Shown in pieces: positions 1-46,082 of a stretch of DNA of 46,082 bases (position 1 is the first letter of the stretch; the number at the start of each line of letters is the position of its first letter). The DNA lies in assembly GCF_000426225.1 (NCBI RefSeq), contig NZ_AUEY01000027.1, forward strand, positions 1 to 46,082, written 5' to 3'. Made by a program: the position numbers and the translations under genes. The notes under the pieces were generated by a model. That model saw nothing but the letters and a program-made list of their open reading frames with translations. It was not told where the DNA came from and did not search any database. The DNA comes from Desulforegula conservatrix Mb1Pa. GTDB lineage: Bacteria > Desulfobacterota > Desulfobacteria > Desulfobacterales > Desulforegulaceae.

Positions 1-291
1 GAGCTCGCTGGTTTCCAGCACGAACCCCATGTTACTGGAGGTGGTAAAGCAGCTGTAGAGCATCCATCCTTCAAATGGGTCAATATAATACTTGGTAACT
101 TAAAAAATGCGCTCAAAGGTACTTATCATGCAATTAATCGCAAGCATGTTCCGCGGTACCTGGCAGAATTTCAGTACAGATTCAATCGCCGATATGATCT
201 GCCGTCCATGATTCACAGACTGATTTATGTTGCTCTTAGGACTCCACCCATGCCATCAACCATGCTTTCTATGGCTGAAGCAGAGTGGTAA
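1..291 (+). CDS. IS1595-family (ISXO2-like) transposase, C-terminal fragment
   Basis: The frame is open from the first base of the window and ends at TAA 289-291, giving the last 96 residues of a transposase. The sequence (HVTGGGKAAVEHPSFKWVN early, then FQYRFNRRYDLPSMIHRL) is typical of the end of the DDE_Tnp_IS1595/ISXO2 catalytic domain, where a conserved W-(V/I)-N...LK..GTYH..-.KH..RYL.EF.-RFN.R block is found. The start lies outside the window. A 9-bp TGGTAATCA at 286-294 overlaps the stop codon and is inverted with respect to TGATTACCA at 45793-45801, just upstream of the second transposase, so it may be the element end. The family call is confident. Whether this copy is intact upstream cannot be seen. 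Confidence 0.85.
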   Translation, partial: ELAGFQHEPHVTGGGKAAVEHPSFKWVNIILGNLKNALKGTYHAINRKHVPRYLAEFQYRFNRRYDLPSMIHRLIYVALRTPPMPSTMLSMAEAEW

Positions 292-464
292 TCAGAAAAA
301 CTTTTAAATAACAAGAATGATAATATATGGCATCAGCCTGTTATTGCTAAATATTCATAAAGTTTTTGAGGGGACTTTAAGCACCTTTTACAAATAGTTC
401 CCCAAGATGAAGAAATACACAAAAATTCATTATTTCGGTTTAAACATAGCCAACTTTAATGGAT

Positions 465-2303
465 CTATTTCCAGGCACTTTGGCCCATCCCTGCTTTTTT
501 ACCGTATTTTTCAAGCTGCTCCTTATAGTAGTCAAGGTCTTTTTCTTCGGCCAGGCTGATCGCCTTTTTCCCATAGTTTATGGCATTTGAGTAATCTTCG
601 GATGCAAAACAGCTTTCCGCAAGTGTGTCCCAAATATGAGGGGACTCTGGTTTTAATAAGACCGCTTTTTTTGCAAGTTCGACAGCTTTTACAGGGTTTC
701 TTAAAGATGGTTTTTCAGATGTCGCATAAATCCATGCGAGCGAATTGAGAACCTCAGGGTTGTCCGGGTTTTTTTGATCTGCCTGTTCATAAAAAAAAGC
801 CGATTTTTCAATATTTCCTTTCATGTAATATGAATCGGCCATTATCTGATCCATTTCATGCTGCTTTAATTCTCCCTTGCTGACATCTGTTAGAAATTTT
901 CTAAAAAGCGTGTCCCTGAAATCTGATTTTTCGTAAATGCCTGTCGACATAATTACAATCAAAAGAATTGAAAAATAGGCTGCAAGTGACATAAAAACCT
1001 TTTTGTCCTGTGCTTTTATGACATTTGGAGAGCCTTCGCATTTGAGTACAAAATCTATTCTCTGCTTTATGCTGAAATGATGCCAGCTTGGTTTTTCAGG
1101 GTTCTGACGCGACAGCAAAACGATCCGGTAAAAGGCCCTTACCAGAGGCATTGGGCTTCCCATGATTCTTGCGGCAAAGGAATCAGCCTGTCTCTCAAAA
1201 TTCCTCATGAAAAATCCAAAGACAAACCGTATGAAAGCTATGAAAAAAATTACGGATATGATTCCAGGAATGAAGGAAATGTATCTTGTTGCCATGGCAT
1301 GTGGCTCGAGTGATGTCGTGAGAATACCTGAAAAGGCGAGTATTTCCTCAAGGCTCGGCGCAAGGATTATTGATGTAAAGGAAAAAGCCCCTATGACCAC
1401 CATATAAAGTATCATATGTCTGTATTTTACATGGCCAATTTCATGTGCAACCACAGCGCCAAGTTCATCATCTGTCATACTTCTTATCAGGCCGGGTGTA
1501 ATTAGCAGGTATCTGAATCTTGTAAAAACGCCCATTACTCCGGCGGTAATCGCGTTGCCTCCTTTAAGAGGCCATTCCAGAATCTTTCTGAATTTGATCC
1601 CTGTTTTCCTACATATGCCTTCAATTATTTCATGGCTTCTGTCTGCTTTTAATGGTCTGCATTTCCATGCGGTCATGATCAGAAAAGGTGCTGCAAATGA
1701 CATTACTATAATAAGAAAGACAAAGAAAAAAAGTTCACCTTCAGTTGATGCGAGCCATTTTCTTAAATCGGGTAAAGGTAATACATTAATAATATCTGAA
1801 AAAATGGACAGAATAAGCCAAGGGAAAATTACAGGCACAGAAAACATCAATTGCGATTTTATATAGGCTAAAACGCCTTCGTTTTCAGAATAGATTCTTT
1901 TATACGCCTGGTATGATGCAGACCAGTGCGCTGAAATAAGGATGATAAAGAATGACAGAACAACGAGATTCTTGAATGTCTGTATGTCCGGGTGCTTACT
2001 AAAATCAGGAACATATTCGGAGATATTCAGCAAATAGATAAAGGCTCCGTAAATAATAAGTACGGCTATGGAGAAAAATCCTGATGCCCTTGTAAAATCA
2101 TGGTCTGATTTTTCAATATTTTCATGATCCACTCTTTTACAAAGATTCCTGAAAAAGAAAAATTCGATAAGAAAGAAAAAAAACAATATCCCAAACGAAG
2201 GATAAAGAAGCCAAGTGGTGCTATTTTCACCAGGAATGGCGTTTTGCTCATATGCGCCGAATAGGAGTATTGCGGCAATGAAATATATGAAATTGGAGAA
2301 CAT
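465..2303 (-). CDS. Membrane-embedded M48 family zinc metalloprotease with C-terminal TPRs
   Basis: Predicted 612-residue polytopic protease. Six or so hydrophobic segments occupy the first 210 residues and more flank the catalytic core. The HEIGH zinc motif is at about residues 287-291, and a downstream FERQADSFAARIMG segment supplies the third ligand (Glu), as in Ste24/HtpX-type M48 peptidases. The last ~100 residues carry tetratricopeptide repeats (NPDNPEVLNSLAWIYATS and a following unit). I chose the ATG at 2301-2303, which opens directly on a hydrophobic segment. The frame stays open 70 codons further upstream, but that part reads through repeat families C and A and is unlikely to be coding. 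M48 membrane proteases usually act in membrane-protein quality control; the substrate is unknown here. Confidence 0.85.
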   Translation of the reverse strand: MFSNFIYFIAAILLFGAYEQNAIPGENSTTWLLYPSFGILFFFFLIEFFFFRNLCKRVDHENIEKSDHDFTRASGFFSIAVLIIYGAFIYLLNISEYVPDFSKHPDIQTFKNLVVLSFFIILISAHWSASYQAYKRIYSENEGVLAYIKSQLMFSVPVIFPWLILSIFSDIINVLPLPDLRKWLASTEGELFFFVFLIIVMSFAAPFLIMTAWKCRPLKADRSHEIIEGICRKTGIKFRKILEWPLKGGNAITAGVMGVFTRFRYLLITPGLIRSMTDDELGAVVAHEIGHVKYRHMILYMVVIGAFSFTSIILAPSLEEILAFSGILTTSLEPHAMATRYISFIPGIISVIFFIAFIRFVFGFFMRNFERQADSFAARIMGSPMPLVRAFYRIVLLSRQNPEKPSWHHFSIKQRIDFVLKCEGSPNVIKAQDKKVFMSLAAYFSILLIVIMSTGIYEKSDFRDTLFRKFLTDVSKGELKQHEMDQIMADSYYMKGNIEKSAFFYEQADQKNPDNPEVLNSLAWIYATSEKPSLRNPVKAVELAKKAVLLKPESPHIWDTLAESCFASEDYSNAINYGKKAISLAEEKDLDYYKEQLEKYGKKAGMGQSAWK

Positions 2304-2339
2304 TAAATAAATTCCGGTGTTGGTTGAATTGCTGTAAAA

Positions 2340-2455
2340 AAGGCCAATTGTAGGCCAATCATCGGTCGTGTTTGAGCGCCCTCTGCTCGTAACCCGACAT
2401 TGATCCTGAATAACTCCGGCGGGTCGCTTTTTAAAAAAAGCTCCGCAAAAACTTT
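2340..2455. repeat. Family C plus family A palindromic repeats
   Basis: About 2340-2400 is a degenerate family C copy (GGCCAATTGTAGGCCAATC, then GCTCGTAACCCGACATT). About 2414-2455 is a family A copy read in reverse (GGCGGGTCGCTTTTT, then AAAAAGCTCCGC). The pair lies just upstream of the M48 protease start. Fuller copies of both families occur at 3235-3328. Confidence 0.75.
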
Positions 2456-2464
2456 CCTGATATG

Positions 2465-2550
2465 GAATCAAGAACTGTCTGAAAATACAAAGATGCAGGA
2501 TCAAGTTCGGCATGACGCTGAACCCCTTTCCTGACCTTTTGCGAGATCAT
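2465..2550. repeat. Family B palindromic repeat, truncated copy
   Basis: Half of the family B element: GATGCAGGATCAAG, TTCGGCATGACGCTGA and CTTTTGCGAGATCATC match the right-hand half of fuller copies such as 3017-3148, with several mismatches. The left half is missing or eroded, and the fragment abuts the family A copy. Confidence 0.65.
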
Positions 2551-2569
2551 CAAAAGTGAATATTTATGA

Positions 2570-2995
2570 TTATTCAATAAATCCGCCCTTAAAGGCTTTG
2601 TCCTGGTCAGAAAATATTGCCATTGCGGTTTTCATCTTTCTGAAACCAAGTTTCAGATAAAAACCGTCCTTTCCTGGCGCTGCGTAAAGAAGTATTTTGT
2701 TATGTCCCCCAAGTTTTTTCATCAGGTGATCCAGCATCATTTTGCCTAGTCTATGACCTTGATATTCGGGCAGAATCGCCACGTCACATATTACTGCACA
2801 GTCAAATCCGTCTGATATTGCCCGGGCGGCTCCAATTATATTCTTCTGATCAAAAATAAAGCATTTGTGTTCGCTGTTTTTAAAAACAGCCTCAAGCTTC
2901 ACAGGGTCGCGTGTGCCAAGCGGAGCCTTCTCATAGACGCCCGCAAGTATGGCCCAGTCAACTGATTCATGGGTTTCGATAAGTTTTATATTCAT
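2570..2995 (-). CDS. GNAT-family N-acetyltransferase
   Basis: A 141-residue protein, the usual size of a single GNAT domain. It carries the acetyl-CoA-binding motif in LPEYQGHRLGKMMLDHLM (Q-x-x-G-x-G/A-like, here QGHRLG) after a beta strand with conserved acidic residues (CAVICDVAILPE). The end, APGKDGFYLKLGFRK, is the typical GNAT 'FY.k.GF' motif. The ATG at 2993-2995 fits a domain-sized product. It transfers an acetyl group from acetyl-CoA to an amine; the acceptor cannot be read from sequence. It stands alone, with repeats on both sides. Confidence 0.85.
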   Translation of the reverse strand: MNIKLIETHESVDWAILAGVYEKAPLGTRDPVKLEAVFKNSEHKCFIFDQKNIIGAARAISDGFDCAVICDVAILPEYQGHRLGKMMLDHLMKKLGGHNKILLYAAPGKDGFYLKLGFRKMKTAMAIFSDQDKAFKGGFIE

Positions 2996-3016
2996 AGTGG
3001 TAATACTTTGAAATTT

Positions 3017-3148
3017 GACAGAGTCGCAAAAAGTCCGATTACTGTCATTCCTGCGCAGGCCGGAATCCAGATGTGGCTGAAATTACTTGATGCCAGATCA
3101 AGTCCGGCATGACTCCGATGCCTTTTTGGGGCTTTTTGCGAGTCCATC
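3017..3148. repeat. Family B palindromic repeat, full copy with 6-bp direct repeats
   Basis: A 132-bp element with outer inverted ends (TCGCAAAAAGTCC ... GGCTTTTTGCGA). Inside it are a hairpin at CCTGCGCAGGCCGG, a central hairpin and a hairpin at the TCCGGCATGAC end. It is flanked by AAATTT at 3011-3016 and 3149-3154, which looks like a target duplication. Confidence 0.85.
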
Positions 3149-3234
3149 AAATTTAGAAAAGCAGAAATAGTCGATTCAGTCATTATGTGGATTCAATAGG
3201 CGTAATTTTGTTAAGGTCGCAAAAAGTCTAATTA

Positions 3235-3328
3235 GTAGGTCGGATTAGAGCGTTCTTTGCTCGTAATCCGACATTTATCAGCATGCCTCCTGCGGGTCGC
3301 TTTTTGAAAAAAGCTCCGCAAAAAATTT
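3235..3328. repeat. Family C followed by family A palindromic repeats
   Basis: Family C, 3235-3272: GTAGGTCGGATTAGAGCG...CTCGTAATCCGAC, an inverted repeat around GGTCGGATTA/TAATCCGAC. Family A, about 3285-3328: GCCTCCTGCGGGTCGCTTTTT then GAAAAAAGCTCCGCAAAAAA, with AAAGCGACCC and GGAGCTTTTTT as opposing arms. The two occur side by side in the same order at 2340-2455, so they may travel together. Confidence 0.75.
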
Positions 3329-3348
3329 CAGATAATTAACCGGTGAAA

Positions 3349-3966
3349 TCAGAATCTCCAGCCCACAAAGGCAGAATAATGGGAGCCCCCTGCTTCAAGG
3401 GTTCTTTCTCCGAAAGCAGTATTAATATCTGAGGATGCGTCAGTATATTTGTAATCAATGCCTATTGCCGCATTTTTTGCGAAAATAAAATACATTCCGC
3501 CTCCGAGCCAGAAACCATGGGCCCAGTCATCCTCTTCTGTCGAGCCAGAAACAGCTCCAGCGTTACTGTAAGTAGTTTCGATATCCCATTTGATTGCAGT
3601 ATAGCCACCATTTATATAAACTCTGAAGAAATCTGCTTGTGGAGGCGAAAATTCTTTTCTAAGACCAAGCAGGAATTCGTCTGTCTGGCCCTCAATATTG
3701 ATTCCCCTGCCTTCAGAAACAGACAGACTGTCATCGTTGCCTGTAAGATATCCCAATGTTATGCCAAATGGCAGATCAGCTTCGGTGAAGGAAAGCATGA
3801 CTCCGAATTCCTGCCATGAATCCACAGGGGTCCAGTCGCTGTCCAGCTCTTTTTTCCCGAACATGAAATCCACTCCGCCCTTCCATTCAAGGGCAAATAC
3901 AGGGCTGGAAATAAACAATGCTGCCGTTAAAATGCTTAATCCTATCAGTTTGTTTATGGTTTTCAT
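3349..3966 (-). CDS. Outer-membrane beta-barrel protein (OmpW/OmpA-barrel-like)
   Basis: A 205-residue protein with a clear Sec signal peptide (MKTINKLIGLSILTAALFIS, cleavage after PVFA near residue 25). The mature part alternates polar and hydrophobic residues in short strands (FGVMLSFTEADLPFGITLGYL, FRVYINGGYTAIKWDIET, AAIGIDYKYTDAS). It ends in a C-terminal aromatic (SAFVGWRF), the outer-membrane barrel insertion signal. The size fits a small eight-stranded barrel. No specific ligand or family member is recognisable, so only the structural class is called. Confidence 0.75.
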   Translation of the reverse strand: MKTINKLIGLSILTAALFISSPVFALEWKGGVDFMFGKKELDSDWTPVDSWQEFGVMLSFTEADLPFGITLGYLTGNDDSLSVSEGRGINIEGQTDEFLLGLRKEFSPPQADFFRVYINGGYTAIKWDIETTYSNAGAVSGSTEEDDWAHGFWLGGGMYFIFAKNAAIGIDYKYTDASSDINTAFGERTLEAGGSHYSAFVGWRF

Positions 3967-4057
3967 TTTGAAAGCCTTTCATTTTTTTGAATTTGGTTGG
4001 CTGAGCTGACTTTTTTACGGATTTTCCCATTTCATTCAATTTATGTCAATGTTCATG

Positions 4058-4184
4058 AAACCGCAAAAACTCGAATTCTCGTCATTCCAGCGCAGACCGG
4101 AATCCAGAAGTAGCTGAAAATACTGGATGCCGGATCAAGTCAGGCATGACGCCGCCGCCTTTTTTTTGACTTTTTGCGAAGCCA
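4058..4184. repeat. Family B palindromic repeat, full copy with 12-bp direct repeats
   Basis: The element CCGCAAAAACTCG ... GACTTTTTGCG carries the usual GTCATTCC...GGAATCCAG and GGATGCCGGATCAAG blocks. It is flanked by TCAATGTTCATG at 4046-4057 and again at 4185-4196, the longest flanking direct repeat of any copy in the window. Confidence 0.85.
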
Positions 4185-4235
4185 TCAATGTTCATGCCGC
4201 ATATTCAAAAATATGTTCAAAATTAGCGCAGGGAA

Positions 4236-5342
4236 TTACCCCGAGCCAAATTTTTTCATGAACCGTCTGTCTATATAATCCTTGAGTATAAAGGCTGCCT
4301 TGCCTTCAAATACACACCTTCCCTTTTTAAGGATTCCATTTCTGTTCCCAGTGTTAAGGATCATAAGATAGTCATTGTCTGTATAAAATGGTTGCAGAAT
4401 ATTATTGCCAAGGAAAGCAAGAATATTCTTTAGCAGGACTGACGCCTCTCTGACCGCGTAAACACCAGCCTTGTCAAGTGGTAGATCTTTGAAATGGATG
4501 CAGTCTCCGCCTCCGAAAATTTCAGGGTGGTTTATGGATTGAAGGAACCTGTTTACAGAAAGTCCTCCGTCAGGACCTGTTTCCATATTAGAGTTTTTAA
4601 AAACAGGGGAGGGGGCTACTCCTGTTGCAATGAAAATAAGATCCGGTTTTACGGTTTTACCGTTATCAAATCTTATCAAGCCTTGTTCAATATAAGTTGC
4701 AGAGAACTGCTCATTGATCCTGACATTCTTTTCCACCAGCGATTTTTTTACAAGGCTTGAAAAATATGAAGAAAATCTCGACATGAATCCGTCGCAGTAG
4801 AGATTGATTTCCGGGTGAATGAGATTCGCTTTTTTACATAGCGAATGAATGTTTCCGGCAATTTCTGCTCCGGCCGGGCCTCCTCCTATTATGGCCACTG
4901 ATTTTTTTTTGTTTCTGCAAAGTTGAATCAGTCTGTTTCTGGCAATAAAGAGATTTTCAACAGGTTTTACGGTGAATATATCGGTAGAATTTGAAACTGT
5001 TGTTTTAAAGGAAACCATGCTTCCCGTGTTAAAAGAGACCATATCGTATTTCAGTCTGTTGCCTGACCTTAGAAAAAGAGTTTTTTCCATAGGGTCAACT
5101 TTTTCCACCGAGTCCCTTACGAAAGATCCTCCACCTGCCTCGGTCATTTTTTTTATATTGAAACTTATGTCTTCAGGTTCATAAATACCTCCAAGCATTC
5201 CAGGCCCCATGCCCGAATAATAATGAAATTCAGATGGGCTGACAAGGGTCACTTCATGACCACTTGAAGTGATCTCGCGCATGTGGGCCAGCGTGAGGAG
5301 ATGGGCGTGTCCGCCTCCTGCAAGAATCAGTTTTTTTTTCAA
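4236..5342 (-). CDS. FAD/NAD(P)-dependent pyridine nucleotide-disulfide oxidoreductase of the SelD-associated (TIGR03169-like) type
   Basis: A 368-residue two-dinucleotide-binding flavoprotein. The N-terminus LILAGGGHAHLLTL is an FAD-binding Rossmann motif with the HAHL signature of the NDH-2-like family that in some organisms is fused to selenide, water dikinase. A second Rossmann fold, VAIIGGGPAGAEIAGNI, is near residue 150. FIATGVAPSP and EIFGGGDC are the conserved ATG and GD motifs of this superfamily. No CxxxxC disulfide is visible, so it is NDH-2-like rather than a disulfide reductase. The start is TTG at 5340-5342, because no ATG gives the glycine-rich motif its lysine-rich lead-in. 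The electron acceptor is unknown. A link to selenium is suggestive only, but a predicted selenoprotein lies at 20624-21682. Confidence 0.75.
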   Translation of the reverse strand: MKKKLILAGGGHAHLLTLAHMREITSSGHEVTLVSPSEFHYYSGMGPGMLGGIYEPEDISFNIKKMTEAGGGSFVRDSVEKVDPMEKTLFLRSGNRLKYDMVSFNTGSMVSFKTTVSNSTDIFTVKPVENLFIARNRLIQLCRNKKKSVAIIGGGPAGAEIAGNIHSLCKKANLIHPEINLYCDGFMSRFSSYFSSLVKKSLVEKNVRINEQFSATYIEQGLIRFDNGKTVKPDLIFIATGVAPSPVFKNSNMETGPDGGLSVNRFLQSINHPEIFGGGDCIHFKDLPLDKAGVYAVREASVLLKNILAFLGNNILQPFYTDNDYLMILNTGNRNGILKKGRCVFEGKAAFILKDYIDRRFMKKFGSG

Positions 5343-5362
5343 ATTTCACATTCCCAATCATC

Positions 5363-5543
5363 AAAGTTTTTGCGTAGCTTTTTTCAAGACAAGGTCGCAA
5401 AAGTCCGATTACCTTCATTCTGGAGCAGGCCGTAATCCATAAATATCTGAAAGTACTGGATGCCGTATCAAGTACGACATGACGCCACCGCCTTATTTTA
5501 CTTCTTGTGAGTCCATCTTTCAAAAGCGACCCGCAGGTGACAG
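5363..5543. repeat. Family A repeat interrupted by a family B repeat (nested insertion)
   Basis: The left part of family A (AAAGTTTTTGCGTAGCTTTT, from 5363) and the right part (CAAAAGCGACCCGCAGG, to about 5540) are separated by a 130-bp family B element at 5388-5517. The junctions carry TTTCAA at 5382-5387 and 5518-5523. Removing the element plus one TTTCAA restores a normal family A copy. Confidence 0.85.
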
Positions 5544-5564
5544 GTCAAGCCCCGCATATATGCC

Positions 5565-7136
5565 TTACAACCCGCCAGAGGCTTTTTTGAATTCAGCTTC
5601 GGAAACATAATAATCCCATTTTGCATTTACCCTGTTAGCGTCAGCCTTGGTAAGGGAAACCTGGGCATCCAGAAGATCTGTTATGGTAGCTGCGCCAGCC
5701 TCATATCTTTCCTTTGTTGATCTGTGACTTTCCTCGGCTTCCTTAACCATGCTTTCAGATGCCTGAAATGCCTCAAATGATTCCTTAAGTTTTGTATATG
5801 ATTTCCAAACTTCCTGTCTTACGTTTTGAATAAGGCGGATCGCTTCCGCTTCTTCTTTTTTTAACTCAGCTTTTTTTCCTGCAAGATTATGTGTCTTGGC
5901 AAATCCTGTGAAAACAGGTATTTCAACACTTAATCCGGCAAGCCATGTTTTATCATTCGGTGTCCATGTATCATCCTCCCAGCCATAGCTTGCCTGGGCC
6001 TTGAGTTTTGGCCCGAATCCGGCCCTTGCCTCTTCGACGCCAAATTTTGCCGCTGATATTTTCTGCATGGCTGCTTTCAGCTCGGGCCTTTTTTCTTTTG
6101 CCTGAATAAAGGCTTGATCAAGGAGCTTTTTTTCAGGCATTTGTATTTCTGGTCCGGATGCCCGGATTTTTATGGGTCGTTCAACAGGCAGGCCCATCAC
6201 AGTGTTAAGATCTCCTGATGCCATGGATATCAAGCTTTCTGTCTTTACAACACTCAGTTTGGCGTCTGCAACCCCAACCCTTGCACGCAAAACATCGGTA
6301 CGGGACACAGCGCCAACTTCGTATCGTGATTCCGCGCTCTTGAGCTGGCTTTCATTTCTTTCAAGATTTTTAAGCGCAACTTCCCTTGCCTGGCTGGCAG
6401 CCATTAGACCGTAAAAAGATCTGTTAACTCCTGTTATTATTTCTTGCCTGATTTTTTCGGCCTCGTCAGACGCTGCTTCTTTTCTTGCGAGTGCTGAACC
6501 GAGCCTCGCGCTTCTTTCACCAAAATCATAAATGGTCAGCCTTGCGCTTATGGCGCTTGTCCAGTCGTTTTCTGGCCCGATTAAAGTCGAGTCTGATTTT
6601 ATGGGAAGATTTCCTGGCAAAAATGCATGTCTCTGGAATCTTGAATATCCTGCTGAAGCTGATACTTCAGGGTAATAAGGAGCTTTGGCAATGCCAGCGT
6701 TTTCTTCGGCCATGCTCACTGTGGCTTCGGCAGACTGCCTCGCCGGGTTTTTTTCAAGGGCGATACTAACGCATTCATCAAGAGTCAGTTCGCTGTAGCC
6801 TGCTTCAGGGACTGAGGTTTTGTTTTCGCCCGGCTGATGTAATCCTTGTTTTTCAGTGATCGGGACTGAGTCCGGAGCTGAATATGAATCAATGGATGGT
6901 GGCTGGGGCGGTGCATTTAATGATGAACACCCTGAAAAAAAGATAGCACATACTGATATGATATAGAATAAATTTGACAAGGTCGCAAAAAGTCCGATTC
7001 CCTTCATTCCGGCGCAGGCCGGAATCCAGAACTTACTGAAAATACAGGATGCCGGATCAAGTCCTGCATGACGCCGATACCTCTTTTGGACTTTTTGCGA
7101 GTCCTTTAAATTTAAATATTTAATGATCTTTTTCAT
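5565..7136 (-). CDS. TolC-family outer-membrane efflux lipoprotein, signal peptide split in frame by a family B repeat
   Basis: A 523-residue outer-membrane factor with the duplicated OEP repeat (LTLDECVSIALEKNP, then FYGLMAASQAREVALKNLERN; second half YGWEDDTWTPNDKTWLAGLSVEIPVFTGFAK). The ATG at 7134-7136 has AGAGG 7 bases upstream. Residues 1-10 read MKKIIKYLNL, residues 11-55 come largely from a family B repeat, and residues 56-70 continue as LFYIISVCAIFFSGC with a lipobox Cys. Deleting the 132-bp element and one AAATTT gives an uninterrupted lipoprotein signal peptide. An ATG inside the repeat (residue 44, about 7007) could give MKGIGLFATLSNLFYIIS as a working leader. It is the last gene of the export operon, 11 bp after the permease, and is probably the outer-membrane channel for the HlyD/ABC-2 complex. 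Confidence 0.9.
   Translation of the reverse strand: MKKIIKYLNLKDSQKVQKRYRRHAGLDPASCIFSKFWIPACAGMKGIGLFATLSNLFYIISVCAIFFSGCSSLNAPPQPPSIDSYSAPDSVPITEKQGLHQPGENKTSVPEAGYSELTLDECVSIALEKNPARQSAEATVSMAEENAGIAKAPYYPEVSASAGYSRFQRHAFLPGNLPIKSDSTLIGPENDWTSAISARLTIYDFGERSARLGSALARKEAASDEAEKIRQEIITGVNRSFYGLMAASQAREVALKNLERNESQLKSAESRYEVGAVSRTDVLRARVGVADAKLSVVKTESLISMASGDLNTVMGLPVERPIKIRASGPEIQMPEKKLLDQAFIQAKEKRPELKAAMQKISAAKFGVEEARAGFGPKLKAQASYGWEDDTWTPNDKTWLAGLSVEIPVFTGFAKTHNLAGKKAELKKEEAEAIRLIQNVRQEVWKSYTKLKESFEAFQASESMVKEAEESHRSTKERYEAGAATITDLLDAQVSLTKADANRVNAKWDYYVSEAEFKKASGGL
6976..7107. repeat. Family B palindromic repeat inside a coding region
   Basis: A 132-bp element flanked by AAATTT at 6970-6975 and 7108-7113. 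Element plus one duplication is 138 bp, 46 codons, so the reading frame of the TolC-like gene is kept. It has the same internal blocks as the other copies (TTCCGGCGCAGGCCGGAA; TGCCGGATCAAGTCC). Confidence 0.9.
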
Positions 7137-7147
7137 TTAAAGCCTCT

Positions 7148-8254
7148 TTATGAAACTGTTTTTTTGAATGCTTTTATCGAAGCAAAAAGCATGCTTGTTG
7201 CCATAAGACCAAGAGCGCAGAACTGCGGCCAGAGAATTTCAATGCCAATGCCTTTCAGAAAAATCCCCCTGACAATTATCAGGAAATACCTCAGAGGATT
7301 TAAAAGTGTTATCCACTGAACAATTTCCGGCATATTGGCTATGGGAAACATGAAGCCTGAAAGAAGAACAGCAGGGAAAAAAAAGAAGAAGGTACTCATC
7401 ATGGCCTGCTGCTGGGTTTCGCTGACCGTTGAAATAAGAAGGCCAATACCGAGGGCTGTCATTATATAAAGAGTTGACCCTCCGAAAAGAAGGAACAGGC
7501 TGCCCCTTATTGGTATTTCAAACCAGAACGCACCAACCAGTGTTACTATGAGAACGTCTATGTATCCGATTATTGCAAAGGGAATGGTTTTTCCTATAAT
7601 GAATTCATGGGTTTTTATAGGCGTGACCAGAATCTGCTCTATGGTTCCAACCTCTTTTTCCCTGACAACAGCCATGCTTGTCAGCATGAGAGTTATGAGC
7701 ATGACCATTATGGCCATTACTCCTGGGACATAGAAGTTCCTGCTTTCAAGATTGTCATTGAACCATGCCCGCTTTTCAAGGCTTATACCTTCGTATTTTC
7801 CGGTAGTGCCCGTCATTTTTTTTGAAAACTCTGATGTTATTTTCATGCTGTAATCAGCTATTATCCTTGCGGAATTTGAATCAGTACCATCAAGCAGGAG
7901 CTGTACCTCTGATGTTCTTCCAGCCCTGATATCCTCGTCAAACCCTCTGTTTATCCTTATGACAGCGCGAACCTTTCCCTTGTCAAGAAGGTCTGAGGCA
8001 ACAGAATCATTTTCAGGGAAAGCCGTAAAATCAAAATGCCCGGAACCTTTGAAGTCTGAAATATATTCCCTGCTTTTTACGCTGTTATCCAGATCAAGGA
8101 GGGCTGTTGAAACATGTTTGACATCAGTCGTAACAGCATAGCCAAAAACCATCATCTGAACCACAGGCACAACAAGGATTACCCTCGTCATTTTTGGGTC
8201 CCTGAAAACCTGGATAAACTCTTTTCTTAGCATTATTAAAATGCGTTCAAACAT
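7148..8254 (-). CDS. ABC-2 type transporter permease (YbhR/YhhJ-like)
   Basis: A 368-residue inner-membrane protein. One TM segment follows the basic N-terminus (MFERILIMLRKEFIQVFRDP, the KEF/L.q..RDP motif of ABC-2 permeases). Then comes a periplasmic domain of about 140 residues, then five TM segments from GVMAIMVMLITLMLTSM onward, with the conserved coupling segment VVREKEVGTIEQILVTPI. The ATG at 8252-8254 is preceded by GGGA at a good distance. The frame is open further upstream but runs into a family B repeat. It pairs with the next permease and the two ATPases to form a drug/envelope-type exporter. The gap to the TolC-like gene is 11 bp. Confidence 0.88.
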   Translation of the reverse strand: MFERILIMLRKEFIQVFRDPKMTRVILVVPVVQMMVFGYAVTTDVKHVSTALLDLDNSVKSREYISDFKGSGHFDFTAFPENDSVASDLLDKGKVRAVIRINRGFDEDIRAGRTSEVQLLLDGTDSNSARIIADYSMKITSEFSKKMTGTTGKYEGISLEKRAWFNDNLESRNFYVPGVMAIMVMLITLMLTSMAVVREKEVGTIEQILVTPIKTHEFIIGKTIPFAIIGYIDVLIVTLVGAFWFEIPIRGSLFLLFGGSTLYIMTALGIGLLISTVSETQQQAMMSTFFFFFPAVLLSGFMFPIANMPEIVQWITLLNPLRYFLIIVRGIFLKGIGIEILWPQFCALGLMATSMLFASIKAFKKTVS

Positions 8255-8308
8255 GATGATCCCTATAACACCTGTTGTGGCCGAGACGGTCGTTTCAGCG
8301 TAACTATT

Positions 8309-8440
8309 GATGTCCTCGCAAAAAGTCAAAAATGGGCGGTGTCGTCATGCCGGACTTGATCCGGCATCCAGTATTTTCAAATACTTCTGGATTCCGGCCT
8401 GCGCCGGAATGACGAGAATCGGACTTTTTGTGACCTTGTC
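8309..8440. repeat. Family B palindromic repeat between the two permease genes
   Basis: A 132-bp copy in the opposite orientation to that at 3017 (GATGTCCTCGC left, GTGACCTTGTC right), flanked by AACTATT at 8302-8308 and 8441-8447. The right duplication touches the stop codon of the upstream permease. The internal arms ATGCCGGACTTGATCCGGCAT and ATTCCGGCCTGCGCCGGAAT are perfect or nearly so. Confidence 0.88.
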
Positions 8441-8446
8441 AACTAT

Positions 8447-9580
8447 TTATCCTAGTTTCTTTTTGAATTTTTTGTTTGCAACAACCATCACAATAATTCC
8501 AAACACCGCAAGCAGACTTGCTTCAGCCGCAAGAACCCTTAATCCGGCTCCTTTAAGGTATATGCCTTTGAGTATTGTAACAAAATATCTCGCCGGTATT
8601 ACGTGGGTCGCTATCTGCAAAGGTTTTGGCATATTGCTTATTGCAGACATGAAGCCGGAAAGAAGGAACGACGGCAGAAAAGTCATTATCATTGCAACCT
8701 GGCTTGCAAGGAACTGGTTTTTGGCAATTATGCTGATCAGGATTCCAAGGCTTAAGGCTCCGGCAAGAAAGACTCCTGACATGAAGAAGAGCATCACGAG
8801 GCTTCCTCGCATTGGAACATGGAAAAGAAATTCTCCCATGATGACAGCTATGGCTACGTCCGTCATTCCAATGATAAAATATGGAAGAAGTTTGCCAAAA
8901 ATGAGTTCATGGCCTTTTACAGGAGTTGAAATAAGCTGTTCCATTGTGCCCTGTTCCCATTCCCTGGCTATTGTAAGGGATGTGAGAAGTGCAGAAATAA
9001 CCATCATTATTACTGCAATAAGGCCTGGTATGATGTAGTTCCTTGATTCGAGGTCATAATTGAACCAGACCCTTGGCCTGAGCTCCACAGGATTTAAAAC
9101 AGGCCGGCCTCCGGCTTTTTGTATTTTTTTAAGTATAAGATCTTCAGACCATAAGGATGTGATCATGTCCGCATATCCAGAGGCAATTGTCGCAGTGTTG
9201 GAATCGCTGCCGTCGAGGATCAGCTGCACCGACCCTTTGGCGGATTTGCCCGCTTTTGCGGAAAAATCATATGGAATAATGATCGCAGCCATGGCGTCCC
9301 TTTTATCAATGGCAAGTTCAGCATCTCTGTAGCTCGAAACGTATGAATTTATTTTAAAGTACGGAGAGCCGTCAAATCTGCTTATAAAATCCCTTGATAA
9401 AGGAGATTGATCCTGATCCCAGATAGCAAGGGGAACTCTGTCAACATCAAGACTTAGCGCGTATCCGAAAAGGAGAAGCAGGAGCATGGGAATGAAAATT
9501 GCCATCCCAAGGCTTCTCGGATCTCTCATGATATGTATGAATTCCTTTACAGCGACTGCCTTTATTCTTGAATATCTCAC
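8447..9580 (-). CDS. ABC-2 type transporter permease (YbhS-like)
   Basis: A 377-residue permease with the same architecture as its neighbour: N-terminal KEFIHIMRDPRSLGMAIFIP leading into a TM segment, a periplasmic domain, then YIIPGLIAVIMMVISALLTS and four more TM helices with TIAREWEQGTMEQLISTPV as the cytoplasmic coupling motif. The two permeases are clearly paralogous. Start ATG 9578-9580 overlaps the stop of the upstream ATPase gene by four bases (ATGA), so translation is probably coupled. By analogy with YbhFSR it forms a heterodimeric membrane pore. Confidence 0.9.
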   Translation of the reverse strand: MRYSRIKAVAVKEFIHIMRDPRSLGMAIFIPMLLLLLFGYALSLDVDRVPLAIWDQDQSPLSRDFISRFDGSPYFKINSYVSSYRDAELAIDKRDAMAAIIIPYDFSAKAGKSAKGSVQLILDGSDSNTATIASGYADMITSLWSEDLILKKIQKAGGRPVLNPVELRPRVWFNYDLESRNYIIPGLIAVIMMVISALLTSLTIAREWEQGTMEQLISTPVKGHELIFGKLLPYFIIGMTDVAIAVIMGEFLFHVPMRGSLVMLFFMSGVFLAGALSLGILISIIAKNQFLASQVAMIMTFLPSFLLSGFMSAISNMPKPLQIATHVIPARYFVTILKGIYLKGAGLRVLAAEASLLAVFGIIVMVVANKKFKKKLG

Positions 9581-10545
9581 AGGCTCACCCCTTTCTGGGG
9601 TTCAAGGGATCTGTCATATGCCTCGATCATGGAAACAAAAACATCTTCCAGCGACGGCATTATTTTTTCAACGCGGTTTACAGCATATCCATTCGTCCCA
9701 AGAAGCTCCTTGATCCTGGGCACAAGTTTTTCCACATTTTCCTCTGCAACGGCGTGCAGGCCTTTCCCAAAGAGAGCTACTTCCTTGATACCTTTCAGAC
9801 CTTCCAGTATTTCCATTGCATCCTGGGGCAGGGAGCAGTCTATATCTATTATGTCTTCTTTCATGAATTCGGTTTTAAGACTGCCCGACGTTCCGAGAGC
9901 AATAAGATCTCCCCTGTAGATAAGCGCTATCCTGTCGCAGTATTCGGCTTCGTCCATATAATGCGTAGTTACAAATACCGTAACTCCTGATTCCGAAAGA
10001 CCGTTGATAAGTTCCCAGAACTGTCTGCGGCTTATTGGATCGACGCCTGAAGTCGGTTCGTCCAGAAAAAGGATGGGTGGCTCATGTATAATTGCACAAC
10101 CAAGGGCGAGTCTCTGTTTCCAGCCTCCTGAAAGCACTGATGTTTTTGTTTTTTTGTGATCTTCAAGCCCCGCCATTTTTAGAACCCAGTCTTTTCTGTC
10201 TTTTTTTTTGCTCCTGGGAAGTTTGTAAATGCCGCTGTAAAAATCAATATTTTCCTCGACAGTCAGATCTTCGTAAAGCGAGAATTTCTGGCTCATATAG
10301 CCAATGTTCTCTTTTATCTTTTCACCATCTTTGATTATATCGAAACCTGCAACAGAACCTGTGCCTGACGTCGGAACAAGAAGCCCGCAGAGCATTCTTA
10401 TGGTTGTTGACTTGCCAGCGCCATTTGGCCCAAGAAATCCGAAAATTTCACCTTTTCTGACCTTAAAGCTGATTCTGTTCACAGCCGTGAAATCCCCGAA
10501 AATTTTTTCAATATGATCAACCTGCACAGCAAATTCATTCATCAT
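9577..10545 (-). CDS. ABC transporter ATP-binding protein (second ATPase of YbhF-like exporter)
   Basis: A 322-residue nucleotide-binding protein: Walker A GPNGAGKST near residue 40, Q-loop YMSQKFSLYEDLTV, signature LSGGWKQRLALG near 140, Walker B ILFLDEPTSGVDP, and the H-loop His in FVTTHYMDEAEYCD. The C-terminal ~90 residues form the accessory domain common to ABC-2 partner ATPases. In E. coli YbhF both ATPase modules are in one chain; here they are two genes. The signature has Trp where Met/Gln is common (LSGGWKQ). It overlaps the downstream permease by 4 bp. The upstream gap of about 125 bp to the first ATPase is filled by repeats. Confidence 0.92.
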   Translation of the reverse strand: MMNEFAVQVDHIEKIFGDFTAVNRISFKVRKGEIFGFLGPNGAGKSTTIRMLCGLLVPTSGTGSVAGFDIIKDGEKIKENIGYMSQKFSLYEDLTVEENIDFYSGIYKLPRSKKKDRKDWVLKMAGLEDHKKTKTSVLSGGWKQRLALGCAIIHEPPILFLDEPTSGVDPISRRQFWELINGLSESGVTVFVTTHYMDEAEYCDRIALIYRGDLIALGTSGSLKTEFMKEDIIDIDCSLPQDAMEILEGLKGIKEVALFGKGLHAVAEENVEKLVPRIKELLGTNGYAVNRVEKIMPSLEDVFVSMIEAYDRSLEPQKGVSL

Positions 10546-10571
10546 GCCTGCCTTGTATGGTTAAATTGCCA

Positions 10572-10672
10572 TTAAAAAAGGCCGATTCGTAGGCCATTCG
10601 TAGATCGGATTAGAGCGTCCTTTGTCCGTAATCCGACGTTAAACCGAATGCCTGCAACGGGTCGATTTTTTA
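10572..10672. repeat. Family C repeat fused to a half family A repeat
   Basis: AGGCCGATTCGTAGGCC, then GATCGGATTAGAGCG...GTCCGTAATCCGAC (family C inverted arms), then GCAACGGGTCGATTTTTTAA (family A end). The stop codon of the upstream ATPase gene lies at the A-repeat edge. This occupies nearly the whole gap between the two ATPase genes. Confidence 0.7.
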
Positions 10673-11599
10673 ATAATTCTCGCTACCATTTTTGAGAGCT
10701 GAAACAAAAACATCCTCAAGAGTCGGTTCAATTTCTCTGATTGTTTTGATTTCGATTCCTGAATTAGAAAGAAAACTTTCTATGTTTTCCACATCACCGC
10801 TTATATTCGTTCCTGAAAAATGCACCCTGTCTCCAAATAGGCTTATATCAGCGCAGGTAAAATTTTGTTTCAGCACCCCAGCCGTTTTCCTTGGGTAAAG
10901 CGTGCTGATTTCAAGTATTTTTGACGGCATCATTTTTTTGATCAGGGCCGGGGTTCCTGACGCAATAAGGTTTCCCTTATGGATAAGAGCCAGTCTGTTG
11001 CACCTTTCAGCTTCGTCAAGATAGGATGTGGACACAAATATCGTTACTTTCTGCTTGAGTAGCTGGTAAAGGATTTTCCAGAAATCGCGTCTTGAAACCG
11101 GATCGACCCCATTTGTAGGCTCATCAAGAAAAAGAATTCTCGGAGTATGGATCAGTGCGCAGGCAAGTCCGAGTTTCTGTTTCATTCCTCCTGAAAGCCT
11201 GCCTGCCTGTCTTTTTTTGAAAGGTGTCAGATTGCTGAAGGAAAGAAGGTTTTCGATCTTTTCTTTCCTGCCTTTTTGGGGCACGCAGTAAATATCGGCA
11301 TAAAAATTGAGGTTTTCCATTACAGTCAGGTCAGGATAAAGTCCGAATTTCTGGCTCATATATCCTATTTTCCCCTTGATTGCCTCGCTGTCTTTAACTA
11401 TGTGTAACCCGTCAATCCATGCATCTCCTGATGTCGGATCCATGATGGATGTAAGAAGCCGCATAGTTGTTGTCTTTCCTGCTCCGTCAGGCCCGACAAG
11501 ACCGAAGCATTCGCCTTCTGCCACATTGATGGACAGATTTTCAACAGCCGCAAGATCCCCGAATTTTTTTGTGAGGCCTTTTGTAATGATCGTGTCCAT
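10670..11599 (-). CDS. ABC transporter ATP-binding protein (first ATPase of YbhF-like exporter)
   Basis: A 309-residue ATPase: Walker A GPDGAGKTTT near residue 36, Q-loop GYMSQKFGLYPDLTV, signature LSGGMKQKLGLA near 137, Walker B ILFLDEPTNGVDP, and a Ser (STSYLDEAERC) at the place of the usual H-loop His. That substitution suggests a degenerate, possibly non-hydrolysing site paired with the canonical site of the other ATPase. It lies between the HlyD-like gene and the second ATPase in one transcription direction. The start ATG at 11597-11599 gives the standard MDTIITKGLTKKFGDLAAV opening. Confidence 0.9.
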   Translation of the reverse strand: MDTIITKGLTKKFGDLAAVENLSINVAEGECFGLVGPDGAGKTTTMRLLTSIMDPTSGDAWIDGLHIVKDSEAIKGKIGYMSQKFGLYPDLTVMENLNFYADIYCVPQKGRKEKIENLLSFSNLTPFKKRQAGRLSGGMKQKLGLACALIHTPRILFLDEPTNGVDPVSRRDFWKILYQLLKQKVTIFVSTSYLDEAERCNRLALIHKGNLIASGTPALIKKMMPSKILEISTLYPRKTAGVLKQNFTCADISLFGDRVHFSGTNISGDVENIESFLSNSGIEIKTIREIEPTLEDVFVSALKNGSENY

Positions 11600-11633
11600 T
11601 TAGATATAGTTGCCTATTAGCAATGTAATAAAT

Positions 11634-11735
11634 GATAAAGTCGTAAAAAATCAGATTGCCGTCATTCCGGCGCAGGCCGGAATCCAGAAGCCTCTGAAAT
11701 AACAGTATGCCTGATCAAGTCCGGCATGACGCCCC
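11634..11735. repeat. Family B palindromic repeat, truncated at its right end
   Basis: GATAAAGTCGTAAAAAATC, the GTCATTCCGGCGCAGGCC block and AAGTCCGGCATGACGCC are present. The right outer arm is missing, and the sequence runs directly into the stop codon of the HlyD-like gene at 11737. Confidence 0.8.
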
Positions 11736-11736
11736 T

Positions 11737-12732
11737 TTAATCCTGTTTCGTAAGTATTTCAGCATCCGCAGGCATCCCAGGCTTAAGCTCCATATCCTGA
11801 TTCGGAACATCAATCTTGATTCTGTAGACAAGCTTGACCCTTTCTTTTTCAGTCTGGACTGTTTTTGGCGTAAACTCGGCCTGGGAAGAGATGAATGAGA
11901 CAGTGCCCTCAAATTTTTTGTCAGGCCATGTGTCGGTGATTATAACAGCTTTTTGCCCCTGCTTTACCATGCCAAGATCTGTCTCGCTGATAAATGCCCT
12001 TATCCACGCATGCTCAAGATCTCCGACAGTTGCGACCGGAGTTCCTGCTCCGACATATTCCCCTGGCTCGGCGTGGTGAGACAGAACCATACCTGAAAGG
12101 GGAGAATAAATGCATGCATATCCAAGTCTTGTTTCAGCAAGTTCTAAAGCTGCGACCGCATGATGAAGATTTGCCCTTGCCTGATCTAATTTCTCGCTTC
12201 TTGGGCCGAGCTCATATAAAGAGAGCCTCTCCTGGGCTTCCTTGAGACGAGCCTGGGCCGAATCATAGGCAGCCTTGCTTGCCTCGTATTCCTTGTCTGA
12301 TATGACCTTTTTCCTGAAAAGTTCGCTTTGTCTTGAAAAATCCGACTTAAGCTTTTCAACATCAGCTTTTACAGATCTGGCAAGTGCCGCTGCCTGGGCG
12401 ATCTCTTCAGGTCTTGACCCTGCATCAAGTTCGGCAAGCTGGGATTTGGCAAGTTCGACCTCGGCTTCCCTCAGGGCTTTTTCTTTTTCAAGGTCAGAAC
12501 TGTCCATTATGGCAACTGCCTGGCCTTCCTTGATTTTTTCGCCTTCTGAAACCAGTCTTTTTGAAATTTTTCCCGGTATTTTGAACCCTAAATCAGCGTC
12601 TGTGATTTCGATATTGCCTGAAACCTTTACCACACCGCTGTTTCTGTATCTGTTAAGCTCTATTTTTTTGTATGAAAAGTATGAAACAGCAATTATGATG
12701 ACAACCAACGGCAATATCTTTTTTTTGTTCAT
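11737..12732 (-). CDS. HlyD/YbhG-family periplasmic adaptor (membrane fusion protein)
   Basis: A 331-residue adaptor. One N-terminal TM anchor (ILPLVVIIIAVSYFSY), a lipoyl/barrel-sandwich half (GKISKRLVSEGEKIKEGQAVAIMD), a long alpha-helical hairpin of about 120 residues rich in A/E/K/Q/R, the second lipoyl half (IYSPLSGMVLSHHAEPGEYVGAGTPVATV), and a beta-barrel domain ending in LKPGMPADAEI. The DADLGFKIPGKI opening matches YbhG-type proteins. Start ATG 12730-12732 has AAGGAG five bases upstream. It bridges the ABC-2 permeases to the TolC-like protein. A palindromic operator candidate (12743-12764) lies 10-32 bases upstream. Confidence 0.92.
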   Translation of the reverse strand: MNKKKILPLVVIIIAVSYFSYKKIELNRYRNSGVVKVSGNIEITDADLGFKIPGKISKRLVSEGEKIKEGQAVAIMDSSDLEKEKALREAEVELAKSQLAELDAGSRPEEIAQAAALARSVKADVEKLKSDFSRQSELFRKKVISDKEYEASKAAYDSAQARLKEAQERLSLYELGPRSEKLDQARANLHHAVAALELAETRLGYACIYSPLSGMVLSHHAEPGEYVGAGTPVATVGDLEHAWIRAFISETDLGMVKQGQKAVIITDTWPDKKFEGTVSFISSQAEFTPKTVQTEKERVKLVYRIKIDVPNQDMELKPGMPADAEILTKQD

Positions 12733-12742
12733 TTAGGCTCCT

Positions 12743-12764
12743 TTTGTGAATTTTTATTCACAAA
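12743..12764 (-). promoter_or_regulatory. Palindromic operator candidate upstream of the adaptor gene
   Basis: TTTGTGAAT-TTTT-ATTCACAAA is a perfect inverted repeat of two 9-bp arms with a 4-bp spacer. It lies immediately upstream of the ribosome binding site of the HlyD-like gene. A 22-bp site with the same spacing precedes the TetR-family gene (13635-13656). It is the likely binding site of that repressor. Confidence 0.75.
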
Positions 12765-12811
12765 TATATTGAGGCTATTTTTTTTGATAAAAACGATGCT
12801 CTTGCAAATTT

Positions 12812-12942
12812 GATGGACTCGCAAAAAGTCCTAAAAGGCATCGGAGTCATGCCGGACTTGATCCGGCATCCAGTAATTTCAGATGTTTCTGGATTCCGGC
12901 CTGCGCCGGAATGACGAGGATTGGACTTTTTGCAATTCCATC
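12812..12942. repeat. Family B palindromic repeat between the regulator and adaptor genes
   Basis: A 131-bp copy (GATGGACTCGCAAAAAGTCC left; TTGGACTTTTTGCA right) with nearly perfect internal arms. It is flanked by AAATTT at 12806-12811 and AAATAT at 12943-12948, a one-mismatch direct repeat. Confidence 0.85.
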
Positions 12943-13029
12943 AAATATGATGTTTTGGCAAATTCCTGCTCCCGGCTTACGTAAAGACAGGCCCCAGTTG
13001 ATAATGCTTTGAATAAAGAATAATAATTT

Positions 13030-13626
13030 TTAAGCCTTTATAGCCGAAAGATACATTTTCCAGGATGCTTCAACCTGCTTCAGCATATCGAACTGCTCAG
13101 AGCTCATATGCCAGAATATACCTGCTGGAAGAACAATGCCAATGAACATTACGGCAGCGGCTGAAGGATCAATCTCAGGTCTGATTTCCCCGGTTTTCTG
13201 GCCACTTGAGATAATTTCCCCTATCTCTGTGATATAGGCTGACTGGGCTTCATAAACCTTGTCCCTTCTGTGGTTCTTCCCGGCTATCACGTCTTCCGAA
13301 AACATGATTCTTGGCAAGGCTTTATTGGACATTATGAATCCTGCATGAAGAGCGACAAGCCTCCTTAACTGGTCAATGGGATTGCGTTCTTCGTTTCCAG
13401 CTTCTTTTGCAATGCCGGTAAGTCCTTCTTTTACGAGATCAATCACTGCATCAAGGATTTCTTCCTTGCTCTTGAAATGCCTGTAGATTGCGGACGGCAC
13501 AAGACCGATCTTTTTTGATATACCCGATATGCTAAGACCCTTTGTGCCTTTGAGGGCTATTATTTCAAAGGCTGCGGAAGCGATCTGCTTTTTTCTGGTT
13601 TCTGTGTCGAGTTTTTCCAGGCTCAT
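13030..13626 (-). CDS. TetR/AcrR-family transcriptional regulator (CecR-like)
   Basis: A 198-residue repressor. The N-terminal helix-turn-helix reads TRKKQIASAAFEIIALKG...GLSISGISKKIGL...AIYRHFKSKEEIL, the standard TetR_N signature, followed by an all-helical ligand/dimer domain. I chose ATG 13624-13626 because AAGGA lies 8 bases upstream. A GTG nine codons further out would start inside the operator palindrome. It precedes the HlyD-ABC-ABC-permease-permease-TolC genes in the same direction, as cecR precedes ybhGFSR in E. coli, so it is probably their local repressor and its own. The inducer is unknown. Confidence 0.9.
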   Translation of the reverse strand: MSLEKLDTETRKKQIASAAFEIIALKGTKGLSISGISKKIGLVPSAIYRHFKSKEEILDAVIDLVKEGLTGIAKEAGNEERNPIDQLRRLVALHAGFIMSNKALPRIMFSEDVIAGKNHRRDKVYEAQSAYITEIGEIISSGQKTGEIRPEIDPSAAAVMFIGIVLPAGIFWHMSSEQFDMLKQVEASWKMYLSAIKA

Positions 13627-13634
13627 GAAAGTCC

Positions 13635-13656
13635 TTTGTGAATGTTTGTTCACTTA
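13635..13656 (-). promoter_or_regulatory. Palindromic operator candidate upstream of the TetR-family gene
   Basis: TTTGTGAAT-GTTT-GTTCACTTA aligns base for base with the operator candidate at 12743-12764 (same arm length and spacing; the left arm is identical). It lies 9-30 bases upstream of the chosen ATG, consistent with autoregulation. Confidence 0.7.
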
Positions 13657-13730
13657 TAAAATTGAGATAATAGAATGTCAAGGCCGAAAATTGGCAGAAA
13701 TGAATTTGGGCAGCTTTTTTAAAATGATTG

Positions 13731-13744
13731 GCTAAATTTAGCCA
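13731..13744. other. 14-bp perfect palindrome in the tetR / CAP-gene intergenic region
   Basis: GGCTAAATTTAGCC is a perfect palindrome in the 275-bp gap between two divergent genes, followed by related half-sites (ATTGGCAATGG, GATTGGCC). It could be a regulator site for the exported-protein cluster to its right. Nothing else is recognised in this gap apart from the tetR operator. Confidence 0.35.
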
Positions 13745-13901
13745 TTGGCAATGGTCATGATTGGCCAGACAGGAGCATGGGATAGAGATCTTGTGCGCTG
13801 GCTAATAATTCTATTTTTCATAAATAGCTGAAAATGTAAATATTTTTAAATAAAATATATTGAGCTGTATTTGTGGCATCACGATTGCATATAAACTCGG
13901 C

Positions 13902-15326
13902 ATGAAAAAAGGCATGGCAAATAAAATATTCTTTTTAATCTTTATAACGCTGACCATTAATGGTGTCGCCCTTGCTGGTGAAACCACGGCTCTGTCAGCA
14001 CCCATGTCTGCTTCGATCTTTAAAAAAATAAATGAATTCAGGGACGAGCCATACAAAAAAATTAAGGAGTTCGCCGAAAAGGAAAGAATTGCAGATAAGC
14101 TCCCGGAATGGGTTGAAGGGTTGAACGGAACGCGTCTTCCCAGGTTGAATTTTAATTCGGAGCTGATTGGCACATCCTCTGCTCATATAGATGATATGGC
14201 GAACAGAAATTATTTTTCAGAAAGAAGCCCGGAGGGCGTCGGGGTATCTGAAAGACTTGGGGCTGCCGGAATCAATAATCAGCTTTCAAGAGAATCAATT
14301 GGTATAGTGCTCTTCAGAAATTATATAGACCCTGTACTTGCCGAAGACTCTGTTTTTACAACTTTGATAAAATATGAGCTTTCAAAGCAAAGTTTGGGCG
14401 ATACTCTTGTATTCAATTCGGCGATCACAGATATGGCGGTTTCTGTCAAATCCTCAACATATAAAGTTCAGGGACGTTTTTTTAATTCATACATCGCGGT
14501 GATGGACGGAATAAAATCTGATAATAATACGGCACGTATGGAAATTGCTTCAAAGCTTATTGTCCTTATTAATCAGGCAAGACAGAAGCCTTTGAAAATA
14601 ATGGAAAGTCATGGCATGGATATTAGCTCATATGTAGAAACCCTTAGTTATGAAAAATCGTTTCCTTCTCTTTTTAAAATTGATTATAAAGCAGATGAAT
14701 TTACTAAATATGGTATAAATAGGTTGCCTGAATCCGAATATTATGGTATCAGCAAAAACAATATAAATATTGAACCCATAGTCAATTTCAGGACCTCGCT
14801 AATAAAAGATATTAGTCAAAATACCGAACCATCAGGAACTCAAGGCCTAAATCATTATAATGTAAACATGATCACGGAAGAGTTTTTCTCAGAATTGCTG
14901 AAATCAGATCTTTCGCCGGAAAATCAAAAAACAATTATTCTGAACCAGGATCTGAACAAAGTATATGCCGAGTCAAATATCAATCAGGTAAATGAAGGCG
15001 AAAACATAAAGTCTGAAATAGTTCTGAATCTTTCCGCGTGGAACGAAATATCGGAACAGTATTACTCAGCTGGAGTAATATTCGTGGATGCGGATGGAGA
15101 CAACCTCTATGATCCAGGTGAGGAAAAAAGCCTTGAGCAGATATTGTTTTTTGACAAAGGCATTCATGCAAGAACAGATTTATCAGGCGGATATTATCTG
15201 AATATAGATGATCCTTCTTTCTGGCTTGTGATATTTGATGAAGAGAAAGGCCTTGTCATACATCCTAACAAAATTAATGAGTTTAATGGATTTTCGCTTG
15301 TTGATTTGAATGCAATTAATCAGTAG
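13902..15326 (+). CDS. Exported CAP (SCP/YkwD-like)-domain protein
   Basis: A 474-residue protein with a signal peptide (MKKGMANKIFFLIFITLTIN, cleavage after GVALA). About residues 80-140 match the CAP fold: LNFNSELIGTSSAHIDDMA, then RNYFSERSPEGVGVSERLGA and SRESIG, corresponding to the H-S-x-D-M-A...Y-F-S-H...G-E-N-I pattern of YkwD proteins. The second conserved His is Glu here (FSER), so the canonical site is altered. Near residue 396 a DADGDNLYDPGE segment, then TDLSGGYYL, resembles the calcium-binding prealbumin-like modules of surface proteins. The ATG at 13902 was preferred over an upstream TTG because it opens the signal peptide. It is the first gene of a same-strand run of exported proteins. 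Substrate or partner is unknown. Confidence 0.7.
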   Translation: MKKGMANKIFFLIFITLTINGVALAGETTALSAPMSASIFKKINEFRDEPYKKIKEFAEKERIADKLPEWVEGLNGTRLPRLNFNSELIGTSSAHIDDMANRNYFSERSPEGVGVSERLGAAGINNQLSRESIGIVLFRNYIDPVLAEDSVFTTLIKYELSKQSLGDTLVFNSAITDMAVSVKSSTYKVQGRFFNSYIAVMDGIKSDNNTARMEIASKLIVLINQARQKPLKIMESHGMDISSYVETLSYEKSFPSLFKIDYKADEFTKYGINRLPESEYYGISKNNINIEPIVNFRTSLIKDISQNTEPSGTQGLNHYNVNMITEEFFSELLKSDLSPENQKTIILNQDLNKVYAESNINQVNEGENIKSEIVLNLSAWNEISEQYYSAGVIFVDADGDNLYDPGEEKSLEQILFFDKGIHARTDLSGGYYLNIDDPSFWLVIFDEEKGLVIHPNKINEFNGFSLVDLNAINQ

Positions 15327-15471
15327 TTTTGCAGACGAGACCATGTATAAAACGGTACGCAACTGTAATAAACTGAAACAGCATAATTTAATGAAATAAC
15401 AGTTTACCAGGGAGGTGGTTTATAAAACAACTGAAATCGGTAAAATTTAGTAGTATAGTTTCTGTTATTTA

Positions 15472-15485
15472 GTTTTGGCCAAAAC
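15472..15485. other. 14-bp perfect palindrome in the leader of the surface-protein gene
   Basis: GTTTTGGCCAAAAC is a perfect palindrome 38 bases upstream of the surface-protein ATG, within a 196-bp AT-rich gap. A GGGAGGTGG stretch at 15411-15419 also lies there but leads into no convincing reading frame. The palindrome may be a regulatory site or a leader hairpin. Confidence 0.35.
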
Positions 15486-15522
15486 CAAAAAACAAAGACC
15501 AACATTTAAACAGGAGAAAAAG

Positions 15523-17388
15523 ATGAAAAAATTCCTCACAGGCATGGTTGCAGCAGCTACGCTTTTCAGCGCTGGCGCAGCTTTTGCCGCAAACCAGGTG
15601 CAGGTAACCCTTACCTCGCCAACAATCGTTAAAGCTGGCTGTGAAAAAGCCGGTTCAATCCAGTTCGCATTTGACGCTGGTACAACCATTACTGCAGGCG
15701 ACTGGTGGTATATGGACCTTCCGGTTAACGTATCTCTCTGTAAATCATACGATTATACAATAGGTGCGGCAACCACAGCTGGTGGTCAGTCATTCAATAC
15801 CACTACCGGCTTCATGACTTTCGCAGTTGGATCTGGTCTTGCAGCTCGTCTTCAGGAAAGCAGTGCTGCTACTGGTGTAACCGGCCCAATCACAGTTTCT
15901 GTAACAGGCCTTCCTGGTACAGCAGGCGGATATGGTGTTGGTTCAAACTGGGTTGACGCGAATGCTGACGCTATTATTGACGCCGGTGAAGTTACAGCTG
16001 ACAAGATGACTTTCAGAGTTGTTGGTGTTGCAGGAAGCCGCCGTATCACAGTATACGCTCTTGGTACCGCAGCTACTGATACTCTTAAAGTAACCAACGG
16101 TTACAAGATGAACTTCAAGATCATGGACGGAAAAGCGTGGAACGTAAATGGCGCTAACAGAAACCTTATCATGATCAACAAAGATGAAACAGCTTCTCCA
16201 TTCATTTTTGGTGAGTCAAACTACACTGGTACTTCTGACGAAGTTATCGGTCTTGATGACTCAGTTGCAGCAACAGAGCCAGCAGTTGAAAACACACTTT
16301 GTATAAATGCATCTAACCCTGCATTTACAAGTGACCTTGTATTCGTTTCATTTGCTTCACTTTCTGACAAGTTCACCTTCACTGGTGACTCCCAGATCGC
16401 ACATACTGGCGGAGCTGCTTCAATAACTCTCAAGAACTGCAAGAGCGCAGATGTTGACCAGATCAGCATTTCTGGCCAGAGCTCAGCATGTAGCTTTACC
16501 TATCTGTACACCAATGCATACAGCTGTACAGGTCATACCCTTTTCAACGACAACCTTCTCATCCAGACCTCATCTCAGTTCGGTGAACTTGGTGACATGT
16601 ATGAAGTTACAACCACAAGCATGACAAGCGGCGTATATTTCGGCGCTAACCCAAATCTTTGGGGTTATCTTGCAACTGCAGACGCATGCTCAAAAACTGT
16701 TGCTGGTATAGCTAAGGCTGCTACCACAACAACAAAGTATGTATCTAATACTGCATCAACCGTAGCTTATCAGACTGACAACAAATGTACCATTCAGACC
16801 ACAGCTAGATTCGACAGCGTAAAGCAGTCTGGTTTCAGCCTTGATAACAACAATGTTTTCCGTGTTGACCTTCCAAACATGATCTATGACACCGGAATCA
16901 TTGGAAACGGCGTTGAAGCAAAAATCAAGGTTAACCTTGCTAAAATACCTTGCGGACAGCTTTTTGAAGGCACTGTAACAATCGGTACTTTCGTTACAAC
17001 CTGTAGCTCAGCTACAACCTCTACTTCAGTTCTTCTTTTCCCATTCTTCCCTCCAATGGATCCTGCAGCGGCTCCTGGCTGGTGGGGTGGTTATGTAATC
17101 GTTAACGGCGGCGCAATTGCTGGTACTGCAAACCTTGTTTACGCAGATGCAGCCGGCGCAACCAAGACCTATACAACTCCAAGCATCGCAGTTGGCGCTC
17201 AGTTCAACGGTTCCGCAATTACTGCTGATCAGCTTACTGCTGGTACCGGTACTTTCAACACAGCCAAGAACTACAGCATCAAGGCATTCTGCGGTTTTGA
17301 CCATGCAGCTGGCTTTGCTTTCGTAAGCAGCCCTGAAGCTTCAGCAAGCTACACAGCATATGTTGATGATGCAAATAGATTCCTCTAA
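15523..17388 (+). CDS. Abundant-type exported surface protein, unrecognised family, cysteine-containing
   Basis: A 621-residue protein not assigned to a known family. Signal peptide MKKFLTGMVAAATLFSAGAA, cleavage after FAA near residue 23. The mature part is rich in Thr, Ala, Gly, Val and Asn and looks all-beta, with 11 spaced cysteines (GCEKAG, SLCKSY, NTLCIN, LKNCKS, SSACSF and others) that could form disulfides. A segment near residues 511-531 (APGWWGGYVIVNGG) resembles the WGG-type beta-sandwich units of the protein at 18213. The start is fixed by CAGGAGAAAAAG before ATG 15523. The strong ribosome binding site, a strong terminator and codon choice favouring C-ending AAC, GAC, ATC and TTC compared with the AT-rich neighbours all suggest high expression. 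It could be an S-layer or fibre subunit; this is inference. Confidence 0.6.
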   Translation: MKKFLTGMVAAATLFSAGAAFAANQVQVTLTSPTIVKAGCEKAGSIQFAFDAGTTITAGDWWYMDLPVNVSLCKSYDYTIGAATTAGGQSFNTTTGFMTFAVGSGLAARLQESSAATGVTGPITVSVTGLPGTAGGYGVGSNWVDANADAIIDAGEVTADKMTFRVVGVAGSRRITVYALGTAATDTLKVTNGYKMNFKIMDGKAWNVNGANRNLIMINKDETASPFIFGESNYTGTSDEVIGLDDSVAATEPAVENTLCINASNPAFTSDLVFVSFASLSDKFTFTGDSQIAHTGGAASITLKNCKSADVDQISISGQSSACSFTYLYTNAYSCTGHTLFNDNLLIQTSSQFGELGDMYEVTTTSMTSGVYFGANPNLWGYLATADACSKTVAGIAKAATTTTKYVSNTASTVAYQTDNKCTIQTTARFDSVKQSGFSLDNNNVFRVDLPNMIYDTGIIGNGVEAKIKVNLAKIPCGQLFEGTVTIGTFVTTCSSATTSTSVLLFPFFPPMDPAAAPGWWGGYVIVNGGAIAGTANLVYADAAGATKTYTTPSIAVGAQFNGSAITADQLTAGTGTFNTAKNYSIKAFCGFDHAAGFAFVSSPEASASYTAYVDDANRFL

Positions 17389-17400
17389 GATGTGTTTTGA

Positions 17401-17417
17401 CTTAACATAATGTTAAG
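17401..17417 (+). other. Inverted repeat directly after the surface-protein stop codon
   Basis: CTTAACAT-A-ATGTTAAG is a perfect 8-bp-arm inverted repeat 12 bases after the TAA at 17386-17388 and ahead of the intrinsic terminator. It has no T-tract, so it may be an mRNA 3'-stabilising hairpin rather than a terminator. Confidence 0.4.
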
Positions 17418-17446
17418 TGAAATCTTAGATTATCGATGAACAAAAA

Positions 17447-17482
17447 GGGAGATCCTGGCAACAGGGTCTCCCTGATTTTTTT
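17447..17482 (+). terminator. Rho-independent terminator of the surface-protein gene
   Basis: GGGAGATCCTG and CAGGGTCTCCC pair over 11 positions (one G-U) around a short GCAA loop, followed by TGATTTTTTT. A strong hairpin and T-tract about 60 bases after the stop codon. Confidence 0.9.
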
Positions 17483-17542
17483 AGTCAAATTTATAATATC
17501 TATTTATTATTTCTGTACCGATAAAGTAGTTGAGATTTTATT

Positions 17543-18205
17543 ATGAACTCTAACAAAACCATACAATTTCTGTTTATACTTTTATTCATAGCAATTTTTT
17601 GTGAGCCTTATAATTGTGAGGCATTTACAGCTAAGATTAAATCCTATTATTCAGGAGGGCCCGGAGGTAAATCCGGTTCTGCTGTGTGGTCTGTTGAGAA
17701 AACAGATTCTGATATTGTTTTCTATGACACGAATCAGTCAAGAGTCGTTAGTATTAAGATACTTGAAGGGACGAAACAGGCATCCACGATAGCATTTGAA
17801 AAACAATTGCATGATAATCTTAATCCTTTAGCAAAGACTATTAAAAAAGGAAAATCTGATAACGAAACCATGGTTTTTTTATCTTCGGGCCATCCTGTTC
17901 CATATGACTGGATTGATCCTTACTCAAAAATTTCCGGTGAGATTAAAGTGAGCACGCAGAGTGGTGCTACGAAATTTGCGAGAAGGGTAAAAAAGGAAGT
18001 TCAGTTTCTTACATATGCTGATGCTCTCCAGTCTGGTTATCTGATTGATGATAATTCCGGATATATTGATACATCCAAGACATTTACGCTTTTTACACTT
18101 ACGGATAATGGCAAGACAGTTCTTAAGCAGCTATGGCAGGACGAGGATTTTTTCTGGCTGTATGAGGAGACTGGATTAAGAAAATCATATTTGATGGGTA
18201 AGTGA
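17543..18205 (+). CDS. Small exported protein of unknown function
   Basis: A 220-residue protein, not recognised. It has a hydrophobic N-terminal signal (NKTIQFLFILLFIAIFCEPY, probable cleavage near NCEA at residue 27). The mature part is polar, with mixed beta/alpha character (SGSAVWSVEKTDSDIVFYD; FARRVKKEVQFLTYADALQ) and no catalytic motif I can name. It begins 60 bases after the terminator of the surface-protein gene and ends one base before the frame of the next gene, so it is probably co-transcribed with the genes at 18213 and 20624. Its position suggests an envelope or extracellular role; that is inference only. Confidence 0.65.
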   Translation: MNSNKTIQFLFILLFIAIFCEPYNCEAFTAKIKSYYSGGPGGKSGSAVWSVEKTDSDIVFYDTNQSRVVSIKILEGTKQASTIAFEKQLHDNLNPLAKTIKKGKSDNETMVFLSSGHPVPYDWIDPYSKISGEIKVSTQSGATKFARRVKKEVQFLTYADALQSGYLIDDNSGYIDTSKTFTLFTLTDNGKTVLKQLWQDEDFFWLYEETGLRKSYLMGK

Positions 18206-18212
18206 TTTGAAA

Positions 18213-20627
18213 ATGAGTTTAATAAAAAAATCAGCAGCAAAATTTGTATTATTCATTTTACTGTTTTTTCCGGTATCTGCAAGCGCATATACTGAAACTG
18301 CCTCAGCATGGCAGTCATGGTCAGGGTACTGGTGGCCATATATATATGGCGGACTTGCGACCGGCATTGATTACAAAGGCCAGCCAGCGCCTTTACAGAA
18401 ATATGAAATGCTCTATAATGCCACTTATAATGGCCCGACAATAACAGAATATACGGCACAGCATTACGACCCTAATGCATCATCGTGGTCAGGACTGTGC
18501 CATGCCTATGCAGCTGCAGCAGCCACAGAAAACCTCGATTTTAGCCCATGTGTCGTAGATAATATATTATTCAGAACCGGTGATAAAAAAGGTCTCATTT
18601 CCATGAGCCATGACAATGACTGGATAATGGGCATAAGGCAGGGTTGTGAAACACCTGATATCCTGCATTTCTGGCTTCTTTCAAATATCAGGGATCAAGG
18701 CAAAGCTATTGTTGCCGATCTTGATCACAGTTATGAAGTCTGGAATTATCCTATCTATAAATATAAAATGCAGATCACTCCGACTTCTGGCGGCGTAAAT
18801 GTCCAATGTACTATCTGGTACGCCAATGACCTTGTTTCTCCTGACTACACAGGAACAGATGAGAGAACCTCCTATTATGAATATACCCTATTTATGTCAG
18901 GAGATGAAATAACCGGGGGAGAGTGGACAGGAAACAGTGTTTTAAACCATCCTGATTTGCTTGTAATGCCTTTGTCTCCCCAATCAACACTCCCTTCATT
19001 GAATTACGACAAGGTGAAATCAATTGCCTCAAAGGTAGACGATGAGCTTGAGTCTGATTTCCCCGTCGAGATGACACCCGGCACGTACAAGCTTCTTCTT
19101 CTCAATGAAGATCAGTATGTGGTTAATCTGAAAGATGGTGAATCTGCAAAAATTTCATTAAAAAAAGAAGAAGGCTCCCTGGACATCACTTATGAAATAA
19201 AGAGCGTTCAAGGTTCTATTATTGGGAGTGATAGTCTGAGCGGTGAAGTAAAAAATATTACTCTTAATTCTGATGGAGCACCCTATGTTGTCACTCTTAG
19301 GCAAAATGATTATTCAAGCTTCGGTTTATATGAACTGAAATTTGATAAATTCAAAGCTTTCGAATTTGCCAATCCTCATATACATAAGGGAACATACTGG
19401 GGAGGCGTCGCGATAGTAAATAGTGGAACTGATACAGTAGATGATGTCATTGTGACCGGTTATAAGGATAATGGTGACCCTCTTCAGACTTATCTTGGGC
19501 CATTCTCACTTAATCCGGGAGAAAAAAAGACTGTTCTCATGTCTGACTTCACCCAACGAAATGTAGACAGACAGGATTTTACCGGACTCAAAGTTGCTTC
19601 ACCGGCAAAGCTTGATGTAGCTTATATGGCCGGCAATGCCAACAGGAATTTTCTCTCATTTCAGGATTCATCTTCATCCGGAATTCTTGTCCTTCCTGAC
19701 ACGCGATTAGGCTTTACTCCCATAAAGAATATTAACTGGGGATTGTACAATCCCGGATCTGGCTCATCAGGGATAAGTATTAAGCTATTTAAAAGTACCG
19801 GATCTTTAAATTCAACTTCAAATTTGTCTCTTTCTCCTAAAGAAATGAAAAACTATGCTGAAGGCGTAAATATGCCATACAGCACATCAGTTGAGGGTGG
19901 TTGGGCATTGATTGAAGCAGATGCTCCGGTATCAGGCTATATCCAGTGGATGGATAGCGGCGGCGTGAAGGCTGAAATGCTGCAACTCGTCAAGCCCGGA
20001 AATAATTTTGTAATTCCCCACGCTGTATCGGATGGTTTCTGGAAAACCAAGGTCACACTGATCAACGTATTATCTGTTCCTGTAAACACTGATGTATCAA
20101 TTATTAATGGTGGAACCACTGAGACGACAACTGTGCAACTTGCACCGTACGAGAAAAAAAACATTGATATAAGAAGTTTATTTTCAGCAAGTGATGATAT
20201 CTTTTCTTCGTCAATAATTTCGATAAGGGCAGATGGAAACATCGCCGGATATTTTACATATGATACGCCTTATGATTATATCTCTTACCCGCTACTTGAC
20301 GAGAGCGCAAGCAGGACAGAATTGATCTTGCCACATAGTGCGTCAGATAATGACTGGTGGACTGGCATCACTTTATGCAATATGAATGATTCAGAATCAA
20401 ATGTTCAGATATATGGATTCGGCTCAAACGGTGAGAATATAGGGTCACTGAATTCGTTCTGTAGTGTTCCCGGGCACGGTAAAAAGATTCTTACAGTCTC
20501 TGAAATTTTTGGTACAAATCAGGAGGCTGTAAAATATATAAAAATTATATCTGATAAAAATATTTACGGCTTATTTGGTATTGCCAATAACACGGTAACC
20601 AGGATCGCAGGAGGCGTGCTTGAATGA
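18213..20627 (+). CDS. Exported transglutaminase-elicitor-like protein with C-terminal beta-sandwich repeats
   Basis: An 804-residue protein. Signal peptide MSLIKKSAAKFVLFILLFFP, cleavage after SASA. The N-terminal domain has WSGLCHAYAAAAA (Cys96, His97) and later VADLDHSYEVWNYPIYKYKM; these match the Cys nucleophile block and the 'D....EVWNQP..Y' block of TGase_elicitor (GP42/M81-like) proteins, so a protein-crosslinking or cysteine-peptidase-like activity is possible. The C-terminal half has four related beta-sandwich units of about 60-110 residues (HIHKGTYWGGVAIVN; NINWGLYNPGS; IPHAVSDGFWKTKVTLIN; LPHSASDNDWWTGITLCN), each ending in a lysine-rich turn. ATG 18213 was chosen over the TTG at 18207. 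It overlaps the next gene by four bases (ATGA). The enzymatic assignment is moderate; the repeat structure is clear. Confidence 0.65.
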   Translation: MSLIKKSAAKFVLFILLFFPVSASAYTETASAWQSWSGYWWPYIYGGLATGIDYKGQPAPLQKYEMLYNATYNGPTITEYTAQHYDPNASSWSGLCHAYAAAAATENLDFSPCVVDNILFRTGDKKGLISMSHDNDWIMGIRQGCETPDILHFWLLSNIRDQGKAIVADLDHSYEVWNYPIYKYKMQITPTSGGVNVQCTIWYANDLVSPDYTGTDERTSYYEYTLFMSGDEITGGEWTGNSVLNHPDLLVMPLSPQSTLPSLNYDKVKSIASKVDDELESDFPVEMTPGTYKLLLLNEDQYVVNLKDGESAKISLKKEEGSLDITYEIKSVQGSIIGSDSLSGEVKNITLNSDGAPYVVTLRQNDYSSFGLYELKFDKFKAFEFANPHIHKGTYWGGVAIVNSGTDTVDDVIVTGYKDNGDPLQTYLGPFSLNPGEKKTVLMSDFTQRNVDRQDFTGLKVASPAKLDVAYMAGNANRNFLSFQDSSSSGILVLPDTRLGFTPIKNINWGLYNPGSGSSGISIKLFKSTGSLNSTSNLSLSPKEMKNYAEGVNMPYSTSVEGGWALIEADAPVSGYIQWMDSGGVKAEMLQLVKPGNNFVIPHAVSDGFWKTKVTLINVLSVPVNTDVSIINGGTTETTTVQLAPYEKKNIDIRSLFSASDDIFSSSIISIRADGNIAGYFTYDTPYDYISYPLLDESASRTELILPHSASDNDWWTGITLCNMNDSESNVQIYGFGSNGENIGSLNSFCSVPGHGKKILTVSEIFGTNQEAVKYIKIISDKNIYGLFGIANNTVTRIAGGVLE

Positions 20628-21682
20628 AATTGTTTAATATAACCTCTTTTTTTTCATTTATCATTCTGACTTTTCTTTCGGTAAACGCGCCGCAAGCGGC
20701 TGAAAAAGAGCTTGTTGTTGTTTTTACAGGAGACACAGCTGGTTATGTCGAACCATGCGGCTGAAGTCCCAAAAAAGGAGGACTGGCCCGGCGGGCCGCC
20801 TATATAGATAGTTTGCGTAAGGAAAACCAGAATGTTGTTCTTCTTGATTGCGGCGATATGTTTACTAAGTCGAAAAAACCGTCTGAATTAAGAGCAAAAA
20901 CGATTGCAAGATCAATGGATCTAATGAAATATGACGCAGTCAATCTTGCGGATGAAGAAGTAAATATGGGACTTTCTTTTTTTACTGAAACAGCAACTGA
21001 ATTCCATATGCCCATGGTTTCTGCAAATGTTAAGTTTAAAAAGGAAACAGACCGTAAGTTGCTAAAAACTATCATTGTCAAGAGCCTCAGTGGGCTTAAA
21101 GTAGGTATAACCGGTGTTACTCCCGAAGTTTTTTTTAAAGGGGACGTTTCAGATAAAAATAATCTGATTATTGACCAGGATATTCATAAAGCTCTAACCT
21201 CATCAGTGGCAGAGATGAAAAAAGAAGGCGCTGATTTCACCATTGCTCTTACTCATATGTCTAATGAGGCGGCAAGAAATTTTCTACAGCTAAATGACGT
21301 ACCAGGACTTTCTCTGGCTATAGGCGGACATGGCAGATTTCTTTCACCGGACGCTGTCAAAATCAAAGAAACGTATTTTGTCCAGAACAGCGCGTCAGGA
21401 GAACATCTCGGAGTTATTAAGGTCAGGTTTAATGATAAGAATGTCCCGGTTTCTCTTGCGTATAATGACGTTACTTTATCTATGGACCTGCCTGAGGAGC
21501 CTAAAATAGCACAGATTGTAAAGAATTTTGACCTTGAGAGTATCAAGATAGAAGAAGAATCCCGCAAGACAGAGGATAAAGTCAAAGAGGCCGAAGCCTT
21601 GAAAAAAGTGCTTGATCTTAAACCTGAGGAATTTGTTAAAAAGATGAAGGGTAAAGAAGGTCAGACAGTGCCTTTGGACTAA
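20624..21682 (+). CDS. Predicted selenoprotein: exported metallophosphatase / 5'-nucleotidase-like protein with in-frame TGA (Cys-Gly-Sec)
   Basis: One frame runs from ATG 20624 to TAA 21682 and is interrupted only by TGA 20762-20764 (codon 47). Upstream codons give a signal peptide (SFFSFIILTFLSVNAPQAA) and VVVFTGDTAGYVEPCG. Downstream codons give SPKKGGLARRAAYIDSL, then VVLLDCGDMF, ALTHMSNEAAR and LAIGGHGRF. This is the order of the UshA/5'-nucleotidase-like metallophosphoesterase family, where the TGA position is normally Cys in an EPCGC...GGLARR motif. Reading TGA as selenocysteine gives a 352-residue protein. A hairpin starting 21 bases after the TGA fits a bacterial SECIS. The last ~60 residues are a charged helical tail. 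The start overlaps the stop of the preceding gene. Alternatives are a nonsense mutation or a 3'-only gene, but the 5' part is too well conserved for the latter. Confidence 0.8.
20762..20799 (+). promoter_or_regulatory. Candidate bacterial SECIS element after the in-frame TGA
   Basis: After TGA (20762-20764), GGCCC (20785-20789), loop GGC (20790-20792) and GGGCC (20793-20797) form a tight hairpin. The apical loop begins with G about 25 bases from the TGA, inside the range reported for bacterial SECIS elements. An alternative fold pairs AGTCC 20765-20769 with GGACT 20780-20784 and GCGGC 20757-20761 with GCCGC 20795-20799, leaving TGA in an internal loop. Confidence 0.55.
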
Positions 21683-21724
21683 AAACTATCATTTTTTATA
21701 GCAAGTATAGCAAAGAATTTTGAT

Positions 21725-21768
21725 AAAAAAAGTCGGATCAAGGCAAATTGCCTTAATCCGACTTTTTT
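21725..21768. terminator. Bidirectional intrinsic terminator between convergent genes
   Basis: AAAAAAGTCGGAT, c, AAGGCAA and TTGCCTT, a, ATCCGACTTTTTT form a stem of about 20 pairs with a small loop. There are T-runs on both strands. It lies between the stop of the selenoprotein gene (21682) and the stop of the minus-strand gene at 21813. Confidence 0.9.
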
Positions 21769-21812
21769 ATAGTTAAAACTTCGTTTTTTTTACAAAAAGA
21801 AGCCAGCGCTTA

Positions 21813-22292
21813 TTATTTTTTATTATTTACGTCTGGCTCCTGAGTCATTGTGAAAGGATTCTTTCTTTTGGTAAAGCTCACATGCCATTCGCCACTTTCA
21901 AAAAGCCAGTGCTCAAGTATTTCGGGCTCAAATTTGTAGCCCATCTGCATTGCGTCATATTTCACCAATACTTTTGCAGATTTACTGTCAGGCGCAATAT
22001 CTATGCTGGTTACCTTGAATCCGCCCGAAATCTGATATTCTTTTTTCCTTAGAAACATTTGCTCAGTGATCGTTTTTTTGTACTCTTCATCAACCATCAT
22101 ATAAATGGTTTTCATATCATGATTGATTCTAGCCTGCCATAGCTTATTTACCTGTAGTTCAAGGGCGGTTTTAAGAGCTGAATCATCAGGTTTTTTCATT
22201 AAAAGAAACAAAGAAGTCGAAATAATTACTAACAACAGAAGACAGCCTAATAATAAAAGAAACTTTTTGTTTTTAAATTTGAAGTCTGGCAT
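21813..22292 (-). CDS. Membrane-anchored protein of unknown function
   Basis: A 159-residue protein, not recognised by family. Basic N-terminus (FKFKNKK), then one TM segment (LLLLGCLLLLVIISTSLFLL, residues 11-31). The soluble part (LWQARINHDMKTIYMMVDEEY...VLVKYDAM...HWLFESGEWHVSFTKR) resembles small NTF2-like (SnoaL/DUF4440-type) alpha+beta domains. It starts directly after the stop of the upstream TPR gene (TAG then ATG), so the two form an operon and may interact at the membrane. Function cannot be assigned. Confidence 0.6.
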   Translation of the reverse strand: MPDFKFKNKKFLLLLGCLLLLVIISTSLFLLMKKPDDSALKTALELQVNKLWQARINHDMKTIYMMVDEEYKKTITEQMFLRKKEYQISGGFKVTSIDIAPDSKSAKVLVKYDAMQMGYKFEPEILEHWLFESGEWHVSFTKRKNPFTMTQEPDVNNKK

Positions 22293-23255
22293 CTATTCTT
22301 CACCTCTTAACCTGGCTTCAATGCTTTCTATGAGAGTAGCCGCGTTCTTGTTACCCATTGTCTGAGCTTTTTTTGCGTATTCAAGAGCTGTTTTATAGTT
22401 TTTTGTATCTCTGTATGCTGTTGCAAGGTTTATTACTACATTATCAAGGGTAGGCTTGCACTCAAGAGCTTTGGCAAACAGAGGAATAGCTTTCTCAGGT
22501 TCCTTTTTTGCCATATGAAGCGCACCTAAATTTGCATAGGATTCTGCAAACAGCGGATCAATTTCATTGGCTTTATTGAACATTTCAACTGCCGTTTTTT
22601 CGTCGTTCATCCCCATGGCAATAAGCCCTAATTCATTATATGCTGCGGTATTTTTGGGGTTAAGTGATACGACTTTTTCAAATGACTGCTTGGAGGCTTC
22701 AATAACACCAAGTTCAGCGTATATTTTACCAATTTCAAAATATGCTGTTGGCCCTAAGCTTGGGTTTATTTTAACCGCTGCTGTCATGGCATCAATGGCT
22801 TCATCTTTTTTGCCTGTAGTGCTTAGAATAGACCCCATATTAAAATGTGCCCAGTCAAGCTTAGGATTTATTTCTATTATTTTTTTATACTCTTTTATTG
22901 CAGCCTCGTTGTTGCCTGTTAATTGATAAGCTTGGGCAAGATTGTATCTTGCCATGATATCTTTGGGGTTCAAGGTCACTGCGGTATTGAACTCATTGAT
23001 TGCTTCCTGGTATCTTCCTTTTGTGGCATATCCAATACCAATATTCTGGTGCATCAGAGGTTTGATTCTGGGGTCAATCTTTACCGCTTTTTCATAGGTT
23101 TCCCTGGCCTTCTGAAAATTTCCTTCCTGGGTATATTTCCCGGCTTCAATCATGAGCTGTTTAGTATCTGGCTCAGCTGCAAATGCGTTTAGTGAGGTGC
23201 TAAGAACAAAAAAAACTATAAGAAAATTAATTTTTTTAAAAAAAGTGAATCTCAT
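22293..23255 (-). CDS. Exported tetratricopeptide-repeat protein
   Basis: A 320-residue protein with a signal peptide (KKINFLIVFFVLSTSLNAFA, cleavage after FAA near residue 27), then about eight consecutive 34-residue TPRs (for example YQEAINEFNTAVTLNPKD, NEAAIKEYKKIIEINPK, EKAIPLFAKALECKPT). It is a periplasmic scaffold by design. The gene downstream (21813-22292) abuts it and probably shares its message. Partner proteins are not identifiable. Confidence 0.85.
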   Translation of the reverse strand: MRFTFFKKINFLIVFFVLSTSLNAFAAEPDTKQLMIEAGKYTQEGNFQKARETYEKAVKIDPRIKPLMHQNIGIGYATKGRYQEAINEFNTAVTLNPKDIMARYNLAQAYQLTGNNEAAIKEYKKIIEINPKLDWAHFNMGSILSTTGKKDEAIDAMTAAVKINPSLGPTAYFEIGKIYAELGVIEASKQSFEKVVSLNPKNTAAYNELGLIAMGMNDEKTAVEMFNKANEIDPLFAESYANLGALHMAKKEPEKAIPLFAKALECKPTLDNVVINLATAYRDTKNYKTALEYAKKAQTMGNKNAATLIESIEARLRGEE

Positions 23256-23384
23256 ATTTTACTCCATTTCATGGTGATTATAGGTGCTTCAAGGCGAATA
23301 TATATATATGATAGAAACCCATTATACAAATCAAAAAATAGTATTGTGTCTTATATCGTATATGTTCCAGCTATATTCGGGGTT

Positions 23385-24815
23385 CTAATATTTCCGGTCT
23401 GATTTGTCTGCTGAAGGGATGTATACGCTGATGCATGTTCCTTTGGATGGATGAGAAAATGCGTCTATCCAGCCGCCATGGGCCGTGATAATGCCGTAGG
23501 CTGCTGCCATGCCAAGCCCCCGGCCCGGGAATTTGGTGGAAAAGAAAGGATCAAATAGATTGTCCAGGGTTTTTTGCTCCATGCCCTGCCCATTATCTTC
23601 AATTTTTACTGCTATGAATTTTTTATCAGGATCTGCTTCAGGATGTTTTAGCCCTATATCAGAAGGCGATATTATTTCTTCTATCCTGATATTAATTTTC
23701 CCGTTTTTATTAATCGCCTCTATGGAATTCTGTATAACGCTTTGAATTACTGTCTCAATCTGCATTCTGTCTGCTTCAGCAAAAATTGCAGGAGAGGTGT
23801 TTTCGAAAAAAATACTGATGGTATCTGACAGTTGGTTTCTGAATCTGAGGAGCATTTTTTCAATAAGCGAATTCATGTCTATTGAGTCAAGATTCAGCTG
23901 ACCTCCCTTGGAGTAATTAAGAAGCAGATCAGTAAGCTTTACCATTTGTTTTGCTGCATCAAATGCAGGAGGAATGCTTTTTAAAACAGAGGTATTTTCC
24001 TCGTTTTCGAGCTGCATAAGTTCAAGATGTCCGGTTATGATGTTCAGGAGATTGTTGAATTTGTGGGCAATACCACCAGCAAGAATAGCCACTGATTTCA
24101 TCCTGCTTGTGTGCATAAGCTCCCTCTGCATGGCTTTCTGTTCTGAAACATCGGTTATGCACATTCTGAGACCACAAACTTTTCCGTCTTTTTTAATGGC
24201 ATTGGTATTTCTTATAACGTTCATGACTCGGCCATTTCTTGTGCACATCCTTGTATCAATCGTGTCTATAGATTCTCCTTGCAGAACTCTTGCAATTCTC
24301 TCGCTTGTTAATTCGAGCTCTTCGGGGTGAATAAGTGCAAGCCCATTAAATCCTTGTTCAAACTCCTCCCTTGAAATTTCGAACATTTTAAGTCCTAACT
24401 CATTTGCATATGTGACCTTTAGGTTGAGATCTGCCTCGCAGATGACGGAGGGAAGAAGGTCGGCCATTTCCCTGAATCTTTTCTCGCTGTCCTCGAGGTC
24501 TTTCTGTACCTTGTTTTTCTGGTTTATTTCCATCTCAAGAAGACGGTTTATTTCGGACATTTTTTTATTAGCGTCTGCAAGTCTGTCTGTTTTTTCCAGC
24601 ATTATGTATGACAAGAGGCCAGAGAGAAACGAAATTGGCAGAGAGAAAAAAGCCGGTATCGATTTGATTAACCACTCAGGAACCATGATCCTGAATATAT
24701 AAATGTCAGTATTGTGATCGGGGATGATGTGATTGTATGCTTTTGTGAGCATTAGGCAGATGAAAACAGTCATGAAGACGATGAATGACTTGAGCAGGGC
24801 TTTATTATGTATCAT
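23385..24815 (-). CDS. PAS-domain sensor histidine kinase, no adjacent response regulator
   Basis: A 476-residue kinase. Two N-terminal TM segments (residues ~9-25 and ~48-72), a short coiled coil (residues 75-115), a PAS domain (~112-225; FREMADLLPSVICEADLNL...FGLRMCITDVSEQK-like end), then a HisKA block SVAILAGGIAHKFNNLLNII with the phospho-acceptor His at about 251. The ATPase domain has N-box VIQNSIEAI, G1 KIEDNGQGM, F-box LFDPFFSTK and G2 GRGLGMAAAYGI. It is complete, but no receiver or regulator gene lies nearby, so its partner is elsewhere. ATG 24813-24815 has AGGA upstream. Confidence 0.92.
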   Translation of the reverse strand: MIHNKALLKSFIVFMTVFICLMLTKAYNHIIPDHNTDIYIFRIMVPEWLIKSIPAFFSLPISFLSGLLSYIMLEKTDRLADANKKMSEINRLLEMEINQKNKVQKDLEDSEKRFREMADLLPSVICEADLNLKVTYANELGLKMFEISREEFEQGFNGLALIHPEELELTSERIARVLQGESIDTIDTRMCTRNGRVMNVIRNTNAIKKDGKVCGLRMCITDVSEQKAMQRELMHTSRMKSVAILAGGIAHKFNNLLNIITGHLELMQLENEENTSVLKSIPPAFDAAKQMVKLTDLLLNYSKGGQLNLDSIDMNSLIEKMLLRFRNQLSDTISIFFENTSPAIFAEADRMQIETVIQSVIQNSIEAINKNGKINIRIEEIISPSDIGLKHPEADPDKKFIAVKIEDNGQGMEQKTLDNLFDPFFSTKFPGRGLGMAAAYGIITAHGGWIDAFSHPSKGTCISVYIPSADKSDRKY

Positions 24816-24864
24816 TTAGGAGTTCCTGAATAATGGTTTCAACTCTGGCAAACTCGGATCTTTT

Positions 24865-24921
24865 TCATTCCGGCGGGGCCTGCGCCGGAACGACGAGAAT
24901 TGGACTTTTTGCGACTTTGTC
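24865..24921. repeat. Family B palindromic repeat, right-half fragment
   Basis: TTCATTCCGGCGGGGCCTGC, then GGACTTTTTGCGACTTTGTC. Only one hairpin and one outer arm remain. Its edge supplies part of the TGA stop codon of rsmA (24920-24922). Confidence 0.75.
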
Positions 24922-25786
24922 AAATCTGTTTTTCAGAAAGTCTGTGTACTTCATCGGACAGTCTTACAAAATCTGCCACAGCAAGTGTTTCTGCCCGCCT
25001 TACAGGGTCTATTCCTGATTTGATAAGCACTTTTTCAGCCTGGCCGTGGTCAAGACCCACAAAACCACCTGCAAGTGAGTTTTTGAGAGTCTTTCTTCTT
25101 TGTCCGAAGGCAGATCTTACTGTGTCAAAAAAGCACTTTTCATTTAAAGGCATGTATTGAGGTTCTTCAGGTATTGTTATCTCGATAACAGAAGAATCCA
25201 CATCAGGAGCAGGGAAAAATAGATGCTTCTTGATTTCTGCAAGAACCTTTATGTCTCCGCAATATTGAACCAGTACCGATATCCTTCCATAATTTCTTGA
25301 TCCTGGCGGAGAAGTGATTCTCTGGACAAGTTCTTTCTGGAGCATGAAAACGGCTTTCTTGAATTTTTTTCTGTTTTCCACAAGAACCGCAAGAATCTGT
25401 GACGAGATATTATAAGGCAGGTTACCCATCATGATAAATCTTTGGTCTTTAGTATCATGACCGTTTTCAAGCTCAGGAAGTTCAAAATCAAGAATACTTG
25501 TATTTATTATTTCCACGTTCGATATTGAAGCTGCTTCGAGTTCGGTTTTAAGAACTGGAATAATTGTCGTGTCTTTTTCAATGGCCACAACTTTTGATGC
25601 GCACCTGGCAATCTGGATTGTCAGGCTTCCAAGCCCGGGGCCTATTTCAAAAACAGTGTCCTGATCAGTTATGCCAGACCTTTCCACAATCATTTTTGAA
25701 GTTGAAGGATCTGAGAGAAAATTTTGTCCCAGCTGTTTTTTTGCCTTGAGACCGGAAGATCCAAGAAGCATTTTGGGTGAGGTCAT
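24920..25786 (-). CDS. rsmA: 16S rRNA dimethyladenosine transferase RsmA (KsgA)
   Basis: A 288-residue member of the KsgA family, normal length. AKKQLGQNFLSDPSTSKMIV is the conserved opening. VFEIGPGLGSLTI is the SAM-binding motif I, near residue 46. MGNLPYNISSQIL is the catalytic N-L-P-Y motif, near 125. The C-terminal part, FFPAPDVDSSVIEI and SAFGQRRKTLKNSL, is also typical. It dimethylates two adjacent adenosines in the 3'-terminal helix of 16S rRNA during 30S maturation. It is transcribed alone. The last codons read into a family B fragment, which provides the stop codon, so the native C-terminus may have been slightly altered. Confidence 0.95.
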   Translation of the reverse strand: MTSPKMLLGSSGLKAKKQLGQNFLSDPSTSKMIVERSGITDQDTVFEIGPGLGSLTIQIARCASKVVAIEKDTTIIPVLKTELEAASISNVEIINTSILDFELPELENGHDTKDQRFIMMGNLPYNISSQILAVLVENRKKFKKAVFMLQKELVQRITSPPGSRNYGRISVLVQYCGDIKVLAEIKKHLFFPAPDVDSSVIEITIPEEPQYMPLNEKCFFDTVRSAFGQRRKTLKNSLAGGFVGLDHGQAEKVLIKSGIDPVRRAETLAVADFVRLSDEVHRLSEKQI

Positions 25787-25972
25787 TCTTTAAGTTGCCA
25801 TGTATATATTGTTAAAGTAAAAAGTGATTTCAGCAAATAGATCATGATTTCTTTGTGAGGGCTTGGAGTTTTTGAAAAAAGCCCTGTAAAAATTTATGTT
25901 TTTAGATCTAAGCTGCAAAAAACCTTCAATCAATAACACTAAAATAAAGATTAGGCAATCAGGGATGGAAAG

Positions 25973-26635
25973 ATGATAATCAGCACTGAGCTTGAAAAGA
26001 TAATGGCAGAAATAGTCACGTTCGGAAGAAAAATGCTTGAAGACGGTCTCACAGCCGGTTCGGGCGGGAATCTGAGCGTTTATATGAGGGATGTCAATAT
26101 CATCGCAATAACTCCGAGCGGTCTTGGTTACATGGAAATGGATACTGATGACGTTGTACTTCTTGATGGAGATGGCAGGGCCATAAGGCCGGGGCTTAAA
26201 CCATCAAGTGAACTTGGATTCCATATTGCCTCTTACAGGGCAAGGCCAGATGTTTCGGCCGTTGTGCATACCCACTCGCCATTTGCCACCACATTTGCCT
26301 GCCTCAGGATGGAAATCCCTGCGGTACATTATCTTGTCGGCTTTGCCGGTAAAAAAGTTTCTGTTGCTCCATATGCTACTTTTGGTTCCGATGGACTCGC
26401 TGCTTCAGTCGGCGAGCATATATCGGACAGAAATGCCGTGCTTTTAGCAAATCATGGACTCGTTGCCATAGGCAAGGACCTTGCCTATGCTTACAATGTC
26501 GCGCTTGAGGTAGAATATACAGCCAGGATTTATCATCAGTCCCTCGCCATTGGCAGACCTTTTATTCTTGATGATGATGAGATGGACAGGGTAATTAAAA
26601 AGTTTGAAACATATGGTAAGCCGTCGGTCGCATAA
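25973..26635 (+). CDS. Class II aldolase/adducin-family protein (L-fuculose-phosphate aldolase-like)
   Basis: A 220-residue protein of standard length for the FucA family. It has TAGSGGNLSVYMRD (substrate phosphate loop), ITPSGLGYM, the zinc-binding VVHTHSPFATTFA (two His) and LLANHGLVAIGKDL (third His). A Glu in KPSSELGFHIASY corresponds to the catalytic Glu of FucA. It cleaves or forms a 2-hydroxy-aldehyde-phosphate adduct, probably with dihydroxyacetone phosphate. The exact sugar cannot be inferred, and methylthioribulose-type dehydratases share the fold. ATG 25973 follows GGAAAG. It is divergent from rsmA and stands alone. Confidence 0.88.
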   Translation: MIISTELEKIMAEIVTFGRKMLEDGLTAGSGGNLSVYMRDVNIIAITPSGLGYMEMDTDDVVLLDGDGRAIRPGLKPSSELGFHIASYRARPDVSAVVHTHSPFATTFACLRMEIPAVHYLVGFAGKKVSVAPYATFGSDGLAASVGEHISDRNAVLLANHGLVAIGKDLAYAYNVALEVEYTARIYHQSLAIGRPFILDDDEMDRVIKKFETYGKPSVA

Positions 26636-26659
26636 CGATCAGGAATTATTTTCAATAAT

Positions 26660-26812
26660 GACGGACTCGCAAAAAGTCCAAAAAAGGCATCGGCGTCATG
26701 CCGGACTTGATCCGGCATCCAGTATTCTCATATACTTCTGGTTTCCAGCCACCGGTTTTCACCGGGGCAGGCTCCGCCGGAACTACGGGAATCATACTTT
26801 TGAGGCTTTGTC
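26660..26812. repeat. Family B palindromic repeat, long-hairpin variant
   Basis: About 153 bp: GACGGACTCGCAAAAAGTCC left; ATGCCGGACTTGATCCGGCAT arm; the other hairpin is enlarged (CCACCGGTTTTCACCGGGGC, then GGCTCCGCCGGAA). The right arm is degenerate (ACTTTTGAGGCTTTGTC). No flanking direct repeat is obvious. Confidence 0.78.
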
Positions 26813-26833
26813 AAAACTGAAAGCCAATGAAGT

Positions 26834-27379
26834 CTATTCAGGCGCTGCAAGGTTTCTCATCAATTCATGCGCACCCTGATTTTCCGGGTCTATTCCAAGA
26901 ATAATAATAAGCTGTTCCTCTGCCTTATCAGGTGTTTTGAAGTATTCAATATACAGTCTCGCAAGATTCAGCCTGGCTTCTAATCTTCCTGGCTGTATGC
27001 TTATGGATTTCAGGAACGCTTTTTCTGCTTTTTCATAATTTTCGGTTTCAGAGTATGCCATACCAAGGTTGAAGTAAAGATCTCCGTTTTTTTTGTAGCC
27101 AAGTGCAGCTGATTTTTCATAATAAAAGATTTCGGCCTCTTTGGCTCCCATTAGCCCAAGTGCATAGCCAAGATGATAAAATGCGGTTGCATTTTTAGGG
27201 TGTGTTTTAACATATTCTTCATGAAGCCTGACTCCTTTTTCAATATCTCCTGACATGAGGCAGTTATCGGCTTCTTCGTCGCATTCGTAAATCTTGTCCT
27301 GAACTTCTGCGCCGTTTTTTAATGCACATCCTGAAAGCGGCATTATTAGAACGATGCATATAAAAATAAATTTAATCAT
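26834..27379 (-). CDS. TPR-containing lipoprotein
   Basis: A 181-residue protein with a lipoprotein signal peptide ending in the lipobox LSGC (MIKFIFICIVLIMPLSGCAL, Cys18). It then has about four TPRs (KGVRLHEEYVKTHPKNATAFYH; NYEKAEKAFLKSISIQPGR; KAEEQLIIILGIDPENQGA). It is probably anchored in a membrane facing the periplasm as an assembly scaffold. ATG 27377-27379 has AGGGA upstream. No operon partner is evident, and repeats flank it on both sides. Confidence 0.82.
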   Translation of the reverse strand: MIKFIFICIVLIMPLSGCALKNGAEVQDKIYECDEEADNCLMSGDIEKGVRLHEEYVKTHPKNATAFYHLGYALGLMGAKEAEIFYYEKSAALGYKKNGDLYFNLGMAYSETENYEKAEKAFLKSISIQPGRLEARLNLARLYIEYFKTPDKAEEQLIIILGIDPENQGAHELMRNLAAPE

Positions 27380-27404
27380 TATGTCCCTTGGTCTAAAATA
27401 ATAG

Positions 27405-27490
27405 CTGACAGAATCCGGGGGCCCGGTTTGCTGGGACAGGCCTTAACCGGAATTATGGGAATATGCCTTTTTGCGACCTCGCCAGTGTTG
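27405..27490. repeat. Degenerate remnant of a family B long-hairpin variant
   Basis: GGGGGCCCGGTTTGCTGGGAC, AACCGGAATTATGGGAAT and CCTTTTTGCGACCTCGCC resemble the right half of the variant at 26660-26812, much decayed. It lies 40 bases left of a better-preserved copy at 27533. Together with it, this fills the 358-bp gap between 27379 and 27738. Confidence 0.55.
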
Positions 27491-27532
27491 AAAATAAAAA
27501 AGATGGGCTGTTCTTAGTTAAAATAAAATATT

Positions 27533-27687
27533 GACAAGGTCTCAAAAAATCCAATTTCAGTCATTCCGGCGGAGCCTGCCCCGGTGAAAGCCGGGGGCCG
27601 GAATCCAGAAGTAATTGAAAATACAAAGATGCCGGATCAAGTCCGGCATGACGCTGACGCCTTATTTTGACTTTTTGCGAAAGCATT
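27533..27687. repeat. Family B palindromic repeat, long-hairpin variant with 7-bp direct repeats
   Basis: 155 bp: GACAAGGTCTCAAAAAATCC left; the hairpin GCCTGCCCCGGTGAAAGCCG, then GGGGCC; a TGCCGGATCAAGTCCGGCA arm; right arm GACTTTTTGCGAAAGCATT. Flanked by AAATATT at 27526-27532 and 27688-27694. Confidence 0.85.
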
Positions 27688-27737
27688 AAATATTGTTATC
27701 TGAGAATATAAACTTATACATTTAAAGTGAACTGAGC

Positions 27738-28001
27738 CTAATTTTTAAATATGCCGTATTTTGCCAGATTATTTTTAATATAAGTCCAGTGTACAACAAC
27801 GTGTATTATTCCAAAAACAATAAAGATAAAGCCTGCCCATTCATGAATGTCGCGCATGAAATGTTTGATGGAAATCAAAAAGCTCTCTCCTCCATGTCCA
27901 GGTGGCAGAAGCCAGTTAATAACTCCCGTTACAGCAAGCAATACAAATAAAATCATGTTAACAACATTTATAAACCAGTAATAAGTAGATTTCTGCGACA
28001 T
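27738..28001 (-). CDS. Small DUF4405-type membrane protein
   Basis: An 87-residue protein with two TM segments (INVVNMILFVLLAVTGVINW; EWAGFIFIVFGIIHVVVHW) and histidines in the second region (DIHEWAGF, IIHVVVHW). This resembles the DUF4405/cytochrome-b-like two- or four-helix proteins that may bind haem. The start is the ATG at 27999-28001 because AAAGGAGGCGGC lies directly before it; an ATG nine codons upstream lacks such a site. Haem binding is inference from the His pattern. Confidence 0.72.
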   Translation of the reverse strand: MSQKSTYYWFINVVNMILFVLLAVTGVINWLLPPGHGGESFLISIKHFMRDIHEWAGFIFIVFGIIHVVVHWTYIKNNLAKYGIFKN

Positions 28002-28116
28002 GCCGCCTCCTTTGGGTTTATTGAACATCTATTATGAATTACGCTCGCATGTCAAATTATCCCAATGTTCCAGGGCAGTCAAACATGATTATGGGTTTTT
28101 GATAAAAAACAGTAGT

Positions 28117-28250
28117 GATGGTCTCGCAAAAAATCAAAAAAGGTCATTAGCGCCATGCCTGACTTGATCCAGCATTTTGTATTATCAGATTCTTTTGGAT
28201 TCCGGCCCCCGGCTTTCACCGGGGCAGGCTCCGCCGGAATGAAGGCAATA
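28117..28250. repeat. Family B palindromic repeat, long-hairpin variant, right end eroded
   Basis: GATGGTCTCGCAAAAAATC left; degenerate ATGCCTGACTTGATCCAGCAT; then the enlarged hairpin GGCCCCCGGCTTTCACCGGG and AGGCTCCGCCGGAATGAAGG. The right outer arm is not recognisable. It fills the gap between the DUF4405 gene and the M48 gene. Confidence 0.75.
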
Positions 28251-28279
28251 TATGATTATGATCCATTGCCTTTTTTTTG

Positions 28280-29089
28280 TTAATTGCGCTTTTTGTAGTA
28301 TTTTTTCGCCTCTGGAAGCATTGCTTTAATTTTTGATATTCTCGTGTCATCCGAAGGATGAGTGCTTAAGAATTCAGGCATAGTTTTTCCTCCCTGTTTG
28401 CTTGCCATTCTTGACCAGAAATCCACGGCTGTTTCAGGATCATAACCAGCCATGGCCATAAAAATGAGTCCGAGCTGGTCAGCTTCGCTTTCATGAAGCC
28501 TGCTGAAAGGAAGGAGTACGCCAACCTGGGTTCCTGCACCATATGCAGCTGTCCAAAGCATTCTTGTTTCAGCCGGTTTATCTTGCATGGCGACATTCAG
28601 CGCAACTCCACCAAGTTGGGCCATCAGCGCCTGGCTCATGCGCTCATTGCCGTGTTTTGCCACTGCATGGGCTATTTCGTGACCCATTACAACAGCCAGT
28701 CCGCCATCGTTTTTGGTTATTGGAAGAATTCCGGAATAGACCACAACTTTTCCGCCAGGCATGCACCAGGCATTGATTTCATCATTTTCAACAAGGTTGA
28801 ATTCCCATGAATAGCCTGAAATAACGCTGGTCATGTTCTTTTCCCTGAAATAATCCTCGACAGCTGCCTGGATTCTTCTGCCAACATTTCTGACCTGTTC
28901 AGTTTTTTGCTTGTCTGAGCTTATCTTGTTCTGTTTCAAAAATTCGTCGTACTGACTGAAGCTTGTTGCAAGCATGGTCTGCTGAGGTATGAGGTCAAGC
29001 TGGCTTCTTCCCGAGAATGGAACTGTCGCGCATGCCGGAATTACAAAGAGCAGCAGGGACATGGTGATGATTCTTTTTGATAGCTTCAT
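28280..29089 (-). CDS. M48-family zinc metalloprotease lipoprotein (LoiP/YcaL/BepA-like)
   Basis: A 269-residue protein with a lipoprotein signal (SLLLFVIPACATVPFSGR; lipobox IPAC, Cys19). The catalytic motif VVMGHEIAHAVAKHGNERM (HExxH) is near residues 140-145 and the third ligand Glu is in LHESEADQLG. Ends with FLSTHPSDDTRI, the typical 'THP....R' motif. It is probably a periplasmic, membrane-tethered peptidase of outer-membrane quality control. ATG 29087-29089 has GGAGAT upstream. It is separate in type from the polytopic M48 protein at 465-2303. Confidence 0.93.
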   Translation of the reverse strand: MKLSKRIITMSLLLFVIPACATVPFSGRSQLDLIPQQTMLATSFSQYDEFLKQNKISSDKQKTEQVRNVGRRIQAAVEDYFREKNMTSVISGYSWEFNLVENDEINAWCMPGGKVVVYSGILPITKNDGGLAVVMGHEIAHAVAKHGNERMSQALMAQLGGVALNVAMQDKPAETRMLWTAAYGAGTQVGVLLPFSRLHESEADQLGLIFMAMAGYDPETAVDFWSRMASKQGGKTMPEFLSTHPSDDTRISKIKAMLPEAKKYYKKRN

Positions 29090-29179
29090 ATTGTATCTCC
29101 GATTTATTAAGAGAATTTAATTCTTTATATAAACTCTCCGAAATCGATGTCGATTCTGGAGAGTCATTTGCATTAACCC

Positions 29180-29971
29180 TCAGGACTCGGCCTCCGGTAA
29201 ACTGTTTTTGATGCTTTTGATTGCGGCAGCTGAAAGAGCAAGTGTTACAATGCTCATTACTGCCTCATCAAACTGGAAGGACAGGCCCAATGCTTCAAGC
29301 ACGGCTTTGAAAATCAGCCCTGGAGTAATGGCGACTGTGGCAAGTCTGAATGCATTTTCAAATTTAAGCCCCGTTTTTGAAAGTCCTGAAAGCAGAAGAA
29401 TCATTGCGCTGTAAATGAATATCTGGAGCATTCTGAACGCGAATGTCAGAAAAACAGCGAATGGGAAAAGAAAAGGCACAAAATACTTTTTTGAAAATGA
29501 TATCCAGTCTTCCAGAACTGTCTGGTTGAGGGTTAAGCCATCAATTCCAAGTTGACTGATTTGCCATGTCTGATAAGAGCCGTATTTGTTCTGTATTGTT
29601 ATTGAGTCACTATTCAGTATGAAAGAAAAATTTTGCTGGTTCCCAATGGTTCCTGCCTTGTTTTTAGTATCTATTAGTCCGATTATTTCACCTGTATCAC
29701 TATTTTTTACATATACAGGCAGTTCATTACTACTTTTGGCTAATCCTTCATTGAAGCTGATTTCAGGGATTTGTCCTATCAGTTCAGGGGCGTATTTCTC
29801 TGCAAAATCATTAAAAGTGAAATGAAGTCTGAAAGCTATTGGAAGCCAGCAGACCGCAACAAGAACAAGAATATAAAGAAGATTTGTGCCTTTCCATTCA
29901 AATATTACTTCTTTGTAGAAATTGAAGTCATGGAAAGATTTTACAGGTATTTTGAAAAAGTCAGATTTCAT
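29180..29971 (-). CDS. DUF1189-family membrane protein
   Basis: A 263-residue protein fitting DUF1189: a basic N-terminus with aromatic residues (FFKIPVKSFHDFNFYKEVI), one TM segment, an extracytoplasmic domain of about 115 residues with PVYVKNSDTGEIIGLIDT, and at least three further TM segments (YFVPFLFPFAVFLTFAFR; ILLLSGLSKTGLKFENAF; SIVTLALSAAAIKSIK). Function is unknown for the family. It starts 4 bases after the stop of the tautomerase-like gene, so the two are co-transcribed. Confidence 0.8.
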   Translation of the reverse strand: MKSDFFKIPVKSFHDFNFYKEVIFEWKGTNLLYILVLVAVCWLPIAFRLHFTFNDFAEKYAPELIGQIPEISFNEGLAKSSNELPVYVKNSDTGEIIGLIDTKNKAGTIGNQQNFSFILNSDSITIQNKYGSYQTWQISQLGIDGLTLNQTVLEDWISFSKKYFVPFLFPFAVFLTFAFRMLQIFIYSAMILLLSGLSKTGLKFENAFRLATVAITPGLIFKAVLEALGLSFQFDEAVMSIVTLALSAAAIKSIKNSLPEAES

Positions 29972-29975
29972 TTTT

Positions 29976-30323
29976 TTATGCTAATGCCTTGTTGTTCCAT
30001 CCAAACATTGCCGGATCAAGATTCTTGTACTCAATATAAGTCCTTGCCGGATTTATTCCCAATTCCTTGTGAATGAAATCGCACAGCTTTGCAGACAGCT
30101 CTCCGCAGTCTCCTGGCTTAAGTCCGACGCTTTTAAGCTCCAGATAGGCGGATGGCTCATGAGTCGCAGCAAAGCAGATTACGAGTCCGTCAAGAATGGT
30201 TATCATCATAACAGCCTCGGGTTTTCCAAGGATTTCAGAAGCAAATGAAGATATTTTTTCAGCAAAAATCTTTTTATTATCATCATCAAGTCTTATACTT
30301 GTTTCAATACGTATTACAGGCAT
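29976..30323 (-). CDS. MIF/phenylpyruvate-tautomerase-family protein
   Basis: A 115-residue protein, the usual MIF length. Starts MPVIRIETSI with Pro2 as the expected catalytic base after Met removal, contains a KPEAVMMITILDG segment like the MIF 'KPE.Y....' region, and ends TYIEYKNLDPAMFGWNN as in MIF homologues. Keto-enol tautomerase activity is the family property; the natural substrate is unknown. AAGGAG lies 8 bases upstream of ATG 30321-30323. First gene of a two-gene operon with the DUF1189 gene. Confidence 0.88.
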   Translation of the reverse strand: MPVIRIETSIRLDDDNKKIFAEKISSFASEILGKPEAVMMITILDGLVICFAATHEPSAYLELKSVGLKPGDCGELSAKLCDFIHKELGINPARTYIEYKNLDPAMFGWNNKALA

Positions 30324-30348
30324 GGATGGCTCCTTGAATAATGTGCAT

Positions 30349-30494
30349 CTCTAAAAATTGCCTTTTTGCCAAAGTTTAGTCAGGCTGCGTCAGCGTCGTA
30401 CTCGAATCCTCATTTATAAAGCATAAACTCCGGTTCTCCGTGCGACGCTGCTGATTCCCTTGGGCTAACACATCAAAAATTCTAATTTTTAGAG
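30349..30494. repeat. Family D element with terminal inverted repeats, single copy
   Basis: CTCTAAAAATT at 30349-30359 and AATTTTTAGAG at 30484-30494 are perfect 11-bp terminal inverted repeats about 146 bp apart. Internal sequence includes GCGTCAGCGTCGTACTCG and, inverted, GTGCGACGCTGCTG. It sits in the 351-bp gap 30324-30674. Apart from a likely promoter for 30675 I see nothing else there. Confidence 0.6.
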
Positions 30495-30674
30495 GCGCCC
30501 TAATGTTATTATAATCTTCGGAATTAATTATATTTCTTTTCCGGGCGGCGTTTGTTATTTGCCGCTTAAAAGATTACACAATATAAATGCTACTAAATGT
30601 TTTTAACCTCACTGTCAAATCTGATTGCATGTTTTTACAGGGATTGAGAACATATTGATTGAAGGTGGAAATAT

Positions 30675-31103
30675 ATGAATCTGATAAAGAATACTAAATC
30701 GAATTCTGTTTATATTGTTACGGCTGCGCTTTCAATAATATGTTTGCATGCTCAGGGCTTTACACCTGAGGAAGGCTTGAACTCTTCGGTTTTTACACAT
30801 TTTTTAAAACGCCCTGTAATTTGTTATAATGGTCAAAGGGATTTTACTCAGAATCTTTATGCCCAGTCAGATGGCCCAATACTTACAAATCCAGACTGGG
30901 TTCCTCCAGTTAACAGAAGTAAATACCCTGGATATCAGATTATGGAAGACGCAAAGAAAAATTCAGAATCCTGGAAATACTCCACAAACAGGCAGGGAGG
31001 AAATATAAAGGGGGGCGGTACAGTAAAATACAGGGATTATCGTTCTGTTACAAGACAGACCCGGCCGGAATCAGGCGGTGGTACTGGCAAAGCCGGTAAA
31101 TAA
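30675..31103 (+). CDS. Small exported protein of unknown function
   Basis: A 142-residue protein, not recognised. Hydrophobic N-terminal stretch (VYIVTAALSIICLHAQGF) consistent with a signal peptide. The mature part is polar, with Gly-rich, Arg/Lys-rich tail segments (GGNIKGGGTVKYRDYRS; TRPESGGGTGKAGK), probably disordered. AAGGTGG precedes ATG 30675 at a good distance. A strong terminator follows the stop immediately, so it is a single-gene unit. Confidence 0.6.
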   Translation: MNLIKNTKSNSVYIVTAALSIICLHAQGFTPEEGLNSSVFTHFLKRPVICYNGQRDFTQNLYAQSDGPILTNPDWVPPVNRSKYPGYQIMEDAKKNSESWKYSTNRQGGNIKGGGTVKYRDYRSVTRQTRPESGGGTGKAGK

Positions 31104-31126
31104 GCGCCCAATCGGGCGCTTTTTTA
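31103..31126 (+). terminator. Rho-independent terminator after the small exported protein gene
   Basis: AGCGCCC-AATC-GGGCGCT followed by TTTTTT, starting at the last base of the stop codon. It lies between convergent genes, so it may also serve the minus-strand gene at 31134. Confidence 0.9.
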
Positions 31127-31133
31127 GTAGACC

Positions 31134-31481
31134 TTAAGCTTTCATGTCTATTACTTTGCCAAGCATTTCATCTTTTGTCTGCACCATTTTAAGATTGGCT
31201 TCATAGCCTCGCTGTGTCGGAATTGTGCTGGTAATTTCCTGGGCAAGGTCAACATTGGAAAGCTCCCGCATTTCTCCTGTTTCACTGCTTTCCTGGACTA
31301 GTGGCCCAGGGGTGTTGATTTTTTCAACCCTTGGAGTTACCGAGCTGTTCTGGCCTTCCTCAAGTACTGTCCTGCTTCTTTTGAAGCCGTCCGTATTGAC
31401 ATTGGCAATATTGTTGGAGGTGACGCTCATCTGGGTTCCAAAGGCAGATAAAGCTGAGATATTATTTCCTATTACGTTCAT
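31134..31481 (-). CDS. Flagellar basal-body rod-like protein (FlgC/FlgG-related), orphan
   Basis: A 115-residue protein that joins the two conserved ends of flagellar rod/hook proteins: MSVTSNNIANVNTDGFKRSR near the N-terminus (the S-N-N-I-A-N-x-x-T motif) and NVDLAQEITSTIPTQRGYEANL, then KVIDMKA at the C-terminus. It lacks a central variable domain, so it is nearest to FlgC/FlgB size. AAGGAGG precedes ATG 31479-31481. There are no other flagellar genes in the window, so it may be an accessory rod paralogue. Confidence 0.82.
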   Translation of the reverse strand: MNVIGNNISALSAFGTQMSVTSNNIANVNTDGFKRSRTVLEEGQNSSVTPRVEKINTPGPLVQESSETGEMRELSNVDLAQEITSTIPTQRGYEANLKMVQTKDEMLGKVIDMKA

Positions 31482-31694
31482 GTTGCCTCCTTATTCCGAA
31501 TCCCGATTCTCATTCAAGTGGTAACATAGTTGTTATTTTGAATGCTGAATGGGATAATTACCAGTCACTTTTACTAAACATTATTCGTTCAATTGGCCGA
31601 ATATCTATTCTGATTAATAATATTTATTTAGAGTCTTGCTCAGCATTTTTATTATAATCATCAGCATATTAAAGGTCAAGTTCAGGTTTGATAA

Positions 31695-32702
31695 TTAATT
31701 GCGAACATTGTTTTTATCAAGCCAGTTTTTAAGTATTTTCAAGCCTTCTGTTGTGCTGATTTCAGGTGCATAACCGAGGTCGTTTTTTGCCCTTGAAATA
31801 TTGAACCAGTGTGCCGTTGCAAGCTCTTCAGCCACAAACTTTGTCATCGGAGGTTCTTTTTTGATTTTAAAAAAACCGTAAACGCTTTCAAAAATAATAC
31901 CCGCAGCCTTAACCACTGACGCAGGGGCAACTCTTGTTACAGGTTCTTTGCCACCAGCTGCAAGAATCGCATTGACCATATCCCATAATGGAATAGGTTC
32001 ATCCTGACTTATGAAATAAACATTTCCAGACAAATCATGGTTTTCATCGAGTCTGTCAAAGGCAAGCATGTGAGCATGCGCTGCATTATCGACATAAATA
32101 GTGTCAACTAGCTTGTTTTCATTTCCAACTCTTGCAAGCCTTTTTGCCCTTGCAAGAATTCTCGGAACCAGATGATTGTCTTCAGGCCCCCAGATAAGAT
32201 GGGGCCTAAGAGAAATTGATCTAAGCCCTTTTTTTGAAGCCTCAATCACAAGTTTTTCTGCAATGGCCTTTGTTTTCGGGTAATGGGCATGAAAACTATC
32301 AGGATAAGGAAGGCTTTCGTCTCCTCCTTCCACATCTGAACCATTGAAAACCACACTTGGGGAACTTGTATAAACAAGTCTCTGGATTTTATGAAAAAAG
32401 CAGGCTTCGATTATGTTTTCAGTACCTTTTACATTGGTATCAAAATATTCCTCGTAAGATCCCCAGACCCCTGCCTTGGCAGCGACATGGAAAACGCCGT
32501 CCATTCCTGAACAGACTTCCGTTACATGTTTTTTGTCAGATAGATCTCCCTGAACCTGTCTGACGCCCATTTTCTCAAGCTCAGGATAAAACCCCCTTGA
32601 AAAGCTGGTTACATTATACCCTCTGGAAACGAGTCTTTTTACTATTGCCTTGCCAAGAAAACCTGCGCCGCCTGTTACGAGAATATTCAGTTTTTCGTGC
32701 AT
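31695..32702 (-). CDS. oleD: OleD-type NAD(P)-dependent 3-ketoacyl reductase (extended SDR)
   Basis: A 335-residue extended short-chain dehydrogenase: Rossmann motif ILVTGGAGFLGKAIV at the N-terminus, active-site Y-P-K-T-K (HAHYPKTKAIAEKLV; YxxxK) near residue 155, and SLRPHLIWGPEDN typical of the 3-beta-HSD/OleD group. OleD reduces a 2-alkyl-3-ketoacid in head-to-head long-chain olefin synthesis. I chose ATG 32700-32702 because AGAGGA lies 6 bases upstream; an alternative Met is six codons earlier. The gene overlaps the end of oleC by 16 bases. No oleA or oleB is visible in the window. Confidence 0.85.
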   Translation of the reverse strand: MHEKLNILVTGGAGFLGKAIVKRLVSRGYNVTSFSRGFYPELEKMGVRQVQGDLSDKKHVTEVCSGMDGVFHVAAKAGVWGSYEEYFDTNVKGTENIIEACFFHKIQRLVYTSSPSVVFNGSDVEGGDESLPYPDSFHAHYPKTKAIAEKLVIEASKKGLRSISLRPHLIWGPEDNHLVPRILARAKRLARVGNENKLVDTIYVDNAAHAHMLAFDRLDENHDLSGNVYFISQDEPIPLWDMVNAILAAGGKEPVTRVAPASVVKAAGIIFESVYGFFKIKKEPPMTKFVAEELATAHWFNISRAKNDLGYAPEISTTEGLKILKNWLDKNNVRN

Positions 32703-34348
32703 GTCTGTTCCTCTGCCCATACTGAAAGCTTTTCCCTGAAAATTTTTGAGTTGTGCCTTATGTCAACCGGGAAATCATCGTGGAAAAGGATGGTTTTTAT
32801 TGATTCCGTGAGCGGGTTTGAAGACCCTATTTCGAGCAGTTCATTTCTTATCTGCTCGGTTTTGGATGAGGCAACGCCTTTTTTGAGCTCAATGCATATG
32901 ATTGGAATTTGCGCTCCTCTTGGCCCTGTTCCCACAAGAGCGCTTCTGAATACGGCAGGGTGATTGTTGAAAATAGCCTCGCATGGAATGGTGTAAAGGG
33001 TCTGGCTTATTGTCACGACCCTGTGGCTTTTTCTGCCGCAGAACCATATTCTTCCTGACGAATCCATCCAGCCGAGATCCCCCATTCTGTGCCAGAACGA
33101 ATCGTGATCCTCAATCTTAGAGATTCTATCCGCATTGGGATTGTTGTGGTATGATTTTGTCACAACTTCTCCTTTGACTGTAATTTCGCCCACATCTCCC
33201 TGGGCAACCACAAGATCGTCAGACCAGTCTTCGATTGGGGCATCAGTAATTTTGATGATTCTTACATCCACATTTCCAATTGGTCTTCCGACGCACATGC
33301 CATAACCCTGTTCGCTGAGCATTCCTGTTTCGGAAAGTATTTCAGAACTGGATATGGCTATTATGGGAACAGCCTCGGTTGCTCCATATGGGGTGTATAT
33401 TTCTGATTCCTCATTCAGCATCTTTTTGAATCTTGCAATATTTGACGGGTGAACAGGCGCTCCCGCCGAAACTACCCTTCGCATGGATGGAATTTTAATA
33501 TCATGATCTTCTCCATATGTTCCTACTCTGTTTAAGAGAGCAGGGGAGGCGAACATGTTTGTTACTCCGTGATTGTTGATGGCTTCTATTATTTTTACAG
33601 GATTGACTTTGGCAGGTTTAGTCGGATCCATGTCAGGAATGACTGCGGTCATGCCGAGGGCCGGGTCAAAAAGAGCAAAAAGCGGAAATGTCGGCAGATC
33701 GACTTCATCGGGCCCTATTTCGAACATTGACTGGATCTGCTTGATCTGCGCTCCAAAAACTCCGTGTGTATATACTACGCCTTTTGCAGGGCCAGTGCTT
33801 CCTGTTGTGAAAAGGATGGCTGCGGTGTCATCTTTTCTTGTCTGGGTCATTACAGGTTCTGTATCAGGGATTCTGATGTCATTATAAGTCAGACCGCCCC
33901 AGAACCATTTCTTTCCGACTGTCACGGCCCTTCGAACTGTGCTGAAATATTTGGGGAAAACAGTTCTGAGGACATGGGCAAGGGGAATGCCTATGAACGC
34001 TTCTGGTCTGCTTTCCATCTGGCACTCCAGCATCCGTTTGAGTCCCATCCCAGGGTCAACAACAACAGGAACAGCCCCTGCCTTGAAAAGGGCGAATGTC
34101 AGAACAAAAAATTCAAGGCTCGGTCTGACCATCAGGATGGTTCTGACTCCCTTTGAAATGCCATTTTTTATAAGACCGGCTGCGACGGCGTCCGATTCCA
34201 TGTCAAGCTGCCTGAAAGTAAAATGCGTATATGAGATTCTTCCGTATCTGTCCTTGGAATGCGGGTATATGACAGCTTTTTTAAATGGAAGTCTTGCTGC
34301 AGTTTCAGGAAGGTAAGAAGCAATATTGAATAAATCGTCTCTACTCAT
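32687..34348 (-). CDS. oleC: OleC-type AMP-dependent ligase (beta-lactone synthetase of olefin biosynthesis)
   Basis: A 553-residue ANL-superfamily enzyme. LFTTGSTGPAKGVVYTHG is the P-loop (A3). TPYGATEAVPI is the A5 motif. WHRMGDLGWMDSSGRIWFCGRKSH contains the A7/A8 motifs. The N-terminal MVRPSLEFFVLTFALFKAG, GAVPVVVDPGMG and PEAFIGIPLAHV stretches are characteristic of OleC rather than ordinary acyl-CoA ligases. Known OleC proteins convert a 2-alkyl-3-hydroxyacid to a beta-lactone using ATP. It is followed by oleD (16-bp overlap) and preceded 6 bp upstream by a coiled-coil membrane protein gene, so the three appear co-transcribed. Confidence 0.87.
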   Translation of the reverse strand: MSRDDLFNIASYLPETAARLPFKKAVIYPHSKDRYGRISYTHFTFRQLDMESDAVAAGLIKNGISKGVRTILMVRPSLEFFVLTFALFKAGAVPVVVDPGMGLKRMLECQMESRPEAFIGIPLAHVLRTVFPKYFSTVRRAVTVGKKWFWGGLTYNDIRIPDTEPVMTQTRKDDTAAILFTTGSTGPAKGVVYTHGVFGAQIKQIQSMFEIGPDEVDLPTFPLFALFDPALGMTAVIPDMDPTKPAKVNPVKIIEAINNHGVTNMFASPALLNRVGTYGEDHDIKIPSMRRVVSAGAPVHPSNIARFKKMLNEESEIYTPYGATEAVPIIAISSSEILSETGMLSEQGYGMCVGRPIGNVDVRIIKITDAPIEDWSDDLVVAQGDVGEITVKGEVVTKSYHNNPNADRISKIEDHDSFWHRMGDLGWMDSSGRIWFCGRKSHRVVTISQTLYTIPCEAIFNNHPAVFRSALVGTGPRGAQIPIICIELKKGVASSKTEQIRNELLEIGSSNPLTESIKTILFHDDFPVDIRHNSKIFREKLSVWAEEQTCTKN

Positions 34349-34354
34349 AATTAA

Positions 34355-34984
34355 TTATTTCTTTTTTTTCTTGAAAAGTGATTTGATTTTTCCCATGAAC
34401 CCCTTTGGTTCTTCTTCGGCATCTTCTGTTTTTTCAGGCTCAGAGCCTTTTATCTGGGCCAGAGAGTCTTTTGCAAGCTGCTCAAGATCAGGCTGTCTTT
34501 CCTTTGCATATTGACGCCCCTTTGACTCTTCAACAAGGGACATGACAAAAGCGGTCTCTATTTCTTTTTCTATTTTGCTTATAGCAGTCTGGGTGCTTTT
34601 TTTCAGCCTCTCGATGTTTTTTTTCTCGGATGTAGGGATCTTTTTCTGCTTTGGATACTTGGTTTCAATTTCTTCAAGCCTTTTTATTTCAGCATCCATG
34701 ATGTCAACTTCATCATTGAGTTTTCCAAGCTCTACATAAAGGTTTGGAAGCACGTCAAATGTGAATTTTATCATCTCCTCAGGGATGGCCAGGTTTTTGT
34801 ATTCTTTTTTTGAGTATTCTATCTGTTCTTTGCCTTTTTTAAGAAAAAAGAATGCTCCGGCGCCAATTGCAGCGCAAACGACAATAATCACGGCGATGAT
34901 GATTATTTTTTTTATTTTGGCGGATCCGGTTTTGGCCGGATGGACTGCCTGGATTTCTTGTTTCGCTTTGTCTTTTTTTGACAT
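34355..34984 (-). CDS. Single-pass membrane protein with coiled coil, unknown function
   Basis: A 209-residue protein, not recognised. Lysine-rich N-terminus, one TM segment (IIIIAVIIVVCAAIGAGAFF, residues ~27-47), then a soluble helical region with heptad-like Leu/Ile/Glu/Lys pattern (residues ~85-160; LNDEVDIMDAEIKRLEEIET, IERLKKSTQTAISKIEKEIE) and a strongly basic end (KSLFKKKKK). It lies 6 bp upstream of oleC on the same strand and may be part of the same transcript. Whether it takes part in olefin synthesis is not shown by sequence. Confidence 0.6.
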   Translation of the reverse strand: MSKKDKAKQEIQAVHPAKTGSAKIKKIIIIAVIIVVCAAIGAGAFFFLKKGKEQIEYSKKEYKNLAIPEEMIKFTFDVLPNLYVELGKLNDEVDIMDAEIKRLEEIETKYPKQKKIPTSEKKNIERLKKSTQTAISKIEKEIETAFVMSLVEESKGRQYAKERQPDLEQLAKDSLAQIKGSEPEKTEDAEEEPKGFMGKIKSLFKKKKK

Positions 34985-35006
34985 GAAAGGCTTTCGAAAA
35001 AGGACA

Positions 35007-35024
35007 GTCCCGACAGGTCGGGAC
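35007..35024. other. 18-bp near-continuous palindrome in the leader of the coiled-coil gene
   Basis: GTCCCGAC-AG-GTCGGGAC, two perfect 8-bp arms, about 25 bases upstream of ATG 34984 on the minus strand. No T-tract follows it in either direction, so it is not an intrinsic terminator. It could be a regulatory site or a short REP-like unit. Confidence 0.4.
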
Positions 35025-35267
35025 GTATTGGTTCTTAAATTGTAAAATTCATAATGGCGCCGATGATTTTTCAGGCGGTATTATGCTTTTTTATCGTGTC
35101 GCATGTCAAGTAGTGATAAAAGTGTAAAAAATCTTTTATATGCAAGCTGTTTCAAAAGAATCATAATTTCGTTAAGGATTCTGGCTTGGCTTGTAATAAC
35201 CTGATAAATGCTGTAAATGATTATTGCTCTTGATGGGAATATATTTGCAATTTTATATGGAGTTTTT

Positions 35268-35720
35268 ATGAATCAGACAAATTTTGTTTTTAAAGACGAA
35301 AAAGGCTTTTCATTTATAGAGCTTATGGTTGTTATTTTTATTCTTGCTCTTTTGACTGCAATTGCAGCGCCGCGCCTCATAGGAAGGACGGACGACGCAA
35401 AAATAACAAAGGCAAAGGTTGATATTTCAGGTTTTGAAACCGCCCTGAAATTATATAAGGTCGATAACGGAACCTATCCAAGCACAGAGCAGTCACTTGA
35501 TGCTTTGATCACAAAACCTGAAATCCCGCCTGTTCCCTCAAAATGGAGGGAAGGAGGGTATATGGAAAAATCAAAGATAACCCCTGATCCCTGGGGACAT
35601 GATTATATATATTTGAGCCCTGGATCCCACGGGCCATATGATATTCTCTGCTACGGAGCAGACGGTGTTCCCGGAGGAGAAGGCATTGATGCTGATATCA
35701 ACAGCTGGGAGATTCAGTAG
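35268..35720 (+). CDS. gspG: Type II secretion major pseudopilin GspG
   Basis: A 150-residue major pseudopilin. The leader ends at Gly13 in DEKG-FSFIELMVVIFILALL, with Phe14 as +1 and Glu18 as the +5 residue. The C-terminal part has the GspG signature NGTYPSTEQSLDALITKP and DPWGHDYIYLSPG...YDILCYGADGVPGGEG, whose Asp/Gly-rich end binds calcium in the family. ATG 35268-35270 has GGAG 7 bases upstream; an earlier Met lacks one. First gene of the secretion operon in this window; gspE and gspF are not upstream. Confidence 0.96.
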   Translation: MNQTNFVFKDEKGFSFIELMVVIFILALLTAIAAPRLIGRTDDAKITKAKVDISGFETALKLYKVDNGTYPSTEQSLDALITKPEIPPVPSKWREGGYMEKSKITPDPWGHDYIYLSPGSHGPYDILCYGADGVPGGEGIDADINSWEIQ

Positions 35721-35756
35721 TAGGAGTCTTTAATTCAGCAATATTGCCTGTTTAAG

Positions 35757-35830
35757 ATTTGGTCGGGTTACGAGCAAAGGGCGCTCTAACCCGACCTACT
35801 ACGAATTGTTTTTTTTGCTAAAGAGGCCCT
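35757..35830. repeat. Family C palindromic repeat between gspG and gspH
   Basis: GTCGGGTTACGAGCAAAGGG, then CGCTCTAACCCGACCTACTA: the inverted arms GGTCGGGTTA / TAACCCGACC are perfect. The trailing GAGGCCCTTTTGTAGACC matches the outer part of the other family C copies (10572, 2340). Confidence 0.75.
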
Positions 35831-35888
35831 TTTGTAGACCTGCTAAATCTAATATTTTCATCATTATAGTCCGTAATGCCCAAGGATA

Positions 35889-36380
35889 ATGCTTTTTAAA
35901 AGACAAAACTCAGAAAAGGGTTTCACATTCATAGAGTTGATGGCAGTTCTTGCCCTTCTCGGCCTTCTTTATTCCTTTGCCCTTCCATCTCTGAAAACCA
36001 GTTTTGAAAAGAGAAACACTGCCTTTGGCAGCTGGTTCATAGCAAATGCCAAAAACTTCAAGACATTATCAAAGGGCGGTGGTGCGGAGTTTTATATGTA
36101 TATTGATCTTGATTCTGAGACCGTATGGACAGGGTCTGACAAGGGTGAAAAGAATAAGAATGCGAGGAAGCTTGAGGGTGATACCAATATAATATCCGTG
36201 GAATTCATTTCCGGTTTGAGGGTTGATTCCGGCGTTGTTAGAATTGCTTTTTTTAGGGGCGGATATTCGGACGGAGTCATCATTCACACAAACGAGGACG
36301 GGAAATCTTTATCTTACAGAATGGATCCTTTCCTTGACGATGTCCCGGTCATCAGCGGCCACGCATCATGGGAGGGCTGA
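35889..36380 (+). CDS. gspH: Type II secretion minor pseudopilin GspH
   Basis: A 163-residue minor pseudopilin. Leader MLFKRQNSEKG, cleavage before Phe12 in FTFIELMAVLALLGLLYS, Glu16 as +5. The rest is a beta-rich domain (FYMYIDLDSETVWTG; GVVRIAFFRGGYSDGVIIHT) like the GspH/FimT C-terminal domain. Separated from gspG by a family C repeat. Its stop TGA directly abuts the start of gspI. Confidence 0.9.
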   Translation: MLFKRQNSEKGFTFIELMAVLALLGLLYSFALPSLKTSFEKRNTAFGSWFIANAKNFKTLSKGGGAEFYMYIDLDSETVWTGSDKGEKNKNARKLEGDTNIISVEFISGLRVDSGVVRIAFFRGGYSDGVIIHTNEDGKSLSYRMDPFLDDVPVISGHASWEG

Positions 36381-36767
36381 TTGAGAAATATTTCGGACAG
36401 GAAAGGGTTCACCTTCCTTGAAGTCATTGTCGCGGTTGCCATAATTTCCATTGTATTTACAGCTGCCCTTAAAATGGTTTCCCAGTCACTTGCCCTCAGA
36501 TCTGTATCAAGATTTTATTCGGTTGCTCCTTACCTTGCTTCTGTGGCCGTGGAAAAACTCGATAAAGATGGTTACAGGGCAGGAATGTCAGGTGATTTCG
36601 GAGATGAGTTTTCGGGATGGAAATGGACAGCCAATATTACAAGAATGTCCGGTAATGAGACATATGTCTGGTTCGAAATGCTGTCAAAGATTGATTTAAC
36701 TGTAAGATTTGTTCCTGATAATCTGGACTATCGTATTGTATTTTACAAAATGGTGCAGAATCAGTGA
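36381..36767 (+). CDS. gspI: Type II secretion minor pseudopilin GspI
   Basis: A 128-residue minor pseudopilin. Leader MRNISDRKG, then FTFLEVIVAVAIISIVFTA with Glu14 as +5. This length and the V-E-K-L motif (SVAVEKLDKDGY) fit GspI. The start is TTG 36381, with GGGAGG about 10 bases upstream inside the end of gspH. GspI forms the pseudopilus tip complex with GspJ and GspK. Confidence 0.92.
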   Translation: MRNISDRKGFTFLEVIVAVAIISIVFTAALKMVSQSLALRSVSRFYSVAPYLASVAVEKLDKDGYRAGMSGDFGDEFSGWKWTANITRMSGNETYVWFEMLSKIDLTVRFVPDNLDYRIVFYKMVQNQ

Positions 36768-36870
36768 GTATAAAATGCCAGGGCTATTCACTATCCTCGG
36801 TATGTTTGGCTGGGCAGAAAACAAAGAATCAGAAAATAATGAAAATTTCATTTTTTAGGCATTTGCCATG

Positions 36871-36920
36871 ATTATAAAGTTTTTGCGGAGCTTTTTTTAA
36901 AAAAGCGACCCGCCGGAGGC
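36871..36920. repeat. Family A palindromic repeat in front of gspJ
   Basis: ATTATAAAGTTTTTGCGGAG, CTTTTTTTAAAAAAGCGACC and CGCCGGAGGC make a full family A copy. Its right end, CCGGAGG, lies 10 bases before the only possible start codon (CTG 36930) of gspJ and may act as a ribosome binding site. Confidence 0.8.
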
Positions 36921-36929
36921 TCTTTCCCG

Positions 36930-37739
36930 CTGAAAATAAATTATAACCATAAAGAGTATTATCAGCCTATAAGAAGCGTTCAAGAGCTTGGGAGTGATAG
37001 GGGGTTTACCCTCATTGAGCTGCTTGTTTCAATTTTCATTTTTGCGCTTGTCATGTCCATGATTTACGGTGCTTACAGGACGGTACTTACAAGCGCTGAA
37101 ACGGTAAAACACGGGGATCTGCCATATGAGCAGGGGAGAAGCGCCATCGAGAAGATATCCGAAGATCTTGATGGTCTTTATGTATCCCATGAAGCAGAAT
37201 TCAATCTTCTGAAAAGAGAAGGCAAACCTGATCCTTATGCTGTGAAGCTCGAAAAAACCACGTATTCAGGCAAAAGTTTTTCTTCTTTAAAATTCGTGTC
37301 GTCTGCCCATGCCTCATTCTCGGATGAGGGCCAGGGCGTCCTGTCAGAAATAATTTTATATGTTTCCATGACAAGTGACGGCAGATATGAACTAAGACGG
37401 TCTGATAAAAGATTTCCTGATAATGGTTCTGGCTATTCGCCAAGAGATCCTGTTTTATGCAGAAATGTTACAAAATTTGAGATTGAGGCGATTGACTCAA
37501 GAGGCCTTGGACAAGACCAATTCGATTCAGAAACTGGATCAGGATATGGAGAGATTCCGGCTTTTTTTTCAGTTGCGCTTGAGTCGTCAACCGGGGAAGG
37601 AAAGGCTCTTTTTAAGGCATCTGTCCCTGTGAAGGTGCAGAGAATGAAAAATATCGCGCAGCCTGATAATATCGGAGGGAATGCGGTACAGGGCAGTACA
37701 ACGGGAAAAAATGAAAAAAAAGAAACATCCAAACCTTAA
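36930..37739 (+). CDS. gspJ: Type II secretion minor pseudopilin GspJ, with an unusual start
   Basis: The prepilin segment RG-FTLIELLVSIFIFALVMSM is in frame upstream of the first ATG (37053), so a start at 37053 would remove the leader and half the transmembrane helix. In the open frame between stop 36840-36842 and 37053 there is no ATG, GTG or TTG. The only CTG is at 36930, preceded by GGAGG from the family A repeat. That start gives a 269-residue protein with a 25-residue leader, Phe26 as +1 and Glu30 as +5. The mature part (EQGRSAIEKISEDLDGLYVS; VLSEIILYVSMTSDGRYELRR) fits GspJ. Its end overlaps gspK by 29 bases. The identity is sure; the start is uncertain. Confidence 0.85.
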   Translation: MKINYNHKEYYQPIRSVQELGSDRGFTLIELLVSIFIFALVMSMIYGAYRTVLTSAETVKHGDLPYEQGRSAIEKISEDLDGLYVSHEAEFNLLKREGKPDPYAVKLEKTTYSGKSFSSLKFVSSAHASFSDEGQGVLSEIILYVSMTSDGRYELRRSDKRFPDNGSGYSPRDPVLCRNVTKFEIEAIDSRGLGQDQFDSETGSGYGEIPAFFSVALESSTGEGKALFKASVPVKVQRMKNIAQPDNIGGNAVQGSTTGKNEKKETSKP

Positions 37740-38859
37740 AAATAACGAAAAAGGCATCGCTCTTGTCATAACGCTTGCAGTCGTTGCTGCCATTCTTTCT
37801 GCGGCCATATTCATCAATACCAAGGTCAGGCGTGATTTTGAAGCTGCCGCTGTTTCCAAGGAAAGGGGACAGATGCGAGCCATGACATCTTCGGGTATCA
37901 GTGCTGCCATGGCTCTGCTTATCAAGGACAGAAAGGATTCGAATATTGACACTCTTCAGGAGGATTGGGCAAACCCGGAATTTCTTGAAGGCGTGACCCA
38001 GGCTCTGGCTTTTGAAAAGGGCAGGGTAAGACTCAGAATTTCGGATGAAAAGGCAAAGATTCAGGTAAACGCCCTTGTTAATTATCCGGAGGCAAGGTAT
38101 TTCAACGAGACCCAACAGGCATTCTGGATTCATTTTCTTGACCTTGCCATTAAAAGTGACCCTGATTCCCCGGAATCAACAAGACCGGAAAGTTTTATCG
38201 AGCCACTCAAAGACTGGCTGGATTCAGGAGATGACGAGGCCATAACAGGGACTGAAGGAGCTGAGGATGCATACTACAGATCTCTTGAGAATCCTTATCC
38301 CTGTAAGAACGGGAGACTTGCCTATGTTGACGAGATCTTTCTCGTAAAGAATCTTGGGAGGGAAAAATTGACGAAATCAGGGCTTTCTGATCCGTCCGAA
38401 ATTTTTTCAGTCCATTGCGGTATCCCTGGGCAGAATAATGAGGGTTTGACCTTTGACGGAAAAATAAATATAAATACAGCTTCCCAGGTCGTGATAGCCG
38501 GAATTCTTCCTGAAGGCAAGGAAGGGCTTGCAGCCGAGATTGCCTCTTTCAGGAATGACAAGATAGAAGGCAGCTTTGTAAATGATCTTGAAAAAGCAAA
38601 CTGGTACAAGAGCGTTCCTGGATGTGAAGATCTGACCATAAAGCCCGAATTGATAACACTTTCAAGCGATTTTTTCAGGATAGACGCAGCAGCAGAAATG
38701 GAAGGCGGACAGGGATTGTGCGAGAGCGTCATCGTGCAGAGAGTAAAAAACAATGATAAGCAGGGCTCAATTGAATGCCGCGTTCTGTCAAGATGGTTCA
38801 GCCATGACATGCCACTGTGGATTCACGGAGCCGCTAAACCAAAGAATGACGAGTCTTAA
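37711..38859 (+). CDS. gspK: Type II secretion minor pseudopilin GspK
   Basis: A 382-residue protein, the large tip pseudopilin. The N-terminus KNNEKG-IALVITLAVVAAIL has the Gly/Ile cleavage site and no +5 Glu, as usual for GspK. Later blocks ESFIEPLKDWLDSGDDEAI, NGRLAYVDEIFLVKNL and KININTASQVVIAGIL are the conserved GspK alpha-domain motifs. ATG 37711 lies inside the end of gspJ; an earlier Met ten codons upstream is less likely. It caps the pseudopilus with GspI and GspJ. Confidence 0.94.
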   Translation: MKKKKHPNLKNNEKGIALVITLAVVAAILSAAIFINTKVRRDFEAAAVSKERGQMRAMTSSGISAAMALLIKDRKDSNIDTLQEDWANPEFLEGVTQALAFEKGRVRLRISDEKAKIQVNALVNYPEARYFNETQQAFWIHFLDLAIKSDPDSPESTRPESFIEPLKDWLDSGDDEAITGTEGAEDAYYRSLENPYPCKNGRLAYVDEIFLVKNLGREKLTKSGLSDPSEIFSVHCGIPGQNNEGLTFDGKININTASQVVIAGILPEGKEGLAAEIASFRNDKIEGSFVNDLEKANWYKSVPGCEDLTIKPELITLSSDFFRIDAAAEMEGGQGLCESVIVQRVKNNDKQGSIECRVLSRWFSHDMPLWIHGAAKPKNDES

Positions 38860-38902
38860 AACAGGCACAGATCCACATCTTTAAAAAAGTGAATATAGAA
38901 TT

Positions 38903-39034
38903 GACAAGGCCGCAAAAAGTCCGATTTCGGTCATTCCGGCGCAGGCCGGAATCCAGAAGTGGCTGAAAATGCTGGATGCCAGATCAACTCCGGCATGACG
39001 CCTATGCCTTTTTCTGATTTTTTGATAGACAATC
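38903..39034. repeat. Family B palindromic repeat between gspK and gspL
   Basis: GACAAGGCCGCAAAAAGTCC left; TCATTCCGGCGCAGGCCGGA hairpin; GGATGCCAGATCAACTCCGG; a degenerate right arm (TTTTTCTGATTTTTTGATAG). The flanking direct repeat is weak (GAATT against CAATGATT). Confidence 0.8.
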
Positions 39035-39105
39035 AATGATTATGGCTTTTGATCCTTTTATCTGACAATTTTTGCTTTAAGTTTTCTTTATGAGCTAACT
39101 GAATA

Positions 39106-40563
39106 ATGACTTCTGAATATATAGGTATTGAAATCGGACGGCAGAGAATAGGGCTTGCTGTCATTGAAGCGGACAGAAACCATGTCGAGATAATTGAAGA
39201 CAGGTTTCTGGATCTTGCTGATTCTTTTTCCATTGAGATTCTTGAGCAATCTCTTCCGGACCTTTTATCAGACGTTAAGCATGTTCCAAGACCTGTCATA
39301 CTATCCATCTCACCCCTTATGGCCTCATTCAGACTGGTTGAGCTTCCATTTACATCAGAAAGCAAGATCCGTCAGGTGATTGATCTTGAAATGGAGACTC
39401 TTGTTCCGTTTCAGACAGAGAATATGCAGTCGTCCTTTGTAAGGCTTTTTTCCGGATCAGGAAAAGATTCATCTTCCGTTCTTGCGTGCTGCATTGACGG
39501 TGAATTTCTTGATGCTGTTACTGATTTATTCAAGAAATATGGCATGGAGATTGTCGCTTTGACTGTTTCCGGGTATGCATCAGCCGCGGCTTTTGCTTGC
39601 GGGGTGTCAGATTATTTTGGTGTCGGTTTTGGCATCAATTCGGCTAAAAGTCTTGTTTATGCTGATGCTTCCCCAGATTCCATAATAATTTCAATAATCA
39701 AATCAGGGGAAGTCGTTTTTGTAAGATCAGTTGCAATTAAAAAGGGAGGCATGCCTCTTCCTTCATTCATTTCCGAAGAGTCGTTTAGAACCGTCACATA
39801 TTATTGTGATTACCATGATTCAGAATTTGAAGTTTCTGATTTTGTGTATTCAGTATCAGGGATGACTGACCCTGTATGGCTTGATGCCTCATGGACGGAA
39901 ATGCTTGAACAGGCATTTTCTGTCCGGGGGCTTTCATGCAGGAAAATATGCTCCGAATCTCCCGCATATTTGAATATTTTGTCTGCGGTGTCTATCTATT
40001 CATCAGGAAAAGGGCTGCTTAATTTTGCAAGATCCGGTTTTTTCAAGGCAGGGGTTTTAAAAAGCCTGAGAAAAAGCTGGTCAGATACTTTTATTGTCGC
40101 CTGTCTTACTTTTTTTACGTCGTTTTTTTATCTTGGAGTGTCTGAATACTCGGCCTTTAAGACCCTTAACAGACTTGATGCAGAGACCAAGAGCATTTTC
40201 ATGGAAACGTTTCCTGATACAAGAAAAATAGTTGATCCTTACCAGCAGATGTCCGTAAAAGTGAAGTCACTTATGCAAAATCAGGGCGCAGATTCTGATA
40301 AAGGGCTGATACTTGATATTTTAAAGGAAATATCCCTGAAAATAAAAACTGACATAGATATCACAGTGACGTCTGTTACTATACTCTCTGATGAAATTCA
40401 GCTGCATGGAGAGGCGACTTCCTTTGATCTGGCTGAAACAGCAAGAAAAGCACTTTCAGAGTCAAAACTATTTTCAGATGTGAAAGTTGATTCTGTCAAT
40501 TCCGACAGCAAGACCGGCAAGGTTGTTTTTAAACTTAATCTTAAAAGGGGGCTTCAGACTTAA
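39106..40563 (+). CDS. gspL: Type II secretion inner-membrane platform protein GspL
   Basis: A 485-residue protein, longer than the ~400 typical of GspL. The cytoplasmic actin-like domain starts IGIEIGRQRIGLAVIEADRN and contains RLVELPFTSESKIRQVIDLEMETLVPF. One TM segment (FIVACLTFFTSFFYLGVSEY, ~residue 330) is followed by a periplasmic ferredoxin-like domain (DIDITVTSVTILSDEIQLHGEATS). It recruits the GspE ATPase to the platform and pairs with GspM. Its stop overlaps the gspM start (TAATG). Confidence 0.9.
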   Translation: MTSEYIGIEIGRQRIGLAVIEADRNHVEIIEDRFLDLADSFSIEILEQSLPDLLSDVKHVPRPVILSISPLMASFRLVELPFTSESKIRQVIDLEMETLVPFQTENMQSSFVRLFSGSGKDSSSVLACCIDGEFLDAVTDLFKKYGMEIVALTVSGYASAAAFACGVSDYFGVGFGINSAKSLVYADASPDSIIISIIKSGEVVFVRSVAIKKGGMPLPSFISEESFRTVTYYCDYHDSEFEVSDFVYSVSGMTDPVWLDASWTEMLEQAFSVRGLSCRKICSESPAYLNILSAVSIYSSGKGLLNFARSGFFKAGVLKSLRKSWSDTFIVACLTFFTSFFYLGVSEYSAFKTLNRLDAETKSIFMETFPDTRKIVDPYQQMSVKVKSLMQNQGADSDKGLILDILKEISLKIKTDIDITVTSVTILSDEIQLHGEATSFDLAETARKALSESKLFSDVKVDSVNSDSKTGKVVFKLNLKRGLQT

Positions 40564-41072
40564 TGACTGCTTTCTGGACAAGGCTTGCCAAAAGGGAAAA
40601 ATATGCTGTTTCGGCAGCTGCCGGTGCTTTTTTGATTTTTATTTTCTGGGTCGCCATAATTTCACCATTTTTGAGTCACAGGGAAAAGACCGCCAAGGCA
40701 ATAAAAGCCAAGTCAGGCATTGTAAGAGAGATGAGGGAACTTCAGGAAAAATACCGGACTCTTTCAGTAAAGGGCAATCAAGCCCCAATTACCGGAGAAT
40801 CCATCTTCTCCTTTGTTGAGAAAACCGCAAGGGAGACCGGGCTCAAGGAAAGTCTTGCGTCTATCAATCCTTCTGAAATAAGTGATCCCCAGACCGGAAA
40901 GAAAAAATCGAGGGTGGATGTAAGATTTCAGTCCATTGATGCTAATCAGCTTGTTCTCTTTCTCCATAAAATTGAAACATCAGGGCAGGGAGTCATAGAA
41001 AATATTACGGTAACAAGATCAACAGGCGAAAAAGCCTTCCTTAATACAAACATGCTCATAGTCTCTAATTAG
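40563..41072 (+). CDS. gspM: Type II secretion inner-membrane platform protein GspM
   Basis: A 169-residue protein of normal GspM length: a short cytoplasmic tail, one TM segment (AVSAAAGAFLIFIFWVAIIS, residues ~15-35), a coiled segment (REKTAKAIKAKSGIVREMRE), then a periplasmic ferredoxin-like domain (FSFVEKTARETGLKESLAS...VDVRFQSIDANQLVLFLHKIE). It starts within the last base of the gspL stop, so the two are translationally coupled. GspM partners GspL. Confidence 0.88.
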   Translation: MTAFWTRLAKREKYAVSAAAGAFLIFIFWVAIISPFLSHREKTAKAIKAKSGIVREMRELQEKYRTLSVKGNQAPITGESIFSFVEKTARETGLKESLASINPSEISDPQTGKKKSRVDVRFQSIDANQLVLFLHKIETSGQGVIENITVTRSTGEKAFLNTNMLIVSN

Positions 41073-41079
41073 GAAAAAG

Positions 41080-41931
41080 ATGTCAGGGATTTTCTATAAA
41101 ATTAAACGTATTTGGCCTTATCTTGTTTATGCGTTGGCAGCGGTTCTTTTTTTTCTTGTTTTGTTTTTTCCTGACAGGATCGTATCTTCTTTTGTAACCC
41201 AGAAGTTCTCCGAAACTTTTCCCGGATCAGGACTTTCGGCAGAAAAGATAAAGATTAGTTTTCCTCCCGGAATCGAGCTTCTTAATCCTGTTTTTTCGAT
41301 AAAGGGCATGGATGAAATAAATGCCGAACTTGTCCGAATAAGACCCTCCATTCTTTCCATCATCGGTATTTCAAAAAAAATCCATTCGGAGGTCACGGCT
41401 TTTGGCGGAAATTTGTCGATAGATGCGGGTTTCAAGGATTTAAAGAGTCTTGAAGCAGCTAAGGCAAGTATTAAAAAACTGGATCTTTCAAAGATGCCGA
41501 AGTCTGTTTTCAAGGGATATGATGTCAAAGGAATTGTTGACTCAGATATTCTTCTGCAATCAGGAGAAAAAGGCTTTGACGGTGAATTTTCCATTAATGT
41601 GGGCGGTGGCGGAATTTCTGTTCCATTTTTGTCCGGGCTTGATTTAAGCCCTGCCACTCTGGTTACGGATGGAGTAATAGCAGGTGGTGTGGCAGATATT
41701 AAAAAATGTGTTTTTACAGCCGGTGATTTTTCCGGTGATGCTATCGGGAAAATAAATATATCAAACAATATAGGCAAGTCAGGACTTAATCTGACTTTGA
41801 ATATCAACCGGAAGGAAAGCAATCCCGATTCCACCCCAAACATGATGATTGACGCTGTTTTTAAATCAGGAAGCAAAAAAAAGATTGTTGTGACCGGAAC
41901 GATCGACAATCCGAAATATTCATTTAACTGA
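41080..41931 (+). CDS. gspN: Type II secretion protein GspN
   Basis: A 283-residue protein of the deltaproteobacterial type GspN: N-terminal TM segment (YLVYALAAVLFFLVLFFPDR), then a periplasmic beta-rich domain with repeats of short strands (GFDGEFSINVGGGGISVPFL; GDFSGDAIGKINISNNIGKS), resembling the AsmA-like fold of that family. GspN is optional in type II systems and of uncertain role. The gene begins 7 bases after gspM. Confidence 0.82.
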   Translation: MSGIFYKIKRIWPYLVYALAAVLFFLVLFFPDRIVSSFVTQKFSETFPGSGLSAEKIKISFPPGIELLNPVFSIKGMDEINAELVRIRPSILSIIGISKKIHSEVTAFGGNLSIDAGFKDLKSLEAAKASIKKLDLSKMPKSVFKGYDVKGIVDSDILLQSGEKGFDGEFSINVGGGGISVPFLSGLDLSPATLVTDGVIAGGVADIKKCVFTAGDFSGDAIGKINISNNIGKSGLNLTLNINRKESNPDSTPNMMIDAVFKSGSKKKIVVTGTIDNPKYSFN

Positions 41932-41935
41932 AGAA

Positions 41936-42835
41936 ATGCGAGCTATGAATCAAAGATTCATCAAAATAGGCCTGAACATAATATTTATAACACTGATGGC
42001 TTTTTTTTCAGTTCAGTCTTTCTACAGCCTTTTTGAAAGCCGTTTTTACGGTGATCAAGCCCCAAAAAACAGTAAGGCTGGAAATGCTTCTGGAAAGACC
42101 GCTGTAAAGGCCCCCAAAAAAATGGACTCATTGACTTCATACTCTGAGATAGGGAAGAGAAATTTTTTTAAGGCTGCTTCAAAGTCTAATACCGATAAAA
42201 AAATAGACGTTTCAAATCTTAAGGATACCGGGCTGAACCTGAAACTTTGGGGAACGGTCCATTCCACTGATGGTGATTCATGCGCAATAATTGAGGATTC
42301 ATCATCCAAGAGCCAGCAGTTATACAAGACAGGAGACAAAATAAATAATTCTGTTGTAAAGATGATCTTAAGGGAAAAGGTTGTTCTGACCGTTGATGGC
42401 GCAGATGAAATCCTTCAGATGGAAAAAATTGATAAAAGCCCTGGCCCTTCAAAAGATACTGCTTCAGGAAGGCCGGGTATTCGGCTGGATATGCCGCCCA
42501 GATTAGGTGATGGAAAAGAAATCCCCATTGATCGGAAAGAAGTCGAGTCAGCCATGGGAGATGTCAACAACCTGATGCGCCAGATAAGCGTGAAGCCGCA
42601 TATTACGGACGGGAAGCCGGACGGAATAGCTGTATCAAGCGTGCAGCCCAATTCCATCTTCAAGAAAGCAGGGCTCCAGAGCGGAGATGTCATTCTTTCC
42701 ATTGATGGCAGAGAAATAAAAACATTTGAGGATGTCATGGGAATGTATGAATCCCTTAAAACATCGAGCCGTATTGAAATGCAGGTCAAAAGAGGCGATA
42801 CACCAGTGTCGCTTGTGTACAATCTGAGTGAATAA
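41936..42835 (+). CDS. gspC: Type II secretion protein GspC with PDZ domain
   Basis: A 299-residue protein. One N-terminal TM helix (IGLNIIFITLMAFFSVQSFY), a proline/lysine linker, the homology-region domain (LNLKLWGTVHSTDGDSCAII...LYKTGDKINNSVVKMILREKVVL) that contacts GspD, and a C-terminal PDZ domain (DGIAVSSVQPNSIFKKAGLQ, then SGDVILSIDGREIKTFEDV). It links the inner platform to the secretin. Start ATG 41936 follows the gspN stop by 4 bases. A Met three codons on is also possible. A family B repeat begins 6 bases after its stop. Confidence 0.93.
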   Translation: MRAMNQRFIKIGLNIIFITLMAFFSVQSFYSLFESRFYGDQAPKNSKAGNASGKTAVKAPKKMDSLTSYSEIGKRNFFKAASKSNTDKKIDVSNLKDTGLNLKLWGTVHSTDGDSCAIIEDSSSKSQQLYKTGDKINNSVVKMILREKVVLTVDGADEILQMEKIDKSPGPSKDTASGRPGIRLDMPPRLGDGKEIPIDRKEVESAMGDVNNLMRQISVKPHITDGKPDGIAVSSVQPNSIFKKAGLQSGDVILSIDGREIKTFEDVMGMYESLKTSSRIEMQVKRGDTPVSLVYNLSE

Positions 42836-42841
42836 AAATAT

Positions 42842-42996
42842 GTAGTCCTCGCAAAAATGCACATAAAAAAGTAAGCGTCATGACGAACGTGACCCGGCAT
42901 CTTTAGTATTAATAGATACTTCTGGATTCCGGCTCCCGGTTATAACAGGGACAGGCCCCTCCGGAATGACGGGAATCGGATTTTTGCGACTTTGTC
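42842..42996. repeat. Family B palindromic repeat, long-hairpin variant, between gspC and gspD
   Basis: 155 bp with GTAGTCCTCGC left, the enlarged hairpin GGCTCCCGGTTATAACAGGG, then ACAGGCCCCTCCGGAATGAC, and right arm GGATTTTTGCGACTTTGTC. Flanked by AAATAT at 42836-42841 and 42997-43002. Confidence 0.85.
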
Positions 42997-43052
42997 AAAT
43001 ATACAGCAAATTTTTTCCATGCTTGAAATATTAAAGAAAGAGATGAATTCCA

Positions 43053-45371
43053 ATGTATAAATTCTGCGGTGGGAATATAGGCAAAAGAGGAGCTTTTGCT
43101 TTTTTGATGAAAAAGTCATGTTTTTTTCTTTTAATAGTCCTGATTTCATCTTCGGTTTTCCTTGATAGAACTTCTTTTTCTGCGGATGAGAAGCAAATAC
43201 AGGAAGAACCGTCCATTCCGCCTGAAGCTGTTGTGAATGAAGACCCTGATGCGGCAGGGCCTCCCGAAGCTGTCATGAATGATGAAGCAAAGGCAGTTCA
43301 GCCAACCCCGGCTCCGATTGAAAAAAGCTCGGGGCCTGGCACGGCTTCAGTAAAGGAAAGCAAAGGACAGCTGAAGCTTGATTTCAATAAGGCGGATATA
43401 AGGGTCTTTATTAAATACATTAGTGAACATACCGGTAAAAATTTTATAATAGATGAGAAAGTCAAAGGCTTTGTAACTGTTCATTCTCCCCAGCCAGTAA
43501 CCAAGGATGAGGCTTACCAGGTTTTTGAATCCGTTCTTGAGGTTAATGGTTATACCACGGTGGATTATGGTGATTATCTGAAAATTATCCCTGTGAACGA
43601 AGCAAGGACCAAGAATGTCGAGACCCTTGTGGGGACATCCCAGAAAAATCCTGAAGACAAGGTCGTGACCCAGATAATTCCTCTCAAATATGCAAACCCC
43701 GAGGAGCTTAAAAGGGTTCTGGCTTCCCTTGTTTCAGGTGGCGCCAGCATGATTTCGTACCCACCCACAGGAACTTTGATCGTTACTGATGTTTCTTCAA
43801 ATATCCAGAGAATCCTCAAGATAATAAATAATGTCGATGTTCCTGACGTTGGCCAGGAGATTAGCATAATTCCGCTTCAAAACGCTGAAGCCGGCAAGCT
43901 TGTAAAGACCCTTGATAATATTTTCAAGGATCCTAAAACAGCTAATCAACCACAAATAAAAAAACTTGGGGAATATTCTCCCCGTTTTGTGGCAGACGAG
44001 AGGGTTAATACGGTTATTGTCATGGCAAGTGAGATTGAGACCAAGAGGATCAGGAAGCTCATAAGCATGCTTGACAAGGAGGTGCCAAGAGGCGACGAAA
44101 AAGTGCATGTATATTATCTTGAACATGCCTCTTCAGAAGAGATGGCAAGGGTTCTCCAGTTCATGCCTTCATCATCAGGCAGCAGTTCTTCAGGAACTTC
44201 ATCCTTCGGTTCAAGCGCAACTCCAACTGACGGCGAAGAGAAAAAAGAGCAGACTTTTAACAGACCCTCCACAAATTCTTCGGCTTCAGCATCAGGAGGC
44301 GGTTCTCCCATATCAAGAGATGTTAAGATAACTGCTGACAAATCCACAAACAGTCTGATTATAATGGCAGACAGGCAGGATTACGCGGTTCTTGAAGAAA
44401 TCATCAAAAAGTTAGATATCCCGAGGGCAATGGTTCTCATCGAATGTCTGATCATGGAAGTGAGCGTAGAAAAGGAATTTTCGCTTGGAACCGAATGGAT
44501 GGTCATGGGAGAAACATCCATAGACGGGAACAAGGTCGGTATAGGCGGCGGTTTCGGAGGAGCAGGGTATAATAATCTGACCAATACCGTGAAAACAGGC
44601 GTTCTGCCCCAGGGAACTTCCCTTGGTATTTTCAGCGAGGAATTTGTAAGCATAGGCGGCGTAAAGTTTCCGAATATAGCAGCAATCATCCAGGCCTATA
44701 AAAAGGACAGGGATGTTAATATTCTTTCTGCTCCACATGTGCTTGGCACTGATAATCAGGTTTCTGAAATACATGTGGGGAAAAACGTTCCTTACCAGAC
44801 CAAGGTAACAACCCAGGGTGATCTTCCCTATGCAAACTACGAATACAAAAACGTTGGTATAACCTTAAAGATTGAGCCTCAGATAAGTAAGGACGGCAGG
44901 GTGAAAATGAAGATCTATCAGGAAGTCACAAAGCTTGATGAACTTTCCAAGTCTTCCACGATGGCAACTACTCCGACAACTTTTAAAAGAACAATTGATA
45001 CCAATGTAATAGTTGAGGATAAGAATACTGTCGTAATCGGGGGGTTGATAGACAACAGTTTTTCTGAGACCGAATACAAGGTTCCTTGTCTTGGTGATAT
45101 TCCCGGACTTGGCTGGCTCTTTAAAACCCTTGCAAGCGGCAATGAAAGAACCAATCTTTTCGTGTTCCTCACTCCGCATATTCTCAGGGATACCAAGGAT
45201 GCAAAAGCCATTTATGACAGAAAGAAAAAATATATAAATAACGTCCAGGGAGGCAAAATTGAGATGTATCTTGATCCTGGCTTTGAAGAAGCAGCCGGAA
45301 TGAAAGAGAAACTTTTTGAGAGCAAGAAAAAAGATCACCAAAAGATACTGGACAACAAAAAGGACGAGTAG
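43053..45371 (+). CDS. gspD: Type II secretion outer-membrane secretin GspD
   Basis: A 772-residue secretin. Signal region up to about residue 44 (MKKSCFFLLIVLISSSVFLD). N0 domain LDFNKADIRVFIKYISEHTG; three KH-like N domains (IIPLKYANPEELKRVLASL; ISIIPLQNAEAGKLVKTLDN; VYYLEHASSEEMARVLQFM); a Ser/Gly-rich linker near residues 370-415 inside N3; the secretin core with SEIHVGKNVPYQTKVTT and VPCLGDIPGLGWLFKT; a charged S-domain-like tail. It forms the outer-membrane export pore. The start may instead be ATG 43107, which opens the signal peptide directly, but 43053 has a closer ribosome binding site. Last gene of the operon here. Confidence 0.95.
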   Translation: MYKFCGGNIGKRGAFAFLMKKSCFFLLIVLISSSVFLDRTSFSADEKQIQEEPSIPPEAVVNEDPDAAGPPEAVMNDEAKAVQPTPAPIEKSSGPGTASVKESKGQLKLDFNKADIRVFIKYISEHTGKNFIIDEKVKGFVTVHSPQPVTKDEAYQVFESVLEVNGYTTVDYGDYLKIIPVNEARTKNVETLVGTSQKNPEDKVVTQIIPLKYANPEELKRVLASLVSGGASMISYPPTGTLIVTDVSSNIQRILKIINNVDVPDVGQEISIIPLQNAEAGKLVKTLDNIFKDPKTANQPQIKKLGEYSPRFVADERVNTVIVMASEIETKRIRKLISMLDKEVPRGDEKVHVYYLEHASSEEMARVLQFMPSSSGSSSSGTSSFGSSATPTDGEEKKEQTFNRPSTNSSASASGGGSPISRDVKITADKSTNSLIIMADRQDYAVLEEIIKKLDIPRAMVLIECLIMEVSVEKEFSLGTEWMVMGETSIDGNKVGIGGGFGGAGYNNLTNTVKTGVLPQGTSLGIFSEEFVSIGGVKFPNIAAIIQAYKKDRDVNILSAPHVLGTDNQVSEIHVGKNVPYQTKVTTQGDLPYANYEYKNVGITLKIEPQISKDGRVKMKIYQEVTKLDELSKSSTMATTPTTFKRTIDTNVIVEDKNTVVIGGLIDNSFSETEYKVPCLGDIPGLGWLFKTLASGNERTNLFVFLTPHILRDTKDAKAIYDRKKKYINNVQGGKIEMYLDPGFEEAAGMKEKLFESKKKDHQKILDNKKDE

Positions 45372-45404
45372 CCGGATTTTTAAATTTTCGAGCGGATTAT
45401 TTAT

Positions 45405-45458
45405 GACAAGGTCGTAAAAAGTCCAAAAAAGGCGTCGGCGTCATGCCGACTTGATCTG
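45405..45458. repeat. Family B palindromic repeat, left-half fragment
   Basis: GACAAGGTCGTAAAAAGTCC, AAAAAAGGCGTCGGCGTCAT and GCCGACTTGATCTGG match the left part of the copies at 8309 and 12812. The remainder is missing. It lies 34 bases after the gspD stop. Confidence 0.7.
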
Positions 45459-45506
45459 GTTAAATGTCGAAATATGTAGAATAAATTGTTTTAAGTTTAT
45501 TTTATT

Positions 45507-45532
45507 GGGTATCTTTTTGCAAAAAGATACCC
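45507..45532. repeat. Family E perfect hairpin downstream of gspD
   Basis: GGGTATCTTTTT-GC-AAAAAGATACCC, two perfect 12-bp arms, followed by AAACCCCTCAAAAACTTTATG. The reverse complement of that trailing segment occurs near 356-375 (CATAAAGTTTTTGAGGGG), beside the other transposase. It has no T-tract after the stem. Confidence 0.6.
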
Positions 45533-45590
45533 AAACCCCTCAAAAACTTTATGTTTTTTTTATGATAACAGCCCATTATTTATATCATTG

Positions 45591-45634
45591 AAAGTTTTTG
45601 CCGAGCTTTTTCCAAAAAGCGACCCGCCGGAGTC
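45591..45634. repeat. Family A palindromic repeat
   Basis: AAAGTTTTTGCCGAGCTTTT, TCCAAAAAGCGACCCGCCGG, AGTC. One of two family A copies in the 495-bp region between gspD and the right-hand transposase. No gene is recognised in that region. Confidence 0.75.
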
Positions 45635-45728
45635 AGCTTTTTAGATTTGAATATCAAAAGGTTATTGTATATATCCTTCTCCTCACTTAAAGGGGAACAG
45701 AACTTTTGTTTTTTTAAGCACATAATCA

Positions 45729-45774
45729 TAAAGTTTTTGCGGAGCTTTTTTCAAAAAGCGAACCGCCTGAGGCA
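45729..45774. repeat. Family A palindromic repeat
   Basis: TAAAGTTTTTGCGGAGCTTT, TTTCAAAAAGCGAACCGCCT, GAGGC; same orientation as the copy at 45591. Confidence 0.75.
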
Positions 45775-45866
45775 TAACTACATTATTTTATTTGATTACC
45801 ATTTTTACTCCGCCATGCTTATCTTAAGGCATGTGAAAGATTATCCAGATATGATGGAGGTGTAGC

Positions 45867-46082
45867 ATGGCAAAAAATATGATCCAATTTCAAAAAGGAA
45901 AGAGTATTCACGAATTCCTGTCCGAATATGGGACCGAAGATAAGTGCCAAGACTCATTATTCAGACTTAGATGGCCGCATGGTTTTAGTTGTCCGAATTG
46001 CGGCGGTTCGAAATTTTGCGAGCTCAAATCAAGAGATCTGTACCAATGCCACAAGTGTCACCATCAGGCGTCGGTAAAGGCC
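45867..46082 (+). CDS. IS1595-family (ISXO2-like) transposase, N-terminal part
   Basis: An open frame of 72 codons from ATG 45867 to the window end. ATG follows GGAGG with 6 bases between. The product has CPNCGG...CHKCHHQ, a zinc ribbon of the kind (Zn_ribbon_IS1595) that begins ISXO2-like transposases, after an N-terminal segment containing LRWPHGFSCPNC, which is also typical. It is cut by the window edge, so intactness is unknown. Same orientation as the transposase fragment at 1-291. Confidence 0.85.
   Translation, partial: MAKNMIQFQKGKSIHEFLSEYGTEDKCQDSLFRLRWPHGFSCPNCGGSKFCELKSRDLYQCHKCHHQASVKA

What the first reader, a model, noticed from the sequence alone, without database searches (positions are those of the whole stretch)
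20624..21682. Predicted new selenoprotein: metallophosphatase-like protein with Cys-Gly-Sec in place of Cys-Gly-Cys
Seen: one frame from ATG 20624 to 21682 interrupted only by TGA 20762-20764, with a signal peptide and FTGDTAGYVEPCG before it and SPKKGGLARRAAY after it. Known: 5'-nucleotidase/UshA-like proteins with an EPCGC...GGLARR motif carry Cys at this place, and selenocysteine replaces Cys in redox or metal-ligand sites of deltaproteobacterial selenoproteins. Inferred: TGA encodes Sec47. The hairpin GGCCC-GGC-GGGCC starts 21 bases after the TGA with G first in its loop, as expected of a bacterial SECIS. I do not recall this family being described as a selenoprotein. The ATGA overlap with the upstream gene argues against the upstream codons being chance.
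Basis: partly seen in the sequence, partly recalled or inferred. Interest (0 to 1): 0.88.

Follow-up and report, generated by a model that had tools for sequence, protein, structure and literature searches.

The report
Secreted UshA-like selenoprotein without phosphatase centre
A bacterial gene that looks interrupted by a stop codon very probably encodes one exported protein with the rare amino acid selenocysteine; the wider family was already known, but this branch has lost key parts of its phosphatase centre and kept the selenium site, which points to electron transfer instead of phosphate removal.

Summary
In detail: one 352-codon frame at 20624-21682, broken only by TGA 20762-20764. The selenocysteine reading is strongly supported. 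In 34 related genes of 27 genomes the column is TGA in 27 and a Cys codon in 7; the tree forces at least five Sec/Cys changes. selA, selB and tRNA-Sec are present; all 24 TGA-bearing genomes hold selB or tRNA-Sec. The window's hairpin is weak evidence alone; the 27 Sec genes as a set fold better there than synonymous shuffles.

The novelty claim fails: UshA-like selenoproteins with CxU were listed in 2008 (PMC2398784) and NCBI has two models. This protein scores under both cut-offs (156 of 275, 68 of 140 bits): a short, unmodelled branch.

New here: Sec/Cys stands in 33 of 33 aligned rows while the catalytic His (0 of 33) and GNHE Asn (0 of 33) are gone, though 11 of 33, this one included, keep other metal-site residues; 14 of 27 Sec forms lack a nearby Cys; 27 of 30 long relatives fuse the domain to four haem-binding motifs; the gene overlaps a transglutaminase-like gene. 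Most likely an exported seleno-redox module.

The parts
20624..21682 (+). UshA-like selenoprotein gene, 352 aa with Sec47 read through
   Evidence: model of the mature part (Cys in place of Sec, 11 sequences) mean pLDDT 83.7, pTM 0.82; best Foldseek matches are human CD73 ecto-5'-nucleotidase, E 5.6e-22, TM 0.73 by query length
20624..20701 (+). signal peptide, read by eye
   Evidence: no predictor was run
20732..20734 (+). Asp37, motif I Asp of metallophosphatases (the His two residues on is Ala39)
20756..20764 (+). Cys45-Gly46-Sec47 (TGC GGC TGA)
   Evidence: the column is Sec or Cys in 33 of 33 rows of A2 (codons)
20785..20797 (+). candidate bacterial SECIS hairpin GGCCC-GGC-GGGCC, 25 bases between the TGA and the loop
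   Evidence: same place and form in the Sec paralogue (L003); the Cys paralogue (L002) has none at that distance, though it can form another hairpin nearer the codon
18207..20627 (+). 806-aa protein related to transglutaminase elicitor (PF16683), overlaps the selenoprotein gene by ATGA
   Evidence: 18 of the 22 cluster members were aligned and 16 of these have the GxC cysteine; the other two do not align there
17543..18205 (+). 220-aa protein with a signal-like N terminus, no family match over cut-off; relatives in 8 of 34 loci
15475..17388 (+). 637-aa surface-type protein (by eye), no family match over cut-off; relatives in 7 of 34 loci
13860..15326 (+). 488-aa protein with a borderline CAP match (21.4 bits, cut-off 21.1); relatives in 4 of 34 loci
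21813..22292 (-). 159-aa membrane-anchored or lipoprotein-like protein (NTF2-like by eye), convergent here; a relative is the next ORF downstream in 17 of 34 loci, on the same strand in 15
   Evidence: a similar domain ends a Cys-type relative in L038 (by eye); no Pfam match over cut-off

Best explanation
The gene encodes one exported protein of the UshA/5'-nucleotidase fold in which UGA codon 47 is read as selenocysteine. Shown by comparison: the frame, the Sec/Cys exchange, the Sec machinery, and the loss of the catalytic His and of several metal ligands. Inferred: the Sec, paired with Cys45 here, is the working residue of a seleno-redox module outside the cytoplasm. It would be reduced and reoxidised through a Cys-Sec bond in a mobile loop and pass electrons to a partner. 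In most long relatives seen the partner is fused (a part with four haem-binding CxxCH), in others CxxC-bearing, thioredoxin-like regions follow, and in this short branch the partner is a separate protein, possibly the transglutaminase-like protein of the overlapping upstream gene, which keeps a conserved cysteine. My odds: Sec incorporation 0.95; phosphatase activity lost 0.8; redox role 0.57; the upstream protein as direct partner 0.25. On rechecking I found that 11 of 33 rows, not only the CGU rows, keep five metal-site residues, and lowered the redox odds slightly for that (from 0.60).
For: Sec: 27 of 34 genes have TGA and 7 of 34 TGC/TGT at one column; at least 5 Sec/Cys changes forced by starred branches; Sec and Cys paralogues in one genome in G000 and G302. 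Hairpin energy against synonymous shuffles: mean z -1.51 over 27 Sec genes, negative in all 27; -0.29 over 7 Cys genes. Machinery in the own genome: selB 381 bits, tRNA-Sec 77.6 bits, selA 604.6 bits, all over cut-off. selB over cut-off in 21 of 27 genomes with these genes; of the other 6, the five with a TGA form have tRNA-Sec at 76-77 bits, and G374, which has only a Cys form, has neither at the thresholds used. Lost phosphatase centre: in 33 aligned rows the DxH His is His in 2, the GNHE Asn is Asn in 0 and the catalytic His is His in 0, while Sec/Cys stands in 33; the own genome's canonical relative L004 keeps these motifs. Redox: 27 of 30 NF041198 loci fetched have exactly 4 CxxCH after the domain; G218, one of the 34, runs into three CxxCH before its contig ends; 6 of 7 PCxC/HCxC relatives of other phyla have a CxxC further on, by eye. 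The loop Pro-Cys-Gly-Sec-Ser-Pro is the low-confidence, presumably mobile part of the model.
Against: No expression, selenium or activity data. PMC2398784 counts UshA-like among the few major families without a conserved Cys-based redox motif. 14 of 27 Sec forms have no Cys within four residues upstream, so a Cys-Sec pair is not general. One long relative of 30 (L137) has Ser and Arg (CGA) in place of Cys and Sec. 11 of 33 rows, the window among them, keep Asp37, Asp78, Asp/Glu110, His211 and His236, so a single-metal site near the Cys/Sec loop is not excluded. No electron partner is known for the window protein. The window hairpin alone is not significant, and two of 7 Cys genes (G302b, G012) also fold better than shuffles (z under -1.6). 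Nine of 28 genomes with the 806-aa family have no short form; in the stretches fetched around those nine genes only one UshA-like gene turned up, of the CxxCH type, and in G059, G282 and G073 the 806-aa genes fetched also lie apart from the short form. The tree has four long end branches (G051, G218, G225, G360), and 42 of 500 label shuffles need as few changes.
Confidence: 0.66

Rival explanations
1. Selenoprotein, but the Cys/Sec loop is a ligand of a remodelled single-metal site, so that the protein is still a hydrolase (for instance of S-sulfonates, as SoxB is recalled to be) rather than an electron carrier.
For: Asp37, Asp78, Asp/Glu110, His211 and His236 are kept in 11 of 33 rows: 7 of the 8 CGU/CGC rows and L094, L095, L100, L106. 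SoxB is among the weaker profile matches (67.9 bits; 4uwq and 2wdc). The Cys paralogue lies beside a DsrC-like gene, named from its sequence by recall.
Against: In the 14 lone-Sec rows none keeps all five residues while Sec stays; the fusion to CxxCH parts does not suit a hydrolase; the catalytic His is gone in 33 of 33 rows.
Confidence: 0.22
2. Two genes or a nonsense-mutated pseudogene: TGA is a real stop, with a restart at the TTG at 20813.
For: Table 11 lists a 289-aa ORF from TTG 20813.
Against: TGA recurs at this column in 27 of 34 genes, in 24 of 27 genomes, and is exchanged only with Cys codons there; the first strand, motif I and the signal-like N terminus lie upstream of the TGA in the same frame; codons are under constraint on both sides.
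Confidence: 0.03
3. A structural or regulatory pseudo-enzyme: the Sec/Cys only holds a loop by a Cys-Sec bond, comparable to the disulfide that I recall in the same loop of CD73.
For: The A2 profile places a CD73 and snake-venom 5'-nucleotidase cysteine at the Sec column.
Against: 14 of 27 Sec forms have no Cys within four residues upstream; selenium is costly for a structural bond; the loop is among the least ordered parts of the model.
Confidence: 0.09

Closest known systems
UshA-like (seleno)protein NF041198 (CxU; the COG0737 selenoprotein of PMC2398784)
   Same: PCGU loop followed by GGLARR-like motif, UshA-like domain, Sec/Cys exchange; 156.3 bits over residues 12-272
   Different: cut-off 275 not reached; 27 of the 30 NF041198 loci fetched have four CxxCH behind the domain, absent here; the window gene lies beside a transglutaminase-like gene
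UshA-like (seleno)protein family 2, NF049981 (CxxU)
   Same: same N-terminal region, Sec in the same loop; 67.8 bits
   Different: cut-off 140 not reached; CxU here, not CxxU; none of 10 further short forms tested (without signal peptides) reaches it, the best at 82.4 bits
UshA / CD73 ecto-5'-nucleotidases
   Same: fold (Foldseek E 5.6e-22; A2 profile E 8.1e-44 to a venom 5'-nucleotidase)
   Different: DxH His, GNHE Asn and catalytic His missing; about 350 aa without a C-terminal nucleotidase domain match; CGU loop instead
SoxB thiosulfohydrolase
   Same: weak profile similarity in the metallophosphatase domain (67.9 bits)
   Different: far under the cut-off of 550 bits

Membership tests
Bacterial selenoprotein | in-frame UGA exchanged with Cys in homologues | tested here: met
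   27 TGA and 7 TGC/TGT of 34 genes; 5 forced changes
Bacterial selenoprotein | Sec machinery in the genome | tested here: met
   selB, tRNA-Sec, selA; selD not searched
Bacterial selenoprotein | SECIS hairpin directly after the UGA | tested here: inconclusive
   hairpin at a fitting distance, not significant alone; set-wide mean z -1.51 for 27 Sec against -0.29 for 7 Cys genes; SelB binding untested
Bacterial selenoprotein | selenium in the protein | not testable with these tools
   needs mass spectrometry or 75Se
NF041198 UshA_like_PCGU | whole-protein score over 275 bits | tested here: not met
   156.3 bits; 10 further short forms, without signal peptides, 69.7-184.4
NF041198 UshA_like_PCGU | C-terminal part with four CxxCH (seen in 27 of the 30 loci fetched here) | tested here: not met
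   no CxxCH in the window protein; counts
NF049981 UshA_like_Sel_2 | whole-protein score over 140 bits; CxxU | tested here: not met
   67.8 bits; motif is CxU
UshA-like selenoprotein in the wide sense (COG0737, CxU, PMC2398784) | UshA-like domain with CxU | tested here: met
   table passage; COG0737 itself was not searched
Active UshA/5'-nucleotidase | full dinuclear metal ligands and catalytic His | tested here: not met
   window protein lacks the DxH His, GNHE Asn and catalytic His but keeps Asp37, Asp78, His211 and His236; equivalences, UshA numbering recalled
Metallophos (PF00149) | gathering score 21.5 | tested here: met
   22.2 bits, barely; 9 of 33 A2 rows match at E 0.01

The most novel reading that the evidence does not exclude
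A metallophosphatase fold has been rebuilt into a selenium redox module: the phosphatase centre decayed while one Sec/Cys, in half of the Sec forms without a Cys nearby, became the one reactive residue kept throughout, and the module was then joined to different extracytoplasmic electron or thiol systems (multihaem cytochrome parts, thioredoxin-like regions, a transglutaminase-like surface system). That would be a redox enzyme class on a fold not known for it.
Probability: 0.43. Interest if true: 0.65.

Novelty: new variant of a known kind. Interest (0 to 1): 0.42.

Why it matters
Annotation that relies on the two NCBI models would miss this branch, since the protein scores under both, and would be likely to cut its genes at the UGA; an alignment such as A2 would help to recover them. 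The comparison also gives what is, as far as my searches show, a first lead to what the UshA-like selenoproteins known since 2008 do: fold kept, catalytic residues lost, Sec kept, fusion to haem-binding parts. That makes a direct test possible: redox potential and cytochrome coupling of the purified domain.

Tried and rejected
Pseudogene or ordinary stop: rejected on the recurrence of TGA/Cys at one column. TGA as Trp: rejected, as the exchange seen is with Cys only and the genome has the Sec machinery. Rfam over the window: no match at gathering score; no tRNA in the window. SECIS significance for the window gene alone: not reached. The named-genome scan with a three-row alignment gave 11 relatives, some of them canonical nucleotidases. 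The class-wide search largely repeated the order-wide one and added no short form at its threshold. Stretches around the 806-aa gene of nine genomes without a short form, and four more stretches of G059, G282 and G073, were fetched to look for missed short forms: only a CxxCH-type gene in G341 turned up, so the link is an association, not a rule. First motif extraction from the NF041198 loci missed 15 of 30 and was replaced by a profile search that found all 30. The cysteine motif first looked absent in 11 of 18 upstream-type proteins because the pattern was too strict; the alignment shows it in 16 of 18.

Rows dropped: I took every match with an open frame of at most 439 aa (33 genes) and left out the longer ones, mostly canonical nucleotidases; one (L038, 497 aa) is a Cys-type relative with an extra domain. 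G218 is in the 34 but not in A2, because it runs on into a cytochrome part. The third own paralogue (L003) was read through a second TGA, very probably its true stop, in alignment A1, and was cut before it from A2 on.
Full report
WHAT IS THERE. The frame is as reported: ATG 20624, TAA 21680-21682, a single in-frame TGA at 20762-20764 (codon 47) and an ATGA overlap with the gene upstream. Read through, it is a 352-residue protein with a signal peptide (judged by eye). Pfam gives only a borderline Metallophos match (22.2 bits, cut-off 21.5). NCBIfam gives UshA_like_PCGU (NF041198, 156.3 bits, cut-off 275) and UshA_like_Sel_2 (NF049981, 67.8 bits, cut-off 140), both under their cut-offs.

RELATIVES. 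The own genome (4.47 Mb, 178 contigs, 96% complete) holds three of these genes: the window's (CGU), one with CGC and no stop (48% identity) and one with CGU and TGA (43%), plus a canonical 5'-nucleotidase-like gene (sequences). An order-wide search of 389 genomes found 59 with a match at E 1e-20 or better. I took every match with an open frame of at most 439 aa (33 genes, own three included), added one (G051), and worked with 34 genes from 27 genomes. One contig of G077 is the same as a named Desulfobacterales MAG record (L047: same length of 15,376 bases and same protein), and G077 is in the window's order, so the window very probably comes from Desulfobacterales or near; this is an inference.

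SELENOCYSTEINE. At the codon-47 column the 34 genes have TGA 27 times, TGC 4 times and TGT 3 times. On a tree built with that position masked, starred branches force at least five changes between Sec and Cys, including inside the three own paralogues and between the two of G302. The tree warns of four long end branches (G051, G218, G225, G360), and 42 of 500 label shuffles need as few changes, so Sec and Cys are hardly clustered on it. The own genome has selB, tRNA-Sec and selA over cut-off. Of the 27 genomes, 21 have selB over cut-off (E up to 1e-60). The other six were searched for tRNA-Sec: the five that carry a TGA form have it at 76-77 bits; G374, whose only form is Cys, has none over cut-off. 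So 24 of 24 TGA-bearing genomes hold selB or tRNA-Sec. G012 and G225 are Cys-only genomes that do have selB.

SECIS. The hairpin in the window is at a fitting distance (25 bases between UGA and loop), but is not significant by itself (z -0.71; 6% of synonymous shuffles). Over the set, the best hairpin in the allowed range is stronger than the mean of its synonymous shuffles in all 27 Sec genes (mean z -1.51) and not clearly so in 7 Cys genes (mean -0.29; two of the seven, G302b and G012, have z under -1.6). These genes are related, so the values are not independent. Two arrangements occur: a GGCCC-type stem with 24-28 bases before the loop in the nine CGU and CxGU genes of the short forms, and a CGGGC-type stem with about 18-21 bases before the loop in most others.

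MOTIF. Of 27 Sec genes, 7 have CxU, 6 have CxxU and 14 have no Cys in the four residues upstream. Three of the seven Cys genes have GCC, where the second Cys follows instead of precedes.

PHOSPHATASE CENTRE. The fold is that of 5'-nucleotidases (Foldseek to CD73; profile to solved 5'-nucleotidases). In the 33-row alignment A2 (26 Sec, 7 Cys) the Sec/Cys column is filled 33 of 33 times, and Gly52, Gly53, Arg56, Gly77, Asn135 and Gly164 are invariant too. The equivalents of the metal and catalytic residues are not: motif I Asp 22 of 33, DxH His 2, motif II Asp 14, GNHE Asn 0, catalytic His 0, the two later His 16 and 14. UshA residue numbers are recalled; the equivalences rest. Eleven rows keep Asp37, Asp78, Asp/Glu110, His211 and His236 together: 7 of the 8 CGU/CGC rows, the window among them, and L094, L095, L100 and L106. 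None of the 14 lone-Sec rows does. So a single-metal reading stays open for the window's side of the family. I first wrote this up as a feature of the CGU rows alone; the recount moved my odds slightly (redox 0.60 to 0.57, metal-site rival 0.18 to 0.22, overall 0.70 to 0.66, novel case 0.45 to 0.43).

LONG RELATIVES. A phylum search with NF041198 gave matches in 184 of 395 genomes at E 1e-25, 68 over the cut-off. Of the 30 loci that the search returned from the top of its list (one per genome), 29 have Sec in the loop and one (L137) has Ser and Arg (CGA) in place of Cys and Sec. 27 of 30 have exactly four CxxCH after the domain and three have none; I call the former tetrahaem by that count alone. 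Of seven relatives in Omnitrophota, Chitinispirillia and Planctomycetota with PCxC or HCxC, six have a CxxC further on in thioredoxin-like surroundings (by eye, no family search of those parts). These fusions are the main ground for a redox role.

NEIGHBOURHOOD. Neighbours were called mechanically as ORFs and grouped by BLAST. Among the 34 loci, many cut by contig ends, members of the group of the upstream 806-aa protein stand within four ORFs in 18 (some share only part of it), and relatives of the 159-aa protein are the next ORF downstream in 17. The 806-aa family occurs in 28 of 389 genomes of the order: 18 of the 26 genomes with a short form (own genome included) and 10 of the 363 others, Fisher P 3.8e-18, without correction for kinship. 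One of those ten, G051, has a short form found only. Against the link: around the 806-aa gene of the other nine only one UshA-like gene was found, of the CxxCH type (G341), and in G059, G282 and G073 the 806-aa genes fetched lie apart from the short form. The 806-aa protein resembles transglutaminase elicitor (PF16683, E 1.7e-11; PDB 3tw5, E 0.00037). Its GxC cysteine stands in 16 of 18 members aligned, out of 22 in the group; the other two do not align there. Whether that Cys matches the catalytic one was not tested.

MECHANISM. Shown: gene, Sec/Cys exchange, machinery, loss of catalytic residues, fusions and linkage. Inferred: export; a seleno-redox function in the mobile loop; exchange of electrons with haem or thiols; in this operon perhaps with the transglutaminase-like protein or the surface proteins made with it.

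LITERATURE. PMC2398784 (passages) lists 'COG0737, UshA-like', CxU, with 76 selenoproteins and 92 Cys homologues in ocean data, and names it among the few major families without a conserved Cys-based redox motif, which speaks against my redox reading. PMC9312934 (table passage) lists it; PMC13188914 (passages) lists it with NF041198, and family 2 with NF049981. PMC12013277 does not contain the words searched. Searches for selenoprotein with UshA, UshA-like with selenocysteine, NCBIfam, multiheme with nucleotidase, metallophosphoesterase and tetraheme showed, in listings and the starts of abstracts, no paper on the lost phosphatase centre or the cytochrome fusion; most subscription papers are not held.

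Noticed in passing
L002 573-893 and 906-1295: The Cys-type paralogue of the own genome lies next to a DsrC-like and an IscA/HesB-like gene (named from the sequences by recall), which hints at sulfur metabolism.
   Followed up: no
L038 (G031:C836): A Cys-type UshA-like domain is followed by a C-terminal domain resembling the 159-aa protein that sits beside the window gene (by eye).
   Followed up: partly
L137 (G503:C168): A four-CxxCH UshA-like protein with Ser and Arg (CGA) at the Cys and Sec places, the only one of 30.
   Followed up: partly
L048-L052, L056, L057: Omnitrophota, Chitinispirillia and Planctomycetota proteins join a PCxC or HCxC UshA-like domain to long C-terminal parts; six of the seven have a CxxC in thioredoxin-like surroundings (by eye), L052 does not.
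   Followed up: no
L116 (G218) and L162 (G341): Sec-type UshA-like domains followed by CxxCH motifs in the same order; in L162 near an 806-aa family gene.
   Followed up: partly
G116a, G012, G374 (L093, L094, L100): A Cys branch with GCC instead of CGU: the second Cys stands one after the Sec place instead of two before.
   Followed up: no
window 24920-25786 and 22293-23255: An rRNA adenine dimethylase gene and a TPR protein gene follow the cluster; the group of the TPR protein has members in 7 of 34 loci.
   Followed up: no
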